Positions 1 through 64,000 of a stretch of DNA of 64,000 nt are shown here, piece by piece; positions within the stretch are counted from its first letter, which is position 1, and the number at the start of each line of letters is the position of its first letter. A program made the position numbers and the translations under genes. Origin of the DNA: Flavobacteriales bacterium (GTDB lineage: Bacteria; Bacteroidota; Bacteroidia; NS11-12g; UBA955); NCBI GenBank assembly GCA_002737705.1, contig NSIM01000004.1, forward strand, positions 62,001 through 126,000, written 5' to 3'. The notes beneath the pieces are model-generated. The model saw only the letters and a list, made by a program, of their open reading frames with translations, searched no databases and was not told the DNA's origin.

Positions 1-186
1 TGTACCGATGTTATTTGTGTTTCCCCAAATAGTTTCCAAAAAAATACAGATCTAAAATTTCCCAAGCTATGCAAATTGGATATTGCCACCCGTAATGGAT
101 ATTCATATTTATGTATCAACCCCTTTGGTTAATATCAAATGGGTATTTTATCAAAAAACTATAGATTCTCGTTGTAATTTTACCCC

Positions 187-1422
187 ATGGATGAGATAGA
201 ACAGAATAATCCGGCGCGCGCCCTATTCAACAAAGCAAAGACCGCCTTTGCTTTAGGGGAGATTTACGAAGCCAATATAGTTATTCGAAAGGCAATAGAA
301 TTTGAAGCCAACGAGGAATATATTTCCCTTGCCAAGGATATAAAACGAGAAATCGGACTCAAATCCCTTCGTAAAGCACAAGTTTTATTTGATCGTGAAC
401 AGTATCATGAATCTTTGGATGAGGCCACCAAAGCACTCGACTTGCTTGAAGAATCTGTCGAAGCCGAAGAAATTATTACCCATATCAAATTGCGTATTAA
501 GAAGACAAAATCTAATCGACGCTATATTGGGATAGCAGCTATATTGTTTCTGGTTATTGTTATATCAATTGTTTGGGTATCTTACGGCAGTTATAGTGAT
601 GAAAATGATGCTTTTAAAGAGGCTGAGGCGCAAATGAGTATTGCTGCGTATCAACACTTTTTAGTGCAGTATCCAAAAGGAAAATTCGCAAAAAGAGCCA
701 GGGAAACCATTAAATCTATTGATGAGCAAGATGAGTCCCTTTGGAATTTTGCTGTCAACGCACCCAGTAAAATAACTTTAGAGCGATATCTATTCAAAAT
801 GGAATCCCTGGGTGGAACACATGTTTCCAGTGCCAGACTCATGATAGACTCCTTCGATTTTGATGGCGCATTAAAAGAAAATTCCTTAGAAGCAATTCAA
901 AAATACATAGCCGTTCATCCCAATGGAAATTATCTGCCAACTGCGAAACGTTTGCTGATTACATTGGTTACACCCGAGGAAAGAAATGAATTGTTGGTTT
1001 ACTTCAATACATTTTATGAATTATATGCCAGTGGTAATCATGAATCCTTGATGGGATATTTTAATTCCGTTACAAAGCGTTTTATGAATAAAACAGATAT
1101 CTCGAAAGCCGATTTGCTCTTGTTGTTTAATAAAAATCAAGACGGATATTCAAGTGAGAATATTTCCATGGATTCATCAACTTTCGCAGTTGAAAAGGCG
1201 CTTAATGGAAATTATACCATTCATTTTACGATTGACGCAAACAAAAAAAAGAATATTGGTGACAATTCACTCAAGGGCAAAACAAAGCGTTTGGCCAAGA
1301 AATTTCGTGGAGAAAGGACTACGGTTTCGTATTACAGCAATCAAAGGGTTGAATTAATTCTAACACCTGAAAAGAAAATTAACTCTTATACAGTCCGTTT
1401 GCTGAGTTCAATAAAACGCTAA
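187..1422 (+). CDS. Membrane-anchored TPR-like protein of unknown function
   Basis: The 411-residue product starts with about 110 residues of paired amphipathic helices that look like two or three tetratricopeptide-type repeats. One hydrophobic segment follows (about residues 116-136), then a long second part. The second part carries motifs of the form AYQHFLVQYPKGKFAKRA near residue 160 and YIAVHPNGNYLPTAKR near residue 245, which resemble each other and look like degenerate TPR units common in Bacteroidota envelope proteins. The tail (about 275-411) looks like a small globular domain. The topology predicted is cytoplasmic N-terminus, one membrane pass and periplasmic C-terminus, with no cleavable signal peptide. 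The ATG at 187 follows an AT-rich stretch with a TAATTTTA sequence four bases upstream that resembles the -7 element. I do not recognise a named family and assign no function. It is separated by 163 bases from the rhodopsin gene and need not be related to it. Confidence 0.8.
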   Translation: MDEIEQNNPARALFNKAKTAFALGEIYEANIVIRKAIEFEANEEYISLAKDIKREIGLKSLRKAQVLFDREQYHESLDEATKALDLLEESVEAEEIITHIKLRIKKTKSNRRYIGIAAILFLVIVISIVWVSYGSYSDENDAFKEAEAQMSIAAYQHFLVQYPKGKFAKRARETIKSIDEQDESLWNFAVNAPSKITLERYLFKMESLGGTHVSSARLMIDSFDFDGALKENSLEAIQKYIAVHPNGNYLPTAKRLLITLVTPEERNELLVYFNTFYELYASGNHESLMGYFNSVTKRFMNKTDISKADLLLLFNKNQDGYSSENISMDSSTFAVEKALNGNYTIHFTIDANKKKNIGDNSLKGKTKRLAKKFRGERTTVSYYSNQRVELILTPEKKINSYTVRLLSSIKR

Positions 1423-1585
1423 CTCCTTCCTCTAAAATCTTTTTACATTGAAGTCGTATTGAAGTCGTTCACTTGTTGATAATTAAAAATTGTCAAAGGC
1501 ACTATTGTCATGTTCAATGATTATTTGATTAACAAAAAAATGTGTTTTCATTATTTTATAACTATTATTGCTTAAAATATAAAAA

Positions 1586-2302
1586 ATGACACATTTAACA
1601 ACCTTACTACCAATCGCCTCTGACAATTACGTAGCATTTACGTTTTTTACCGGAACAATGGCCATGATGGCCGCATCCTTATTCTTCTTTTTTGAACTGA
1701 GTAACACAAAGCCAGAATGGAGGACTTCCATTCTTGTTTCTGGCTTAATTACTTTCATTGCAGCAGTGCATTACTACTACATGAGAGATTACAACTTAGG
1801 TACTGGTCAGTCACCTATCTTCTTCCGATATGTGGATTGGATTCTTACTGTTCCATTAATGTGTGTTGAGTTTTATTTAATTACCAAAAAAGCAGGTGCA
1901 AAAATTAACTTGTTATGGAAATTGATTTTTGCTTCTCTAATTATGTTGATTACTGGTTATTTTGGAGAAGCAGTTTACAAAGGTTCAGCCGCAATATGGG
2001 GTTTATTTTCAGGTTTAGCTTACTTTTATATTGTGTATGAAGTATGGATGGGTGACGTTGCTAAACTTTCCAAAGGAAGTACGCCTGCAGTTCAAAAAGC
2101 TGTTGGCTCACTATTGAAGTTTGTTGTTATTGGTTGGGCTATTTATCCTATAGGTTATCTGGTAGGAACTGGTGACGGACAGTGGTATTCTTTCATGGCT
2201 GATTTGGGTTGGAATATGGACATCATTTACAATATTGGTGATGCTGTAAATAAAATTGGTTTTGGTTTGGTTATCTATTCTTTAAGCAGAAGCGAAGACT
2301 AA
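1586..2302 (+). CDS. Proton-pumping rhodopsin (proteorhodopsin/xanthorhodopsin type)
   Basis: A seven-helix retinal protein of 238 residues, expected to pump protons outward across the inner membrane in the light. Helix C reads RYVDWILTVPLM and gives the counter-ion Asp84, Thr88 and the proton donor Glu95: the DTE triad of outward proton pumps. The Schiff-base lysine is Lys223 (GDAVNK) with Asp219 one turn before it, and His62 matches the proteorhodopsin histidine that pairs with the counter-ion. The colour-tuning position (105 in the marine reference protein) is Met92, a residue typical of green-absorbing pumps in Bacteroidota. Position 139, in helix E, is Gly where the reference proteorhodopsin has Phe; a small residue here opens the side window used by carotenoid antennae in xanthorhodopsin. 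No retinal-synthesis gene (blh or crt) lies in the window, so the chromophore genes must be elsewhere. The gene stands alone and is followed by strong hairpins. Confidence 0.97.
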   Translation: MTHLTTLLPIASDNYVAFTFFTGTMAMMAASLFFFFELSNTKPEWRTSILVSGLITFIAAVHYYYMRDYNLGTGQSPIFFRYVDWILTVPLMCVEFYLITKKAGAKINLLWKLIFASLIMLITGYFGEAVYKGSAAIWGLFSGLAYFYIVYEVWMGDVAKLSKGSTPAVQKAVGSLLKFVVIGWAIYPIGYLVGTGDGQWYSFMADLGWNMDIIYNIGDAVNKIGFGLVIYSLSRSED

Positions 2303-2322
2303 GATTTTTATTTTTTTACTCT

Positions 2323-2363
2323 AAAGGAGTTTCTCTCATGATGAGAGAAACTCCTTTTTTTTT
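2323..2363 (+). terminator. Rho-independent terminator of the rhodopsin gene
   Basis: A perfect inverted repeat with 17-base arms (2323-2339 and 2341-2357) around CATGATG is followed by a run of nine T (2355-2363). It starts 20 bases after the rhodopsin stop codon. A few central pairs must open to form the loop, leaving a stem of about 14 base pairs. It is one of the clearest intrinsic terminators in the window. Confidence 0.93.
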
Positions 2364-2364
2364 A

Positions 2365-2410
2365 TATAAAACCAATACTCCATTTGGTTTTATACAGTAT
2401 TTTTATTTTT
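2365..2410 (+). terminator. Second hairpin downstream of the rhodopsin gene
   Basis: Arms TATAAAACCAA (2365-2375) and TTGGTTTTATA (2384-2394) form an 11-base-pair stem with an 8-base loop. It is followed by the T-rich stretch 2399-2410. It is AU-rich and weaker than the preceding terminator, and probably acts as a back-up. Confidence 0.55.
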
Positions 2411-2503
2411 TTACTCCATTGATTCACGAAGTGGGGGTCATCAAACAATCCTTTATTTGCATCTCCACTGGTATTGATTGGGCAAAAGAAATTTTAGATT
2501 CTC

Positions 2504-2535
2504 AAGTCAGCCCCGAACTTCGGGACTTCTTTTAT
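2504..2535 (+). terminator. Third hairpin before maf, possible terminator
   Basis: Outer arms AAGTC (2504-2508) and GACTT (2524-2528) enclose a GC-rich inner stem CCG/CGG around AACTT, and CTTTTA follows. The stem is short with an internal bulge, so this is only a possible terminator or a structure upstream of maf. The rest of the 345-base interval 2303-2647 holds no convincing gene. Confidence 0.35.
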
Positions 2536-2597
2536 ACGAAATACGACTAATTTCAAAATACCAAGCTGGAGATAGTGTTCAGAATTATTTCAAAGGG

Positions 2598-2605
2598 TAC
2601 TTTTG
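2598..2605 (+). promoter_or_regulatory. -7 promoter element upstream of maf
   Basis: TACTTTTG matches the Bacteroidota -7 consensus TAnnTTTG. It lies 42 bases before the chosen maf ATG. No clear -33 TTG is seen at the usual distance of about 20 bases. Confidence 0.45.
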
Positions 2606-2647
2606 TGCCGTCAATGCAATTTTATCACCCTCCCATTCCACCTTGCG

Positions 2648-3214
2648 ATGAATAAAACACCCCATTTGCTCTTGGCTTCCAAGTCGCCACGTAGACAACA
2701 AATTTTGCACGATGCGGGTTTTGATTTTGACTTTGTAGAAATAGATGCCCCGGAAGATTTCTCATCCCATTTGCTACCTTCAAAAATTTGTGAATTACTC
2801 GCAATACAAAAATCAGAGCACTACTTGCTGCCCATTAAAACATCAATTTTAGTAACTGCCGATACAATTGTTTATGTCAATGGCAAAGTACTCAATAAAC
2901 CCAATGATCGGAATGAGGCATTTGCAATGCTCACCGAATTAAGTGGCATTACACACAAAGTTTATACGGGTGTTTGCCTGCGAAACGATACCAAAAAACA
3001 CGTGTTTCACGACTGCACTGCTGTCACTTTTTATCCCCTAACCGCAGATCAGATATGCTATTATATAGACACATTTGATCCTTATGACAAAGCAGGATCC
3101 TACGGTGTTCAGGATTGGATGGGCTATGTGGGTGTGAAAAATATTGACGGTTGTTTTTACAATGTGATGGGATTCCCAATGGCAAAATTTTACAGAGAAC
3201 TATCGGCTTTTTAG
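2648..3214 (+). CDS. maf: Maf-like nucleoside triphosphate pyrophosphatase
   Basis: The 188-residue product belongs to the Maf/YhdE family of house-cleaning pyrophosphatases, which hydrolyse non-canonical or excess nucleoside triphosphates to monophosphates in the cytosol. The family signature SKSPRR is at residues 11-16, the TADTIV segment with a catalytic acidic residue near 71-76, KVYTGV near 115, and KAGSYGVQDWMGYVGV in the C-terminal third. The frame could be extended to 2603, but only from a TTG, and family members begin directly before the LASxSPRR strand, so the ATG at 2648 is preferred. The stop TAG shares four bases (TTAG, 3211-3214) with the stop of the convergent protease gene. 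Confidence 0.93.
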   Translation: MNKTPHLLLASKSPRRQQILHDAGFDFDFVEIDAPEDFSSHLLPSKICELLAIQKSEHYLLPIKTSILVTADTIVYVNGKVLNKPNDRNEAFAMLTELSGITHKVYTGVCLRNDTKKHVFHDCTAVTFYPLTADQICYYIDTFDPYDKAGSYGVQDWMGYVGVKNIDGCFYNVMGFPMAKFYRELSAF

Positions 3215-4803
3215 TTTTTCACTTTCTTCGCAAGATTCATTGCATTGTTGGCATTGAGCAAGCCCCCCGTTTTGCTCAATGCGCTAAAAGGCACTTTGCT
3301 TAACTTAGAACCTGGCAAACTCACTTTATTGTTGACAGTGAATACACTGCCTTCCAATACCTGTTTTACTTGTTCAACAGTAAAAGTTGGAAAACGACTC
3401 CAAACCAAAGCGGCTACTCCCGCGCAAACCGGCGCCGCCATGCTTGTTCCGTCAAAATAGGCGTATTCATTGTTGGGAATACTGCTATAAATTGACTGTC
3501 CAGGTGCAAATAAGTCTACATTAACCAACCCGTAATTGCTAAAATTTGTGGCCAGTTTCTTCCTTTTTGGTTGTGAAGCACCCACCTCAATCCAGTTTGG
3601 GGCAACGTCATTTCCTCCCAAAGAATCATTGGGATAATTTGGAATTACATCATTATTTTCGGCGTTATTACCTGCTGCGTGAACCAATAAAACTCCATGA
3701 TCTTTGGCATACAACACAGCTTCATTAACCACATCTTTATCCCATGAAAATCCCTTTCCAAAACTCATATTAATAACTTTAGCACCATTGTCTACAGCAT
3801 AGCGTATACCATTGGCAACATCTTTGTCGCGTTCATCTCCATCGGGAACGACCCGAATCGGCATAATTTGCACATTATCAGCAATGCCATCCAGTCCAAT
3901 TCCATTTCCACGCACAGCCCCAATAATTCCCGAAACATGCGTTCCATGAGAAGCATCAGGTCCTGAAACATTGTTATTTCCATATCCGAATTCATGGGCA
4001 TTGTTATAATCATCCCCTACAATTAAGCGCGGATTATACGATAAATTATATTGGTATTTAACCGAAGCTTCCATTTGGTGAAGGGCTTGATCTAACATTG
4101 TTAAGAATGTTGTATACCCATACAATCCAACGAGCATGGAAATTCTATTCTTCTTTTTTTCATCTTCTTTATCAACAACAATCGCTTTGATTTCATTGCC
4201 TTTGGGCTCTTGTTTTCCTGTTTTTAGAGCATAGTCTCTTAAGGTTTTTTTCAATTCTTCTATGCTTTCGAATTGTGTCTTATTGGACTCGATTTTCGAC
4301 TCAATTTCAGCTTTGAGTTTAATGTAAAGCGTGTATTCTGTAGTATTTTTTTTATTTTCGCCTTCGGCATTCACGTCTTTATACCTTTCGGCAAGTTTCA
4401 TATAAATCCGTACTTTTTCGAGGTGATCGTATTGAACCATCCCCCCACCTGCACCGCCAATAAAATTCCAACCCACCGTATCATCTACATATCCATTTTT
4501 GTCATCATCGATATTGTTGAAAGGAATCTCACCGGCATTGTGCCAAATAACCTCCCTTAAATCTGGATGACCGATATCTACACCCCCGTCTATAACAGCT
4601 ACTACAATTTTAGTTGATGGTCTGGCTGCGGCAGAAGTTTTATAGGCTTTGTCTAGCGCAATTCCCATATTTTTCTTTTTAGGCGATTCGTGGTACCAGT
4701 TTTTTGAAGGGTTTTTCTGTGCCGAGACAACATTAACCATTCCAACGCACAGCAACATTAATACTGCGTTTTTCATTCCTTTATTTGTATAGTTTAACTT
4801 CAT
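3211..4803 (-). CDS. Secreted subtilisin-like serine protease (S8 family)
   Basis: A 530-residue precursor with a signal peptide (hydrophobic core about residues 11-27, probable cleavage after VSA) and a subtilase domain. The catalytic triad is Asp72 (VIDGGVD), His286 (HGTHVSG) and Ser454 (GTSMAAP), with the oxyanion Asn379 in AAGNN. Asp and His are about 215 residues apart; part of the gap (about 120-250) is a charged, helical, Lys/Glu-rich insertion not found in the classical enzymes, probably a family-specific lid or substrate arm. I see no separate inhibitory pro-domain and no T9SS sorting domain: the protein ends with the helical subtilase tail. It is the last gene of a leftward set (YfhO-like, glycosyltransferase, methyltransferase, protease) and starts 10 bases after the methyltransferase stop, so it is probably co-transcribed. 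Its substrate is unknown. Confidence 0.93.
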   Translation of the reverse strand: MKLNYTNKGMKNAVLMLLCVGMVNVVSAQKNPSKNWYHESPKKKNMGIALDKAYKTSAAARPSTKIVVAVIDGGVDIGHPDLREVIWHNAGEIPFNNIDDDKNGYVDDTVGWNFIGGAGGGMVQYDHLEKVRIYMKLAERYKDVNAEGENKKNTTEYTLYIKLKAEIESKIESNKTQFESIEELKKTLRDYALKTGKQEPKGNEIKAIVVDKEDEKKKNRISMLVGLYGYTTFLTMLDQALHQMEASVKYQYNLSYNPRLIVGDDYNNAHEFGYGNNNVSGPDASHGTHVSGIIGAVRGNGIGLDGIADNVQIMPIRVVPDGDERDKDVANGIRYAVDNGAKVINMSFGKGFSWDKDVVNEAVLYAKDHGVLLVHAAGNNAENNDVIPNYPNDSLGGNDVAPNWIEVGASQPKRKKLATNFSNYGLVNVDLFAPGQSIYSSIPNNEYAYFDGTSMAAPVCAGVAALVWSRFPTFTVEQVKQVLEGSVFTVNNKVSLPGSKLSKVPFSALSKTGGLLNANNAMNLAKKVKN

Positions 4804-4813
4804 GGTATTGTGT

Positions 4814-5575
4814 TTATTTTTTTCGTCTGCAAATTACCAAAATACTGACAGCTTTGAATGGAATTGACGTTGTATCACCAAAAAAAATCCACCGCCGCAA
4901 AAATTTTTGAAAGGGCTTCCAACGAATTACGTCCATTGGCGCAGTGATTAAATGTGTTTCTATTATTTCAAAATCATGCTTTTCGAGAAGTTTGCAAATA
5001 CGTCTTTTGGTATAAATTCTTGCGTGGGCCCAACGCTCATGCAATGGCCTTGGCAACCAACCAAAAAATGGGACACGATTCCAAGGCAAATAGGGTAATT
5101 TGGCACCATGGGTTTCAAAAATCCACCATTTATTCGGAACAGATATCGCCGCAATTCCTCCAATTTTTAGTGATTTAACATAATTTGCCACCCCATCTTC
5201 AGAGGGAAGATGCTCAATTACTTCAAAACTAATCAATCGATCGGCAAGGGGCTCATAGGGTTTTGTCATGATATCCCACACCACAAAATGTGCATTTTCT
5301 GCGTTTTGGTCCTGTTTTAATTGGAAAAAATCAGCAGAATGAACGTTGGCATACTCGAGGCCTATCGCTCGACAAAATTCTCCTGCTAAGGGAATAATGG
5401 TATTGCCGTTACCACAACCAATCTCTACAATATTGGCATTCTTATCCAAAAATCCCTTGTGATTTCGCAACACATTTAGTCGTCGTTGAACCAATAAATC
5501 AGAAAAATCAGCAGGCTTTCCAAGATAATGATCCGACTCGAACAAAGATTTATCTACGCGTGTTGTATTGGCCAT
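4814..5575 (-). CDS. Class I SAM-dependent methyltransferase
   Basis: The 253-residue cytosolic protein has a Rossmann-type methyltransferase core. The AdoMet-binding motif I, VEIGCGNGNT, is at residues 50-59, an acidic strand-2 end is near residue 74, and the post-II motif ISFEVIEHLPSED lies near 115-128, as in the Methyltransf_11/23/25 families that act on small molecules, lipids or sugars. The C-terminal 100 residues are aromatic and basic and may contact a membrane-bound or glycan substrate. Its start lies 9 bases after the stop of the glycosyltransferase gene upstream. The position between a glycosyltransferase and a secreted protease suggests methylation of a cell-surface glycan or lipid-linked sugar; this is inferred from context only. 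Confidence 0.9.
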   Translation of the reverse strand: MANTTRVDKSLFESDHYLGKPADFSDLLVQRRLNVLRNHKGFLDKNANIVEIGCGNGNTIIPLAGEFCRAIGLEYANVHSADFFQLKQDQNAENAHFVVWDIMTKPYEPLADRLISFEVIEHLPSEDGVANYVKSLKIGGIAAISVPNKWWIFETHGAKLPYLPWNRVPFFGWLPRPLHERWAHARIYTKRRICKLLEKHDFEIIETHLITAPMDVIRWKPFQKFLRRWIFFGDTTSIPFKAVSILVICRRKK

Positions 5576-5584
5576 AAACGATTT

Positions 5585-6406
5585 CTAAAAAATATATTGC
5601 TTCTTTCCCAGTAAATGACCATAGAATAATAATCGGCGAATCAGTATCCATCCATGGGCCAAAAAATTGGGTAGGACACCATACTGTCTTTGAAGAACTA
5701 GATATCGTTCTTTCCAGGCTTTCCGTGTGTGTTCTGTACTGCTACCTCCAAGCTCAAAATCACTGATTACAAAATTTACCCTACACGATTCTCCTTGCAT
5801 TTTTTTCAAAATTCGGATAATCCAATCTATATCAGACGCCTGTTTGTATTGTAAATCAAACGCATCGCATAGAAATCGTTTTGCCAAAAAACTTTGGTGG
5901 CAGATATTCATCCCAAAACGAAAACTGTTGCCATCTAATGTATGGGGGAATGGCTGTGGCTTACATTGGGAAATCAAGCCACCACGACTACCATCTTGAT
6001 TTACAAATTGTGTGTCTCCAAAAATAACATCCGGGCGAGCTTTTCCCTGCTTGACATATGTATCGATGCCATCCATTATTTTTTCAACCACATCATGGCC
6101 ATGAATAATATCACCGGCATTCATAAACCAAACATATTCTCCACTACAAAGGTTCAATCCTTTATTCATGGCATCATAAATACCCTTGTCGGGTTCTATC
6201 ACCAAATGGTCAATTGATTTGCCCAATCCCTGCAGAAATTCAACACTTCCATCTGAACTGCATCCATCGATAACAACCCATTCCACCAAACTGCGTTTTG
6301 TTTGCGCCAAAATTGATTCTGCGGTTCGCTTTAATCCTTCACAGTGATTAAAATGAATGCTGATAATGGAAATCGGCTTGGACAAAAGGTCGGGGCTGGG
6401 CGTCAT
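5585..6406 (-). CDS. Family 2 glycosyltransferase
   Basis: A 273-residue GT-A fold enzyme of family GT2. It begins with the nucleotide-sugar-binding strand PISIISIHFN (11-20), followed by VVIDGCSSDGS (44-54), EPDKGIYDAMNKG (71-83), and FMNAGD (94-99) in the place of the metal-binding DxD motif. No transmembrane helix is obvious, so it should act at the cytoplasmic face of the inner membrane, adding a sugar from a nucleotide-activated donor to a glycan or lipid-linked acceptor. It sits between the YfhO-like membrane protein gene (30-base gap) and the methyltransferase gene (9-base gap), consistent with one transcript for surface-glycan assembly. Donor and acceptor cannot be read from the sequence. 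Confidence 0.92.
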   Translation of the reverse strand: MTPSPDLLSKPISIISIHFNHCEGLKRTAESILAQTKRSLVEWVVIDGCSSDGSVEFLQGLGKSIDHLVIEPDKGIYDAMNKGLNLCSGEYVWFMNAGDIIHGHDVVEKIMDGIDTYVKQGKARPDVIFGDTQFVNQDGSRGGLISQCKPQPFPHTLDGNSFRFGMNICHQSFLAKRFLCDAFDLQYKQASDIDWIIRILKKMQGESCRVNFVISDFELGGSSTEHTRKAWKERYLVLQRQYGVLPNFLAHGWILIRRLLFYGHLLGKKQYIF

Positions 6407-6436
6407 GCTACACTGGGGTTTTATTATTATCTACAT

Positions 6437-9037
6437 TCAGCCGATACCCAATAAAGTGGCAATGGTTTTGGATCCATCGCCATTTTCTTTCAAATCATCT
6501 TCTTTTTTGAAGGCACTCACACACAAACTGCCCGCCATCAACAGCAAAATTATAGCAGAAGAAGCCCACTCCATAATGAGGTATCCACTGCGATCGGCAG
6601 GTTTGTAAACCCAGCTTATGGCATGATTCCCTGCAGGAATTTCGACACCGCGCAAGATGTAATTGACCCGCAAAGATTTGGCTTCCTTCCCATCGATGTA
6701 TACCCGCCAAAAACCATTTTTTTCGTTGTAGTATATTTCACTGAATACGGCCAATCCTTTGCCCAAATTTTTACTTTGGTAGCGAATGCTGTCATTGGAA
6801 TAAAATATTCTAACAATCCTTGAAGAACTGTCTGTGAGAAACAATTTCGATGAAATTTTCTTGTTCATGTCAGATTCCACAATGACATTTCTATGCAAAT
6901 TCTTTGTATTGATATCAAGGAGCGCCTGCTTTGCTGTAGGGGATTCGCAGACAGAGTCTACAAACCATGCTGCACCCATAGCAGAATAACGTGGTGCAAC
7001 TATTTCTGATTTTTCGTCCTGTGATATACCCAAAATATAGCCGCAATTTAACATGTCAAGTGCATGATTGTTCATCAAATCGCCACTGCCAGTTGAACCA
7101 TTACTGGCAATACAATATGAAATAACATCTTGGTACCGACTCATTTTTGCTGGGTGGTATCCGCCAACATTGTGGTGAAATGCACCCGCTGAATTGTCGT
7201 TAAATGTGCCATTGATACCGCGGCGATAATCAATGACCCGTTTCCCGTCTTTATTGTCTGCGATAATCTGGTTGTCTACAGAACTTGGCAATATGGCTTC
7301 CTCTGTATTTTTGTCTTCCCAATTCTTGTAACCGTCTGTCTCAACCAATAGGTTGTCGTTTAAATATCGATTCGCAACCCCCATCATATCAAAAGAAACG
7401 AGGAAAATAATGAGAACCCCCACCAAGATTGAAGCACTAGAAGCCATGGTCGTTGCTTGTTTCTTCATAACAAGATAGACCAAGCCAAGCAAAACCCCCA
7501 TCAACATAATACTGCGATAGATATCATTCCAGACCAAAGAACTGCGGAGGTCTTTGATTTTGTTGAGTGTTTCCTTGCCACCCTGCTCAACAATTTTTTT
7601 GTCGGTTTCGATAGCAGAAAAATCAGAAAAAACCGTACACACAATAGCCAATCCAATACATGCCGCCGCAATCATGGCAGTGTATACAAAAATGTTTTTC
7701 TTTGCCTTATCCGAAATTTCGTCGCCATACACCAACGAAATAAATTGGTGAATTCCCAGTAAACCTATCATTGGAATTACCACCTGTGCAATAACCAGCG
7801 CCATCATCGGTGTTCTGAATTTGTTGTAGTAGGGCAAGTTGTTGAATAAGAATTCATTCATAAAAAAGTTGCGTCCAAGACCCAGAATGATTGAAACCAC
7901 TACGGTAACAAGTCCAAAAATGGCCCACCAATAATTGAGTTTGGCAAATCTATCAGAAGGCTTTTCTCTGATCCAAACAAAGGCTACAACCATGCCCAAT
8001 ATAAATAAAAAAATCAGGGTCGCACCCATGTAAACAGGTCCGCTTGTAAACTGCAAGTCTCCGAAATACAAGGGTAAAGTGGTTTCATCAAAATCCTCAT
8101 TGTTGACATACTCGCCAGAACTACCTCCTTTAAATCCAGGCACCAAAAGGGTAAACGTTTCATCAACCCCATAACTCCACGAAAATGCATACCCAATATC
8201 CAATCCATTTTTCGCAACCTGACGACCTTTCTGGCTATTGTCTGATTCTACGGCCGATCCACCCCGCATCGTTGATTTTGCATATTCATTTGTATCCGAC
8301 AATTTTCCAATACAAGTTAAAACAGCCAATCCCATCGAAAACACTGCGATACCTGTCGTTATTCCTGCATGTCTAAAATCTTTGTTTTTGATTGCCGCAA
8401 TCCATTCAACAATAAAATACAAACCAACCATTATACCTGCATAGTAGGCTATTTGATAGTGAAAATAATTAACGACCATCCCAAAGAAAAGAGCCGTGAC
8501 ACCCGCACCCAAAAGATATTTTTTTCTACTCAACAGTACCAATCCGGCAAGTACGCCCGGCATAGCACCCATGGCCAATACCTTGGTTATATGCCCAGCT
8601 TCATAACTCGATATACTAAAAGTCATAAACGCATATCCAATGGCTGCAGCAGCTGCGAGTAATCGATCAACTTTGAGTGAAAGCAACAATATAAACATAC
8701 TGAGCATGGCTACAAATAAAAAATTATAGGGGGTTTTAACCAATCCGAACAACTCGATTACCTTGTATTTAAGCAATAGGCTCGATTGCTCAACCCCCGT
8801 AATTAAGCCAGAAGGCATTCCGGAAAATAGTCGGTCGTTCCAATTGGGTAATTGTCCGGTCTTTTCTTTAACCAGTTCAGCGGCATAACGCATCAAACGC
8901 ACCTGTTGCATATCACCTTGCTTTAACACCATCCCATCTTCTGGGGGCGCAAGAAATACCCGAGTCAAAAGCCAAAAACCGAGGACAAAACACATAAAAA
9001 AAACTGCTTGTTTGAGAAAATTCTTATTTATATTCAT
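6437..9037 (-). CDS. YfhO-family polytopic membrane protein
   Basis: The 866-residue protein starts with a membrane anchor (about residues 9-27). An extracytoplasmic loop follows, with PNWNDRLFSGMPSG near residues 65-77, and then many hydrophobic helices up to about residue 560. A large soluble domain follows (about 580-800) with a last transmembrane segment near 830-850. This layout, and the PPEDG...P.W....GMP loop, match the YfhO family, GT-C-like membrane proteins. Firmicute members are needed for glycosylation of lipoteichoic acid; Bacteroidota homologues are widespread but of unknown acceptor. It is the first gene of a four-gene leftward set with a glycosyltransferase, methyltransferase and secreted protease. 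A role as a polyprenyl-phosphate-sugar-dependent transferase is inferred from fold and context. Confidence 0.87.
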   Translation of the reverse strand: MNINKNFLKQAVFFMCFVLGFWLLTRVFLAPPEDGMVLKQGDMQQVRLMRYAAELVKEKTGQLPNWNDRLFSGMPSGLITGVEQSSLLLKYKVIELFGLVKTPYNFLFVAMLSMFILLLSLKVDRLLAAAAAIGYAFMTFSISSYEAGHITKVLAMGAMPGVLAGLVLLSRKKYLLGAGVTALFFGMVVNYFHYQIAYYAGIMVGLYFIVEWIAAIKNKDFRHAGITTGIAVFSMGLAVLTCIGKLSDTNEYAKSTMRGGSAVESDNSQKGRQVAKNGLDIGYAFSWSYGVDETFTLLVPGFKGGSSGEYVNNEDFDETTLPLYFGDLQFTSGPVYMGATLIFLFILGMVVAFVWIREKPSDRFAKLNYWWAIFGLVTVVVSIILGLGRNFFMNEFLFNNLPYYNKFRTPMMALVIAQVVIPMIGLLGIHQFISLVYGDEISDKAKKNIFVYTAMIAAACIGLAIVCTVFSDFSAIETDKKIVEQGGKETLNKIKDLRSSLVWNDIYRSIMLMGVLLGLVYLVMKKQATTMASSASILVGVLIIFLVSFDMMGVANRYLNDNLLVETDGYKNWEDKNTEEAILPSSVDNQIIADNKDGKRVIDYRRGINGTFNDNSAGAFHHNVGGYHPAKMSRYQDVISYCIASNGSTGSGDLMNNHALDMLNCGYILGISQDEKSEIVAPRYSAMGAAWFVDSVCESPTAKQALLDINTKNLHRNVIVESDMNKKISSKLFLTDSSSRIVRIFYSNDSIRYQSKNLGKGLAVFSEIYYNEKNGFWRVYIDGKEAKSLRVNYILRGVEIPAGNHAISWVYKPADRSGYLIMEWASSAIILLLMAGSLCVSAFKKEDDLKENGDGSKTIATLLGIG

Positions 9038-9255
9038 GGGTTTATTGGGCGAATTTCAGCAATTTGGATTAAAACACAGATAGTATCTTGTAAAAATTGT
9101 ATCACAGATCCTGAATTTGTTGTTTACAGCCCATCGATGCAATTACTGGCGAGACCTAATTCAATATCATCCCGGCGCCAAAATCGAAGGGAACCCTAGA
9201 ATATCATAAATGGTTTTTTTGGGATAACTCTCTTCAATATAATCCCATGGACTGA

Positions 9256-9320
9256 ATTGGTTTTGGGGCGGGTGGTGCCCCCGTTTGGTCGCCTTAAAAG
9301 TGAAAATAACCAAAACCAAT
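9256..9320. repeat. Inverted repeat between the YfhO-like gene and glyA
   Basis: ATTGGTTTTGG (9256-9266) and its exact complement CCAAAACCAAT (9310-9320) flank 43 bases rich in G and C, and each arm is followed by a GGCGGG- or CCCCGCC-type block. It lies in the 403-base gene-free interval 9038-9440, upstream of the likely glyA promoter. Apart from that promoter I see nothing else in the interval. Function is unknown: an upstream regulatory structure or a remnant. Confidence 0.45.
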
Positions 9321-9426
9321 CCCCGCCTATCGAATGCTTTGGAAATGAGAAATGAAAAACTGTCTGAAATAAAAAAACCACTGTTTTTCCTACCCATTAA
9401 ATTGTATGTCTTCCAAAAGATAAGTG

Positions 9427-9434
9427 TATTTTTG
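9427..9434 (+). promoter_or_regulatory. -7 promoter element of glyA, nearly leaderless
   Basis: TATTTTTG matches TAnnTTTG and ends six bases before the glyA ATG at 9441. A TTG lies at 9402-9404, 22 bases upstream, slightly longer than the usual spacing. Transcription would start at or within a few bases of the start codon. Confidence 0.6.
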
Positions 9435-9440
9435 AATGGC

Positions 9441-10718
9441 ATGCAAAGAGATACCCTGATTTTTGATTTAATCCAACAAGAATTTCAACGCCAAACTGAA
9501 GGAATTGAACTCATTGCCAGTGAGAATTTTGTCAGCAAACAGGTAATGGAAGCCGCGGGTTCTGTCCTCACCAATAAATATGCCGAGGGATTGCCTAATA
9601 AAAGGTATTACGGAGGCTGTGGTGTGGTAGATCAAATTGAACAATTGGCGATCGACCGCTTGAAGGAATTGTTTGCGTGTGAGTGGGCCAATGTTCAACC
9701 CCATTCGGGAGCACAAGCCAATGCAGCTGTAATGTTGGGTGTTTTAAATCCGGGTGATAAAATTTTGGGATTTGATTTGAGTCATGGAGGGCATTTAACA
9801 CATGGGAGTCTGGTTAACTTTTCGGGTAAATTGTATACCCCCAGTTTTTATGGTGTAGAAGAAGATAGCGGATTGATAAACTGGAATACGGTAGAAGAAA
9901 TTGCCTGCCGAGAAAAACCCAAATTGATAATTTGCGGTGCCAGTAGTTATTCTCGCGACTGGGATTATGCCAGGTTGCGAGCCATTTCCGATTCGGTGGG
10001 CGCTCTTTTATTGGCAGACATTTCTCATCCTTCAGGTCTGATAGCCAAAGGTCTCTTAAACAATCCCATCCCCCATTGTCATATTGTAACAAGCACTACA
10101 CACAAAACATTGCGGGGTCCCCGGGGTGGCATTATTATGATGGGAAAAGATTTTGCCAATCCATGGGGAGAAAAAAATGCCAAAGGAGAGCCCAAAATAA
10201 TGAGTGCAGTATTGGATGGCGCTGTTTTCCCTGGAACCCAAGGGGGGCCTTTAGAACACATCATTGCTGCAAAAGCCATTGCCTTTGGCGAAGCATTAAC
10301 ACCAGAATTTGAACACTATGGAAAACAAGTGATCGTTAACGCCCAAGCGCTTGCAACATCAATGGTCAATCGGGGATATTCGATTATTTCAGGAGGTACA
10401 AACAACCATTTAATGCTGATTGATTTGAGGAGAAAAGGCAATGAATTTACTGGTAAATTGGCTGAAAATACCTTGGTTAAATGTGATATTACCATTAATA
10501 AAAATACCGTCCCCTTCGAAACTAGAAGTCCTTTTATTACATCGGGAATGCGTTTGGGAACCGCTGCAATAACAACCCGTGGATTGAAAGAAAATCAGAT
10601 GGATACCATCGCAGACCTAATTGACAGAGCCCTAATAAGTCATCACAATGATCTGCGTTTGTCGGAGATCAAAAAAGAGGTTCACGCCTTAATGTCGCAA
10701 TTCCCGCTGTACAATTAG
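9441..10718 (+). CDS. glyA: Serine hydroxymethyltransferase
   Basis: A 425-residue PLP enzyme that interconverts serine and glycine with tetrahydrofolate, feeding one-carbon metabolism in the cytosol. Family hallmarks are [13 protein letters not shown] near the N-terminus, the YYGGC segment, the quinonoid-binding HGGHLTHG region, [10 protein letters not shown], and the PLP lysine Lys222 in [14 protein letters not shown]. The frame is open upstream to 9285, but family proteins begin just before the helix preceding ELIASEN, and a -7 element sits six bases ahead of the ATG at 9441; both support this start. The gene ends in a four-base stop overlap (10715-10718) with the convergent flippase gene. 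Confidence 0.97.
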
Positions 10719-12292
10719 GATGTAATTTGTCTTCTTTTCTGATACCAATCTGTTGTTTCTTGATAAAAAAGCAAATACCCAGCTAAAACCGAATACATGG
10801 CTATGGATATTACCAATCCATTGATTGATTTCAATCCGAGCCCATTTCCTACCAACACAAAGGATAATAGACCAATGAAAACCATAAAAATCAGGGTTTT
10901 ATAATGCGATTTATTCCATACAAATCCTAAACTTCTTTGTGTTTTTACAATACAAGCCAATGCGAAAATAAGCTGTGTTAGAAGGCAACCCGCAGCGGCA
11001 CCCAATGCGCCAAACAGCGGGATTTCAATGGCATTAAATACCACATTTAGGCCCACGCAAATCAACGCCAATGTAGCCAACCATCGAACATGCCCTGCAG
11101 CCGTTAAATACGTGCCAAATACATGAACAGTGGCCATGGGTATAAAAGCGATCATCAACACCTTGAATATCTCTGATGTGGTTCGAATTTCATCTGCACT
11201 ATTGGAAGCTTTATGATACATTAATTGCATTAAAGGAATGTCAAAGAACCAAGCAGCCAATGCTGCCCCAAATCCCACCCATATCACCAAGCGGAAACCC
11301 ATCCATATCAGCCTGGTATTGTCTTTCTTTAAGGCAATTCGACCCGTAAATTGGGGCAGTAATTGGGTGCTAAGCAAGGTGCTAAAAATTAAGGCCGCAT
11401 CAAGTAAGCGGTATCCCTTTGCGTATAAACCCACCTGATAAAAACCATTGTCTCCACCCAAAAAAACGCGATTTTCAGGTGAAAGACTTCGAATCATTTG
11501 AATGTCTATGCGCGTAAATACACTCATTGAAAAAGCCATAAGGGCAAACCAGGCAATTTTTTGTAGCCAGTGCCTATAGGATTCTTTCTGGGATTGATTG
11601 GTTACAGGAGAAAAATTGTCAATTGCTAGTGCAGAATTATCAATTGTGGGAATAGAATCATTGGATAAAATAGTGTGGGATTTGATAACACCCAAGGGGT
11701 TTTTGTTCCAAAAAACCAAAATACATCCAAGCAGCAAAGCACCTGCATAACCCACAAACTGGGCCAACAAAAACAACCGAATTCCACTATTCATCACAAA
11801 AAGCTCTGGCAGAAATACCAAGAAAAGTGAACAGGTTATGAGTGCCCCTAAGCGGTCTGTAACACTAAGCCAACTATCGGAAACAAAACGCTGCCCGCCT
11901 TGAAGAACTGCCCGTAAAAGCATCACGATTGATGCCAACACTTGGTTTAGAACTACCCAAGCCAATAAATCAAGTGTGAGAGAAAAGTACCAGCCTACAA
12001 TACCCACAAGCACAACATACAATACCCCCAAATACAAACGCAGTAGCAAAATCCTCTTTGCATGAATCAAACGTCCGGAAGAAGCAATTTCTTTGGCTAT
12101 ATATGTGTTTAGTCCTGCATCTAACAATACTGCAAACAATAAACCCAAATTAAACAATACACCATATTGTCCATACCAAACATCACCCAAACGCATTTGC
12201 ATTTCACGCTCTATTCCCAAGATCCAAAGTGGCTTTACCAACCAATTGAGAAGCTGAAGCCAAACCAAATTTTTAAGAAATACGCGCTGCAT
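10715..12292 (-). CDS. Polysaccharide/lipid-linked oligosaccharide flippase
   Basis: A very hydrophobic 525-residue protein with about 12-14 predicted membrane helices of the MOP (Wzx/MviN-like) exporter superfamily. The first helix region (residues 6-24) is followed by the amphipathic segment [21 protein letters not shown], the charged intramembrane pattern typical of these flippases. A hydrophilic loop of about 40 residues (near 215-255) divides the two halves. It should move undecaprenyl-linked glycans from the inner to the outer leaflet of the cytoplasmic membrane. The ATG at 12292 is preferred to a TTG two codons upstream. It is not in an operon here; the surface-glycan genes at 4.8-9.0 kb are possible partners. 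Confidence 0.88.
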
Positions 12293-12423
12293 GGGCAAAT
12301 ATTCGCAAACAAAATTACGTCTGCTGTTTTGCGAAGATAAGGGAAAATTTGACGGGTTTGGGCTTATGGTATTGCGTTTTCATTCTCCCTTTCAACCTGT
12401 CTACGAACCAATATTTTGTGTAT

Positions 12424-12431
12424 TATCTTTG
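12424..12431 (+). promoter_or_regulatory. -7 promoter element, decides a GTG start
   Basis: TATCTTTG matches TAnnTTTG. It overlaps the frame of the next gene and ends five bases before an in-frame GTG (12437). This places transcription start at or next to that codon and argues against the earlier TTG at 12416. Confidence 0.6.
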
Positions 12432-12436
12432 CAAAA

Positions 12437-13003
12437 GTGCACACCCTAGAACCCCATTTCGCTTGGCTAAATCTATACTCAGCTTCACAAGATGAACGTT
12501 CACCATTTTTTGAACGGGCGTATAATGAATTCTATTTTGACAAAACCGTTTACAACTATTTTATCCATCCCCAATGGGATAACTTTGGCTCCAATACCCT
12601 GTATATCAAAATTTTATTTGCTGATTATCAAACAGGATTCGCCATCATCGAAATGATTGGTGAATGGAACGATGCACTGTACAATGATATCATGATGCTC
12701 AAACGTGAAGTACTAGAAATATTGGGAAAAGAAGGAATCAACAAATTTATTTTACTGGGCGAAAATGTAATGAATTTTCATGCTTCCGACGACAGTTACT
12801 ACGAAGAATGGTTTCAGGACGTAGAAGACGGATGGATTGCTTTGCTGAATTTTAGACAGCATGTAATCGATGAATTTCGCCGAGAACGCATCGATTACTA
12901 TATAAACTTTGGGGGTGAATTAGATGATGTTTCTTGGCGCAAACAAGGCCCACGAGATCTTTTTGGAATGATAGATGGTATTTTGAGCCGCAGATTACAA
13001 TAA
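12437..13003 (+). CDS. Conserved-looking protein of unknown function
   Basis: The product is an acidic, aromatic-rich soluble protein of 188 residues from the GTG at 12437, without a signal peptide or membrane helix. Notable segments are ERAYNEFYFDKTVYNYFIHP near residue 27, the strand-like LYIKILFADYQTGFAIIEMIG near 55-75, a helix with KREVLEILGKEG, and WRKQGPRDLFGMIDGIL close to the end. I do not recognise the family. The start was chosen because a good -7 element ends five bases upstream and the only earlier start in frame is a TTG lying before that promoter. It is transcribed away from the flippase gene, leaving a short divergent promoter region. Confidence 0.75.
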   Translation: MHTLEPHFAWLNLYSASQDERSPFFERAYNEFYFDKTVYNYFIHPQWDNFGSNTLYIKILFADYQTGFAIIEMIGEWNDALYNDIMMLKREVLEILGKEGINKFILLGENVMNFHASDDSYYEEWFQDVEDGWIALLNFRQHVIDEFRRERIDYYINFGGELDDVSWRKQGPRDLFGMIDGILSRRLQ

Positions 13004-13122
13004 AGCTTTGGGTATCCTGATTAACGTGAAAATCTCAAAAAAGAGAAATTGGACAAGCTCAATGCCACCAACATTGGCTCGTATATACCGTGGGTTTCCC
13101 TGTTCCAAAACACGGATTCATG

Positions 13123-13968
13123 ATGGCAAACATTGAGGATTTTAAATTGTTACACCAACCAATGAACCAACATATAGAAAAAATTAGAAAGTCCATAGAT
13201 CCCTTTAGACAGGAAATTATGAATCACAAGGTATATTCAGCCATTCAAGACATAGACGATCTGAGGTTGTTTATGCAATATCATGTTTATGCTGTTTGGG
13301 ATTTTATGTCTTTATTAAAAACCCTTCAAAACAACTTGACATGCACTGTCGTTCCATGGTTTCCAAAAGGCTCTGCAGACACACGACAACTGATTAACGA
13401 AATTGTTGTTGGCGAGGAATCAGACGTTGATATAGATGGTATAAGAAAAAGTCACTTTGAATTATACCTTAATGCCATGAAACAATGTGGTGCTGACACG
13501 TCTCAAATTAAAAATTTTATAACTGTATTAAAAAATACGGGAGACTTTGATTCGGCATTTACTTCATCTGGTACTCCAAAAGAAGCATCAGACTTTGTTG
13601 ACTTTACCTTCAAGATTATTGGCAGTAATAAAGATTATTTGCAATCAGCCATTTTCACATTTGGACGGGAAGACCTAATACCGGGTATGTTTATTTCAAT
13701 TGTCAACGACATTCATAAAAACTTTCCTGATAGTATTTCAATTTTCAAGTATTACCTCGAAAGACATATAGAAGTTGACGGAGACCACCATAGCCATCTT
13801 GCCATACAAATGACATCAAACCTTTGTGGCGAAGACGCGCAATTCTGGAAAGAAGCAGAACAAGCGACTATTGAATCTCTAAAAAGGCGTATTGAACTTT
13901 GGAATGGCGCATACAAGCAAATAATGAATAGAACCACTGCCCATAAAACCATGTCCTTGGTATCCTAA
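13123..13968 (+). CDS. DUF3050 protein (heme-oxygenase-like fold)
   Basis: An all-helical soluble protein of about 281 residues. The stretch LRLFMQYHVYAVWDFMSLLKTLQ followed by LTCTVVPWFPKG is characteristic of DUF3050, a family with a heme-oxygenase-like helical fold; histidines and acidic residues near EVDGDHHSHLA (about residue 225) could form a metal site, as in related non-heme di-iron oxygenases. Substrate and reaction are not known. Several starts are possible: ATG 13120, 13123 or 13162, or GTG 13090; 13123 is a compromise and the first 15-25 residues are uncertain. It is flanked by an unknown protein and the convergent flavin reductase-like gene. Confidence 0.85.
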   Translation: MANIEDFKLLHQPMNQHIEKIRKSIDPFRQEIMNHKVYSAIQDIDDLRLFMQYHVYAVWDFMSLLKTLQNNLTCTVVPWFPKGSADTRQLINEIVVGEESDVDIDGIRKSHFELYLNAMKQCGADTSQIKNFITVLKNTGDFDSAFTSSGTPKEASDFVDFTFKIIGSNKDYLQSAIFTFGREDLIPGMFISIVNDIHKNFPDSISIFKYYLERHIEVDGDHHSHLAIQMTSNLCGEDAQFWKEAEQATIESLKRRIELWNGAYKQIMNRTTAHKTMSLVS

Positions 13969-14060
13969 GGAGAATGGCAGTGACGCAATAAATCATGGGG
14001 TTTATCACATCAATCACAAACTTTCGCAAACCATTTTTTGGGCATTGCCCATCCAAAAAA

Positions 14061-14912
14061 TCATAAAAACAGCAGTGCAGCAGCTTTGCGTATTTCCCCA
14101 TTGGCAATTAAATTTTTTGCCATTGTATGCTTTGTTCCTTCGACCAAAATGGTTTTGGCTTCTTCCAGCTCTTCCTTGCTTGGCATTTCTAAAAGCCCTG
14201 CCAATTTTCCCAAATCATTGGCACTTAACACCTTGCTTTGAATGACATCGTTTGGCAATGCGTCATACCCGAGGGTTTTTGTCATCGGTTGTTCCAATTG
14301 AAACATGTTTTCAGGACCAGTTTTGCAATACCATGAGCCCACCATACGGCCCACCAATGACATTTTAAAAGGATCTATTATGCCATCTTCGCCCAGTACT
14401 TCTCTCTTAATATGGATGCGCAATACCTGCGCCATGATCAATTTTCCAGATCCACCAACATCGCCAAATTCCTTGATATCAATAACTTTACATTCCATTT
14501 GAACAGGCGATTCGGCCACGCGTAAGGGCCTAACCAAATCTGAAGGAATACCCGTAAAACCCGCTTTTTCAAACTCGCTCACTCCATGTTCCCAAGGCGC
14601 CGCTGTAACATTCATTTGCTCAACCATATCTAGCGTTACAACATTCACAACCACTTCCCGCAAAGCCTTTGCATTTAAAAATGTTTGTTTAGGGATACCG
14701 TCCCGACCACTATTGTTGGGTGAAAATACAACAACTGGCGGATGAACACTGACCACGTTAAAAAAACTAAATGGTGCCAAGTTGGGCCTGCCATCTAAAT
14801 CCATGGTACTGGCAAAACAAATGGGCCGCGGACCCACACTGCCCAATAAATACTGATGCAGTTGCCTTAAAGGTGTATTCTCTGGATCAATGACAATATG
14901 CTGCTGATTCAT
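14061..14912 (-). CDS. Flavin reductase-like (FMN-binding split barrel) protein
   Basis: The 283-residue cytosolic protein has the FMN-binding split-barrel of the flavin reductase-like/DIM6-NTAB family in its first 200 residues. Visible marks are LLGSVGPRPICFASTMDLDGRPNLAPFSFFN and VVSVHPPVVVFSPNN, which bind FMN phosphate and ring, then a conserved VNVVTLDMVEQMN helix. The last 70 residues form a helical tail beyond the usual domain. Such proteins reduce flavins with NAD(P)H or act as FMN-dependent oxidoreductases; the substrate cannot be read. The ATG at 14912 is preferred over an adjacent upstream TTG. Confidence 0.88.
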   Translation of the reverse strand: MNQQHIVIDPENTPLRQLHQYLLGSVGPRPICFASTMDLDGRPNLAPFSFFNVVSVHPPVVVFSPNNSGRDGIPKQTFLNAKALREVVVNVVTLDMVEQMNVTAAPWEHGVSEFEKAGFTGIPSDLVRPLRVAESPVQMECKVIDIKEFGDVGGSGKLIMAQVLRIHIKREVLGEDGIIDPFKMSLVGRMVGSWYCKTGPENMFQLEQPMTKTLGYDALPNDVIQSKVLSANDLGKLAGLLEMPSKEELEEAKTILVEGTKHTMAKNLIANGEIRKAAALLFL

Positions 14913-15015
14913 CAATATGGTGTTGAATGGTTATCGTCTCCTGATTTCAAAAATAGTTTTAAAGTGGCATTTAATACGCACTTGTGAAAAATAGTGATTT
15001 GTGAAGAAAACACAA

Positions 15016-16251
15016 TTAGAGCGAATGTCCCATTTTGATTTTCTTGGTATTTAGATATTTCGAATTGTGCGGATTTGAAGGAACCAAAAGGGGAATGTTT
15101 TCTACGATTTCTAATCCATACCCAATCAATCCCGTTCTTTTCTTTGGGTTATTGCTCATTAAACGCATTCTTTCTACCCCCAAATCACGAATAATTTGAG
15201 CCCCAACACCATAATCACGTTCATCCATATTAAAACCCAATTTTATATTGGCCTCTACCGTATCCATCCCCTCCTCTTGCAATTTATAAGAACGCAATTT
15301 ATTCAGTAACCCAATGCCTCTTCCTTCTTGGTTCATGTAGACAATCAGGCCTTTTCCTTCAGATTCTATCAATTCCATGGCTTTTTGCAATTGTTCCCCG
15401 CAATCACACCTACAACTCCCGAAAATATCTCCAGTAAGACAACTGCTATGAACGCGCACAAGAACTGCTTCGCCAGGTTTCCAAGTTCCTTTAATGAGTG
15501 CCAAATGCTCTTGTCCAGTATCTTTTTGGCGAAAGGCTACCAAATCAAAATCACCCCATTTTGTGGGCAATTGAACGACAATCTCTCTCTGAATAAGCGA
15601 CTCGTTTTTAAGACGATAGGCAATTAAGTCTTCAATCGATATGATTTTTAGCGATAACTCTTTGGCGATTTGCACTAAATCATTGAGACGAGCCATTTCT
15701 CCATCTTCTTTCAATATTTCTACAATACAACCTGCGGGTTCGAAACCTGCCAATACAGACAAATCAATCGCAGCCTCGGTATGTCCTGCCCGACGCAATA
15801 CACCCCCACTTTTTGCAACCAAGGGAAAAATATGTCCGGGTTTACCCAATTCAAAGGGTTGGGTATTGGGATTGATTAAGGCTAGAATGGTTTTTGATCG
15901 GTCAGAGGCACTGATTCCTGTAGTGCAACCATAGCCAAGTAAATCTACAGATACAGTAAACGCCGTTTCGTGGGTCGCCGTATTCTTGTTTACCATCATG
16001 GCTATTCCGAGTGTTTGACAGCGTTCTTCGACCAATGGCACACAAATTAGACCCCTTCCCTTTGTGGCCATAAAATTTACAAGCTCAGGAGTCATATTTC
16101 TCGCTGCTGTAAGGAAATCGCCTTCGTTTTCACGGTTGCTATCATCTACAACAATGACAACCCTACCCGCCTGAATTTCTGTAATGGCTTCTTCTATTGT
16201 ATTGAGAATAAACCCACTGTTCTTGTGCTCCGAATCCTTTACTTCTTTCAT
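15016..16251 (-). CDS. ribBA: Bifunctional riboflavin enzyme: DHBP synthase / GTP cyclohydrolase II
   Basis: A 411-residue fusion catalysing the two entry steps of riboflavin synthesis. The N-terminal half (about 15-215) makes 3,4-dihydroxy-2-butanone 4-phosphate from ribulose 5-phosphate and has the metal-binding acidic loop [10 protein letters not shown] (36-45) and His157 in RAGHTEA. The C-terminal half (about 222-400) opens GTP; its zinc cysteines are Cys271, Cys282 and Cys284 in [17 protein letters not shown], and NQEGRGIGL carries catalytic-loop residues. Both active sites look intact. The ATG at 16251 is preceded seven bases upstream by a perfect -7 element. No FMN riboswitch is visible, and the short distance between promoter and start would leave no room for one. 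Confidence 0.97.
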
Positions 16252-16258
16252 TGAATTA

Positions 16259-16266
16259 CAAAGTTA
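16259..16266 (-). promoter_or_regulatory. -7 promoter element of ribBA
   Basis: On the minus strand this reads TAACTTTG, a match to TAnnTTTG, ending seven bases before the ribBA ATG. A TTG is found 22 bases further upstream. Confidence 0.6.
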
Positions 16267-16303
16267 TGAAGGTTTTATGACACGAAAACAATTGCAATCC
16301 ATT

Positions 16304-16311
16304 TATGTTTG
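16304..16311 (+). promoter_or_regulatory. -7 promoter element of the Gre-like gene
   Basis: TATGTTTG matches TAnnTTTG and ends 27 bases before the ATG at 16339, giving a short leader of about 20 bases. It lies in the divergent region shared with ribBA. Confidence 0.5.
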
Positions 16312-16338
16312 ATTATTATTGAATAGAAATTACCCCTG

Positions 16339-16800
16339 ATGTTGCCCCCTAAAAAAGATATTAAAACTTTCTGCTTGGAATCCATTGATGGTATGATAAG
16401 TGAATTTAGTGCATCTATTAAAGAAATTCAGCTGGGTATGTTTGAAGAAACAAAAAGTTCTGTGGGTGACAAATTTGAGACCACCCGCACCCAATATCAG
16501 CGAGAAATAGAACGATTAACGATTCAATTGGCGAACTCCCACACAACAAAAATATGTATTCTTTCCATGGGTGATAGCAAATCTCTAGCGGTTGGAGAAG
16601 GCTCTCTTATTCAACTTAAATCTGGCACCAATAGCCCCATGATTTATCTTGCTGCAGCGATGGGAAACCTGAAATTCAATGGGCAATCTTTGCATGTAAT
16701 TTCTTTGCAATCTCCATTGGGAATTGCCTTAATCGGCAGAAAAAAAGGAGACTCATTTAAATTTAATACCATCAATTATTCTATTGAAGAATTGCAATAA
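16339..16800 (+). CDS. Gre-like protein (GreA/GreB C-terminal domain fold)
   Basis: A 153-residue protein. Residues about 20-65 are helical and could form a coiled coil. The C-terminal half (about 85-150) follows the pattern of the FKBP-like RNA-polymerase-binding domain of GreA/GreB: GSLIQLKSG, then YLAAAMG, then the motif SPLGIALIGRKKGDSF, and a final strand-helix. In real Gre factors the N-terminal coiled coil carries acidic residues at its tip; here it is shorter and less clear. Similar Bacteroidota proteins are often mislabelled '3-oxoacyl-ACP synthase', for which there is no support in this sequence. A role at RNA polymerase is inferred. It ends exactly where the convergent E1 gene ends, with no intervening base. 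Confidence 0.75.
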   Translation: MLPPKKDIKTFCLESIDGMISEFSASIKEIQLGMFEETKSSVGDKFETTRTQYQREIERLTIQLANSHTTKICILSMGDSKSLAVGEGSLIQLKSGTNSPMIYLAAAMGNLKFNGQSLHVISLQSPLGIALIGRKKGDSFKFNTINYSIEELQ

Positions 16801-18846
16801 CTACCCATTTAAGATCATTATAAGCTTATTGAATACCTTGTCTGCATTGGGCAACATCTCAGCTTCCATACTGATGTTAAGCGGGACTGCTGGCAAATCA
16901 ATACTTCCCATTGTATAGATAGGGGCATCCAAATACTCAAAACACTGCTGAGAAATCCGCCCCGCCAGTGACTCAGCAAAGCTGTTAAGAAGGGTTTCTT
17001 CTGTCAATATCAATACTTTTCCATGGGTCTTAACCATGTCTACAATAGATTTTTCATCGTAAGGGGAAAGGGTTCGTAAATCCAAAATAGAAACTTGTCC
17101 TGACATTTTTTTTGCAGCACCCAAGGCCCAGTGTACGCCCATTCCGTATGTTATAATCGCAACCGAATTGCCATTTTTCACCGCTTCTTCGTTGGCTTCC
17201 AAAACAATCCGGGCTTTGCCAAATGGGATAATATACGCCTCATCTGGCTCAGGTGTCTTGGCTTCTTCAGTGCCCATAACTTTACTCCAATACAGGCCTT
17301 TGTGCTCAAATATTACCACAGGATTGGGGTCGTAATAAGCAGATTTTATCAAGCCTTTCAAATCTGCAGCATTGCTTGGATAGGCAATTTTAATTCCTTT
17401 AATGGGCAAAATGGAACTTTCGACCGACCCACTGTGGTATGGACCACCCCCTCCATATGCTCCCGTAGGTACCCTAATAACACAAGAAACAGGATATTTA
17501 CCCATACTCAAATAAGCACTTTTACTCAATTCTGTAACCAACTGATTTATCCCTGGCCAAATGTAATCGGCAAATTGAATTTCCACAATGGGTCGAGCAC
17601 CCACAGCACTCATACCCACAGTACTTCCAATAATATACGCTTCTTGTATGGGTGTGTTAAATACCCTTTTGTTCCCATATTTTTCTGCTAGGGTAGCAGC
17701 TTCACGAAACACACCGCCCAATCGATAGCCTACATCCTGTCCGTATAAAAGAGACTCGGGATGTTTTTTTAAAATTTCATCCACAGCATGCAAAGCCGCA
17801 TCTACCATCATTATGGTTTCAGCACCCTCAGGAGAACGAATTCCCAACTCCTCGGAAATGTCGGTTGGCGCAAAAACATGCAACATCAGTGAATCAGGTG
17901 AAGGGTCAGCGGCAAGTTTGGCACGCGCAAATTGTTCGTTAACCGATGCGCTGGCTCTCATTTGAATCTCGTTGAGTGATTCCTCTGTTTCGGCTAAATT
18001 AATGAGCAATTCTTTAACGCGGGGCAAAGGGTCTTTTTGTCTGTGTTTTTCTAAATCATCCCGATACCACTCACTTCGAACACCACTGGTATGGTGTCCA
18101 AGCAAGGGAACCTTTACATGCACCAACATTGGAGATCGTTCCAATCGAACATATTCAATGGCCTTGGCCATTTCGTCATAGCACTGAACAAAATCACTCC
18201 CGTTTATGCGTATTCTGCGCATTCCCTTGAAACCCAAGGCATAATCAAAAGCATCCATTGCCCGCATTTCATCGGCACTGGCAGAAATACCCCAATCATT
18301 GTCTTGTATCAAAAATATTATTGGTAACTTATGCAAAACAGCCATTTGAAAAGCCTCTGCCACCTCTCCCTCCGTTACAGATCCATCACCCAAAGAACAC
18401 AAAACAATGGGCTTCTCAGCCCCACGCAACAAGCCTTGACTTTCTAAATATTTCAAACCATGGGCTGCTCCTGTAGCGGGTATAGCCTGCATACCAGTAG
18501 CACTGCTTTGGTGAGGCATTTTGGTCGTATTCGGTCGATTCAAGGATGGGTGTGCATAATAAGTTCTACCCCCGCTAAAAGGATCTTCTGCTTTGGCTAA
18601 CAATTGCAACATGAGTTCATACGCTTGCATACCCATCGCCAACAGCATAGATTCATCACGGTAATAAGGGAACGCATAATCAATATTTTTTAAATGGAAT
18701 GCCGTGGCAATTTGGATGGCTTCATGGCCTTGAGAAGTGCTGTGGACATATTTTGCTATTTGTCGATTCTCCTCATACACATTTGCCATAGATCGGGCTG
18801 TACACATAATTTCCCAAGCCCTAAGCAGAATTTCCTTGCCTACCAT
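16801..18846 (-). CDS. Fused 2-oxoacid dehydrogenase E1 (alpha+beta), canonical ThDP motif
   Basis: A 681-residue fusion of the E1 alpha and beta chains of a branched-chain-type 2-oxoacid dehydrogenase, which decarboxylates a 2-oxoacid with thiamine diphosphate and acylates the lipoyl E2. The alpha part (about 1-320) has HSTSQGHEA and the ThDP/Mg motif GDGSVTEG ... QDNDWGIS, with the ligand Asp and Asn both present. The beta part (about 345-681) has the transketolase-like pyrimidine-binding domain (QEAYIIGSTVGMSAVG, EIQFADY) and the C-terminal domain with ILTEETL. No E2, lipoyl or E3 gene is nearby. A second, more divergent fused E1 lies at 38160-40565, so the genome carries at least two. Substrate preference cannot be told from sequence alone. 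Confidence 0.93.
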   Translation of the reverse strand: MVGKEILLRAWEIMCTARSMANVYEENRQIAKYVHSTSQGHEAIQIATAFHLKNIDYAFPYYRDESMLLAMGMQAYELMLQLLAKAEDPFSGGRTYYAHPSLNRPNTTKMPHQSSATGMQAIPATGAAHGLKYLESQGLLRGAEKPIVLCSLGDGSVTEGEVAEAFQMAVLHKLPIIFLIQDNDWGISASADEMRAMDAFDYALGFKGMRRIRINGSDFVQCYDEMAKAIEYVRLERSPMLVHVKVPLLGHHTSGVRSEWYRDDLEKHRQKDPLPRVKELLINLAETEESLNEIQMRASASVNEQFARAKLAADPSPDSLMLHVFAPTDISEELGIRSPEGAETIMMVDAALHAVDEILKKHPESLLYGQDVGYRLGGVFREAATLAEKYGNKRVFNTPIQEAYIIGSTVGMSAVGARPIVEIQFADYIWPGINQLVTELSKSAYLSMGKYPVSCVIRVPTGAYGGGGPYHSGSVESSILPIKGIKIAYPSNAADLKGLIKSAYYDPNPVVIFEHKGLYWSKVMGTEEAKTPEPDEAYIIPFGKARIVLEANEEAVKNGNSVAIITYGMGVHWALGAAKKMSGQVSILDLRTLSPYDEKSIVDMVKTHGKVLILTEETLLNSFAESLAGRISQQCFEYLDAPIYTMGSIDLPAVPLNISMEAEMLPNADKVFNKLIMILNG

Positions 18847-18985
18847 AATTTCAACTGCAAGTTTACGGAAATTAACCCGCAGGTTTTTGATTCAAAAATC
18901 TAAATACTGCTGCGAAGAAGACTAAATACAATCCTCGTTCTTAAATTGTTTGTTATATTGCGAAAGTATACATCCGATATTGCCT

Positions 18986-21610
18986 ATGAAACAAACTGTC
19001 ATTGTATCTCTTTTCATTCTATTTTTTTCCATACCAGGAACCGCGCAAATTTCTAGCGCGGATTCTTCATCCCCTAAGAAAGTATATCGTATTGAAGAAG
19101 TTAGTATTCTACAAAATCGCCTCAAAGAAAAACTCAAAGAATCACCGCTGACTGTCGAAAGCATGGGAGCCCAAAGTATCAAAGAAACCCCTGCAAGTGA
19201 TTTCTATGAAGCATTAGGCCACCTCAAAGGAGTTGATGTTACGAGTGCTAGTTTGGGATTTAGAATTATCAATACCCGGGGATTCAATAGTACAAGCCCT
19301 GTAAGAACTCTCCAATTAATTGATGGCGTAGATAACCAATCTCCTGGACTAAACTTCTCATTGGGAAATTTTTTGGGCGCCAGTGAATTGGATGTACTGA
19401 ATCAAGAAATTGTAGTGGGTGCCTCTAGTGCTTATTATGGTCCAGGTGCTTTTAATGGTGTAATTTCAATGACCACCAAAGACCCTTTTAAATACCAAGG
19501 ACTACAATTAAAACAAAAGATAGCCGAGCGGGGATTGACAGAAACCGCCATCCGTTATTCAAAAGCTTTTGGTGGGAAGCCTGGACAAGAAAAATGGGCA
19601 ATGAAGGCAAATTTATATTATATGAAAGCCTATGATTGGGTAGCCGACAATATGGATGCTTCGAAATCTGGCGGGCCGGTAAATCAAATAAACAACAAAC
19701 TCAACCCAGGGGGTTACGATGCAGTGAACCGGTATGGTGACGAAATATTGCGCCCTGGTGAAAACGATGCAACTGCAAAATCACAAATGGCTGACTTTCC
19801 AGGATTAATGCGTTTCAACCGACAAGGGTATGCCGAAAAAGATATTGTGGATTACAATACCTATAATTTTAAAACCTCATTAATGACCGCCTATCGTCCC
19901 AAAAACGGCAGTCCGAGGCAATTTGAATACCAAATAAATTATGGGATGGGAACAACTGTTTATCAAGGAGATAATCGGTATAGCCTTCGCGACATCAAAT
20001 TTTTGCAGAATCGTTTAGAATATAAAGATAAAAATGGTTTTTTGAGAGCCTATTCTACAAATGAAGATGCTGGTAAAACCTACGATGCTGTTTTTACAGC
20101 TTTGCTGATGCAGAAATATGCCAAACAAGACGATTTATGGGGAGGAGATTACTATTCGCTTTGGAGAAAATACTTTGTGCCAAAAATAAAAAAAATCTCA
20201 GGCTTCCCCACGGGTGATTGGGGAAACAATCCCAACTGGTTTAAAGAATTGGATGCCATCCTTGCTCAACATCAAGACTCTTTGTTTATATGGCACGAAC
20301 AATGCGCCAATTTGGCCGACCGGAAAAATGACTGGCAAGGTCTGCAACATTCTATACAACCCAATACTTACAAGCGTTTTGCCCCAGGTACAGAAAGATT
20401 TGATAGTCTAAAAAATGCCATTACCACATTGAGAAGTTTTGGTCAGGGTGGCAGTGGGTTTTACGATAAGAGTGGGCTTTACCACATTCAAGGTGAACAT
20501 CGCTTTAATTTACGAAACAACATTTCACTCACATTGGGATTCTCCAACAGATTGTACAGACCGAACTCTATGGGAACGATATTTTCTGATACCAATAACA
20601 GAAAAATAAAAAATCAAGAAGCTGGTGTTTACGGAGGTTTGGAACGTAGGTCTAAAGACAACAAACTCAAATTTAACGCCACAGCACGGGTAGATAAAAA
20701 TCAGAACTTTCCCTTCATTTTCTCCCCCGCAGCTTCATTGGTATATACACCCGATAAAATTACATATTATAGAATGAGTTTGTCAGCCGGGGTTCGAAAT
20801 CCTACATTGGCAGATCAATACTTGTACTATAACGTGGGAAGAGCAATTTTGCTCGGAAATATATCGGGTTACGACAGTTTGGTTACCTTAAAATCTTTAT
20901 ACAACGCATTGAGCGGCCTTACTACGCAATTGGAAAAGTTAGATTGGTTTAACGTTTCCCCAGTTCGTCCAGAAAAAGTAAAAAGCATAGAAATGGGTTA
21001 TAAGTCATTCTTGTTTAAAAATAAGATAAATATCGATGCCAGCGCATACTTTAGTTATTACCAAGACTTTATTGGTTACAAAATTGGCATTGATCCAACC
21101 ATCGACTACAGCATTAATTATATCAGTGGCGGACAAGTATATCGCATTGCCACCAACGCTGAAACCAGTGTAACAACTACCGGTATAAGTATCGGATCCA
21201 ATTATTACTTTGCCAAAAATTATACCGCTGGAATAAATTATTCATACAATCAATTGCACAAAAAAGACAGCCTCGATCCAATCATCCCAGCATTTAATAC
21301 ACCAAAAAATAAATATAATTTGTCCCTTTCAGGTCAAAATATCAGCATCAAAAAATGGAAGATGCACTATCTCGGATTCGGCGTAAACTTTAAATGGATT
21401 CAAGGATTTACCTTTGAAGGTAGCCCTCAATTTACAGGAAATGTTCCTACCTATTGGCTATTGGATGCAATGATATCCAAGACTATACCGAAATATGGAG
21501 CCATGATTAAAATGGGTGCGAGCAATATTACCAACAATATGACAATGCAAGTTTATGGTGGTCCAAGAATTGGTAGAATGGCTTATTTTACCCTCTATTT
21601 TGACATGTAA
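18986..21610 (+). CDS. TonB-dependent outer-membrane receptor
   Basis: An 874-residue outer-membrane receptor with a signal peptide (MKQTVIVSLFILFFSIPGTA, cleavage near residue 20). The plug domain contains a TonB-box-like region and the conserved segments GFRIINTRGFN, LQLIDGVDNQ, and EIVVGASSAYYGPGAFNGVISM. A 22-strand-type barrel rich in aromatic strand ends follows and finishes with Phe-Asp-Met. There is no N-terminal carboxypeptidase-like domain, so it is not a typical SusC. The frame opens at 18950, but the ATG at 18986 starts the signal peptide. The next gene, 60 bases on, encodes a T9SS-exported esterase-like protein with its own probable promoter; the pair may handle the same unknown ligand. 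Confidence 0.94.
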   Translation: MKQTVIVSLFILFFSIPGTAQISSADSSSPKKVYRIEEVSILQNRLKEKLKESPLTVESMGAQSIKETPASDFYEALGHLKGVDVTSASLGFRIINTRGFNSTSPVRTLQLIDGVDNQSPGLNFSLGNFLGASELDVLNQEIVVGASSAYYGPGAFNGVISMTTKDPFKYQGLQLKQKIAERGLTETAIRYSKAFGGKPGQEKWAMKANLYYMKAYDWVADNMDASKSGGPVNQINNKLNPGGYDAVNRYGDEILRPGENDATAKSQMADFPGLMRFNRQGYAEKDIVDYNTYNFKTSLMTAYRPKNGSPRQFEYQINYGMGTTVYQGDNRYSLRDIKFLQNRLEYKDKNGFLRAYSTNEDAGKTYDAVFTALLMQKYAKQDDLWGGDYYSLWRKYFVPKIKKISGFPTGDWGNNPNWFKELDAILAQHQDSLFIWHEQCANLADRKNDWQGLQHSIQPNTYKRFAPGTERFDSLKNAITTLRSFGQGGSGFYDKSGLYHIQGEHRFNLRNNISLTLGFSNRLYRPNSMGTIFSDTNNRKIKNQEAGVYGGLERRSKDNKLKFNATARVDKNQNFPFIFSPAASLVYTPDKITYYRMSLSAGVRNPTLADQYLYYNVGRAILLGNISGYDSLVTLKSLYNALSGLTTQLEKLDWFNVSPVRPEKVKSIEMGYKSFLFKNKINIDASAYFSYYQDFIGYKIGIDPTIDYSINYISGGQVYRIATNAETSVTTTGISIGSNYYFAKNYTAGINYSYNQLHKKDSLDPIIPAFNTPKNKYNLSLSGQNISIKKWKMHYLGFGVNFKWIQGFTFEGSPQFTGNVPTYWLLDAMISKTIPKYGAMIKMGASNITNNMTMQVYGGPRIGRMAYFTLYFDM

Positions 21611-21618
21611 GTTTCTTG

Positions 21619-21649
21619 TTGCAATCTTTACAGCTAATCGTTATGTTTG
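21619..21649 (+). promoter_or_regulatory. Bacteroidota promoter of the esterase-like gene
   Basis: TTG at 21619-21621 is followed after 20 bases by TATGTTTG (21642-21649), matching the -33/-7 pattern. The ATG follows 21 bases later at 21671. The gene can therefore be transcribed apart from the receptor gene. Confidence 0.6.
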
Positions 21650-21670
21650 CGAGTAAATAATATACACATT

Positions 21671-23182
21671 ATGAAAAAAACCCTACTAACCTCATTAATT
21701 GTTTTACTGGTATCTAATTCTTTTGCCCAAATTAAATATGTGGACAAAATTTTAACTACCGACAAAATCAAAATTACCAAAAACACTGCTTATGGTGACA
21801 ACTACACCGTAATTACAGGAACTCCAACCATGGCCAGCAAAGTAATGCCGATGGTAATGGACATTTACGAACCCCAAGATGGTGCTAGCAATAGGCCCTT
21901 AATTCTTTTCTCACACTCAGGTTCTTTTTTGCCACGCTATTCTAATAACTCTCCCGTTGGTTATAAAGATGACAGTGCAACAGTGGCCTTGTGTATGGCA
22001 TTGGCCCAACGTGGATACGTGGTGGCGTCTTTTACCTACCGAATGGGATGGAATCCTGCTGCTGCGACCGTTGATTTGCGCAAGCAAGGTATCATTAATG
22101 CTGCTTATAAAGGAGTTCAAGATTTAGCAACCTGCGTTCGTTACTGGAAAAGAAGTGTAAAAGAAGCTGGTAATCCCTATAATATTGACACCACCAAAAT
22201 TGCTGTGGGTGGAAATGGCACTGGTGGTTATATCGCAAGTGCTTATGCTTCTCTTGACCGTCAAAGCGAAATTAAAAGCACCAAATTTCGGGACGCTTCT
22301 ACAGGTAAATATATGGTAAATGATACCATGTGGGGTAACCTCTCAGGCCTTGGCGTAGACAACCCAGCCATAGGTATGTTCTGTAAATCTAATCACGCTG
22401 GATATACTTCAAATTCTAAAGTTGCTTTTTGTGTTGGTGGCGCTATTGGTGACTCTTCCTGGATAGAGAAAGGTGAAATTCCAATCATTTGGAGCCACTC
22501 AATAATGGATCCTTTTGCTCCTTATACCACTGGAATGGTAAACGTACCTGGTACTACTTTGCAAGTGGTTGAAGTAAGTGGTGGATACGATGCCATGGCT
22601 CGTTGCCAACGTTTAGGCAATACTGCTCCCTACAAAGGGAAAGTAATGGATGACTATACCCGCTCAATCAATAAATTGAACAAGGGTATTGACGGATTGT
22701 ATCCAATTGCGGGTCTTGCCAACGCTTCTGGCCCCTACGAATGGTACGATACTGCAAAAATAAAATTGTTGCCAAACCCTCCATACAATCCTCCTGTGAT
22801 TTTGGCAGGAATTAAGGCATCAAACCCCATGTGGAGCAAAGCAAAAGCCATGAGGTATATTGATACCGTTATAGGCTATATGGCGCCTCGAATTGCTATA
22901 AGCTTAGGCTTGCTTACTTCGGTTGGTATTGAAAACTCAAACTTGGCTACAAATGTAACCTTGGCTCCAAACCCTGCTAAGAACCAATTAATCATCCACA
23001 ACAACTGGGATAACCGCGTATTGCTGGGTGCTAGCTTGGTAGATGTTACTGGTAAAATAATTCGTGAATTTGCAATTTCTAGCAACCACAATGTATTTGA
23101 ATTGAATGTTCCTACAGGTATTTATGTAGTGAGAATGCAGTTCAACGACGGCGTTGGAAGCAGCAAGTTGATGGTTGATTAA
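21671..23182 (+). CDS. T9SS-exported alpha/beta-hydrolase-like protein lacking the nucleophile serine
   Basis: The 503-residue precursor has a signal peptide (MKKTLLTSLIVLLVSNSFA), an alpha/beta-hydrolase domain (about 25-400) and a C-terminal T9SS type A sorting domain (about 430-503: LAPNPAKNQLIIHN, a VTGKIIREF strand, and the ending GIYVVRMQF). The hydrolase part is esterase/lipase-like: RPLILFSHSGSF forms the strand before the oxyanion loop, and GYVVASFTYR follows. The nucleophile elbow, normally G-x-S-x-G, reads GNGTG: Gly183 stands where the Ser should be (codon GGC, one change from AGC). Either it is an inactive, binding-only paralogue, or Thr184 serves another way. The protein is expected at the cell surface or secreted. 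It lies next to a TonB-dependent receptor. Confidence 0.87.
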   Translation: MKKTLLTSLIVLLVSNSFAQIKYVDKILTTDKIKITKNTAYGDNYTVITGTPTMASKVMPMVMDIYEPQDGASNRPLILFSHSGSFLPRYSNNSPVGYKDDSATVALCMALAQRGYVVASFTYRMGWNPAAATVDLRKQGIINAAYKGVQDLATCVRYWKRSVKEAGNPYNIDTTKIAVGGNGTGGYIASAYASLDRQSEIKSTKFRDASTGKYMVNDTMWGNLSGLGVDNPAIGMFCKSNHAGYTSNSKVAFCVGGAIGDSSWIEKGEIPIIWSHSIMDPFAPYTTGMVNVPGTTLQVVEVSGGYDAMARCQRLGNTAPYKGKVMDDYTRSINKLNKGIDGLYPIAGLANASGPYEWYDTAKIKLLPNPPYNPPVILAGIKASNPMWSKAKAMRYIDTVIGYMAPRIAISLGLLTSVGIENSNLATNVTLAPNPAKNQLIIHNNWDNRVLLGASLVDVTGKIIREFAISSNHNVFELNVPTGIYVVRMQFNDGVGSSKLMVD

Positions 23183-23243
23183 TTCGCCAAAAACAAACAT
23201 TTTTACTCCATTGGATTTCTAAAATATTTAGGGATTCAACTTC

Positions 23244-23291
23244 AAATAAAAAGGGGAGGGACGGCCATTGCCGCCCCTCCCCTTTTTATTT
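23244..23291. terminator. Very strong bidirectional hairpin terminator
   Basis: Arms of 17 bases (23244-23260 and 23275-23291, with G-rich and C-rich cores flanked by A- and T-runs) pair perfectly. The inner CGGC/GCCG (62-65 with 70-73) extends the stem beyond one A-C mismatch, around a CATT loop. The A-run on one side and T-run on the other allow termination on either strand. It closes the receptor/esterase unit. Confidence 0.93.
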
Positions 23292-23400
23292 CATAACGAA
23301 CATTTAACTGAAAACCTGAGCGTTAATTCTGGTGGTTTCAAGTCCCTATTTCAAACAACATATTTTTTTAACCCCTATTTCCTATATAATTTTACACTTA

Positions 23401-24318
23401 ATGAACCGCATTTTGTTGTGTTCCGTCATGGTTTTTGCATTGCTCTTCTGCGGATGTAATTCGGCTTATGCAGGAGCAGCCAGCATGATTGAAAAACGCC
23501 ACGCTCGATATACTGTGCCACAGTCATTTTCTATTTCAAAATTATCCGACGTCTCAACCATCGATTGCGCCAACCAAGCCATATTGATCAACGACATACC
23601 CATTCCTATCAATCCAAATCCAACTCCTTTTTTATCGGAAAATTATGAAAAAAAATACCAGTTTATTTTTTCAATTAGCCGTGGATATGGACTTAATCAG
23701 TACCGATCAACAAAGATGAGGCGATCCCAAGAATCCCGAGTTAACTTACCCTCAAAAATGGCGTCAGGGATTTGGAGTTCTTATAGTTTTCAAATTCAGC
23801 CCAACGCAAAATATCAATGGGGTTATAGCTACCACGCCAAATTAGATGCGGACTTATCAAGCAACTACCTCCTCAATGAAATTGGATATCTAATACCCCA
23901 AAAAAAAGGCAGTCTCGAAATTGGAGTCGGCCTTGGATGGGGTATGACAAAACGAATCAATGGAAACAACTATGCAGATAGTTTCGATACATTTCAAAAT
24001 ATAAAATACGGTCGAGATACGATGCTCGAAGAAGCCTACTCGTTTATTCCCAATGCGAAGCACTCATTTATGCCCATCAATGGACACGTTAAATTTATTT
24101 ATCCCGTGTATAAAAATATTGAATTAACTGCTTTTGCAAGCTACACTAGAATTCCTTGCTATAACGATTTTTACAAAACCGAAACTGTATTAGTCAAGGA
24201 AACCATTACACCAACCATAACAAGTTACAAACGAGACGAATTATCGATGCAAAGAGTTACCTCCATCTCTTCATACCAAATTTATACTCTTGGTTTATCC
24301 ATTAGAATTAAAATTTAA
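23401..24318 (+). CDS. Exported beta-barrel-like protein of unknown function
   Basis: A 305-residue protein with an N-terminal export signal (MNRILLCSVMVFALLFCGC). Cleavage could follow the lipobox-like FCG|C, or the AYA|G site a few residues later, so lipoprotein or soluble/outer-membrane processing is undecided. From about residue 80 the chain alternates hydrophobic and polar residues with aromatic ends (YQFIFSISRGYG, WSSYSFQI, LEIGVGLGWGM, IELTAFASYTR) and ends in LGLSIRIKI, like an 8- to 10-strand outer-membrane barrel. The frame opens at 23332, but the signal peptide begins at the ATG 23401. The lipoprotein gene follows after five bases, indicating one transcript. No function is assigned. 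Confidence 0.75.
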   Translation: MNRILLCSVMVFALLFCGCNSAYAGAASMIEKRHARYTVPQSFSISKLSDVSTIDCANQAILINDIPIPINPNPTPFLSENYEKKYQFIFSISRGYGLNQYRSTKMRRSQESRVNLPSKMASGIWSSYSFQIQPNAKYQWGYSYHAKLDADLSSNYLLNEIGYLIPQKKGSLEIGVGLGWGMTKRINGNNYADSFDTFQNIKYGRDTMLEEAYSFIPNAKHSFMPINGHVKFIYPVYKNIELTAFASYTRIPCYNDFYKTETVLVKETITPTITSYKRDELSMQRVTSISSYQIYTLGLSIRIKI

Positions 24319-24323
24319 CCCCC

Positions 24324-24737
24324 ATGAAAACAGGAAAAATTCTATTCACAATTTCGGCAATTATAGTAATCCTCTTCACTAATTCTTGCGAACATTTTCA
24401 CGTTATCACCGTTAATTATGATGTCTCGCAAACCATCCAAAACGACAAAACCGACACGATACATGCCAAAACATTGATTGTGACTTCAAAGGACCAATAC
24501 AATTCCACCATTCCTGTGATAGATTCACAGAGCTATGATTATACGTTGGCTTCTGGCGAAAAGAGGACCTTCCACCATCCAAATAGTCAACTTTACTCTG
24601 ACAGACTAGATACGATTTTTTATTATTTCGACATCACTGATGCGCAAGGAAAGATGGAATCATTCATGCGAACTATTGCAACGAAAGAATTTTACTTGGA
24701 TACTAAAATCTCCGAAACAATCGTAATAAAAGACTAA
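24324..24737 (+). CDS. Small lipoprotein of unknown function
   Basis: A 137-residue protein with a lipoprotein signal: hydrophobic ILFTISAIIVILF followed by the lipobox FTNSC, with Cys22 the probable lipidated residue. The mature part is beta-rich and polar, with no motif I recognise. It starts five bases after the stop of the barrel-like gene upstream, so the two are probably co-expressed and may interact at the outer membrane. Confidence 0.75.
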   Translation: MKTGKILFTISAIIVILFTNSCEHFHVITVNYDVSQTIQNDKTDTIHAKTLIVTSKDQYNSTIPVIDSQSYDYTLASGEKRTFHHPNSQLYSDRLDTIFYYFDITDAQGKMESFMRTIATKEFYLDTKISETIVIKD

Positions 24738-24795
24738 AGACGGCGGTTCTTTTATGCCAATTGATTATCCCATCTCTGTTTCCCTAGGAATTCAG

Positions 24796-24803
24796 TAAAT
24801 TTG
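24796..24803 (+). promoter_or_regulatory. -7 promoter element of ileS
   Basis: TAAATTTG matches TAnnTTTG and ends 22 bases before the ileS ATG. A small hairpin (GTAC/GTAC around TTTTTCA) lies between them. No T-box or other riboswitch is visible. Confidence 0.5.
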
Positions 24804-24825
24804 TACTTTTTCAGTACAACCGCGA

Positions 24826-27800
24826 ATGTATCCTACACTCAAACAATTAAATTGGCCGCAAATCGAAGCCGAAATATTGGCTTTTTGGGAACGGGAATCT
24901 GTGTTTCAGCAAAGCATCGATCAACGCAGCAATGCCTCCAGTTTCACCTTTTTCGAAGGGCCGCCAAGTGCCAACGGAATGCCAGGCATTCACCATGTAA
25001 TGTCCAGAGCGATTAAAGATATTTTTTGCAGATACAAAACCCAACAAGGATTTCGTGTCGGACGAAAAGCGGGATGGGACACCCATGGATTGCCAATTGA
25101 ACTTCAAGTAGAAAAAAGACTTGGTATTAAAAAAGAAGATATCGGCACCAAAATTTCTTTGGAAGATTTTAACCGCGAATGCCGAAAAGATGTGTTGATA
25201 TTCAAAGACAAATGGGATGAACTGACCAAAAAAATTGGATATTGGGTAGATCTAGATGAGCCATATGTAACCTACGAAAACAACTATATCGAAAGTTTGT
25301 GGTACTTGCTAAAGAAGCTTCACGAAAAAAGATATCTATACAAAGACTTTACCATTCAACCATACTCTCCTGCAGCGGGTACGGGTCTCTCTAGCCATGA
25401 ATTGAACCAACCTGGCACCTACCAAAATGTAAAAGATACCAGCGTCGTGGCACAATTCAAGGTTCTAGGTACACAGAATGAATACTTCTTGGCATGGACC
25501 ACCACCCCTTGGACACTGCCGAGCAATACTGCTTTGGCAGTTGGCAAAAATATTGATTACGACCAAATTGATACATACAATCCCTATACAGGCAAGCGCA
25601 TCAAAGTGACACTTGCTTCGGCCTTGGTAAAAAATTACTTCAACACTGAGGGCGCTGAAGCCAATATCGACGACTACACCGTACAACAAAAAATTCTCCC
25701 TTGGAAAAAATTGGGTACTCGAAAAGGAAGCGAACTGGCAGGTACCCGCTATGAGCAACTTCTTCCCTATGCCCAACCCGAAGAAGGCGATGCCTTCCGG
25801 GTCATTATCGGCGATTTTGTTTCCACTGAAGACGGAACAGGTATCGTTCACATCGCTCCAAGTTTCGGTGCGGATGACTACAAAATTGCTCGTGAAAATG
25901 GCATTGGAACGCTTACCCTGGTGGACAAAGAAGGAAAATTTCTGGATTGTGTGACTGATTTTGCAGGTGAATACGTCAAAGAGGCCTACCTATCCGAAGA
26001 AGAAAAAACGGAAGAAACAAAAAAACAAGGGCGTGAAAAATATCTCGGGGTTGATGAACGCATCGCCATCAAACTCAAACATGAAAACAAAGCCTTTAAG
26101 GTTGAAAAATATGAGCACACGTATCCACACTGTTGGAGAACCGATAAGCCCATCCTTTATTATCCTTTAGAAAGCTGGTTTATTCGAACTACTGCCGTAA
26201 AAGATCGCTTAATAGAACTCAATAAAACCATTAACTGGAAACCTGCTTCCACCGGTGAAGGCCGTTTTGGAAATTGGCTCGAAAACTTGGTTGATTGGAA
26301 CCTTTCACGCTCACGATTTTGGGGAACCCCTTTGCCCATATGGCGAACGGAAGATGGCAGCGAAGAAATCTGTATCGGTAGCATCCCGGAGTTGTATCAA
26401 GAAATAGAAAAGGCCAATGCAATCCTCGGTCTCAAACAGTCTTCTTATAAGGAAAACCTCGACCTTCACAGACCCTTTGTAGACCAAATTACCTTGGTGA
26501 GCCCCAATGGTAAACCCATGAAACGAGAACTCGACCTCATCGACGTGTGGTTTGATTCTGGTGCGGTGCCGTATGCGCAATGGCATTATCCTTTTGAAAA
26601 TGAAGGTGTTTTTGAAACCAATTTTCCTGCAGATTTTATCGCCGAAGGGGTAGACCAAACCCGGGGTTGGTTTTTTACAATGCACGCTTTGAGCACACTT
26701 CTTTTCGATTCTGTTGCCTTTAAAAATGTAATTGCCAACGGACTGATTCTCGATAAAAATGGGAATAAAATGAGCAAACGCTTAGGCAATGCGATAGACC
26801 CTTTCGAAACCGTTTCCAAATACGGGGCCGATGCGGTTCGATGGTATATGGTAACAAATGCGCAACCCTGGGACAATCTAAAATTTGATATGGAGGGAGT
26901 TGTAGAATCTCAGCGAAAGTTTCTTGGAACCTTGTACAACACGTATAGTTTTTTTGCCATCTATGCCAATCTCGATAATTATGTATTTGACAAACACAAT
27001 CCTGTCGAAATTTCTCACCTCAAGGAATTGGATCATTGGATTTTAAGCAAATTGAATTCCTTACAACAGGAAGTTGAAACCGCATTGAACGATTTCGATC
27101 CAACACGGGCGGGCCGCGCGATTGAAGATTTTGTGGGCGTTCAGTTGAGCAACTGGTATGTGCGTTTATCACGCCGCAGGTTTTGGAAAGGTGAAATGAA
27201 TGCCGACAAACAAGCCGCATACGAAACCCTGTATCGCTGCCTAAATACCCTAACCCAACTCTGTGCCCCAATGATCCCTTTTTTTGCCGATTGGCTTTTT
27301 AGGGCACTAAACAAAACAATCATTGCCAATGGTAATTCACCCAAAAGTGTCCATCTCACTGATTGGCCAAAATTCCATTCGGCGGAAATTAATAAAGACT
27401 TAGAAACAAGTATGTCTGTCGCTCAAACAGTTTGTAGCCTGGTTTTAAGCCTTCGGAAAAAAGAAAAAATTAAGGTCCGACAACCCCTTCAAAAGATACT
27501 CCTTCCTGCAGACAATTCAGAAGTAAAGGAGATGATTACCCGCATGCAATCCTTAATTTGTGGTGAAGTGAATGTAAAAGAAATAGAATTTGTATCCGCC
27601 AATCATCCCAGTTTGATTAAGCGTATCAAACCAAATTTCAAAACATTGGGTAAAAAGTTAGGACAAGATATGAAGGCCATGGCGTCCTGCATTCAAAGCT
27701 TTAGCCAAGAACAAATTCGCAGCATCGAAAATGATGGGAAAATTTCATTTGCTTTACAGGGTCAAGAAACGGAACTGTTGATTGAAGATGTGGATATATC

Positions 27801-28134
27801 AACCCAAGACATGCCAGGATGGTTGTTGGCCCATGAAAATGGAACTACAGTGGCCTTAGACATAACCATTACAGAAGACTTGCACCTTGAAGGAATGGCA
27901 CGAGAATTTGTAAACCGCATTCAAAATCTTCGCAAAGAATCAGGATTTGCACTCACAGATAGAATCCATATTTATTATAATGGAAATGAATTGCTCACAA
28001 AAAGCGTAAACCATTTTAAATCTTATATTTGTGATGAAGTATTGGCTTTGTCAATGCAAAAAACCGAAAAATCCCTTTCGCATTTGATCGATGTATATGA
28101 AAATAGCGTTCAAGTGTCGTTAATTAAAGTCTAA
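24826..28134 (+). CDS. ileS: Isoleucyl-tRNA synthetase (type 2, GIHH motif)
   Basis: A 1102-residue class I aminoacyl-tRNA synthetase that charges tRNA-Ile. The ATP-binding signature, usually HIGH, reads GIHH (residues 54-57 in NGMPGIHHVM), and the second signature KMSKR is intact at 648-652. Between them lies the CP1 editing domain (about 190-420), with TTPWTLPSNTAL and DGTGIVHIAPSFG, which removes mischarged valine. The C-terminal anticodon-binding region is long and lacks a zinc finger, as in the eukaryote-like IleRS2 type. It heads an apparent unit with a DksA-like gene (3 bases later) and lspA. Confidence 0.97.
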   Translation: MYPTLKQLNWPQIEAEILAFWERESVFQQSIDQRSNASSFTFFEGPPSANGMPGIHHVMSRAIKDIFCRYKTQQGFRVGRKAGWDTHGLPIELQVEKRLGIKKEDIGTKISLEDFNRECRKDVLIFKDKWDELTKKIGYWVDLDEPYVTYENNYIESLWYLLKKLHEKRYLYKDFTIQPYSPAAGTGLSSHELNQPGTYQNVKDTSVVAQFKVLGTQNEYFLAWTTTPWTLPSNTALAVGKNIDYDQIDTYNPYTGKRIKVTLASALVKNYFNTEGAEANIDDYTVQQKILPWKKLGTRKGSELAGTRYEQLLPYAQPEEGDAFRVIIGDFVSTEDGTGIVHIAPSFGADDYKIARENGIGTLTLVDKEGKFLDCVTDFAGEYVKEAYLSEEEKTEETKKQGREKYLGVDERIAIKLKHENKAFKVEKYEHTYPHCWRTDKPILYYPLESWFIRTTAVKDRLIELNKTINWKPASTGEGRFGNWLENLVDWNLSRSRFWGTPLPIWRTEDGSEEICIGSIPELYQEIEKANAILGLKQSSYKENLDLHRPFVDQITLVSPNGKPMKRELDLIDVWFDSGAVPYAQWHYPFENEGVFETNFPADFIAEGVDQTRGWFFTMHALSTLLFDSVAFKNVIANGLILDKNGNKMSKRLGNAIDPFETVSKYGADAVRWYMVTNAQPWDNLKFDMEGVVESQRKFLGTLYNTYSFFAIYANLDNYVFDKHNPVEISHLKELDHWILSKLNSLQQEVETALNDFDPTRAGRAIEDFVGVQLSNWYVRLSRRRFWKGEMNADKQAAYETLYRCLNTLTQLCAPMIPFFADWLFRALNKTIIANGNSPKSVHLTDWPKFHSAEINKDLETSMSVAQTVCSLVLSLRKKEKIKVRQPLQKILLPADNSEVKEMITRMQSLICGEVNVKEIEFVSANHPSLIKRIKPNFKTLGKKLGQDMKAMASCIQSFSQEQIRSIENDGKISFALQGQETELLIEDVDISTQDMPGWLLAHENGTTVALDITITEDLHLEGMAREFVNRIQNLRKESGFALTDRIHIYYNGNELLTKSVNHFKSYICDEVLALSMQKTEKSLSHLIDVYENSVQVSLIKV

Positions 28135-28137
28135 ATC

Positions 28138-28515
28138 ATGGAAAAAGAAAAATCCCGCTACAACGACGATGAGTTAAATGAATTTAAACAACTCATTCTA
28201 ACGAAATTAGACATTTCTAAAAAAGAATTTAAAACAATACAGACCAATCTAAAGGACGGCAGTGAAAATGGTTCTGACGGAACAAACAATAATTATCTAA
28301 CCCTCGATGACGGGGCAGACACGTTTGAAAAAGAAAACTTGAATCACCTGGCAGCACACCAACTTAAATTTATAAAAAACTTAGAAGCTGCATTGGTGCG
28401 AATCGAGAATAAAACCTACGGTGTTTGTAAAACAAGTGGTAAGCTCATTCCCAAAGAAAGGCTTCGTGCAGTTCCGCATACCACAGAAACCATTGAAGCA
28501 AAATTGAAACGATAA
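28138..28515 (+). CDS. TraR/DksA-family protein with degenerate zinc site
   Basis: A 125-residue protein with an N-terminal helical hairpin (about 8-80) and a short C-terminal finger, YGVCKTSGKLIPKERLRAVPHTT. The family normally has four zinc-binding cysteines; only one (Cys98) remains. This is common in Bacteroidota relatives, in which the finger seems to hold without zinc or with a different ligand set. DksA relatives bind the RNA polymerase secondary channel. It begins three bases after the ileS stop and seven bases before lspA, so the three genes are presumably co-transcribed. Confidence 0.88.
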   Translation: MEKEKSRYNDDELNEFKQLILTKLDISKKEFKTIQTNLKDGSENGSDGTNNNYLTLDDGADTFEKENLNHLAAHQLKFIKNLEAALVRIENKTYGVCKTSGKLIPKERLRAVPHTTETIEAKLKR

Positions 28516-28522
28516 TACTCCC

Positions 28523-29185
28523 TTGTCTACTAATACTGTATCTTTTAGTAAAAACAGGAAATTGCTGATTCCTGTTTGCCTTATTTTTATGCTGCTGATT
28601 GCAGATCAATGGATAAAAACCTATGTTAAATTACATTTTGAGCTGGGCCAAATGCAGCCCATTTTCGGAAAATGGTTTGCATTGTATTTTATCGAAAATG
28701 AAGGCATGGCCTTTGGAATGAAACTGTTTGGTGGAGGTGTTTTTGGCAAATTGGTTCTTACAATTTTCCGTTTGCTCGTGTCGGGTTTTGGCCTTTATTA
28801 CTTGTTCACCCTCATCAAAAAACAGGCACATTGGGGTCTTCTAATTGCCGTTTCCTTTGTTCTAGCGGGGGCGATTGGCAATATAATTGACTCTGTTTTT
28901 TATGGTGTGCTCTACAGCAATTCCAATCAGTATAGTGGATCGTGGTTCGAAGGGCAAGTCGTTGATATGTTTTACGCGCCTTTGTGGGAAGGCCATTTGC
29001 CTGAATGGTTGCCCCTATGGGGAGGCGAGTTTTTCGTATTTTTCTCACCGATTTGGAATTTTGCAGATGCTTGTATTACCGTCGGGGTCGCCATCATGAT
29101 TGTCGGGCAAAATACTTTTTTTGAAACCCCTCTTTCTTCTGAAAAATTAATCGGCGACTCGCCTCCCAGCGACTCTACCCAATAA
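28523..29185 (+). CDS. lspA: Lipoprotein signal peptidase (signal peptidase II)
   Basis: A 220-residue inner-membrane aspartic protease that cuts signal peptides of prolipoproteins after lipidation. Four hydrophobic segments are visible. The conserved ENEGMAFGM loop is at 58-66, and the catalytic pair is Asp123 (GNIIDS) and Asp182 (WNFADACI). The chain between these (about 130-175) is longer than in Escherichia coli and carries an aromatic WLPLWGGEFFVFF segment, as in other Bacteroidota. The start is a TTG at 28523: the first ATG in frame, at codon 23, would delete most of the first membrane helix. The many lipoproteins in this window are its expected substrates. Confidence 0.93.
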   Translation: MSTNTVSFSKNRKLLIPVCLIFMLLIADQWIKTYVKLHFELGQMQPIFGKWFALYFIENEGMAFGMKLFGGGVFGKLVLTIFRLLVSGFGLYYLFTLIKKQAHWGLLIAVSFVLAGAIGNIIDSVFYGVLYSNSNQYSGSWFEGQVVDMFYAPLWEGHLPEWLPLWGGEFFVFFSPIWNFADACITVGVAIMIVGQNTFFETPLSSEKLIGDSPPSDSTQ

Positions 29186-29222
29186 TATCAGCATTTTTGG
29201 CTAATTTCGCAGGTACTATCGA

Positions 29223-30746
29223 ATGGAAAATTCTCTCAACGAACAACAAATTTTACGCCGACAATCGCTCGAAGAGATTAAAGCAATGGGTATCGATCCC
29301 TATCCTGCAGCACTGTATCCGGTCAACTGCATGGCCGCCGACATTCGCTCAGATTACACCAATACTTCTGAAGACAAGCGCTGGAAAGATGTCGTTCTGG
29401 CTGGCCGTTTAATGACCCGACGCATCATGGGAAAAGCCGCATTTGCCAATTTACAAGACGCCAGTGGCCGCATTCAAATTTATGTAAACCGGGATGAAAT
29501 TTGTCCAGAGGAAAATAAAGAACTTTACAATACTGTTTTCAAAAAACTGCTGGATATTGGTGATATAATTGGTGTTAAAGGGCATGTTTTCATTACCCAA
29601 ACTGGGGAGATTTCGGTCCACGTGACTGGGCTAATGCTTCTTTCAAAGTGTCTTAATCCCCTGCCCTTGCCCAAACAAGACTCAGAAGGAAATGTATTCG
29701 ATGCCTTTACCGATCCGGAATCTCGCTATCGAATGCGCTATGTGGACTTACTGGTAAACCCGCACATTAAAGACACATTCATCAAGCGCGGCAAAGTGAT
29801 ACAAAGTTTGCGAAATACCTTTAATGCCAAAGGATACCTAGAAGTAGAAACCCCTATTTTACAAACAGTCCATGGGGGCGCTGCTGCACGTCCTTTTTTG
29901 ACCCACCACAACGCATTGGATATTCCGTTATACTTAAGAATCGCCAACGAATTATACCTTAAGCGCTTAATAGTGGGTGGCTTTGACGGGGTATACGAGT
30001 TTGCCAAAAACTTTCGCAATGAAGGTATAGACCGCACGCACAATCCCGAATTTACCGGATTGGAAATCTATGTTGCCTATAAAGATTATTTCTGGATGAT
30101 GGATTTTGTGGAGGATATGTTATCCCAATGTGCCCACGATGTCGCAGACGCTTCCACCGTAACTGTCGGTGAAAATCAAATCTCCTTTGCGAAACCCTAT
30201 ACCCGCCTCACCATGGCCGATGCCATTATGCAATATGGCAATATTGATATCGAAGGAAAATCGGAAGACGAATTGGGGACTGCCGCAAAAATATTGGGTT
30301 GTGAAGTGACGGCAAATATGGGCGTGGCGAAATTGATTGATGCGATTTTTGGGGTTTGTGTCGAAAAAAACCTTATTCAACCAACCTTTATTATAGATTA
30401 TCCCATTGAAATGAGCCCGCTCACAAAAAAGCACCGCTCTAAACCGGGCTTGGTAGAACGTTTTGAGTTGTTTGTCAATGGAAAAGAGATTGCCAATGCT
30501 TATACCGAATTAAATGACCCCATCGACCAGCGCAAGCGCTTCGATGATCAATTAAAATTGGCTGCACGGGGAGATGAAGAAGCCATGGCTATGGACCACG
30601 ATTTTATAAGGGCATTGGAGTACGCCATGCCTCCTTCCAGCGGTTTGGGTATCGGAATCGATCGGCTTACGATGCTTCTTACCAATCAACAGAGTATTCA
30701 AGAAGTATTGTTTTTCCCGCAAATGCGGCCCGAAAAATTTGAGTGA
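29223..30746 (+). CDS. lysS: Lysyl-tRNA synthetase, class II
   Basis: A 507-residue class IIb synthetase. An OB-fold anticodon-binding domain (about 55-160, with GRLMTRRIMGKAAFANLQD) precedes the catalytic core, which has motif 2 in FRNEGIDRTHNPEF and motif 3 in GLGIGIDRLTML near the C-terminus. All catalytic arginines expected in these motifs are present. A weaker -7-like TAATTTCG is found about 12 bases upstream of the ATG. The stop codon overlaps the ATG of the next small gene (TGATG), which suggests translational coupling. Confidence 0.97.
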   Translation: MENSLNEQQILRRQSLEEIKAMGIDPYPAALYPVNCMAADIRSDYTNTSEDKRWKDVVLAGRLMTRRIMGKAAFANLQDASGRIQIYVNRDEICPEENKELYNTVFKKLLDIGDIIGVKGHVFITQTGEISVHVTGLMLLSKCLNPLPLPKQDSEGNVFDAFTDPESRYRMRYVDLLVNPHIKDTFIKRGKVIQSLRNTFNAKGYLEVETPILQTVHGGAAARPFLTHHNALDIPLYLRIANELYLKRLIVGGFDGVYEFAKNFRNEGIDRTHNPEFTGLEIYVAYKDYFWMMDFVEDMLSQCAHDVADASTVTVGENQISFAKPYTRLTMADAIMQYGNIDIEGKSEDELGTAAKILGCEVTANMGVAKLIDAIFGVCVEKNLIQPTFIIDYPIEMSPLTKKHRSKPGLVERFELFVNGKEIANAYTELNDPIDQRKRFDDQLKLAARGDEEAMAMDHDFIRALEYAMPPSSGLGIGIDRLTMLLTNQQSIQEVLFFPQMRPEKFE

Positions 30747-30997
30747 TGCTTGAAATTGGCAAAGACGAACGCAAGGTGCTTTTTTGCCTAATTCACGCGG
30801 AAACCCCACTTGCTGTTATTGAAGATACTGCATTGCCAGTTAACGTGGCGATCGATATTATTCGCCAACTGCATCATTATCGATTTATTAAAGCCATGGG
30901 TAAAAACAACCAATCCATTGGGATGTTTGATACAGACGCAATCAAGAGAACACACTTTCAGTTAACCGCCAAAGGGTTCGATGAAATTTTGGGTTGA
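30746..30997 (+). CDS. Small winged-helix-like protein
   Basis: An 83-residue protein whose order helix, helix (ALPVNVAIDIIRQLHHYRFI), short strand (IGMFD) and helix resembles a winged helix-turn-helix of the MarR/ArsR kind. The N-terminus KDERKVLFCLIHAE fits helix 1 of such domains. The call rests on this pattern alone. The ATG at 30746 overlaps the lysS stop codon, so it should be made at a fixed ratio to lysyl-tRNA synthetase. I do not recognise a named family. Confidence 0.65.
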   Translation: MLEIGKDERKVLFCLIHAETPLAVIEDTALPVNVAIDIIRQLHHYRFIKAMGKNNQSIGMFDTDAIKRTHFQLTAKGFDEILG

Positions 30998-31101
30998 TTT
31001 TCTGCATTTTTTTATAGCGGGATTTATCCACCTACCTTGCAGATTTTTTCTAGATTGACTATATTCGCATCGGCGAAATTATTTATAACAACCCCCAATA
31101 C

Positions 31102-32394
31102 ATGTCTGAAATAGTAAAAATTATCGTTGAGGGAAAAGAATTTGAATTCCCACTAATTACAGGTACTGAAGGAGAAAAAGCCATAGATATAAGTAAGCTC
31201 AGAGAATTAACAGGTCTTATCACACTTGATATTGGCTATAAAAATACAGGCGCTACCACCAGTGCCATTACATTTTTGGATGGTGAAAAGGGAATTCTTC
31301 AACACAGAGGTTATGCCATTGAAGATTTGGCTGAACACGCCAGTTTTTTGGAAGTGTCCTATCTTTTGTTAAACGGAAATCTTCCCAATGCCACTGAATT
31401 CCAAAATTTCGAACACGCTATTAGTGAACACACATTGGCAAACGAAGGATTGGAAGCTATGTTTAGGGCCTTCCCCACCGGAAGTCATGCAATGGGGCAG
31501 CTTTCAAGTATGATTGCGGCACTGGGGTTATACTATCCCAAAGCACTCAATCCCCACCGCACAGAAGAAGCTATAAACCGTACAACCATTCGGTTGATGG
31601 CCAAGATGCCCACTATTTGTGCTATGATCTTTAAAAAGCGCAATGGGCACCCGATGGTTTATCCCAGAAATAGCCTAGGCTATGTTGAAAATTATCTCAA
31701 TATGACATTTGGACAAGTGACCAAGCCCGATTTTGAAGTAGATCCCATTTTGATAAATGCAATGAATAAATTATTGATTCTACATGCCGATCACGAACAA
31801 AATTGTAGTGCCAGCACTGTTCGAATGGTGGGTAGTTCACAGTCTAATTTGTATAGCAGTATTTCAGCTGGTATTTCGGGGCTGTGGGGTCCACTTCATG
31901 GGGGAGCCAACCAAGAAGTATTGGATATGCTTGAACAAATCGAAGTGGATGGGGGAAATGTCCAAAAGTGGATTGACAAAGCAAAAGACAAAAACGATAC
32001 TTTCCGATTGATGGGATTTGGGCACAGGGTATACAAAAATTTTGACCCCCGAGCCAAGATCATCAAAAAAGCATGTAATGAAGTATTGAATAAATTGGGT
32101 AAATCTGACCCCATTCTTGACATTGCCAAAAAATTGGAAGAGACCGCCCTGAGTGACCCCTACTTTATTGAACGCAAATTATTTCCAAACGTCGATTTTT
32201 ATTCGGGTATTATTTACCGTGCAATGGGATTTCCACCAGATTTTTTCACGGTCTTATTTTCTATGGGACGCCTTCCTGGATGGATTAGCCAATGGCAGGA
32301 AATGCGTAGAGAAAAACAACCCATTGCCCGACCTCGCCAGATTTATACTGGCCAAACATACCGTGTTTTTGTTCCAATGAAAGATCGGCCATAA
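31102..32394 (+). CDS. gltA: Citrate synthase
   Basis: A 430-residue citrate synthase of the hexameric bacterial type that joins acetyl-CoA and oxaloacetate in the TCA cycle. A short N-terminal beta domain precedes LDIGYKNTGATTSAITFLDG. The catalytic histidines lie in the HADHEQNCS segment and in WGPLHGGANQ, and the catalytic aspartate in GFGHRVYKNFDPRA. The C-terminus carries the substrate-arginine segment RPRQIY. A -7-like TATATTCG lies about 35 bases upstream. Confidence 0.97.
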   Translation: MSEIVKIIVEGKEFEFPLITGTEGEKAIDISKLRELTGLITLDIGYKNTGATTSAITFLDGEKGILQHRGYAIEDLAEHASFLEVSYLLLNGNLPNATEFQNFEHAISEHTLANEGLEAMFRAFPTGSHAMGQLSSMIAALGLYYPKALNPHRTEEAINRTTIRLMAKMPTICAMIFKKRNGHPMVYPRNSLGYVENYLNMTFGQVTKPDFEVDPILINAMNKLLILHADHEQNCSASTVRMVGSSQSNLYSSISAGISGLWGPLHGGANQEVLDMLEQIEVDGGNVQKWIDKAKDKNDTFRLMGFGHRVYKNFDPRAKIIKKACNEVLNKLGKSDPILDIAKKLEETALSDPYFIERKLFPNVDFYSGIIYRAMGFPPDFFTVLFSMGRLPGWISQWQEMRREKQPIARPRQIYTGQTYRVFVPMKDRP

Positions 32395-32534
32395 CAATAT
32401 AAGATGTTTTGAAATCTCCCCTTAAAACGCTGCAAATTCTGAAAGTACCCACCAGCATAAACATGCTTACGAATAGTTAGGGCTGAATCCATCGTCTCCC
32501 ACAGCACGTAAAATTTGACAATGCATTTAACTTT

Positions 32535-32554
32535 TTTGACATTTAAATGTCAAA
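32535..32554. promoter_or_regulatory. Perfect 20-base palindrome, probable operator of the second TonB receptor operon
   Basis: TTTGACATTT is followed immediately by its reverse complement, giving a perfect 20-base palindrome. Its 3' end is 31 bases upstream of the -7 element at 32586. A further half-site TTTGACA occurs at 32515-32521, exactly 20 bases (two helical turns) before the matching half of the palindrome. This is the layout of a dimeric repressor or activator site. The regulator is unknown. The rest of the 266-base interval 32395-32660 shows nothing else. Confidence 0.6.
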
Positions 32555-32585
32555 CCCCCTACTCAATAAAAAGAACCCCCCCCAC

Positions 32586-32593
32586 TATCTTTG
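32586..32593 (+). promoter_or_regulatory. -7 promoter element of the second TonB receptor operon
   Basis: TATCTTTG matches TAnnTTTG, 67 bases before the receptor ATG, leaving a leader of about 60 bases. It is preceded by a C-rich stretch and the palindrome at 32535. Confidence 0.55.
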
Positions 32594-32660
32594 CATGACC
32601 CAATATTTTTGGTCCAATTTTCATCTTTGATTGTTATATTAAATAGATTTTTACATCCCT

Positions 32661-35042
32661 ATGCACCGCTTGTACATTCTGGTTTTCACCGTGGGTTCCA
32701 TGGGCTATACTACAGCCCAAAATTTTACCCTAAGCGGTTACATTCAAGACAGTATTAACAGAGAAACCCTCAGCAAAGTACAGATTATTGCAACAGACTC
32801 AGAGGGCAAAGAACTGCGCTCAACTACCAATGGATATGGATTTTATAGTGTAACGCTAAGCAAGAGCATCCAACAGATTTCTGTGCTCAAGCCAGGGTAT
32901 TTGAGTATAAAAGAATCCATCATACTCGACAAGCACCTGAATCGCAATTTTTACCTTAGTCCAGAGACTGAATCCTTGGATTTGGTGGATATCCGGGCAA
33001 AACAAAACAACAATGTGAAGTCCCTCGATATGTCAACCCAAACTATTTCTGGTCAAACCATAAAGAAAATTCCCTCCTTTCTTGGAGAATCTGATGTTAT
33101 TAGAAGTATTCAATTACTTCCAGGTGTAAGCACCGTCGGTGAAGGGTCGTCAGGGTTCAATGTGCGTGGGGGGAGTATTGATCAAAATTTGGTGTTGATG
33201 GATGAGGCTCCAGTATTTAACTCTGCCCACCTGTTTGGTTTCTTTTCGATTTTTAATCCTGATGCAGTAAAAGATGTCGAACTAATAAAAGGGGGTATTC
33301 CAGCAAATTACGGAGGACGATTGAGTAGCACTTTGGATGTAAAAAACCGTGATGGAAACAAACGGGTATTCCAAGCAAATGGTGGTGTTGGAACAATATT
33401 TTCACGACTTACAGTAGAAGGTCCCATCGTTATTCCTGAAAAAAATTTAATTCGAACACCGAGAAAAACACCTGCTCGGTCTAGTTTCATCATTTCCGGA
33501 CGAAGATCTTATATCGACTATTTGGCCAAACCCTTCCTACCTGCAAATTTAACGGGTAGTCAATTTTACTTTTACGACCTAACGGCCAAGGCAAATTACA
33601 GCTATAAACGCGATAACCTTTTTATATCAACCTATATCGGGGATGATGTGTTTACTGCCCAAGGATTGTTTGGAGTAAAGTGGGGGAATTCAACCGTTAC
33701 GGGTCGTTGGAACCATGTTTTTAACAAACGTTTGTTTGCCAATTTTACCTACTACTATTCACGGTACCGCTACAATTTAGAATTCATGAACCGTGGTGCC
33801 ACGTTCAATTGGCAGAGCTATATCATTAACAACAGCGCCAAGGCCGATTTTAATTATTACCTCAGTCCAAAAAACAATTTCTCTTTTGGGTTTCAAACGA
33901 CCCACTATCGATTCATTCCAGGAAAAGCCATTGCGAAGTCTGAAACACTAAACCTGAAATTTGGTTTGCCAGACCGATACGCCATGGAAAGTGCGGCATA
34001 CCTTTCAAATGATTGGAATGCAAACGGTCGATTCTCTATAAGGGCTGGAATTCGCTTCAGCCAATTCGCATATTTGGGGCCGGGACAAGTATATGTGTAT
34101 ACCCGTATTCCAGGAAAACAAGGTGTTCTCGATACTGCATACACCACCAAAAATGGAGAGCTTGTTGTCAATTATTTCAATCCTGAACCACGATTGGGAT
34201 TCAAATTTCAAATTGATAAAACCAGCTCCATCAAAGGGGGATATAACCGTATGGTACAAAATTTACACCTCATTTCAAATACAACAGCTTCTGTTCCCTT
34301 TGATGTTTGGCAGCCCACAACAAATAATATTAAGCCCGAAATAGCCGATCAGCTGGGTCTTGGATATTTCAAGAACTTCGGGCAAAATGGCGAATACGAA
34401 ACCAGTATTGAAGGCTATTATAAATCACTGCAAAACCAAGTTGACTACATAGACGGCGCCACCCTGCTTTTAAATGAATATTTAGAGGCTGACCTGTTAA
34501 ATGGAATCGGTCGCGCTTATGGTTTGGAAGCCTATATTCGCAAAACAACGGGGAAATTTACTGGCTGGATTTCGTATACCCTTTCTCGTTCTGAAAGAAA
34601 GGTCATTGGGATAAATGATGGAAATTGGTACCCAAATCGATTTGATCGCTTGCATAATTTATATGTCGTAGCCCAATACAAATTAAACAAAAAATGGGAT
34701 CTCGCAGCGAACTTCGTATTTAGTAGCGGCACGCCAAGTAATTTCTATAGTGGCCAATACAGTGTTCAGGGTTATGTGATTCCAGATGCTGGAAGCAATG
34801 CCCGGAATAATGTGAGAAATCCCAATTACCATCGTCTGGATATTAGCGCAACGTATACGCGAAAAAAAACCAAAAAATACAAAAGTGATTGGGTTTTCTC
34901 CTGCTATAATGTCTACAATCGCAGAAATCCTTTTAGCATATATTTTAGTACCAATCACCAAGAAAAAGGACAAAATGCAGCCATTCGATTTAGCGTCATC
35001 GGAAGCATTGTCCCCGCCATTTCCTATAATTTCGCATTCTAA
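32661..35042 (+). CDS. TonB-dependent receptor with N-terminal carboxypeptidase-like domain
   Basis: A 793-residue outer-membrane receptor. A signal peptide (about 1-19, ending TTAQ) leads into a carboxypeptidase-regulatory-like beta sandwich (about 22-95: LSGYIQDSINRETLSKVQI ... YGFYSV). The plug follows (about 115-220) with DVIRSIQLLPGVS, GFNVRGGS and LVLMDEAPVFN. The barrel ends in the aromatic signature YNFAF. This is the architecture of Bacteroidota receptors paired with DUF4249 lipoproteins; such a lipoprotein gene follows after 14 bases. The imported ligand is unknown. The upstream palindrome suggests substrate- or metal-responsive control. Confidence 0.94.
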   Translation: MHRLYILVFTVGSMGYTTAQNFTLSGYIQDSINRETLSKVQIIATDSEGKELRSTTNGYGFYSVTLSKSIQQISVLKPGYLSIKESIILDKHLNRNFYLSPETESLDLVDIRAKQNNNVKSLDMSTQTISGQTIKKIPSFLGESDVIRSIQLLPGVSTVGEGSSGFNVRGGSIDQNLVLMDEAPVFNSAHLFGFFSIFNPDAVKDVELIKGGIPANYGGRLSSTLDVKNRDGNKRVFQANGGVGTIFSRLTVEGPIVIPEKNLIRTPRKTPARSSFIISGRRSYIDYLAKPFLPANLTGSQFYFYDLTAKANYSYKRDNLFISTYIGDDVFTAQGLFGVKWGNSTVTGRWNHVFNKRLFANFTYYYSRYRYNLEFMNRGATFNWQSYIINNSAKADFNYYLSPKNNFSFGFQTTHYRFIPGKAIAKSETLNLKFGLPDRYAMESAAYLSNDWNANGRFSIRAGIRFSQFAYLGPGQVYVYTRIPGKQGVLDTAYTTKNGELVVNYFNPEPRLGFKFQIDKTSSIKGGYNRMVQNLHLISNTTASVPFDVWQPTTNNIKPEIADQLGLGYFKNFGQNGEYETSIEGYYKSLQNQVDYIDGATLLLNEYLEADLLNGIGRAYGLEAYIRKTTGKFTGWISYTLSRSERKVIGINDGNWYPNRFDRLHNLYVVAQYKLNKKWDLAANFVFSSGTPSNFYSGQYSVQGYVIPDAGSNARNNVRNPNYHRLDISATYTRKKTKKYKSDWVFSCYNVYNRRNPFSIYFSTNHQEKGQNAAIRFSVIGSIVPAISYNFAF

Positions 35043-35056
35043 TTGCCCTGAATAAT

Positions 35057-35977
35057 ATGAACCTCCACCTCAATCCAAACAAATTATTCAAAACCATTCG
35101 TTTGCTACTTTTTCTGGCTACGCTATTTGCACAATTTGCTTGTGAAGATGTAATCCAAGTGACAGTTAAAAATCAATCTGCGAAAATAGTGGTAGATGCC
35201 TTTATCAATACTATAAATCAAATTCAAACCATCCACATTACTCGAAGTATTGGCTATTTCGATTCTTCACGTACAGAACCCCCGATAACCAATGCGAAGG
35301 TTGCCATTGTCGACCAAACAACCCTGCCCGGAAAACTCTTTGTTTTTACGCATGCAAAAAACGGAAAATACCAATTTACACCCAACACTTTAACTGGAGA
35401 TACCTTTACAATTGGACACGATTATGCGCTTTTGGTTGTTATCGATCAGGATACATTACTGGGTTTATCGCGTTTAAACCCCACTACGAAAATAGATTCT
35501 ATCCGTCTGGTTGAGGTTGAAGGCAATGGTCCACCCATTAATACCACAGGAAAATACGTTGAACTCATTGCAAATGATAGAAAAGGAAAAGGAGATTTTT
35601 ATTGGATCAAAACTTTTCGGAACGACAGCTTTTTGAATTCCATTAACCAATTAAATATTTCTCCAGACATGGGAAATGTTTCAATCAAAGAGGATGGACA
35701 GCTTTTTATATATCCCGTTCGATACACTAAAGTCAACGATTTTTCACGTTCCTATAAAAGCAGAGAAACCGTAAGAATTGAAATCCACTCTGTGAATGGT
35801 TTGGCATTTGCATGGTTTAATTTAATTGCAAACGAAAACCAAAATGGTGGTTTATTTGCCACCCCTCCAATCAATATATTTACCAATATTGTGTCTTATA
35901 ATGAAAAGAAAAAAATTGGACTTGCCGGATTTTTCTGCATGAGTGCTGTGGCTAGCGCCTCGGTCGTGATTCCATAA
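35057..35977 (+). CDS. DUF4249 outer-membrane lipoprotein, receptor partner
   Basis: A 306-residue lipoprotein: hydrophobic IRLLLFLATLFAQF is followed by lipobox QFAC with Cys29 as the lipid site. The mature protein matches the DUF4249 pattern: an N-terminal beta domain beginning KIVVDAFINT with IHITRSIGYFD, and a C-terminal segment with lone cysteine in GLAGFFCMSAVA. DUF4249 proteins are found next to TonB-dependent receptors in Bacteroidota and probably cap the receptor from outside, like SusD. It is the second gene of the operon that starts at 32661. Confidence 0.85.
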   Translation: MNLHLNPNKLFKTIRLLLFLATLFAQFACEDVIQVTVKNQSAKIVVDAFINTINQIQTIHITRSIGYFDSSRTEPPITNAKVAIVDQTTLPGKLFVFTHAKNGKYQFTPNTLTGDTFTIGHDYALLVVIDQDTLLGLSRLNPTTKIDSIRLVEVEGNGPPINTTGKYVELIANDRKGKGDFYWIKTFRNDSFLNSINQLNISPDMGNVSIKEDGQLFIYPVRYTKVNDFSRSYKSRETVRIEIHSVNGLAFAWFNLIANENQNGGLFATPPINIFTNIVSYNEKKKIGLAGFFCMSAVASASVVIP

Positions 35978-36029
35978 TTCTCGCCACTGATGCCACCAAA
36001 AATTAAGCCGATTGTTACACTCCAGTGGC

Positions 36030-38072
36030 TTAATCCAATTGTTTCACCCTTAATCGAAGTGCTTCTAATTCGTCACGAATACGGGCAGCTTCCATAAAAT
36101 CCATTGCTTTCGCAGCACGTAGCATTTCTTTTTCGGTACGTAAAATCATTTTTTCTAAGGACGGTTTGTCCATATACGCCATAATAGGATCTGCCGCCAA
36201 ATTGAAATTCCCTTGGGGTAATGCATAATCAACAGCGGCAGAAATTAAATCAACATGCCGGGCATCCGCTAAAAATGTTTGGTTGATAATTTCTTCCTTG
36301 CTTTTGAACACTGTTTTTGGTATAATCCCATGCTCGGCATTATACATCACCTGTTTTTCCCGGCGTCGGTTTGTCTCCTCGATGGTCTTTCTCATACTTT
36401 CAGTGACTCGGTTTGCATACATAATTACCAGACCCCTTTCATTTCTTGCCGCCCTTCCAATTGTCTGAACCAACGAGGTCTGGCTTCTCAAAAACCCTTC
36501 CTTGTCGGCATCCATAATGGCAACCAGGCTAACTTCTGGTAAATCTAGGCCTTCCCGAAGCAGATTTACACCAATTAACACGTCGATAAGCCCCAAACGC
36601 AAATTTCGCAAAATATCCACCCTGTCTAAGGTTTTGACATCGCTGTGAATATAATTAACCTTAATGCCTATCCGCAACAGATATTTTGTTAACTCTTCTG
36701 CCATCCGCTTTGTAATTGTGGTTACCAGCGTTCTATCTCCCATCTTAATGCGATTGTGGATTTCTCCAATCAAATCATCCACTTGGTTTCCCAATGGACG
36801 AATCTCAATCTGGGGATCGAGTAAACCGGTGGGTCTTACCAATTGCTCAACAACCACTCCCTCGCTCTCAGCAATCTCAAATTCGGCAGGAGTGGCGCTT
36901 AAATACACTACCTGATTGACCACCTGAAAAAATTCATCGAACTGAAGTGGACGGTTATCCATTGCCGCAGGCAATCTAAACCCATAGTCGACCAAATTTG
37001 CCTTTCGGCTGCGATCGCCCCCATACATTGCACGAATTTGCGGAATGGATACATGACTTTCATCGACAATTACCAAAAAATCTTTGGGAAAATAATCAAG
37101 CAAACAAAACGGTCGATCGCCGGGATTTCTGGCATCAAAATACCGTGAATAATTTTCTATCCCACTACAATAACCCAACTCTCGAATCATTTCCAAGTCG
37201 AAATTAACCCGTTCCTCAAGCCGTTTGGCTTCCAAGAAACGACCAATATCCCGAAAATATTGTAATTGCATCACCAAGTCGTCTTGGATTTGGTAAATGA
37301 TATCTTTCAATCGATCCCGTGGACTGACATATAAATTGGCAGGGTAAATAGCCACATCATCGTGAGAATCTATCTTTTTTCCTGTTTTTGGATCAAAACT
37401 AATGATGCTTTCAATCTCATCTCCAAAGAACGAAACCCGATAAGCAAAATCGTTATAGGCCAAATGCACATCAACGGTATCGCCTTTAACACGAAATGTA
37501 CCGCGATTAAAATCTTCAGTCGTTCGACTATACAAACAATCTACCAATTTAAACAACAGTGTGTTGCGTGAAATAATATCCCCTTTGGCAATACGAATTA
37601 TACAACCCTCAAAATCCGCAGGATTGCCAGCACCGTAAATACAACTCACACTGGCAATGACAATTACATCGCGCCGACCACTCAGCAAACTAGAAATGGT
37701 TTTCAAGCGCAATTTTTCAATTTCATCATTAATATTGAGATCTTTCTCGATATATGTATTTGAAGAGGGTAAATAGGCTTCTGGTTGGTAATAATCATAA
37801 TAACTGACAAAATACTCTATCGCACTACCCGGAAAAAATTGCTTAAATTCTCCATATAGCTGGGATACCAGCGTTTTGTTATGACTCAATACCAATGTGG
37901 GTCTCTGGGTTTGGGCAATTACATTCGCCATGGTAAACGTCTTTCCAGAACCTGTAACACCCAATAAAGTTTGCGCCCTCAGACCCAAATTTAATCCATC
38001 AACCAGCTGCTTAATTGCATTGGGCTGGTCACCGGTGGGTTCAAAAGGAGCAATGAGTTCAAACGTTGACAT
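36030..38072 (-). CDS. uvrB: Excinuclease ABC subunit B
   Basis: A 680-residue UvrB that receives damaged DNA from UvrA and hands it to UvrC in nucleotide excision repair. The Walker A motif GVTGSGKT is at 38-45 and the damage-probing beta-hairpin YYDYYQPEAYLP near 92-103. The helicase motifs include DESH and LSATPAEFE, and QTIGRAARN is motif VI. A C-terminal UVR domain (about 640-678) with EKEMLRAAKAMDFMEAARIRDEL binds UvrC. All look intact. The ATG at 38072 follows a -7 element by seven bases. It is convergent with the DUF4249 gene. Confidence 0.97.
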   Translation of the reverse strand: MSTFELIAPFEPTGDQPNAIKQLVDGLNLGLRAQTLLGVTGSGKTFTMANVIAQTQRPTLVLSHNKTLVSQLYGEFKQFFPGSAIEYFVSYYDYYQPEAYLPSSNTYIEKDLNINDEIEKLRLKTISSLLSGRRDVIVIASVSCIYGAGNPADFEGCIIRIAKGDIISRNTLLFKLVDCLYSRTTEDFNRGTFRVKGDTVDVHLAYNDFAYRVSFFGDEIESIISFDPKTGKKIDSHDDVAIYPANLYVSPRDRLKDIIYQIQDDLVMQLQYFRDIGRFLEAKRLEERVNFDLEMIRELGYCSGIENYSRYFDARNPGDRPFCLLDYFPKDFLVIVDESHVSIPQIRAMYGGDRSRKANLVDYGFRLPAAMDNRPLQFDEFFQVVNQVVYLSATPAEFEIAESEGVVVEQLVRPTGLLDPQIEIRPLGNQVDDLIGEIHNRIKMGDRTLVTTITKRMAEELTKYLLRIGIKVNYIHSDVKTLDRVDILRNLRLGLIDVLIGVNLLREGLDLPEVSLVAIMDADKEGFLRSQTSLVQTIGRAARNERGLVIMYANRVTESMRKTIEETNRRREKQVMYNAEHGIIPKTVFKSKEEIINQTFLADARHVDLISAAVDYALPQGNFNLAADPIMAYMDKPSLEKMILRTEKEMLRAAKAMDFMEAARIRDELEALRLRVKQLD

Positions 38073-38079
38073 GAAAAGA

Positions 38080-38087
38080 CAAAGTTA
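38080..38087 (-). promoter_or_regulatory. -7 promoter element of uvrB
   Basis: On the minus strand TAACTTTG, a match to TAnnTTTG, ends seven bases before the uvrB ATG. This promoter and the E1 promoter at 38145 share the 87-base divergent region. No SOS-box-like palindrome is evident. Confidence 0.55.
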
Positions 38088-38144
38088 ACAGATCTGCCAC
38101 ACAAGCTGGTAGGCATTCTAAATCTGCTCCAAATCAAATTTGAC

Positions 38145-38152
38145 TATCTTTG
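38145..38152 (+). promoter_or_regulatory. -7 promoter element of the second E1 gene
   Basis: TATCTTTG matches TAnnTTTG and ends seven bases before the ATG at 38160, predicting a leaderless or almost leaderless transcript. No clear -33 element is seen. Confidence 0.58.
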
Positions 38153-38159
38153 TAAATTC

Positions 38160-40565
38160 ATGGAAGAGTCAGGCAAAAAACCCTTAAACATCAGTAAAGA
38201 AGAATTTATAAGGGAAGTACTCGAGGATTACCGCATCGGGTACGAAAGCCGTCAAGCAAGTTTGATTGGCAGAAAAGAAGTCCTCACTGGAAAAGCAAAA
38301 TTTGGAATTTTTGGCGATGGTAAAGAAGTAGCACAGCTCGCCATGGCCAAGGTGTTTCAGAAAGGTGATTGGCGCAGTGGTTACTACCGTGACCAAACTT
38401 TTATGTTTGCCAAAGGAATGAGCAGTGTCCACGGATTTTTTGCGCAACTCTATGCGATCCCGGATGCCACAATTGAGCCCGCAAGTGCTGGACGCAGTAT
38501 GAATGGGCATTTTGCTTCACGTTTTTTGGATGATAGCGGAAACTGGCTTTCACAGAGTGATCGGTATAATTGCAGCGCCGATATTTCTCCAACTGCCAGT
38601 CAAATGCCACGCCTATTGGGACTGGCACTTGCTTCAAAATTATACCGCGAAAACCCAGAATTACATGCCTTTACAGAATTTTCGAAGAAAGGAAAGGAAA
38701 TAGCCTTTGGTACAATTGGAAATGCGTCTACCTCAGAGGGTATTTTCTGGGAAGTGATGAATGCCGCTTGTGTGATGCAAGTGCCGATGCTCATGAGTGT
38801 CTGGGATGATGGGTATGGAATATCTGTTCCTGCAAAATACCAAACTGCCAAAGAAAATATCTCTTCAATAATGCAAGGATTTCAGAGCGATTCGAAGGAT
38901 TTAGGCATGGAAATTCTAAGTGCCAGGGGTTGGAACTATCCAGAACTTTGCCAGGTATACAAACAAGCCGCTAATATTTGCCGGGAGAAATCTACCCCCG
39001 TTTTGGTCCATGTAACTGAGGTAACTCAACCCCAAGGTCACAGCACAAGTGGGAGTCATGAGCGATATAAAAGTAAAGAAAGGCTTCAATGGGAAATAGA
39101 TTTTGATTGTATAGACCAAATGCGCAATTGGTTACAAGTGCAAGAATTTGCAAATGAAGACGAACTAATAGCGATCGAAAAAAAAGCCTTACAGTCGGTT
39201 CAATCATACCAAAAAAAAGCTTGGGCAGACTATTTAGAACCCTTGCAATCTGAAACAAAAGCAGCGATTGCCTTGCTCAATACCCTCGTTGAAAAAGGAT
39301 TGTCAGCAGGCCTTAAAAATATATCTGAAGAACTCGCCAATACCAAAGAACCCATGCGCCGCGACATTGGCAACGCGATCAACAAAGCACTCAGAATCAC
39401 AACGTCTGCAACTGAAATCGATCGCCTTCCTTTGCTTGAATACCATACCCAATATACAGCAGAAAATGCAAATCGTTACAGCAGCCACCTTTACAGTGAG
39501 AGTAAGCACAACGTCAATACCATCCTTGAAGTGCCAGCAATATATTCAGATGAGGAAGTAGATGGGTATCAAATAGTCCGTGCTTGTTTCGATGCCAATT
39601 TGGGCAGAGATCCCCGAATCTTTGCATTCGGAGAAGACATGGGAAAGATTGGAGATGTAAACCAGGGATTTTCCGGTCTCCAAGAAAAATATGGCGAATT
39701 GCGTGTAGCAGATAAAGGAATTCGTGAATGGAGTATCATCGGAGAGGGCATTGGAAGCGCCATGCGGGGCTTGCGTCCGATCGCCGAAATTCAATACCTA
39801 GACTACTTGCTATACGCTTTAGAACCCATGAGCGATGATATTGCAACCATGCAGTATCGGACAAAAGGTGGCCAAAAAACGCCGATCATCATTCGTACCC
39901 GTGGCCACCGATTAGAGGGAATTTGGCACAGCGGAAGTCCAATGGGAATGATAATCAATGCGGTCCGTGGAATGTGTGTTTGTGTTCCCCGAAACATGAC
40001 ACAAGCCGCTGGAATGTACAATACCCTTTTGCGTTCAGATGAGCCCGCATTGGTCATCGAATGTTTAAATGGGTACCGCATCAAAGAAAAATTGCCCACC
40101 AATATCGGGGAATTTACCGTTTTGTTAGGCAAGCCCGATATACTTCGCTTTGGAGAAGATATTACCTTGGTTACCTATGGTTCTTGCTGTAGAATTGCGC
40201 AAGAGGCCTGTGATTTACTAGCAGAAAAAGGCATACGCGTAGAAATAATTGATGTGCAAACATTATTGCCCTTTGATATCAAGCACAGTATCGTTGAGAG
40301 TTTGAAATCTACCAATAAGATTGCCTTTCTGGATGAAGACGTTCCGGGTGGGGCTTCCTCGTATATGATGCAAAAAGTATTGGAAGTTCAAGGGGGTTAT
40401 CAATACCTTGATAGCAAGCCCATCACCATTACTGCAAAAGAACATAGACCCGCTTACGGCAGTGATGGGGACTATTTTAGTAAGCCTTCAGTGGATTCTG
40501 TTTATAGCAGTTTATACCAAATGATGCACGAGCATAACCCACAGAAATGGCCTACCCTATATTAA
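38160..40565 (+). CDS. Fused 2-oxoacid dehydrogenase E1 (alpha+beta), altered ThDP motif
   Basis: An 801-residue fusion of E1 alpha (about 1-400) and E1 beta (about 450-801), longer than the paralogue at 16801-18846 by a 50-residue linker and N-terminal extension. The ThDP/Mg motif, normally GDG...NN, reads GNA (187-189) and DD (216-217) in otherwise perfectly spaced surroundings (STSEG, GYGIS). Thus the metal-ligand Asp became Asn188 and the partner Asn became Asp217. The beta part keeps the pyrimidine-domain pattern (IREWSIIGEGIGSAMRG, EIQYLDY) and the C-terminal DVQTLLPFD and DEDVPGG segments. I recall similar forms in other Bacteroidota, so this is probably an active subfamily. The substrate is unknown. 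No E2 or E3 gene is near. Confidence 0.9.
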   Translation: MEESGKKPLNISKEEFIREVLEDYRIGYESRQASLIGRKEVLTGKAKFGIFGDGKEVAQLAMAKVFQKGDWRSGYYRDQTFMFAKGMSSVHGFFAQLYAIPDATIEPASAGRSMNGHFASRFLDDSGNWLSQSDRYNCSADISPTASQMPRLLGLALASKLYRENPELHAFTEFSKKGKEIAFGTIGNASTSEGIFWEVMNAACVMQVPMLMSVWDDGYGISVPAKYQTAKENISSIMQGFQSDSKDLGMEILSARGWNYPELCQVYKQAANICREKSTPVLVHVTEVTQPQGHSTSGSHERYKSKERLQWEIDFDCIDQMRNWLQVQEFANEDELIAIEKKALQSVQSYQKKAWADYLEPLQSETKAAIALLNTLVEKGLSAGLKNISEELANTKEPMRRDIGNAINKALRITTSATEIDRLPLLEYHTQYTAENANRYSSHLYSESKHNVNTILEVPAIYSDEEVDGYQIVRACFDANLGRDPRIFAFGEDMGKIGDVNQGFSGLQEKYGELRVADKGIREWSIIGEGIGSAMRGLRPIAEIQYLDYLLYALEPMSDDIATMQYRTKGGQKTPIIIRTRGHRLEGIWHSGSPMGMIINAVRGMCVCVPRNMTQAAGMYNTLLRSDEPALVIECLNGYRIKEKLPTNIGEFTVLLGKPDILRFGEDITLVTYGSCCRIAQEACDLLAEKGIRVEIIDVQTLLPFDIKHSIVESLKSTNKIAFLDEDVPGGASSYMMQKVLEVQGGYQYLDSKPITITAKEHRPAYGSDGDYFSKPSVDSVYSSLYQMMHEHNPQKWPTLY

Positions 40566-40725
40566 ACAAAATAGCCAGAATATTGAGCCGGGAGACCACT
40601 CGAAAATTGTCCCAATTCCCCCCACAGGATATTCCTTTTATACAAAACCTGACTTTAAATTAAGAACCGCCCCATTCATCATAAAACTTCTCGAAATTTG
40701 CCCTTAAAATAAAATACACCCCCCC

Positions 40726-43407
40726 TTGAACACCCTCCAATTTCCTGCATTATTCAAACTCAGTGGTCTTGAACCCTTCACCCTCACCAACAATACAAAT
40801 TTTGTAAATATCGGTGAGCGAACAAATGTAACTGGAAGTCGACAATTTGCCAAACTAGTGCTTGCCGGCGATTATTCAAAGGCCTTAGATGTGGCAAGAC
40901 AACAGGTTGAAAATGGTGCACAGGTCATTGATGTCAATATGGATGAGGGAATGCTCGATGGCAAAGAGGCCATGGTTGTCTTCCTCAATTTAATTGCTTC
41001 AGAACCCGATATTTCGAGGGTACCCATCATGGTTGATTCAAGCAAATGGGAGGTAATTGAAGCCGGTTTAAAATGCTTGCAAGGAAAAGGAATTGTGAAT
41101 TCTATTTCCCTTAAAGATGGCGAGCCGGCCTTTATTCACAAAGCCAATCTCGTAAATCGGTACGGTGCCGCAGTGGTGGTAATGGCTTTTGATGAAACAG
41201 GACAAGCCGATAGTTTTCAACGCAAAATAGACGTCTGTCAACGAAGTTATACCTTACTCAAAGAGATCGGCTTCCCTGTAAACAATATCATTTTTGATCC
41301 AAATATTCTCACGGTAGCAACCGGCATTGACGAGCACAACAACTATGCAGTTGATTTTATTCAGGCAACAACGTGGATAAAACAAAATTTACCAGGTGCG
41401 AAGGTGAGTGGAGGTGTATCCAATATCAGCTTCTCTTTTCGGGGAAACGATCGGGTTCGGGAAGCGATGCATGCTGCCTTTTTATTCCACGCAATTAAAG
41501 CGGGACTTGATATGGGTATCGTCAATGCAGGAATGATAGAAGTCTATGATGAAATTTCCAAAGACCTGCTTGAACATGTTGAAGATGTATTGCTAAACCG
41601 CCGAAGCGATGCCACTGAAAGATTGGTTACGCTGGCCGAAAATTTCAAAGGAAAACGGGAAGAAAAAATTGAAGAAACCCAGGCATGGCGATTAGAAAGT
41701 GTTGAAGACCGAATATCGCACAGCTTGATTAAAGGCATTACAGAATTTATTGAAGCCGATACAGAAGAAGCCCACCAAAAATATGGAGATCCACTCACTG
41801 TTATTGAGGGGCCCTTAATGGATGGAATGAACCATGTTGGCGATTTGTTTGGCGCAGGAAAAATGTTTTTGCCCCAGGTTGTAAAAAGCGCTCGTGTGAT
41901 GAAAAAATCAGTTGCGTATTTACAACCGTATTTGGAAGCCCAAAAAGCATCTCATGCCAATCCAAGAGGACAACGAAAAATACTGCTTGCCACAGTGAAG
42001 GGAGATGTTCATGACATTGGAAAAAATATAGTCGGTGTTGTTTTGGCCTGCAACAATTACGACATTAAAGATTTGGGTGTCATGGTTCCGGCAGATAAAA
42101 TATTAGATGCCGCAATAGAATGGGGGGCAGACATAATAGGGCTTTCGGGTTTAATAACCCCCAGTCTCGATGAGATGGTGTATGTTGCGAAAGAGATGAA
42201 ACGCCGGGGCATGACAACACCCTTGCTCATTGGGGGTGCCACCACCAGTAGAATTCACACTGCTGTAAAAATATCACCCGCTTACAACCATCCAATCGTT
42301 CATGTTCTTGATGCTTCTCGTTCAGTTCCTGTTGCGGGAAGTTTACTCAATAAAGATACAAAAGAGGCATTTCGAGACAAAATTAGGGGAGAGTACGAAG
42401 CGCTAGCCGAATCTCATGCCAATCGACAATTATCAAAAGACATTATACCCTTTGCGGAGGCAATAAAAAATCGTTGGATTCATGATGGTCAAATACTTAT
42501 ACCCAAACAAATGGGTGTTCACACGATTGAGATTCCCCTTGCCGAATTGGTAGACACCATAGATTGGACCCCTTTCTTCCAAACCTGGGAATTGGCCGGA
42601 AAGTATCCATCCATATTGGAAGATACAATAGTGGGTGTTGAAGCCAAAAAATTACTGGTGGATGCAAACTCTCTTTTGCAGGAATTGATATCTAAAACAC
42701 AACTCCAAGCCAAAGGAGTATGGTATATATTGCCTGTTCGAAAACAAGGAGAAGATGCCAAGGTGTTTAAAGATATGCAAGATGCCGAGTCCGATTCCAA
42801 TAGCATACATACCTTTCACTTTTTGCGTCAACAACGGAAAATGACTTCTGGCGTAAACAACCTTTCACTGATAGATTTTATTGCAGATGACAGGGTAGAC
42901 TTTATGGGGGGATTTGCGGTAACTGCTGGAATTGGATTGGAACACATTGTCGCAGTTTTTGAGGCTGATTTAAACGATTATAAATCCATCATGGCAAAAG
43001 CCTTGGCCGACAGATTGGCCGAGAGTTTCGCAGAAAAACTGCACCAGAAAATACGAACCGAGTATTGGGACTATTCCGATGAATCCTTGATTGGACCCGA
43101 AGATCTTATCCGAGAAAACTACCAAGGAATTAGACCAGCCCCTGGCTACCCAGCTTGCCCAGACCATACCGAAAAATTGGGTCTTTTTGCATTGCTTAAT
43201 GCAACCAATAGCGCGGGGATACAACTTACAGAATCGATGGCAATGCTTCCCGCTGCTGCTGTTAGTGGTTGGTATTTTGCTCACCCCCACAGCAAATATT
43301 TTGGCTTGGGTAAAATTAACAAAGACCAACTCATTCACTATGCAAATCGAAAAAACATGGATATCGAAACCGCGGAACGTTGGATGAGTCCCGTATTGGC
43401 ATACTAA
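40726..43407 (+). CDS. metH: Cobalamin-dependent methionine synthase lacking the homocysteine domain
   Basis: An 893-residue protein with three of the four MetH modules. The pterin (methyl-tetrahydrofolate) domain (about 20-300) starts with [11 protein letters not shown]. The B12-binding domain has the cobalt-ligand motif DVHDIG (427-432, His429). The C-terminal activation domain (about 570-893) has [12 protein letters not shown] for AdoMet binding. The N-terminal homocysteine-binding zinc domain (about 330 residues in Escherichia coli MetH) is missing, and the upstream gene is unrelated, so the partner must be encoded elsewhere. The start is a TTG at 40726: the conserved LSGLEPF segment begins 12 codons on, and no ATG precedes it. 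No cobalamin or SAM riboswitch is recognisable in the 160 bases upstream. Confidence 0.92.
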
Positions 43408-43637
43408 AACAACCCGTCCGCAAATTTCAATTATCCGTTAATTTTGGTCGAGGGGTTTATTGTGTGAATCCTTACAAGATTGGTCCGCCGATTCTAAAGT
43501 TACTCTCCGAACCCCATTAGAACAGATTGCGGATGAATTTGTGGTTTTAAAGGTCAAATTTTTTTTGCCCCTCTTTTAGCAAAATCTTCAACTATGAGAA
43601 CAAGGCCATTTCCATCATAGATAGATCGACAACCGCA

Positions 43638-43668
43638 TTGTGTTAGAGACCTCGGGATACTATCTTTG
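43638..43668 (+). promoter_or_regulatory. Promoter of rsmI, predicted leaderless
   Basis: TTG at 43638-43640, a 20-base spacer and TATCTTTG at 43661-43668 match the Bacteroidota -33/-7 promoter. The rsmI ATG follows after only four bases. The rest of the 265-base interval 43408-43672 shows no gene. Confidence 0.7.
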
Positions 43669-43672
43669 TCTC

Positions 43673-44395
43673 ATGTCTGTTGGAAAACTGTATCTCGTAC
43701 CAACCCCAATCGGGAACCTTGGAGACATTACATACCGCGCTGTAGAATTGCTCAATTCAGTGGATAAAATATTGGCCGAAGATACCCGAACTACACGTGT
43801 CTTACTCAACCATTATGGTATCAAAACCCGTCTTGAAAGTTTTCACCAACACAACGAACACGGCAAACTAAAACCCATCATCCAAGAACTTATTGACGGT
43901 ACAATCATTGCCCAAGTGAGCGATGCCGGAACGCCTGGTATATCAGATCCGGGTTTCCTTCTTGCCAGGGCTTGCCTTAAACAGAACATTCCCATTGAGG
44001 TTCTACCTGGCGCCACCGCTTTCATACCTGCCCTGATTAAAAGCGGATTTGCCCTGCACCAATTTCGATTCGAAGGGTTTTTGCCACAAAAAAAAGGACG
44101 GCAAACACGCATCCTTGCCCTCTCTAATAATCCAGATACAACTTGTTTTTATGAAAGCCCACATAAAATTATCAAAAGCTTAGAGCAACTTGCGGTTGTC
44201 TGCGATCCAAAACGGCGCATAAGCATTTCGAGAGAAATCAGCAAAAAATTTGAAGAAACCGTTACAGGATATATTATTGACGTATTAAATCATTACAAAC
44301 ACCATCCAGCCAAAGGCGAATTTGTTGTAGTTTTGGAAGGGTGCAACATAAAAGAAGAAGAGGAAGAACGAAGTGAAACAAACCATTCGTTGTAA
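43673..44395 (+). CDS. rsmI: 16S rRNA (cytidine-1402 2'-O)-methyltransferase
   Basis: A 240-residue member of the tetrapyrrole-methylase-fold family. It 2'-O-methylates C1402 of 16S rRNA near the decoding centre, using SAM. Motifs are LYLVPTPIGNLGDITYRA at the N-terminus, AEDTRTTRVLL, VSDAGTPGISDPG and FYESPHKI, all typical of RsmI. The frame is open from 43640, but the family starts at GKLYLVPTPIG and a -7 element lies four bases before the ATG at 43673. The last 20 residues are charged and variable. Confidence 0.96.
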   Translation: MSVGKLYLVPTPIGNLGDITYRAVELLNSVDKILAEDTRTTRVLLNHYGIKTRLESFHQHNEHGKLKPIIQELIDGTIIAQVSDAGTPGISDPGFLLARACLKQNIPIEVLPGATAFIPALIKSGFALHQFRFEGFLPQKKGRQTRILALSNNPDTTCFYESPHKIIKSLEQLAVVCDPKRRISISREISKKFEETVTGYIIDVLNHYKHHPAKGEFVVVLEGCNIKEEEEERSETNHSL

Positions 44396-44548
44396 TTTTT
44401 GGAATCCGCTATATCCCAACAAACCACCAAAGAATAATTAAATCCCTACCCCCATTGAAAATAGAATGATCTGCAAAACCTTGCATTATTGCCACTCAAA
44501 TCATCGGATTGACTTGCCATACTGAAAACAAATTTGTTGGATAAGACT

Positions 44549-46585
44549 ATGCATACTATCGATTCAGCGCTCCAACACGACCAACAGACCCCCATCTCCT
44601 TTTTTAGGCGGTCGGGTCTATTTTCGCAGCCATCGACCCACATAAAAAAGGATGTTTTTTCGCGTATTCCATTGATATTGTGGATATTTTTTCCCGGCTT
44701 GTTTTTTTGGCTTGCCTGGGAACCCATGCCAATAACACCCCTTGTTTTTATTGCATTTGTTCCACTGTTTTATATTTCAGCCAAACTACTTCACAGATCG
44801 GGATGGCGATATTTTGGAACCCTTTTTTTGTCACTGTTTTTTTGGAATATCTGTAATACGTGGTGGGTGTGGTTTGCCTCAGATATAGGGGCAGTAACCA
44901 TGTTGTTCATAAATTCAATGCTCATGCTTTTGCCGTTTTCTCTTTTTAGGTTGCATGCCCGTTTCGTGAAAAAAAATCCTCTCTCTTTTTTTTCAAAATT
45001 GGATGTTCATTGGTTGTTTATCTTGGTTTGGTTGTTGTATGAGTTTGGCCACCACCGTTGGGATTTGTCCTGGCCATGGTTGTGTCTTGGAAATGCTTTT
45101 AGTGGGATGACATGGTTTGTTCAATGGTATGAAATTACAGGAACACAAGGTGGGTCTTGCCTAATTCTCATCGTAAATTATTGGCTTTTTAGGGGTTTGA
45201 TAATCGATTGGAAGACTGTGTTTTTTGAACGCAGGACAACAAATAGCAAACAAAATGCCCGTGTATTCTTCAATCTAAAAATTGCCAATAAAACTGCATA
45301 CTTTGCCTGGATAGTGGGTTTATTGGCAATGCTTACTGCCATTTCATTGGCAATGCTATATCGGATCAATCCAAGCGAAGGGAAGCCCTATCGTGTCATT
45401 TCGATCCAACCAAATTACGATCCTTTTGAGGAAAAATTTACCCTGCCGCCCATGGCAATGATGCGTCAAATGTGGCAAACAACCTATTCAGCAATACAAG
45501 AAAATTCTTCCTCCAGTTCGGCCAAACAAGAAAATGCCCCTCCGATAAATTGTATACTTTGGCCAGAAACCTCTTTAATAAACTCTGTAAATGTAGATTT
45601 TATGCAAGGCGACGAGCAAGTGGATTTTATTCTACAAAAATTTTCTACCGACCCACTTCTCCGTAATGCCCAAATTCTGGTGGGTGCAACTATGGTACAG
45701 TGGGATCAATATACAAAAACCACGGGAAAGCCCAACCCATCAGCAAGACAAAGCAATGACCCCTCATTGTGGTATACTGTGTTTAATTCTGCTCTGATGT
45801 TTTCACATACTGCGAGTTTGAAAAGCCCCATTGGCAAAAAGCCACAGCCAGAACAGCCATTGATTGCATCACAAAGCAATAAAAAAATACACGTTGCATT
45901 TTATCATAAATCAAAATTGGTTCCGGGAACTGAAAAATTGCCATTTTCACAAACATTTCCCTTTCTCGAACAATTGGCTGTTTCCTTGGATGAAAATAGC
46001 ACAACGGGAAGCTTGGGAAAAAGCAATCAAGCCATTGCTCTGGGCAAATCGAAAAAAACAGCACCCATTATTTGTTATGAAAGTATTTATGGTGACTATG
46101 TATCTGAATTTGTAAAAGATGGTGCACAGTGGCTGTCAATCATTACCAATGATGCATGGTGGGATAACACTCCCGGGCACAAACAGCACTTTGCTTATGC
46201 AAAACTTCGTGCAATTGAACAACGAAAATGGGTTGTGCGCAGCGCAAATACAGGTATTTCAGGATTTATTGATCCCAGAGGGACTGCTACCCTAGAATCT
46301 ATTTGGTATGAGGGAAGGCCAGAAAAAATGGAAACCTCCGTCGGCGACCTAGAAAATTTCCGGGAAAACAAAAAAATATCGACAACAACCAATCAACAGG
46401 CCACCGACCCTTACCAGTCGCAAATAAGCTCAGAAAACAATCAATTGAGCCTGTGTCAAACCATTTATTTGAATGGCAACAAAACCCTCTATAACCGCCT
46501 AGGGGATACCGTTATCCTGAGCTTACTCTCTACAATTTTACTGTTATTTGCCTATTTTGACTCGCGGTACTATTTTCGTCTTTAA
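44549..46585 (+). CDS. lnt: Apolipoprotein N-acyltransferase
   Basis: A 678-residue inner-membrane enzyme that adds the third acyl chain to lipoproteins. Six to eight membrane helices come first (about 45-275), then a periplasmic nitrilase-fold domain with the catalytic Glu in LWPETS and the catalytic Cys in PIICYES. A last helix closes the protein (about 655-675). It is longer than the roughly 510 residues of the Escherichia coli enzyme because of hydrophilic insertions: one after WPETS (SLKSPIGKKPQPEQPLIASQ region), one before the catalytic cysteine, and a Gln/Ser/Asn-rich segment before the last helix. The ATG at 44549 is preferred to a TTG five codons upstream. It fits with lspA and the many lipoproteins here. 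Confidence 0.92.
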   Translation: MHTIDSALQHDQQTPISFFRRSGLFSQPSTHIKKDVFSRIPLILWIFFPGLFFWLAWEPMPITPLVFIAFVPLFYISAKLLHRSGWRYFGTLFLSLFFWNICNTWWVWFASDIGAVTMLFINSMLMLLPFSLFRLHARFVKKNPLSFFSKLDVHWLFILVWLLYEFGHHRWDLSWPWLCLGNAFSGMTWFVQWYEITGTQGGSCLILIVNYWLFRGLIIDWKTVFFERRTTNSKQNARVFFNLKIANKTAYFAWIVGLLAMLTAISLAMLYRINPSEGKPYRVISIQPNYDPFEEKFTLPPMAMMRQMWQTTYSAIQENSSSSSAKQENAPPINCILWPETSLINSVNVDFMQGDEQVDFILQKFSTDPLLRNAQILVGATMVQWDQYTKTTGKPNPSARQSNDPSLWYTVFNSALMFSHTASLKSPIGKKPQPEQPLIASQSNKKIHVAFYHKSKLVPGTEKLPFSQTFPFLEQLAVSLDENSTTGSLGKSNQAIALGKSKKTAPIICYESIYGDYVSEFVKDGAQWLSIITNDAWWDNTPGHKQHFAYAKLRAIEQRKWVVRSANTGISGFIDPRGTATLESIWYEGRPEKMETSVGDLENFRENKKISTTTNQQATDPYQSQISSENNQLSLCQTIYLNGNKTLYNRLGDTVILSLLSTILLLFAYFDSRYYFRL

Positions 46586-46636
46586 TGTGATGTTCACGCC
46601 AGGTTAACTTGCTAAACTAAGCGTACTATTTCTCGT

Positions 46637-46644
46637 TATATTTG
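46637..46644 (+). promoter_or_regulatory. -7 promoter element of the coiled-coil/zapA/rny unit
   Basis: TATATTTG matches TAnnTTTG and ends four bases before the ATG at 46649, again predicting a leaderless transcript. No good -33 element is seen. Confidence 0.58.
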
Positions 46645-46648
46645 TCCA

Positions 46649-46942
46649 ATGCTTGAAAATTCCTATACCCGATTGGTTCAAATCCATCAAAAAGTGGAGG
46701 AAATCGTAATTGAAAATAAAGATTTGAAAGAAAATCAGGCAGAAAATCAATCTCGGATTGACGAATTGCAAAAAATCATTGAATTACAAAAAAATGCTCT
46801 CTCTGCGTTAAAAGAAGAGAATAAAATGATTAAATTTGCAAAGGAAATGTCGACCACCAATTCTGACGTTCATGACCTTAAAATCAAGATCAATGAACTG
46901 GTGAAAGACATCGATAGATGCATTGATTTATTGAACGAATAA
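46649..46942 (+). CDS. Small coiled-coil protein upstream of zapA (ZapB-like role possible)
   Basis: A 97-residue protein that is almost entirely heptad-repeat helix (about residues 5-65 and 70-95), rich in Glu, Lys and Asn, without membrane segments. It sits ten bases before zapA in what looks like one transcription unit with rny. Such a partner position and shape recall ZapB, a coiled-coil protein that works with ZapA at the division ring, but sequence homology cannot be claimed. Confidence 0.7.
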   Translation: MLENSYTRLVQIHQKVEEIVIENKDLKENQAENQSRIDELQKIIELQKNALSALKEENKMIKFAKEMSTTNSDVHDLKIKINELVKDIDRCIDLLNE

Positions 46943-46952
46943 TATTTTTTAA

Positions 46953-47237
46953 GTGCAAGCAAACGATACCATACTCATCAACGTAAACATAGACAATCGC
47001 CCCTTGCGGCTGCGTGTTTCGCTCAAAGACGAAGAGGGTGTTCGCTTGTCTGCTCAGGTACTCAATCAGCGTATTAACGCCTTTAAAAGTTTTGATACTC
47101 AAGATCCCTTAGATCGTATTTCTTGGGCCGCCCTTGATTTGGCTGGTGAAATAATTCGCTTAAAGCAAGACCATGGGGGAATAGAACATGCCCTTGAAGA
47201 AGAGATTGCTGCCATCGAAAGCCTGCTTTACGCTTAA
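46953..47237 (+). CDS. zapA: Cell division protein ZapA
   Basis: A 94-residue protein with the ZapA layout: an N-terminal strand region (ILINVNIDNRPLRLRVSLKDEEGVRLSAQVLNQ begins the domain) and a C-terminal helix that dimerises. ZapA bundles FtsZ filaments at mid-cell. The start codon is GTG at 46953. It lies between the coiled-coil gene and rny, a common Bacteroidota order. Confidence 0.85.
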   Translation: MQANDTILINVNIDNRPLRLRVSLKDEEGVRLSAQVLNQRINAFKSFDTQDPLDRISWAALDLAGEIIRLKQDHGGIEHALEEEIAAIESLLYA

Positions 47238-47298
47238 AAAATTGCCGTCCATTTTACGCTGCATCTATCCTTAACAGTTTTAAAAGGAATAGAACCAA

Positions 47299-48840
47299 AT
47301 GGAACCCATTGTATTTGTCCTCGCCGGCCTTTTTGGAGGTCTTGCTTTAGGATATGTTGTATTTGTTGCGATGCGCAAATCACAACTAGAAAAAGAAAAA
47401 AAAAGTATTATTGAAGAAGCCAAATTGCAGGGTGAAAACATCAAAAAAGACCGCTTATTAGAGTCTAAAGAAAAGTACATGCAACTTCGATCTGACTACG
47501 AGAGAGAGACAAACCAACGAAACAATGAGATTCTTGGTGGCGAAAATCGAATCAAGCAAAAAGAACAGTCATTGGATGACAAATTGCGGGCAAGTAAAAC
47601 AAGGGAAGATGAAGTGCAACAAAAAGGAGAACGCCTTGATGCACAAATTGAGACCTACAAAATAAAAGAACGCGAAGTCCAAAAAGTCCTTGATCAACAA
47701 TTGGTTCAACTCGAAAAAGTAGCGGGCTTATCTGCTTCAGACGCCAAAACACAAATGTTGGAAAACATCAAAATTCAAACGCATACCGAAGGGCTCACCC
47801 TTGCAAAGAATATCATCGAAGAGGCCAAGCTAAGTGCCACACGGGAAGCCAAGCGAATCGTTCTCCAAACCATTCAACGGACAGCTGCAGAAACGGCAAT
47901 CGACAATACCGTAACCAGTTTTCCCTTAGAAAATGATGACGCAAAAGGAAGAATTATTGGCAGAGAAGGGCGCAATATTAAAGCGTTTGAAGCCGCCACA
48001 GGGGTTGAAATTCTCATTGACGACACCCCCGAAACGATTGTGTTATCTTGCTATGATCCCATCCGACGAGAAATTGCACGGATGTCTTTAGAACGATTAA
48101 TTCGCGATGGACGAATTCACCCTGCACGGATTGAAGAGGTTGTAGAAAAAACAAAAAAACAAATTGAGCAAGAGGTTGTAGAATGGGGTGAAAGAACTGT
48201 AATAGACTTGGGAATTACGGGATTACACCCAGAATTAATTCGATATGTTGGGAGAATGCGTTTTCGAAGTTCTTATGGACAGAATTTGCTCAAACACAGC
48301 AGAGAAGTAGCCCGCCTTTGCGCCACAATGGCTGCAGAAATGGGTCTAAATGTAAAGTTGGCAAAACGAGCAGGACTTCTTCATGATATAGGAAAATGTC
48401 CCGACAATGACGAGGAAACCCCCCATGCATTGCTTAGCTTAAAATTGTGCGAAAAGTTCAATGAGCATCCAGAAGTCTGCAACGCGGTAGGTGCCCACCA
48501 CGATGAAATTGAAATGACATCCTTGTTGAGCCCGGTTATACAAGCCTGTGATGCCATCTCTGGTTCTAGACCAGGCGCACGCAGAGGCGATGATCAGTAT
48601 ATCGAACGCATCAAGGAAATGGAAACCATGGCATTAAGCTATCCTGGTGTAGAAAAAGCCTATGCAATTCAAGCGGGTAGAGAACTGCGCATCATAATGG
48701 CTGCAGAAAAATCAAACGATGAAAATGCTGATACATTGGCGTATGAGTTGTCAAACCGAATTATGACGGAAATGCGTTATCCTGGACAGGTAAAAATTAC
48801 TGTTATTCGAGAAAAACGAAGTGTTGGCATAGCAAAATAG
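47299..48840 (+). CDS. rny: Ribonuclease Y
   Basis: A 513-residue membrane-anchored endoribonuclease that starts mRNA decay. An N-terminal membrane helix (about 4-23) is followed by a long charged coiled coil (about 25-150), a KH RNA-binding domain with GRIIGREGRNIKAFE (about 208-222), and an HD domain with LLKHSREVA and the metal-binding LLHDIGK. The ATG at 47299 has AAAAGGA 11 bases upstream, one of the few Shine-Dalgarno-like sequences in this window. Domain order and length are typical. Confidence 0.96.
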   Translation: MEPIVFVLAGLFGGLALGYVVFVAMRKSQLEKEKKSIIEEAKLQGENIKKDRLLESKEKYMQLRSDYERETNQRNNEILGGENRIKQKEQSLDDKLRASKTREDEVQQKGERLDAQIETYKIKEREVQKVLDQQLVQLEKVAGLSASDAKTQMLENIKIQTHTEGLTLAKNIIEEAKLSATREAKRIVLQTIQRTAAETAIDNTVTSFPLENDDAKGRIIGREGRNIKAFEAATGVEILIDDTPETIVLSCYDPIRREIARMSLERLIRDGRIHPARIEEVVEKTKKQIEQEVVEWGERTVIDLGITGLHPELIRYVGRMRFRSSYGQNLLKHSREVARLCATMAAEMGLNVKLAKRAGLLHDIGKCPDNDEETPHALLSLKLCEKFNEHPEVCNAVGAHHDEIEMTSLLSPVIQACDAISGSRPGARRGDDQYIERIKEMETMALSYPGVEKAYAIQAGRELRIIMAAEKSNDENADTLAYELSNRIMTEMRYPGQVKITVIREKRSVGIAK

Positions 48841-48862
48841 TCTATAATTTGACATCGGTACC

Positions 48863-49567
48863 ATGTACCTTACCCTAGATTTTGGCAATACTGCTTCTAA
48901 ATATGCCCTCTTCACAGAAGCGGGCATATTCCATTCTCAAGGAATATTCCATGAATCATTTGATTTTGATACCCGTGCCATCTCATCTTGCATATATTGT
49001 AGTGTGCGAAATGAAGTCCCTTTATTGGCTGGCTTAGATTGCCCAGTTCGGGAGCTTGCGACAACAATGAAATTACCCATAAAAATTGCTTACAAAAGCC
49101 CTGAAACACTCGGAACGGATCGACTGGCAGCGGCCTTGGGTGCTCATAAACTTTCCAAGAAAAATACTGCTTCCCTCATTGTTGATGCTGGAACTTGTAT
49201 CACATTTGATTGTCTAAGCGATGATGAAAGCTACCTGGGAGGCAGCATTTCCCCCGGACTTCAAATGCGGTATTTGGCCCTACACCAAAACACCTTTAAA
49301 CTTCCTTTGGTTCGGCATACCCCCTTTCATCAAATCCTGGGTCAAACAACCAACGACAGTATACTCTGTGGTGTCCAACAAGGGGTTCTGGGTGAAGTAG
49401 AACGACAAATTCGGCTATTCCTCGAAAAATACCCCTCAGCACAGATTTTTCTGAGCGGTGGAGACCATCCTTTTTTGGCGGAACAACTGAAAACAAAGAT
49501 ATTTGTAGAACCTTTGCTTAACCATTACGGACTGCTGCACACGATGCAATACCATGAGAAACACTAA
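48863..49567 (+). CDS. coaX: Type III pantothenate kinase
   Basis: A 234-residue ASKHA-fold kinase that makes 4'-phosphopantothenate, the first step of coenzyme A synthesis. The phosphate-1 motif LDFGNTASKYALF is at residues 4-16. ETLGTDRLAAALGA carries the catalytic Asp, VDAGTCITFD is near residue 110, and GGSISPGLQMR follows. Type III enzymes are not inhibited by CoA. The gene overlaps the next one by 14 bases, the start of a compact five-gene run to pheT. Confidence 0.95.
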   Translation: MYLTLDFGNTASKYALFTEAGIFHSQGIFHESFDFDTRAISSCIYCSVRNEVPLLAGLDCPVRELATTMKLPIKIAYKSPETLGTDRLAAALGAHKLSKKNTASLIVDAGTCITFDCLSDDESYLGGSISPGLQMRYLALHQNTFKLPLVRHTPFHQILGQTTNDSILCGVQQGVLGEVERQIRLFLEKYPSAQIFLSGGDHPFLAEQLKTKIFVEPLLNHYGLLHTMQYHEKH

Positions 49568-50936
49568 ACTACACATTGTCTTTTTTGCTTTACTCTCTTT
49601 TTTTGACACGCACTCCCATGCACAAACTACGGGCGGGCAAAATATCACTCTGTCTCCCTACAGCAATTTTGGTATCGGTGAATGGTTGGATTATGATTTT
49701 GTTCAAAACGGTGCAAATCTTCATACCCGCACAGGTGCATATTCTTACTCATTGTCCAATCCAGCCACCTTGGGAAATTTGTATTATACCACATTTAATC
49801 TTGGAATGTCGGTTAAGTCGTCTCAAATTTCTACTTCCAATGCATCCCAAACTTTTCAGGGAGGTGGATTGAGTTATATGGCATTGGCTTTTAAAACCTG
49901 GGATTATTATGTGCGAAAAGTCCATTACGATAGCTTGTTAAAAATCAAAACCATTGCCTCTACACGATTTGCTGTTAACAGCAGTTTTTCCCTTCACCCA
50001 ATAAGCTCAATTGGTTATCAATACACAATTGAGAACAAAACCCCTTTTCTAAACCGCACAACGCACAACGGTTTTGGTGGATTGAATGCCATTGAAATGT
50101 CCCATGCCCTTAAATTGGGTTCACATGCAAGCATTGGTTATAGTGCATCATACCTATTTGGTGACATCAACGACCAATCTGTGTTCAGTATCCCCGACTC
50201 AACAAGCCTGCATATTTTAGAAGATCTAAAAGCGGTTTCAATGCACGGTATGGAACAAAAATTGGGCGTGCTTTTTTACGTAAAAAAAGACTCCACCTAC
50301 CATACTTTTGGAGGCAGTACGCAATTTTATTCCAATTTGAACGGTCAAGAATCGCGCTTGACCCGGACCATGGAATTGGCAGGAAGCAATGTGTATATCG
50401 TAGATACTGTTCTGAATCTAAATACTCCCAAAACAGCATTTTCCTTGCCCAAAAGTTTCGGTATGGGCTATACCTTTCAATATCGCCAAAGTTGGAGCCT
50501 AGCCCTAGACTACCGCCAACAAGACTGGAAAAACAATTCGGCCATATTCTTCGATGCAGGCAGATCATATACTACGCGAAAAGATTACGGATTTACCTTC
50601 ACCATTCACCCCAATGACATCAAACTTCCCAAACAAAAGAAAATTAAATCCCCCATTCGATTTGGAGCAGTACTTTCAGAAACACAATTTGAATTTGCGG
50701 GAACCCCTGCTGTCCCAGCATATCAATTGGCCCAGCAACGGGCTTTCATAGGTTTTGGTTTGCCCATCAAAACACGGTATTATGACAATACCATCCTCAC
50801 GAGTTTAATTCAAATCCAACTTGACTATACCCAACGCGGAACAACCAAATTTGGATTGGCAAAAGAACAATTCTTCATGGTAAAATTGGGATTTCAATTG
50901 GGAGATGTTTGGTTTCAGCGTCGAAAATTTAATTGA
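49554..50936 (+). CDS. Outer-membrane barrel protein of unknown function
   Basis: A 460-residue protein with a signal peptide (IVFFALLSFFDTHSHAQ) and a beta-rich body with alternating patterns such as FNLGMSVKSSQIS, SIGYSASYLFG and SWSLALDYRQQDW, typical of a FadL/porin-like outer-membrane barrel. SPYSNFGIGE near the mature N-terminus is a phrase I associate with Bacteroidota exported proteins encoded between coaX and lptC. The gene starts inside coaX (14-base overlap), and its stop overlaps the lptC ATG (TGATG). Its place beside an LPS-export gene suggests an envelope role, but no function can be assigned. Confidence 0.82.
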   Translation: MRNTKLHIVFFALLSFFDTHSHAQTTGGQNITLSPYSNFGIGEWLDYDFVQNGANLHTRTGAYSYSLSNPATLGNLYYTTFNLGMSVKSSQISTSNASQTFQGGGLSYMALAFKTWDYYVRKVHYDSLLKIKTIASTRFAVNSSFSLHPISSIGYQYTIENKTPFLNRTTHNGFGGLNAIEMSHALKLGSHASIGYSASYLFGDINDQSVFSIPDSTSLHILEDLKAVSMHGMEQKLGVLFYVKKDSTYHTFGGSTQFYSNLNGQESRLTRTMELAGSNVYIVDTVLNLNTPKTAFSLPKSFGMGYTFQYRQSWSLALDYRQQDWKNNSAIFFDAGRSYTTRKDYGFTFTIHPNDIKLPKQKKIKSPIRFGAVLSETQFEFAGTPAVPAYQLAQQRAFIGFGLPIKTRYYDNTILTSLIQIQLDYTQRGTTKFGLAKEQFFMVKLGFQLGDVWFQRRKFN

Positions 50937-51523
50937 TGACAAAGGTCTCTCTACTAGCCATTTTCGCAATTGCCTTGTTTGCGTGTAGTGATTCGCAAAA
51001 GCCCAAACAAGTGAAAAAATCGCCTGCAAACGTATTTGGTCAAGAATATGCAGAAAAAGTAACCATTGAATATACCGATTCAGGAAAATTACGGGCCCGT
51101 GTGTTTAGTCCAATTGTCAAAGCAGTTAAACAAACTAAAAGCCCGTATATGTTGATGGATAAAGGTTTAAAAATTGATTTCTATGATAAAAATGGTGTTC
51201 TCGAAAGTTATATGACATCAGAATATGGCATCAGTTATGCCACTGAAAAAAAAATCATCGTTCGACGTAATGTAGAAATTCTCAACCTAAAGGGAGAAAC
51301 CCTGAATACCGAAGAATTGATATGGGACCAAAAAACAGGAATTATCCGGACCGACAAATTTGTGAAAATAACCGGTGAAAACCAAATAACCACAGGAACA
51401 GGTATGATCAGCAACCAATCATTTTCGGATTGGGAAATCATTAATTATTCCGGCACCATAAACTTAACCCATGATTCTAAACCACATTCTCGCCCTCTTA
51501 TCGCTGGTCGCGGCCGCTATTAG
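50936..51523 (+). CDS. lptC: LptC-like LPS export lipoprotein
   Basis: The 195-residue protein begins with a short hydrophobic segment and a lipobox (ALFAC), then an OstA/LptC-type beta-jellyroll. The repeats are DSGKLRARVFSPIVK, KGLKIDFYDKNGVLESYMTSEYG, and RRNVEILNLKGETLNTEELIWD followed by TDKFVKITG, the pattern of the bridge that carries lipopolysaccharide from LptB2FG to LptA. In Bacteroidota, LptC is often lipid-anchored as here. The last 17 residues (from about HDSKPHSRPL) look unlike the family, and this is where the next frame begins: the following membrane-protein ORF overlaps by 53 bases. Confidence 0.85.
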   Translation: MTKVSLLAIFAIALFACSDSQKPKQVKKSPANVFGQEYAEKVTIEYTDSGKLRARVFSPIVKAVKQTKSPYMLMDKGLKIDFYDKNGVLESYMTSEYGISYATEKKIIVRRNVEILNLKGETLNTEELIWDQKTGIIRTDKFVKITGENQITTGTGMISNQSFSDWEIINYSGTINLTHDSKPHSRPLIAGRGRY

Positions 51524-51689
51524 CGGAACCGAAGCCATCGTACAATTTACCATTTCCACAAACAACAATCAGGCTTGGTATACCTCGGGCAAAGCTTGGC
51601 TTATGCTGGGTGTCTTTGTTTTGAGTAGTTATTTCTACATCCGATTTAAAAAAGCCAGACGCGATATGATGCAACAAGGCAAACGCTAA
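51471..51689 (+). CDS. Small two-helix membrane protein overlapping lptC
   Basis: A 72-residue protein with two hydrophobic helices (about 2-23 and 42-58) joined by a polar loop and ending in a basic tail, KKARRDMMQQGKR, that should lie in the cytoplasm. It overlaps the 3' end of lptC by 53 bases in another frame. No later ATG would keep the first helix. The gene lies 22 bases ahead of pheT. I do not recognise the family; similar small membrane proteins next to lptC may exist in relatives, which would support it being real. Confidence 0.6.
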   Translation: MILNHILALLSLVAAAISGTEAIVQFTISTNNNQAWYTSGKAWLMLGVFVLSSYFYIRFKKARRDMMQQGKR

Positions 51690-51695
51690 ATCTTT

Positions 51696-51703
51696 ATCTT
51701 CGC
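51696..51703 (+). promoter_or_regulatory. Weak -7-like element before pheT
   Basis: TATCTTCG is one base from TAnnTTTG and ends eight bases before the pheT ATG. It could give pheT its own promoter besides read-through from the upstream genes. Confidence 0.4.
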
Positions 51704-51711
51704 ATCAAACC

Positions 51712-54030
51712 ATGAAAATCTCTATCGATTGGCTTAAGTCAATATTGCCAACCACTGCCTCACCCCAAGAAATTTCCGACCTGTTGTCGGTTTCTGGTTT
51801 AGAGGTTGAAAAGATAGAGCCTTGGTTTAGTGCCCCAAAAGGAATGAAGGGTTTTGTTATTGGAGAGGTTCTGCATTGCGCCCCCCATCCCAATGCCGAC
51901 CGCTTACGCATTACCACCGTTGATATTGGTGGACCAGCCCCTTTGCCGATTGTCTGTGGTGCAGCCAATGTTGCAGCCAAACAAAAAGTGGTGGTTGCTT
52001 TGGTGGGTACAGAAATCGAATTGCCAGGTAAAGAACCCTTTACCATTGGAAAGGCCAAGATCCGTGGAGAGGTATCCGAGGGAATGATTTGTGCTTCAGA
52101 CGAATGTGGAATGGGTGATAGCCACGAAGGAATTTTGGTTCTTCCCGAGAATGCCACTGTAGGAATGTCTGCTTCAGCCTATTTTGGCATAATCAGTGAT
52201 TCTGTCCTTGAAATCGGACTTACGGCAAATCGTGGTGATGCAGCCTCACATATTGGAGTCGCCAATGATTTGGCAGCACTATTGCAATTGCCATTTCAAC
52301 GAATTGTCAAAAAAGCATTGCCAACATTACCAACAGGAAGAAAAATAACCATTTCCGAAGATTTGCTCTGCGGACGATACACCGCGATAGAAATTGAAAA
52401 TATACAACTTGGCGAATCTCCTCAATCGACATGCAACAGACTCCGCGCAATTGGCGTGGAACCCCGCAACAATGTAGTTGATGCCACAAATTATATTCTT
52501 CACCATACCGGGCAACCCGCTCATGCCTTTGATGCCGATTTGGTCCATGGAAATATTGCGGTTCGCCTTGCACTCGAAGGAGAAACCCTGACCGTATTGG
52601 ATGGAAGAATCCTGAAATTACATCCCTCGGATATTGTGATTGCCGATGAAAAAAAAATAGTGGCTCTGGGAGGTTTAATGGGAGGTTTGAACAGTGCCAT
52701 CGGGCCAAAAACAAAAAATATATTGTTAGAAATAGCCCATTTTAACGCAACCAACATTAGAAAATCAGCAAAACGCCATGCCATTCATACAGATTCGGGT
52801 TTCAGGTTTGAAAGGGGTATTGACCAACAAAACCTGCACCAAGCCGCGAGCTTGTTGGTCGAACAAGTAATCAATGCTGCCGGGGGAACAGCAACCAAGC
52901 TTTCTGAATGGTATCCAATTCCTTATAAGCAAAGAGAAATTCTACTGGATATCCATTCATTAAATTCTTTTGTAGGACATGAAATAGATGAAAAAACCAC
53001 GATTCGGATTTTAACACAATTGGGATTTGAAACACAACAAAAAGAATCATCATTGCTTGTGGTTGTTCCATCATGGCGCAATGATGTCGAACAGGTCGTT
53101 GATCTTTATGAAGAAGTAATGCGTATTTATGGCTATGACCAAATACCCATGAGTGGCAAATTGCAGGCAAGCCTGGGTACTTTTGAAGGTATAAAAACTC
53201 CTAAAGTCGAACATAAACTTCGTGAGTATTTGAGCAATCAGGGCCTCTTTGAGGCCTTAACAAACTCATTACACGCCAGCCATTGGTACCCTGACACCCC
53301 CGATTTGATTCGCTTAAGCAACCCATTAAGCAGTGATATGGATGTCATGAGGGCGTCTATCATTCCGGGATTATTGCAATCGGTCGCGTATAATATTAAC
53401 CGAAAAATACAAAGTGTTCAACTTTTTGAATTGGGACTGATATACGAAAAAATCGAATCTGGATTCAAAGAAACCCCCACATTGTCAATGGTTTTTTGGG
53501 GTACTACACAACCCGAAAGTTGGGAGAGTAAAAGCGTCGCCATTGATGTATATTATATTAAACGAATTGTTCAAGGCTTATTACTCCGCATTGGAAGCAA
53601 AAAAAGTGTAGATACTATTGCAATATATCCAGCATCACAGATATTGTTGAAGGCAAATAAAATACCCGGAACTGTTTGGTGTGTAGAAATACCCTGGCGA
53701 ACATTCATCAATAAAAAAGCGGACACTATTGCCGTTACCCAAGCAGCCAAATTTCCTGTTATGCGCCGAGATTTAAGTTTGGTTCTAGAAAAAGATATCG
53801 ATTTTCATACCTTAAAAAATATTGTTGACAGCGCAAAAATATCAATACTCACAGACACCCGTGTGTTTGATATTTTCGAGGGAAAACCGCTTGCTGATGG
53901 ACAAAAAGCTGTTGCACTCTCATTCCACTTTTCAAATCCATTTGCAACACTTACCGATGCTGAGACAGATACTGCGATGAATCAACTCATGCAGGCATTC
54001 GAATCGATGGGGGCAATTATTCGCAAGTAG
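51712..54030 (+). CDS. pheT: Phenylalanyl-tRNA synthetase beta subunit
   Basis: A 772-residue beta chain of the alpha2-beta2 PheRS. A first B1 segment (MKISIDWLKSIL) is followed by an OB-fold tRNA-binding domain (about 40-150, with CAPHPNADRLRIT). The B3/4 editing domain (about 200-390) contains PRNNVVDATNYILHHTGQPAHAFDAD. B5 follows, then the core with EEVMRIYGYDQIP, and the C-terminal ferredoxin-fold anticodon domain begins near FPVMRRDLSLVLEKD. The alpha-subunit gene pheS is not adjacent, as is usual in Bacteroidota. Confidence 0.97.
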   Translation: MKISIDWLKSILPTTASPQEISDLLSVSGLEVEKIEPWFSAPKGMKGFVIGEVLHCAPHPNADRLRITTVDIGGPAPLPIVCGAANVAAKQKVVVALVGTEIELPGKEPFTIGKAKIRGEVSEGMICASDECGMGDSHEGILVLPENATVGMSASAYFGIISDSVLEIGLTANRGDAASHIGVANDLAALLQLPFQRIVKKALPTLPTGRKITISEDLLCGRYTAIEIENIQLGESPQSTCNRLRAIGVEPRNNVVDATNYILHHTGQPAHAFDADLVHGNIAVRLALEGETLTVLDGRILKLHPSDIVIADEKKIVALGGLMGGLNSAIGPKTKNILLEIAHFNATNIRKSAKRHAIHTDSGFRFERGIDQQNLHQAASLLVEQVINAAGGTATKLSEWYPIPYKQREILLDIHSLNSFVGHEIDEKTTIRILTQLGFETQQKESSLLVVVPSWRNDVEQVVDLYEEVMRIYGYDQIPMSGKLQASLGTFEGIKTPKVEHKLREYLSNQGLFEALTNSLHASHWYPDTPDLIRLSNPLSSDMDVMRASIIPGLLQSVAYNINRKIQSVQLFELGLIYEKIESGFKETPTLSMVFWGTTQPESWESKSVAIDVYYIKRIVQGLLLRIGSKKSVDTIAIYPASQILLKANKIPGTVWCVEIPWRTFINKKADTIAVTQAAKFPVMRRDLSLVLEKDIDFHTLKNIVDSAKISILTDTRVFDIFEGKPLADGQKAVALSFHFSNPFATLTDAETDTAMNQLMQAFESMGAIIRK

Positions 54031-54180
54031 CTTAGACTGGATGAATGTGGGTTTCCCACATGCCGAGATTTTTAATTGCAAGGCCGGTAAAATTGGAAAG
54101 TTTGAAGTGGCGGATTCACCCGAGCCTAAAATGTAACCCGTAGTGCAATTAACACAAGGCGAATTTAAGGTAAACTGTAT

Positions 54181-54188
54181 TACTTTTG
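54181..54188 (+). promoter_or_regulatory. -7 promoter element of the enoyl-CoA hydratase-like gene
   Basis: TACTTTTG matches TAnnTTTG and ends four bases before the ATG at 54193. This predicts a leaderless mRNA. No -33 TTG is found at the usual distance. Confidence 0.55.
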
Positions 54189-54192
54189 TATT

Positions 54193-54975
54193 ATGGATTT
54201 ATCGACTGTCTTGTATGAGAAAAATGGCCCCGTGGTTACTATAACACTCAATAGGCCAGATGTATACAATGCATTTGATGATGACCAGAGTTATGGTTTA
54301 CAGGCGGCCCTAAAAGAAGCAAACAAAGACGAAGAAGTTCGGGTACTGGTATTGACTGGCGCTGGCAAAGCCTTCTGTTCTGGACAGGATCTGAAAACCA
54401 TTTCTGACAGCAAAAATCGTTCGCTGGCTGAATCACTCCACAAAAGATATAATCCGATTATCAAAGCAATGCGGGAAATGCCCAAGCCAATCATTGGAAG
54501 AATCAATGGTGTAGCTGCTGGAGCAGGTGCATCGCTTGCATTTGCTTGCGATTTTATCATTGCCGCCCAAAACACCTCTTTTATAGAAATATTTATACAG
54601 GTTGGATTGGTTCCAGACTCAGGGTCTTCCTATTTTTTATCAAAATCACTATCGCCCGCCAGGGCTTTTGAAATGGCGAGTATGGCACCCAAAATATCGG
54701 CGCAACAAGCATTAGAATGGGGCTTAATTAATCGGGTTACCCCTTTGGAATCAATCGACGAAGAGGTTAAAAAAGCCACAGACTATTATTCACAAGCACC
54801 AACAAAAGCCATTGGAATGATCAAAAAAATGCTTGTAAAGGCTGGACATTCTAGCCTAAGTAACCAGTTGGAGTATGAGGCTTATTGCCAAGAAATTGCA
54901 GGCGCTACCACTGATTATACAGAGGGTGTGGCAGCCTTTATTGAAAAACGCAAACCCGTATTTAAAGGAAAATAA
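54193..54975 (+). CDS. Enoyl-CoA hydratase/isomerase, PaaG-like
   Basis: A 260-residue crotonase-fold enzyme. The oxyanion-hole segments AFCSGQDL and INGVAAGAGASLAFACD are present. The active-site loop reads IQVGLVPDSGSSYFL: the Asp in VPDSG is the residue seen in PaaG-type 1,2-epoxyphenylacetyl-CoA isomerases, instead of the Glu of classical hydratases. It is a stand-alone gene, and no other phenylacetate-pathway genes (paaABCDE, paaZ) lie in the window, so the physiological substrate (phenylacetate or another acyl-CoA) remains open. Confidence 0.88.
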   Translation: MDLSTVLYEKNGPVVTITLNRPDVYNAFDDDQSYGLQAALKEANKDEEVRVLVLTGAGKAFCSGQDLKTISDSKNRSLAESLHKRYNPIIKAMREMPKPIIGRINGVAAGAGASLAFACDFIIAAQNTSFIEIFIQVGLVPDSGSSYFLSKSLSPARAFEMASMAPKISAQQALEWGLINRVTPLESIDEEVKKATDYYSQAPTKAIGMIKKMLVKAGHSSLSNQLEYEAYCQEIAGATTDYTEGVAAFIEKRKPVFKGK

Positions 54976-55029
54976 ATGATTTATGCATCCGTTGACAATA
55001 CAAAAGTACCAAATACCCATCCTTAAGTG

Positions 55030-56421
55030 ATGCGATTGATACGTTTATATACCATTCTCTTATTGGTTTTTGGGTTATCGCCCCAAAAAATCAATGCCCA
55101 AAACACTACGAATTATCCTTTGGGTGAGCCCTGCGGATTCTCTACAGTGTTAAATCAATTAGAAAAACAGTATCCTGGTTTTAAATCCCATTTTGACCTC
55201 AAAACTCAAAAGCTACTTGCCAAAACAATTCGCGTAGAACCCCGCAAAAAACGCATTACCGATACCCTCTATTCTTATGATACACTCTATGTGATTCCCT
55301 TGGTGTTTCATGTGATTTACAATGTGGCGAATGAAAACATTCATGATTCCTTGCTGCAATCACAAGTTGCCGTTTTAAACCGTGATTTCAATCGTCTCAA
55401 TGCAGATACCGTAAAAACGCGAAGTTTTTTTAAATCTCGCAGCGGCTCGGCACGCATACAATTTGAATTGGCAAGCACAGATCCTATGGGTAAGGCTACT
55501 TCAGGAATCATTCGTAAAGCAAGTTCAGTTTTGACATTTGGGTCGAATACTGGCACCATCAATGACCTTATGAAAAAATCCGCCACTGGGGGTGATGACG
55601 CTTGGAACCCCGAGAAATACCTTAATATATGGGTTTGTGATTTAAGTGTAAACAACAATGACTATCTATTTGGTTATGCTTACCCTCCCTATGGTCATCC
55701 TTCTTGGTCGAGTAATTCTTGGGTGGCCGACCCTAGGCAAGGGGTGGTATTGCACTATAAAATAGTAGGGAAAAATAATCCGAGAGCAACTGGAGCCATG
55801 GCTAGTTCAAACATGGGAAGGGTTGCTGTTCACGAATTAGGTCATTATTTTGGACTCCGTCATACCTGGGCTGATGACCAAAATTTGATTAATAAGTGTA
55901 GCCTAGACGACTATATAGATGATACACCACTGCAAGGTATAGGTGCTGCATTTGCCTGTAATTTGGGGAGCAATACTTGCATAGAATCATCCAATGATTT
56001 ACCCGATATGATTGAAAATTATATGGATTACGCCTCGCATTCTTGCCAAAATATTTTTACCAAGCGACAGATTCAAATGATGCGTAATTCCATTTCTGAT
56101 TATCGTACTATTTTACCCTTGCGTATCAACATTGTTTCCCGTGCTACAATTTTTGATACGGTTGTGTATGATAAGGTAATGGTTTATGCTCTAGGAGATA
56201 AAAAACAATTGGTTGTAGAGGTGGACGATGAAAATGTATTGGGGGCACTTCAAATTCAAGTTTTTTCTATACTCGGTCAAGCGATTAGCAACGCAAAAAC
56301 CATCACTAACAATGAAACCTTTATTTCTACAATGGGTTTTAGGCCCGGAATGTACGTTGCTGTATTAAGCAGGTTGTCCGATGGAAAAGTGATTCGTAAA
56401 CAAAGCATTTTCATCGATTAA
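55030..56421 (+). CDS. Secreted M43 (cytophagalysin-type) metalloprotease with T9SS sorting domain
   Basis: A 463-residue secreted metalloprotease. A signal peptide (IRLYTILLLVFGLSPQKINAQ) is followed by a pro-region (to about 100) with IPLVFHVIYNV at the start of the metzincin domain. The zinc motif HELGHYFGLRH gives ligands His268, His272 and His278 and catalytic Glu269, and the Met-turn is in ENYMDYAS. Paired cysteines in the loop (CSLDDYIDDTP, CNLGSNTC) agree with M43 pappalysin/cytophagalysin proteases. The C-terminus (about 375-463) has the beta pattern of a T9SS type A sorting domain, ending GMYVAVLSRLSDGKVIRKQSIFI. The ATG at 55030 is preferred over an adjacent GTG. Its substrates are probably environmental proteins. 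Confidence 0.92.
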   Translation: MRLIRLYTILLLVFGLSPQKINAQNTTNYPLGEPCGFSTVLNQLEKQYPGFKSHFDLKTQKLLAKTIRVEPRKKRITDTLYSYDTLYVIPLVFHVIYNVANENIHDSLLQSQVAVLNRDFNRLNADTVKTRSFFKSRSGSARIQFELASTDPMGKATSGIIRKASSVLTFGSNTGTINDLMKKSATGGDDAWNPEKYLNIWVCDLSVNNNDYLFGYAYPPYGHPSWSSNSWVADPRQGVVLHYKIVGKNNPRATGAMASSNMGRVAVHELGHYFGLRHTWADDQNLINKCSLDDYIDDTPLQGIGAAFACNLGSNTCIESSNDLPDMIENYMDYASHSCQNIFTKRQIQMMRNSISDYRTILPLRINIVSRATIFDTVVYDKVMVYALGDKKQLVVEVDDENVLGALQIQVFSILGQAISNAKTITNNETFISTMGFRPGMYVAVLSRLSDGKVIRKQSIFID

Positions 56422-56634
56422 TCCCGGAAAATTCTGGCTTGAAAAAATGCCTGCATAGATTGGTCTCGATATTGCTGGCAAAATGATAGAGGAAGGTGCC
56501 GCCATATTGCCAATTTGAATCGCCAATAGGCCATAGATAGCGGAATTTAAGTGCGGTGTAGATGAAAAAGCCCCTGTTTGGAATTGGGATTGACTACCAA
56601 TATTGTCGTTGTCAAAGGGGATTGACCTTATGGT

Positions 56635-58158
56635 CTATAACTCTTTTCTCAATCTGGCAACCGGAATTCCCAATTGCTCCCGATATTTTGCGACCGTGCG
56701 ACGGGCAATATTATATCCTTTTGCCTTTAAAAGTTCCATCAATGTCTCGTCGGTCATGGGTTTCTGTTTGCTTTCCAAATCCACGGCATTTGACAATATT
56801 TTTTTAATTTCTCGGTTGCTTACCTCTTCTCCCTCATCGTTGGTCAATCCTTCTGAAAAAAAATATTTCAAAGCAAAAATTCCAAAATCTGTTTCCACAT
56901 ACTTGCTGTTGGCAACCCGAGATATGGTAGAAATATCTAGGAACACTTGTTGTGCAACATCTTTCAAAATCATAGGCTTAAGAAAAACCTCATCACCCCC
57001 CTCTAAGAAAAAAGCCCTTTGTCTTTGAACAATGGCTTCCATGGTTTTCAAAAGAGTGTTCTGTCTTTGCTTGACGCTATCAATAAACCATTTAGCACCA
57101 TCCACTTTTTGTTTAATATACTGAACCGCATCGCGCAATTGTTTTTCTTTCTGTGCACTGGATTCATAGGCTTTCAACGTTTCCACATAGGCTGGACTGA
57201 GACGAAGTTCGGGAGCATTTCTGCCATTCAATCTTACACTTAATGTACCATCTTCATTGATAACAGAAAAGTCTGGAACAATATATTGGGTTTTAGCATG
57301 ACCACCTCCCCCAGTTTCACCAGGTTTAGGATTCAACTTTAGTATCTCCGCCATTGCTTCCTTTAATTGCTCCTCGGTAATTTTAAGCGATTTTTTTATT
57401 TTGTCGAAATGTTTTTTTGCAAACGCATCAAACTGCTCGGACAATAATTTTTCGGCTAAATCTATGGCTTTATTGTTTCCATAATCTTTTTTGTACAACT
57501 GCAATAACAAACACTCCTGCAAGTCGCGGGCTGCAATGCCTGGAGGATCAAAATTTTGTATTTTAATCAACAAGCGCTCTAATTGAAGCTCTGTTACAAT
57601 TTTGTTCTCATTGAATGCCAGGTCATTTACAATGCTTCTTAAATCACGGCGTAAGTACCCATCGTCTTCAATGCTTCCAATAAGGTGATACGCCAATTCC
57701 AATTCTTGGTCTTCAAATAAAACCCTTGCCTGCTCAATCAAATATTCGTGAAAGGTTCCAAAAGCGGCTAGGGGCATCTCGCGGTGTTCTTCACTGTTAT
57801 AGTCTTCACCCATTCGGAAACTATCATAGTCATCATCTGCCCCTGCACTCAATAATTCTTCAACATTGATATCCTGATCATAGACATCATTTGGTTCAGG
57901 GGTGGTATTAAAATCTTCACTGGAAAAATCATCCGTTGTTTCTTTCTGTTCGTCCGTGCTTCGATCCTTTCCAATTCCCTCAAAATCAATTGTGTCTTCA
58001 AGCCCATCACCTTTTTCCAATGCAGGGTTGTCGAGTAATTCTTGGCCCATTTTTTCTTCGAAATCTAGGGTATTGAGTTGCAACAATTTGATAAACTGAA
58101 TCTGCTGTGGACTCAGTTTTTGCATCAATTTGAACGACATCTCCTGTTTCAGGGCCAT
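56635..58158 (-). CDS. rpoN: RNA polymerase sigma-54 factor
   Basis: A 507-residue sigma-54. Region I (about 1-50) is Gln/Leu-rich (MSFKLMQKLSPQQIQFIKLLQLNTLDFEEKM) and binds enhancer-activated regulators. An acidic region II (about 52-115) follows. The core-binding domain contains EYLIEQARVLF and FDPPGIAARDLQECLL, and the C-terminal RpoN box ARRTVAKYRE recognises the -24 element. No enhancer-binding regulator or convincing -24/-12 promoter is present in the window. The ATG at 58158 follows a full Bacteroidota promoter by four bases. The 202-base interval to carB (58159-58360) holds nothing else. Confidence 0.97.
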   Translation of the reverse strand: MALKQEMSFKLMQKLSPQQIQFIKLLQLNTLDFEEKMGQELLDNPALEKGDGLEDTIDFEGIGKDRSTDEQKETTDDFSSEDFNTTPEPNDVYDQDINVEELLSAGADDDYDSFRMGEDYNSEEHREMPLAAFGTFHEYLIEQARVLFEDQELELAYHLIGSIEDDGYLRRDLRSIVNDLAFNENKIVTELQLERLLIKIQNFDPPGIAARDLQECLLLQLYKKDYGNNKAIDLAEKLLSEQFDAFAKKHFDKIKKSLKITEEQLKEAMAEILKLNPKPGETGGGGHAKTQYIVPDFSVINEDGTLSVRLNGRNAPELRLSPAYVETLKAYESSAQKEKQLRDAVQYIKQKVDGAKWFIDSVKQRQNTLLKTMEAIVQRQRAFFLEGGDEVFLKPMILKDVAQQVFLDISTISRVANSKYVETDFGIFALKYFFSEGLTNDEGEEVSNREIKKILSNAVDLESKQKPMTDETLMELLKAKGYNIARRTVAKYREQLGIPVARLRKEL

Positions 58159-58162
58159 GATA

Positions 58163-58193
58163 CAAAGGTAAGAAAATGTGCCATTATTACAAA
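58163..58193 (-). promoter_or_regulatory. Textbook Bacteroidota promoter of rpoN, predicted leaderless
   Basis: On the minus strand TTTG (58193-58190), a spacer of exactly 19 bases and TACCTTTG (58170-58163) match the -33 TTTG / -7 TAnnTTTG consensus fully. The start codon follows after four bases, so the transcript should begin at or beside the ATG. Confidence 0.8.
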
Positions 58194-58360
58194 TATCGTG
58201 CCAAAAAAAATTAGGTGGGGTTTTTTAACGTATACGAATGTATATACCAACGTAAAAATCAAAATTTTGTTGCCCAAGTGTTGAATGTCAGCGGTCAAAA
58301 CCCCCAAAAAGTATACGGGGAGATCTCAAGACATATCTGTCGCTATTGCCTTTCAAAAAA

Positions 58361-61180
58361 TCAATAACTCAGGTAGAGACTTTTTTGTTTGTACAGTTCT
58401 CTAAAAGCGGGATCTTGGATATCTTTTATAAACAGTATGCTTTCACCGGTGCTCTTCATTTCAGGACCCAGTTCACGACTCACACCAGGGAATTTGTTAA
58501 AGCTAAAAACAGGTTGTTTGATCGCAAAACCGGTGGGTCTGGCAGAAATTGTAAAGTCGGCAATTTTATTCACGCCCAACATGATTTTAGTGGCCATGTT
58601 TATATAGGGAAAATCATAGGCCTTACAAATAAATGGTATTGTTCGTGACGCACGGGGATTTGCCTCAATTACATAGACTTTTCCCTCTTTAATTGCAAAT
58701 TGGATATTCAGCAGTCCGCGAATGTCTAATGCACGCGCCAATTTTTCTGTGTACTCAACCATGGTTGCTTGAACCTTTTCGCTCAATGAAAAAGGGGGGA
58801 GCACCGCACTTGAATCTCCAGAATGAATGCCTGCAGGTTCAATGTGTTCCATCAATCCTACAATATGAACCTCCACTCCATCGCTGATGCTATCGCTTTC
58901 GGCTTCTTCGGCACGGTCTAAAAAATGGTCTATTAATACTCGATTACCGGGTAAATCACCCAACAATTTTAACACAGCCTTTTCCAAATCCTCATCATTG
59001 ATCACGATGACCATTCCCTGGCCACCCAGGACATAGCTGGGTCTCACCAAAACAGGATACCCAACCGTATTTGCAATTCTGATTGCATCTTCAGCATCCA
59101 ACGCAACGCCAAAATTGGGATAGGGAATTTCAAGCTTGGCCAACAATTCACTGAATCGACCGCGGTCTTCAGCGACATCCATATTGTTGTAATTTGTCCC
59201 AATAATTTTTATGCCCTTTTCTTGCAATTTTTCTGCGAGCTTCAAGGCTGTTTGGCCACCCAGTTGCACGATCACACCCTCGGGTTTTTCGTGTTGGATG
59301 AGTTCCCATAAATGTTCCCAATAAACCGGTTCAAAATAGAGTTTATCGGCAACGTCAAAATCGGTACTTACGGTTTCGGGGTTGCAGTTTATCATAATTG
59401 CCTCATAACCCGCTTCTCTTGCCGCTATAATACCGTGTACACAACTGTAATCAAATTCAATCCCTTGGCCTATGCGGTTGGGTCCGCTGCCAAGCACAAA
59501 TATCTTTTTCTTATCGCTGACAATGCTTTCGTTTTCACCGTCAAAAGTTGAGTAAAAATAATTTGTCTTACTTGGAAATTCCGCACTGCAGGTATCAACC
59601 ATTTTATACACCCGCTTAATACCACCACTGATTCGCTTTTGATACACGTCTTCTGCGGTGGAATTTCCACCCATTAGCCAAGCAATCTGTTCATCACAAT
59701 ATCCTTTTTCTTTTGCTATGCGAAGCAAGTTTAAGGGAATATTGTCCGGTTTGTGGCGTCTTATTTCAGTTTCGGTTTTTACCAAGTCTGCAATTTGTTC
59801 TAGAAACCATCTGTCAATGCGGGTAATTTTTTGCACGCTACTAATTGGCACGCCCAAGGCAAGGGCATCTTTAATTTGAAAAACCCGGTTCCAACTGGCG
59901 TTCTCCATTCCATGAACCAATTCTTCAAGATTTCGGCTTACTTTTCCGTCAGCACCCAAGCCATGTCTTCCAATCTCTAAACCCTGACAAGCTTTTTGCA
60001 AGGCTTCTTGGAAACTTCTTCCAATCGCCATAACCTCTCCCACCGATTTCATCTGAAATCCCAAACGTGTATTGGCGCCATGAAATTTATCGAAATTGAA
60101 GCGGGGAATTTTTACAATTACATAATCCAAGACAGGTTCAAAAAATGCACTGGTGGTTTTGGTTACCGGATTTTTCATTTCATCCAAATAATAACCGATG
60201 GCTAGCTTCGCCGCAATTTTTGCGATTGGATAACCAGTGGCTTTGGATGCGAGTGCCGAACTACGGCTTACCCTTGGGTTTATTTCAACAGCGATGATTT
60301 CTTCGGTGTCTGGATTTACGGCAAATTGCACATTGCATCCCCCTGCAAATAAACCCACACTTCGCATCATTTTGAAAGCCAAATCGCGCATTTCTTGGAA
60401 CGTTGTATCACTCAAGGTCATTGCTGGAGCAACGGTGATCGAATCTCCCGTATGAATTCCCATCGGATCAAAATTTTCAATGGTGCATATAACAGCAATA
60501 TCATCTTTGCCATCGCGCAGCAACTCAAATTCATATTCTTTCCATCCCAAAACTGCTTCTTCTACCAATACCTCATGAATTGGGCTAGACTCTAATCCAT
60601 ATTGAAGCGCACGGTCAAATTCATCTTTTTTATAAACGATGGCGCCACCAGTACCTCCCAAGGTATAGCTGGGTCGAATCACCAATGGGAATCCAATGCG
60701 TTGTGCAATTTCTTTTCCAACCAAAAAACTATTTGCTATCTGACTTTTTGCAACATTAACGCCCAATTCTAACATTAATTGGCGAAATTTTTCGCGGTCT
60801 TCCATCTTATCGATGGCCTCAATATTCACCCCAATGATAGTACAATTGTATTTTTTCCAAATTCCGAGTTCGTCACATTCCTTGGCTAAATTCAATGCGG
60901 TTTGACCGCCCATTGTTGGAAGTACGGAATCGATGGCTTGCTCTTGAAGAATCTTCTCAATACTGTCTGGAGTTAAAGGCCATAGGTATACATGATCTGC
61001 ATTCATTTTATCAGTCATGATGGTTGCAGGATTACTGTTTAACAGTGAAACCTTTATACCCTCTTCGCGAATGCTTCGTGCTGCTTGCGTTCCTGAATAG
61101 TCAAACTCACAAGCCTGACCAATAATAATCGGCCCACTGCCAATAATTAATACGTGTTTTATAGATGGGTTTTTTGGCAT
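58361..61180 (-). CDS. carB: Carbamoyl-phosphate synthase large chain without regulatory domain
   Basis: A 939-residue large chain that makes carbamoyl phosphate for arginine and pyrimidine synthesis. Both ATP-grasp halves are present: the first starts HVLIIGSGPIIIGQACEFDYSG, the second VLGSGPNRIGQGIEFDYSC, and each has its phosphate loop (SYTLGGTGG, SYVLGGQGM). The protein ends at ELYKQKSLYLSY, soon after the second synthase half. The C-terminal MGS-like allosteric domain (about the last 135 residues of the 1073-residue Escherichia coli protein), which binds UMP, IMP and ornithine, is missing. The ATG at 61180 is preferred to a TTG six codons upstream. The small chain carA is not adjacent. 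Confidence 0.95.
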   Translation of the reverse strand: MPKNPSIKHVLIIGSGPIIIGQACEFDYSGTQAARSIREEGIKVSLLNSNPATIMTDKMNADHVYLWPLTPDSIEKILQEQAIDSVLPTMGGQTALNLAKECDELGIWKKYNCTIIGVNIEAIDKMEDREKFRQLMLELGVNVAKSQIANSFLVGKEIAQRIGFPLVIRPSYTLGGTGGAIVYKKDEFDRALQYGLESSPIHEVLVEEAVLGWKEYEFELLRDGKDDIAVICTIENFDPMGIHTGDSITVAPAMTLSDTTFQEMRDLAFKMMRSVGLFAGGCNVQFAVNPDTEEIIAVEINPRVSRSSALASKATGYPIAKIAAKLAIGYYLDEMKNPVTKTTSAFFEPVLDYVIVKIPRFNFDKFHGANTRLGFQMKSVGEVMAIGRSFQEALQKACQGLEIGRHGLGADGKVSRNLEELVHGMENASWNRVFQIKDALALGVPISSVQKITRIDRWFLEQIADLVKTETEIRRHKPDNIPLNLLRIAKEKGYCDEQIAWLMGGNSTAEDVYQKRISGGIKRVYKMVDTCSAEFPSKTNYFYSTFDGENESIVSDKKKIFVLGSGPNRIGQGIEFDYSCVHGIIAAREAGYEAIMINCNPETVSTDFDVADKLYFEPVYWEHLWELIQHEKPEGVIVQLGGQTALKLAEKLQEKGIKIIGTNYNNMDVAEDRGRFSELLAKLEIPYPNFGVALDAEDAIRIANTVGYPVLVRPSYVLGGQGMVIVINDEDLEKAVLKLLGDLPGNRVLIDHFLDRAEEAESDSISDGVEVHIVGLMEHIEPAGIHSGDSSAVLPPFSLSEKVQATMVEYTEKLARALDIRGLLNIQFAIKEGKVYVIEANPRASRTIPFICKAYDFPYINMATKIMLGVNKIADFTISARPTGFAIKQPVFSFNKFPGVSRELGPEMKSTGESILFIKDIQDPAFRELYKQKSLYLSY

Positions 61181-61195
61181 ATTTGCAAAATTGTA

Positions 61196-61203
61196 CAAAT
61201 TTA
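61196..61203 (-). promoter_or_regulatory. -7 promoter element of carB
   Basis: On the minus strand TAAATTTG matches TAnnTTTG and ends 15 bases before the carB ATG. No -33 TTG is seen at the usual spacing. Confidence 0.5.
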
Positions 61204-61349
61204 GGGTATACTAATCTCAGTTTGAGTTTAATTTTCCACGATTGATGAATTTACATTAGACTCACATTACTTACTTACAAGAATCAATATCCCTGCCCTG
61301 GTATCCCAATACAAATGATTTTTTTTGGCACGCATCAGCCTTTAATGTG

Positions 61350-62396
61350 TTACAAAATGATGGGAAACATCAAGTATTCAAGAAAAAATAAACACCAATA
61401 AAACATATAAAACCGGTGAATGCTTTTGGGATTGTTGAGATCGCATCGCCTTGATTGCCAAAGAAAAAGTAACAATGCCAATAAATGGGCAATTCCTGCA
61501 ACCCTGTTTTGTTGAATTATCGGCTGTGCTTCGCCAATTGCAATAAAAAATCTTGACCCCATATTGGGCATCAAATAATGCCAAGCAATTAAAACATAAG
61601 CCAACGAAACTACTGTAACCCCTGCTCGAAATGCCTGGGTTTTATTCCATATAACCGCTACTGTGCGTATGCCAAATTCTGCATCTCCTTCGGTATCTGG
61701 AATGTCTTTAAACCATGCAATGCCTAAACTAAACGCACTTACAAACAGGGTTAAAGGAAACAACCAATCTGGAGAAATAAACGAACAGTTGTAAACCAAC
61801 GTATAAAAATGTACTGTTAACCCAATATTAACCATTGGACCGCGAACCAATGCAATGGCCGATGCCGCCCAAACATGGTAACGCTTGAAACGGATGGGTG
61901 GCATAGAATAAAGGGTTCCAATGAGTGCTATTGTGGCAATTAAATAACCAAAAAAAGGCTGGATACTCCAAGATATTGCCAATGCCAAACACAAAGCAAC
62001 CAAGCAAATTGTCCACGCTTGCTTCAGCGAAAGTTCAGAAGATGCCAAGGGCAAATTGGGTTTGTTTATTTTGTCTAATTCTATGTCGCTAATTTGATTC
62101 AGGCCGGTAATAAATAGATTACAAGACAAGCAAGCAATTAAACTCGGAAAAAACAAAGTGAAAAAAACAGATAATTTTTCTACCACTAAGGGGATAAATC
62201 CCACCACCATAGGCATATTGGCGTCGGATTTAGGTATGCTGGAATCTGACAATAAATACAAGTAATCATTATGGATTAAACAATCTGTATTGGGCAGTGG
62301 CGTATAAAACACAACCAAAACCAACAAGGTAAAAACGCTCACTGAAGAACCGATGATTGTGTGTGGCCTGGCAAAACGCCAAATTTTGTGTATCAT
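61350..62396 (-). CDS. Homogentisate phytyltransferase-like UbiA prenyltransferase
   Basis: A 348-residue integral membrane prenyltransferase. It opens with WRFARPHTIIGSS. The first Asp-rich motif is NQISDIELDKINKP (100-113), ASSELS lies at 118-123, and the second Asp-rich motif is WFKDIPDTEGD (228-238); these bind the Mg-diphosphate of the prenyl donor. The ending LFFLEYLMFP also matches my recollection of cyanobacterial homogentisate phytyltransferase (Slr1736/VTE2), to which this protein looks closer than to UbiA, MenA or chlorophyll synthase. A hydrophilic insert of about 40 residues lies between helices 1 and 2 (33-75). It should join phytyl- or other prenyl-diphosphate to homogentisate. 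It is divergent from the phytol-kinase/DUF92 fusion gene, 82 bases away, and lies 169 bases upstream of carB on the same strand. Confidence 0.88.
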   Translation of the reverse strand: MIHKIWRFARPHTIIGSSVSVFTLLVLVVFYTPLPNTDCLIHNDYLYLLSDSSIPKSDANMPMVVGFIPLVVEKLSVFFTLFFPSLIACLSCNLFITGLNQISDIELDKINKPNLPLASSELSLKQAWTICLVALCLALAISWSIQPFFGYLIATIALIGTLYSMPPIRFKRYHVWAASAIALVRGPMVNIGLTVHFYTLVYNCSFISPDWLFPLTLFVSAFSLGIAWFKDIPDTEGDAEFGIRTVAVIWNKTQAFRAGVTVVSLAYVLIAWHYLMPNMGSRFFIAIGEAQPIIQQNRVAGIAHLLALLLFLWQSRRCDLNNPKSIHRFYMFYWCLFFLEYLMFPIIL

Positions 62397-62400
62397 ATCT

Positions 62401-62408
62401 CAAAGTAA
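62401..62408 (-). promoter_or_regulatory. -7-like element of the prenyltransferase gene
   Basis: On the minus strand TTACTTTG, one mismatch from TAnnTTTG, ends four bases before the ATG at 62396. The distance is the same as in several better matches in this window. The 82-base region 62397-62478 must also hold the promoter of the divergent gene, for which I see only a weak TTCCTTTG at 62431. Confidence 0.42.
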
Positions 62409-62478
62409 CAACCAAGCGTTCCATTTTGTGTTCCTTTGTTAAACCATTCTTTGTTCAAGCTTTTTGTATCCCACTCAA

Positions 62479-64000
62479 ATGCCAGCATTTTTCATTATCG
62501 TCATTCTAATTGCAATGGGTATTACATTGTTCACCCTACTGGAAAAACGTTTTCCTAAATCGATATTTTTGTGGCGAAAACTTCTACATATTTTAGTGAT
62601 ATTACTGTGTAGTATAGGAATTTTAAAAATACCATTTGTTCCCATTTTTTGCATTTCGATTTTTGCCACCTTGGGTTTACACTATGCCATATCGAAAGGT
62701 TTTTTTGAGTCCTCAGAACATTCTGGATCTCAGAGAAAACCTTGGGGCATGGTTTATTTTGCCGCAACTTTTACCGGAATGACAATCTTAAAAACGATAG
62801 ATAGTGGTGGTGCCCTGTCTTTTATTTGCTTCATTGCATTAAGTGTTTTGGCTTTGTCTGATGGTTTTGCAGGAATTATTGGTGCGTGGGCTTCCCGAAG
62901 AGAGGGAATACATAAAAAGATGAAAAAATGGGGTTTGCCCTTTTATTTAACATGGGGAAACAATACCAAAACCTTGGCCGGTTTTATGGTATTTATTTTG
63001 TTGACGTGGTTAATTTTATTTTTTGCCCCAAGTATCGCGCATCAATTTTTTCCAGAAATTGGTATTCACAATATTCCCATTGGATTCGATTGGATAATAC
63101 TTACATGTATAATGGCATTTGCAATTGCACTGGTTGAGATGGTTTCGTCGGGTGGGAGTGACAACCTATTTATTCTGTTGTCTTCCATTGTTATTTGTTC
63201 CATTCTCTTTGTTCCCCATCCTGCGAATCAACTGCATTCGACGGGCTTGCGATTGTTACAACTTTCGAGCAATACACTGTTATTGTATTTATTGGGATCG
63301 GTGATTCTTGCAATGGGTTTTGTTCGCTGGCGATTGCTTAGTGCATCAGGAGCTGTAATGGCTTGGCTATTGGCATATACGGTAATGATATTGGCGGGTT
63401 GGAGCATCGTATTTCTCTTTGCGTTTTTTTTACTCGCAACCCTAAGCACTAAAATTGGAAATGGGTTTGGTATTGTTAATACCGATTCCAAATCGGGTAG
63501 GCCGAGAGACCACTGGCAGGTATTGGCCAACGGTGGGATTGTAATGGGACTCGCCCTTTTGTCATCACTTTTTGGCATTGACCCAGCTATGTTTGGGCGC
63601 TGGAAAGACCCTAGTGGAAGCCAAGATATTTTCTATTTGTTGTCGTTGGTCTCTGTTGCTGTTGCTTGCTCCGACACCTTGAGCAGCGAATTGGGAATGC
63701 GTTTTGGGAAGAAAACACACAACATTATATTTCTTCGGCCGATTCCTAAGGGCGTCTCTGGAGGTGTTTCAATCAATGGGCTTTGGGCTGCAGTAATGGG
63801 TGCCTCGATTATTGCCCTATTTTCCTTCACTGTCAATTGTAAAATAATAGGCTATTGGGGTTTCGTTTCCCATGGCAGACTATTTTTTTTTATTGCCAGT
63901 TTGGGTTTTTTGGGGTCGATTTTAGACAGCATTTTAGGTGCCTTATTTCAAGTCAAATACCAAAAAGATAACGGACAACTTTCAGATACTAAAGAAAACA
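62479..64000 (+). CDS. Fused phytol-kinase-like / DUF92 (phytyl-phosphate kinase, VTE6-like) protein, partial
   Basis: The frame from ATG 62479 stays open to the window end, giving at least 507 residues; the C-terminus is cut off. The first half (about 1-225) has 6-7 membrane helices and the marks of the phytol/dolichol kinase family: a RKLLHI segment (19-24 after the first helix), LSDGFAGIIG (about 132-141) and GNNTKTLAGF, the counterpart of the K-[ST]-x-x-G nucleotide-binding motif. The second half (from about 280) is DUF92/COG1836: SASGAVMAW, FLLATLSTKIG, WQVLANGG, the signature CSDTLSSELG, PIPKGVSGGVSINGL and DSILGALFQ. In plants and cyanobacteria VTE5 makes phytyl-phosphate and VTE6 (DUF92) makes phytyl-diphosphate, so the fusion would carry out both. 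The frame is confirmed by continuous hydrophobic coding over 1.5 kb. Confidence 0.87.
   Translation, partial: MPAFFIIVILIAMGITLFTLLEKRFPKSIFLWRKLLHILVILLCSIGILKIPFVPIFCISIFATLGLHYAISKGFFESSEHSGSQRKPWGMVYFAATFTGMTILKTIDSGGALSFICFIALSVLALSDGFAGIIGAWASRREGIHKKMKKWGLPFYLTWGNNTKTLAGFMVFILLTWLILFFAPSIAHQFFPEIGIHNIPIGFDWIILTCIMAFAIALVEMVSSGGSDNLFILLSSIVICSILFVPHPANQLHSTGLRLLQLSSNTLLLYLLGSVILAMGFVRWRLLSASGAVMAWLLAYTVMILAGWSIVFLFAFFLLATLSTKIGNGFGIVNTDSKSGRPRDHWQVLANGGIVMGLALLSSLFGIDPAMFGRWKDPSGSQDIFYLLSLVSVAVACSDTLSSELGMRFGKKTHNIIFLRPIPKGVSGGVSINGLWAAVMGASIIALFSFTVNCKIIGYWGFVSHGRLFFFIASLGFLGSILDSILGALFQVKYQKDNGQLSDTKEN

What the first reader, a model, noticed from the sequence alone, without database searches (positions are those of the whole stretch)
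61350..64000. Divergent gene pair predicted to turn phytol into a tocopherol-type prenylquinol in a Bacteroidota
A homogentisate phytyltransferase-like enzyme (minus strand) faces, across 82 bases, a protein combining phytol-kinase-like and DUF92 (phytyl-phosphate kinase) domains. Together they give phytol -> phytyl-P -> phytyl-PP -> transfer to homogentisate, the VTE5-VTE6-VTE2 route known from plants and cyanobacteria. A heterotroph without chlorophyll could use this to salvage phytol released from phytoplankton, making a tocopherol-like antioxidant or another prenylated quinol. The same window carries a light-driven rhodopsin, which fits a sunlit, phototoxic habitat. Seen: motifs and gene order. 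Known: the three families. Inferred: substrate and product.
Basis: partly seen in the sequence, partly recalled or inferred. Interest (0 to 1): 0.82.

Follow-up and report, generated by a model that had tools for sequence, protein, structure and literature searches.

The report
Phytol-salvage prenylquinol genes in Bacteroidota
A non-photosynthetic freshwater-type bacterium, and dozens of its relatives, carry a conserved gene cassette related to the plant and cyanobacterial vitamin E pathway; it probably turns scavenged phytol (the tail of chlorophyll) into a membrane antioxidant-like quinol, but without the last step that would make vitamin E itself.

Summary
Window 61350-62396(-) is a homogentisate phytyltransferase (HPT; NF009525, 268 bits, cut-off 226). 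The facing gene (545 aa, ending 101 bases past the window) joins a phytol/dolichol-kinase-like half to a DUF92 (VTE6-family) half. In a tree the protein falls with cyanobacterial HPTs (100/99), apart from MenA, heme-O synthase and chlorophyll synthase. The genome encodes 4-hydroxyphenylpyruvate dioxygenase (451 bits), which supplies homogentisate. Tocopherol cyclase is absent here and from all 108 genomes searched in the order, and no geranylgeranyl reductase or chlorophyll synthase was found. So the likely product is an open-ring phytyl- (or geranylgeranyl-) benzoquinol, not tocopherol, made from an imported prenyl alcohol. Beyond the finding: the pair is a conserved cassette across Bacteroidota (kinase beside HPT in 30 of 35 loci with enough flank). 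Many copies include a third gene, an unnamed SAM-methyltransferase family that overlaps or precedes HPT. It co-occurs with HPT (23 of 23 genomes) and exists elsewhere in this genome. Substrates and product are inferred; no activity is shown. Verdict: a real, conserved, undescribed variant of the VTE5-VTE6-VTE2 pathway in heterotrophs.

The parts
61350..62396 (-). Homogentisate phytyltransferase-like UbiA prenyltransferase (HPT/VTE2 type), 348 aa
   Evidence: NF009525 268 bits over cut-off 226; groups with cyanobacterial HPT at 100/99
62073..62099 (-). First Asp-rich motif NQISDIELD (residues 100-108), UbiA NxxxDxxxD
   Evidence: N100, Q101, D104, D108 invariant in 18 HPTs
61683..61709 (-). Second Asp-rich motif KDIPDTEGD (residues 230-238)
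   Evidence: K230, D231, P233, D234, G237, D238 invariant in 18 HPTs
62397..62463 (.). Divergent intergenic region (67 bases to the TTG start, 82 to the ATG start at 62479); presumably holds both promoters
   Evidence: promoters not tested
62464..64000 (+). Fused kinase protein, 545 aa, cut by the window end (true stop 101 bases further, C34:126101)
62464..63228 (+). N-terminal phytol/dolichol-kinase-like (VTE5, CTP-transferase superfamily) domain, residues ~1-255
   Evidence: fusion profile matches separate cyanobacterial proteins L180-L182 at 82-92 bits over this half; shared motifs RKxxH, SDG/GDG, KS/TxxG, E..S..GxDN; best structural match CDP-DAG synthase, Z 8.4
63301..64000 (+). C-terminal DUF92 (COG1836, VTE6-type phytyl-phosphate kinase family) domain, residues 280-536 of the full protein
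   Evidence: PF01940 181 bits; cyanobacterial DUF92 proteins L178/L179 match this half at 102-117 bits

Best explanation
The pair is the core of a prenyl-alcohol salvage and quinol-making pathway. The fused protein phosphorylates a C20 prenyl alcohol twice: the N-terminal half makes phytyl-P, probably CTP-dependent, and the DUF92 half makes phytyl-PP. HPT then joins phytyl-PP to homogentisate, supplied from tyrosine by the genome's 4-hydroxyphenylpyruvate dioxygenase, giving 2-methyl-6-phytyl-1,4-benzoquinol. A methyltransferase encoded elsewhere in this genome, and beside HPT in many relatives, probably methylates the ring to a dimethyl-phytyl-benzoquinol. With no cyclase the product stays an open-ring prenylquinol, presumably a lipid-soluble antioxidant or redox carrier. 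The phytol would come from chlorophyll of phytoplankton or detritus. Shown: gene identities, phylogeny, conserved linkage, presence or absence of the other pathway genes. Inferred: substrates, order of reactions, product, role.
For: HPT over the curated cut-off and inside the cyanobacterial HPT clade, 100/99. Both halves of the fusion match separate cyanobacterial proteins with catalytic-type residues conserved. HPPD 451 bits in the same genome. Among the five UbiA proteins found none looks like a chlorophyll synthase (labels by eye), and no geranylgeranyl reductase passes its cut-off, so de novo phytyl-PP by known enzymes looks impossible. Kinase divergent from HPT in 30 of 35 Bacteroidota loci. 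The methyltransferase gene overlaps HPT by 4 bases in several relatives, co-occurs with HPT in 23 of 23 genomes (Fisher p 2e-11, not phylogeny-corrected) and is gained or lost together with it inside two genera; a copy lies at C24 of this genome. A homogentisate-dioxygenase-like gene sits two genes from HPT in one genus, pointing to homogentisate as acceptor.
Against: No biochemical evidence. HPPD is near-universal in the order (105 of 108), so it is permissive rather than specific, and a homogentisate-dioxygenase-like gene (L006, weak TIGR01015 match) offers a catabolic fate for homogentisate. Some close relatives keep only the DUF92 half next to HPT (L073, L075, L076, L079), and Lewinella showed only a stand-alone DUF92 and no N-half match, so the first kinase step is not always accounted for. 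DUF92 fused to a dolichol-kinase-like domain also occurs in archaea with uppS context (PMC5898192), so the fold does not fix the alcohol.
Confidence: 0.62

Rival explanations
1. Same enzymes, other tail: the salvaged alcohol is geranylgeraniol or farnesol (or HPT uses GGPP made by the cell), giving a tocotrienol-type or shorter-chain open quinol; phytol is not involved.
For: The VTE5 family includes farnesol kinases (PMC9782597), and plant HPT can take GGDP when homogentisate is plentiful (PMC10925712 abstract). A rhodopsin bacterium is expected to make GGPP for retinal (own knowledge; not checked here).
Against: A kinase pair tied to HPT across Bacteroidota would be superfluous if GGPP were drawn directly from biosynthesis; HPT groups with cyanobacterial HPTs, which prefer phytyl-PP (own knowledge).
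Confidence: 0.25
2. The fused kinase serves general polyprenol phosphate metabolism (undecaprenol or dolichol-like, cell envelope) and HPT is a neighbour with an unrelated role.
For: Archaeal DUF92 and DUF92-dolichol-kinase fusions are proposed to act in polyprenol metabolism, with uppS context (PMC5898192).
Against: Adjacency to HPT in 30 of 35 loci across several Bacteroidota families, with various outer neighbours, and exactly the two families that feed HPT in plants.
Confidence: 0.08
3. The organism makes genuine tocopherol with an unrecognised cyclase.
For: Weak tocopherol-cyclase-like proteins (52-76 bits over a 26.6 cut-off, YxEKDWG-type motif) exist in a few HPT genomes (Saprospiraceae, Lewinella, a Calditrichaeota).
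Against: None in this genome or 108 genomes of the order, while true cyanobacterial cyclases score far higher (up to 551 bits). Similar cyclase-like proteins occur in heterotrophs of unknown function (PMC4963081) and are not near HPT.
Confidence: 0.05

Closest known systems
Cyanobacterial/plant phytol salvage to tocopherol (VTE5, VTE6, VTE2, then VTE3/VTE1/VTE4)
   Same: Same three enzyme families for phytol to phytyl-PP to phytylated homogentisate; HPPD source of homogentisate; HPT phylogenetically cyanobacterial-type
   Different: Non-photosynthetic Bacteroidota; the two kinases fused; genes clustered and divergent; no cyclase; no geranylgeranyl reductase; unnamed methyltransferase family beside HPT in many relatives
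Archaeal COG0170-COG1836 fusion proteins (e.g. Mbar_A3310; PMC5898192)
   Same: Same domain order: dolichol-kinase-like N-terminal, DUF92 C-terminal
   Different: Archaeal context reported is uppS, not HPT; no homogentisate prenyltransferase partner described there
Tocopherol-cyclase-like proteins of heterotrophic bacteria (PMC4963081)
   Same: A tocopherol-pathway relative in non-phototrophs
   Different: Not found in this genome or order; not clustered with HPT where they occur

Membership tests
Homogentisate phytyltransferase (HPT/VTE2, NF009525) | Score above the curated equivalog cut-off | tested here: met
   268.3 bits vs 226
Homogentisate phytyltransferase (HPT/VTE2, NF009525) | Groups with cyanobacterial HPT, not ChlG, MenA, heme-O or other UbiA | tested here: met
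   HPT clade 100/99 holding 15 cyanobacterial and 32 Bacteroidota proteins; 17 other UbiA outside (outgroup labels assigned by eye)
Homogentisate phytyltransferase (HPT/VTE2, NF009525) | Both Asp-rich UbiA motifs | tested here: met
   Invariant in 18 sequences
Homogentisate phytyltransferase (HPT/VTE2, NF009525) | Transfers phytyl from phytyl-PP to homogentisate | not testable with these tools
   Needs enzyme assay
Phytol kinase (VTE5, COG0170-like) | Homology to cyanobacterial phytol-kinase-like proteins with conserved motifs | tested here: met
   82-92 bits to L180-L182, motifs aligned. That these are orthologues of Synechocystis VTE5 was not checked; NCBIfam gives them no useful name
Phytol kinase (VTE5, COG0170-like) | CTP-transferase-type membrane fold | tested here: inconclusive
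   CDP-DAG synthase 4q2g top by VIA-align, Z 8.4, 175 residues, rmsd 5.2; next rows about 6; Foldseek alone not significant
Phytyl-phosphate kinase (VTE6, DUF92) | PF01940 gathering score | tested here: met
   181 bits vs 27.5
Phytyl-phosphate kinase (VTE6, DUF92) | TIGR00297 equivalog cut-off, which a cyanobacterial DUF92 protein passes | tested here: not met
   78.6 bits vs 205.85 on the window's 512 aa; cyanobacterial L178 scores 250.6. It is a divergent DUF92 member, so not filed as a VTE6 orthologue
Complete tocopherol pathway | HPPD (homogentisate source) | tested here: met
   451 bits vs 277
Complete tocopherol pathway | Tocopherol cyclase VTE1 (PF14249) | tested here: not met
   Absent in own genome and 108 of the order; four cyanobacterial positive controls detected
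Complete tocopherol pathway | Ring methyltransferase (VTE3/VTE4) | tested here: inconclusive
   An unnamed class I SAM-methyltransferase-like family is linked to HPT in relatives and present at C24 here; its relation to VTE3/VTE4 not tested

The most novel reading that the evidence does not exclude
Heterotrophic Bacteroidota of lakes and other habitats recycle chlorophyll's phytol into a previously unrecorded open-ring, ring-methylated phytyl-benzoquinol, using a fused double kinase, HPT and an undescribed methyltransferase family: a truncated vitamin E pathway that ends before cyclisation and works without photosynthesis.
Probability: 0.45. Interest if true: 0.85.

Novelty: new variant of a known kind. 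Interest (0 to 1): 0.72.

Why it matters
[quoted passage not shown] A conserved HPT plus kinase cassette in many non-phototrophic Bacteroidota would extend that chemistry, give genetic-context support for the DUF92 = prenyl-phosphate kinase assignment outside plants, name a new candidate quinol methyltransferase family, and suggest a biosynthetic rather than catabolic fate for phytol in lakes.

Tried and rejected
Contamination by cyanobacterial DNA: rejected; the cassette recurs in dozens of Bacteroidota genomes, often next to carB, and its G+C is close to the window's. MenA, heme-O, ChlG or archaeal lipid synthase identity: rejected by tree and cut-offs. Homogentisate supply on the same contig: none seen near the end of the contig; HPPD is on another contig. 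Foldseek of the fused kinase against PDB gave nothing at E<=0.001; only the VIA second look pointed to CdsA. TIGR02032 hits in this genome are short N-terminal stretches far below cut-off, read as ordinary FAD folds. Tocopherol-cyclase-like proteins of Lewinella, a Saprospiraceae and a Calditrichaeota were examined and are not near HPT. The Plant Cell paper on VTE6 is not in the held library. No paper found describing HPT in Bacteroidota.

Full report
1. Observation. The minus-strand ORF 61350-62396 (348 aa) is a UbiA prenyltransferase (PF01040, 117 bits) that passes the curated homogentisate phytyltransferase model (268.3 bits, cut-off 226; next best families 70 bits). The facing ORF starts at 62464 (TTG) or 62479 (ATG); the gap is 67 or 82 bases. 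It is cut by the window end; in the genome (G000, 1.92 Mb, 45 contigs, 100% complete, 3.3% contamination) it continues 101 bases and encodes 545 aa. Residues 280-536 are DUF92 (181 bits). The first half has no Pfam match, but a profile of 21 Bacteroidota fusions finds, in two cyanobacterial genomes, one set of proteins matching the second half only (102-117 bits) and another matching the first half only (82-92 bits). Alignment shows the same residues: RKxxH, S/GDG, K(S/T)xxG, E..S..GxDN for the first half; D(T/S)xxSE, G(L/V/T)xG(G/A), DS/ES, ND/NE for the second. AlphaFold2 gave mean pLDDT 81.8. The best structural match to the first half is the CDP-DAG synthase (Z 8.4, above unrelated rows near 6), which is the superfamily expected for CTP-dependent prenol kinases; this is modest evidence because Foldseek alone was not significant.

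2. (a) Phylogeny: in a 65-protein tree the window protein falls with 31 other Bacteroidota HPTs (82/93) and with 15 cyanobacterial and one Calditrichaeota HPT in a clade at 100/99, apart from proteins I labelled by eye as CyoE, ChlG, MenA, EboC and 4-hydroxybenzoate prenyltransferases. Relationships inside the HPT clade are poorly resolved, so direction and number of transfers are open. (b) Homogentisate source: HPPD is present (451 bits, cut-off 277; C43). It is near-universal in the order (105 of 108), so it permits the pathway but does not single it out. A homogentisate-dioxygenase-like cupin is also present (L006; weak TIGR01015 match, 54 bits against a cut-off of 511), so homogentisate may also be degraded. 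(c) Tocopherol cyclase: absent here and from all 108 genomes of the order. The search works: four cyanobacterial controls were found, three at about 550 bits and one split in two pieces. (d) Geranylgeranyl reductase: only short stretches far below the cut-off. (e) Five UbiA proteins in the genome, none of which I read as a chlorophyll synthase. So, by known enzymes, phytyl-PP could come only from salvaged phytol.

3. A cassette, not just a pair. Among 55 Bacteroidota HPT loci from the genome collection, 35 have at least 2.6 kb upstream; 30 of these have the kinase there, on the opposite strand. In many relatives another gene sits between: a 235-260 aa protein on HPT's strand, overlapping HPT by 4 bases in several genomes. 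It has no NCBIfam name and only sub-threshold methyltransferase hits in Pfam. Its AlphaFold model (pLDDT 95.4) matches class I SAM-dependent methyltransferases (E 2e-7). A fold does not prove activity. It occurs in 23 of 108 genomes of the order at 100 bits or more with a counterpart HPT over its cut-off in all 23 (Fisher p 2e-11, not corrected for relatedness; three further genomes, G059, G064 and G065, hold more distant relatives of 132-146 bits without an HPT over cut-off and were not counted as members). Within genus g4 the split is 11 with both, 6 with neither; within g16, 3 with both, 4 with neither. The window's genome has it on another contig, C24:17304-18011 (E 1.8e-101), beside meta-cleavage-type aromatic degradation genes (my reading of the sequences); its sister genome G084 shows the same arrangement. 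In genus g4 a homogentisate-dioxygenase-like gene lies two genes from HPT, hinting at homogentisate as acceptor. HPT and kinase are under purifying selection relative to the nearest relative (dN/dS 0.16 and 0.33).

4. Mechanism proposed. Phytol (released from chlorophyll) -> phytyl-P (N-terminal half) -> phytyl-PP (DUF92 half) -> 2-methyl-6-phytylbenzoquinol (HPT with homogentisate from HPPD) -> possibly ring-methylated (methyltransferase). With no cyclase the product stays an open-ring quinol, likely a membrane antioxidant or redox carrier. Shown: gene identities, homology, linkage, presence and absence. Inferred: every substrate and product. Complications: some near relatives retain only DUF92 beside HPT; three HPT loci with room have neither neighbour; Lewinella sp. 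IMCC34191 showed only a stand-alone DUF92; genera with HPT but without the linked methyltransferase must use another methyltransferase or none.

5. Known context. Reviews hold that tocochromanols are made only by phototrophs (PMC9515888; [quoted passage not shown] The fused dolichol-kinase/DUF92 architecture is already known in archaea, where DUF92 was placed in the cytidylyltransferase superfamily (PMC5898192). COG1836 was earlier proposed for phytol-phosphate metabolism from plant-prokaryote comparison (PMC3223725). Tocopherol-cyclase-like proteins in heterotrophs are known, function unknown (PMC4963081). I found no paper on HPT in Bacteroidota in the held library, which does not exclude one elsewhere; NCBI's model already names such proteins homogentisate phytyltransferase.

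6. Verdict. It is a new variant of a known pathway: heterotrophic, cyclase-free, with fused kinases and an unnamed candidate methyltransferase. The rhodopsin is real but unlinked. Confidence in the enzyme logic is about 0.62; in phytol specifically somewhat less.

Noticed in passing
window 1586-2302 (+): Microbial rhodopsin, PF01036 134.6 bits, with an RYVDWxLTVPxxxxEF segment typical of proton-pumping proteorhodopsins (reading by eye); about 60 kb from the HPT pair.
   Followed up: partly
window 61350-62396 (-), residues ~45-88: HPTs of the window's genus carry an extra segment of up to about 40 residues after the first hydrophobic stretch, shorter or absent in other Bacteroidota HPTs.
   Followed up: no
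L066 1492-2208 (-) (genome C24:17304-18011); L201 6002-6736 (+): In this genome and its sister the HPT-linked methyltransferase lies among genes resembling oxalocrotonate decarboxylase, oxopentenoate hydratase and acetaldehyde dehydrogenase (aromatic meta-cleavage), not beside HPT.
   Followed up: partly
L073 4650-5483, L075 2306-3256, L076 7041-7955, L079 7098-7955 (all -): Close relatives keep only the DUF92 half next to HPT; no room remains for the N-terminal kinase half in L073.
   Followed up: partly
L195 6037-7005 (-), L197 6078-7061 (+), L196 3019-4017 (-): Short tocopherol-cyclase-like proteins, with a YxEKDWG-type motif seen in two of the three, in HPT-bearing Saprospiraceae, Lewinella and Calditrichaeota genomes; not linked to HPT.
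   Followed up: partly
L116 5167-6036 (+) and 6077-6859 (-): A Calditrichaeota contig carries HPT and a divergent member of the same methyltransferase family, convergent, so the association reaches outside Bacteroidota.
   Followed up: no
L056 6044-7773 (+), L046, L040, L045: In one genus a homogentisate-dioxygenase-like gene and a peroxiredoxin sit directly downstream of HPT, facing it.
   Followed up: partly
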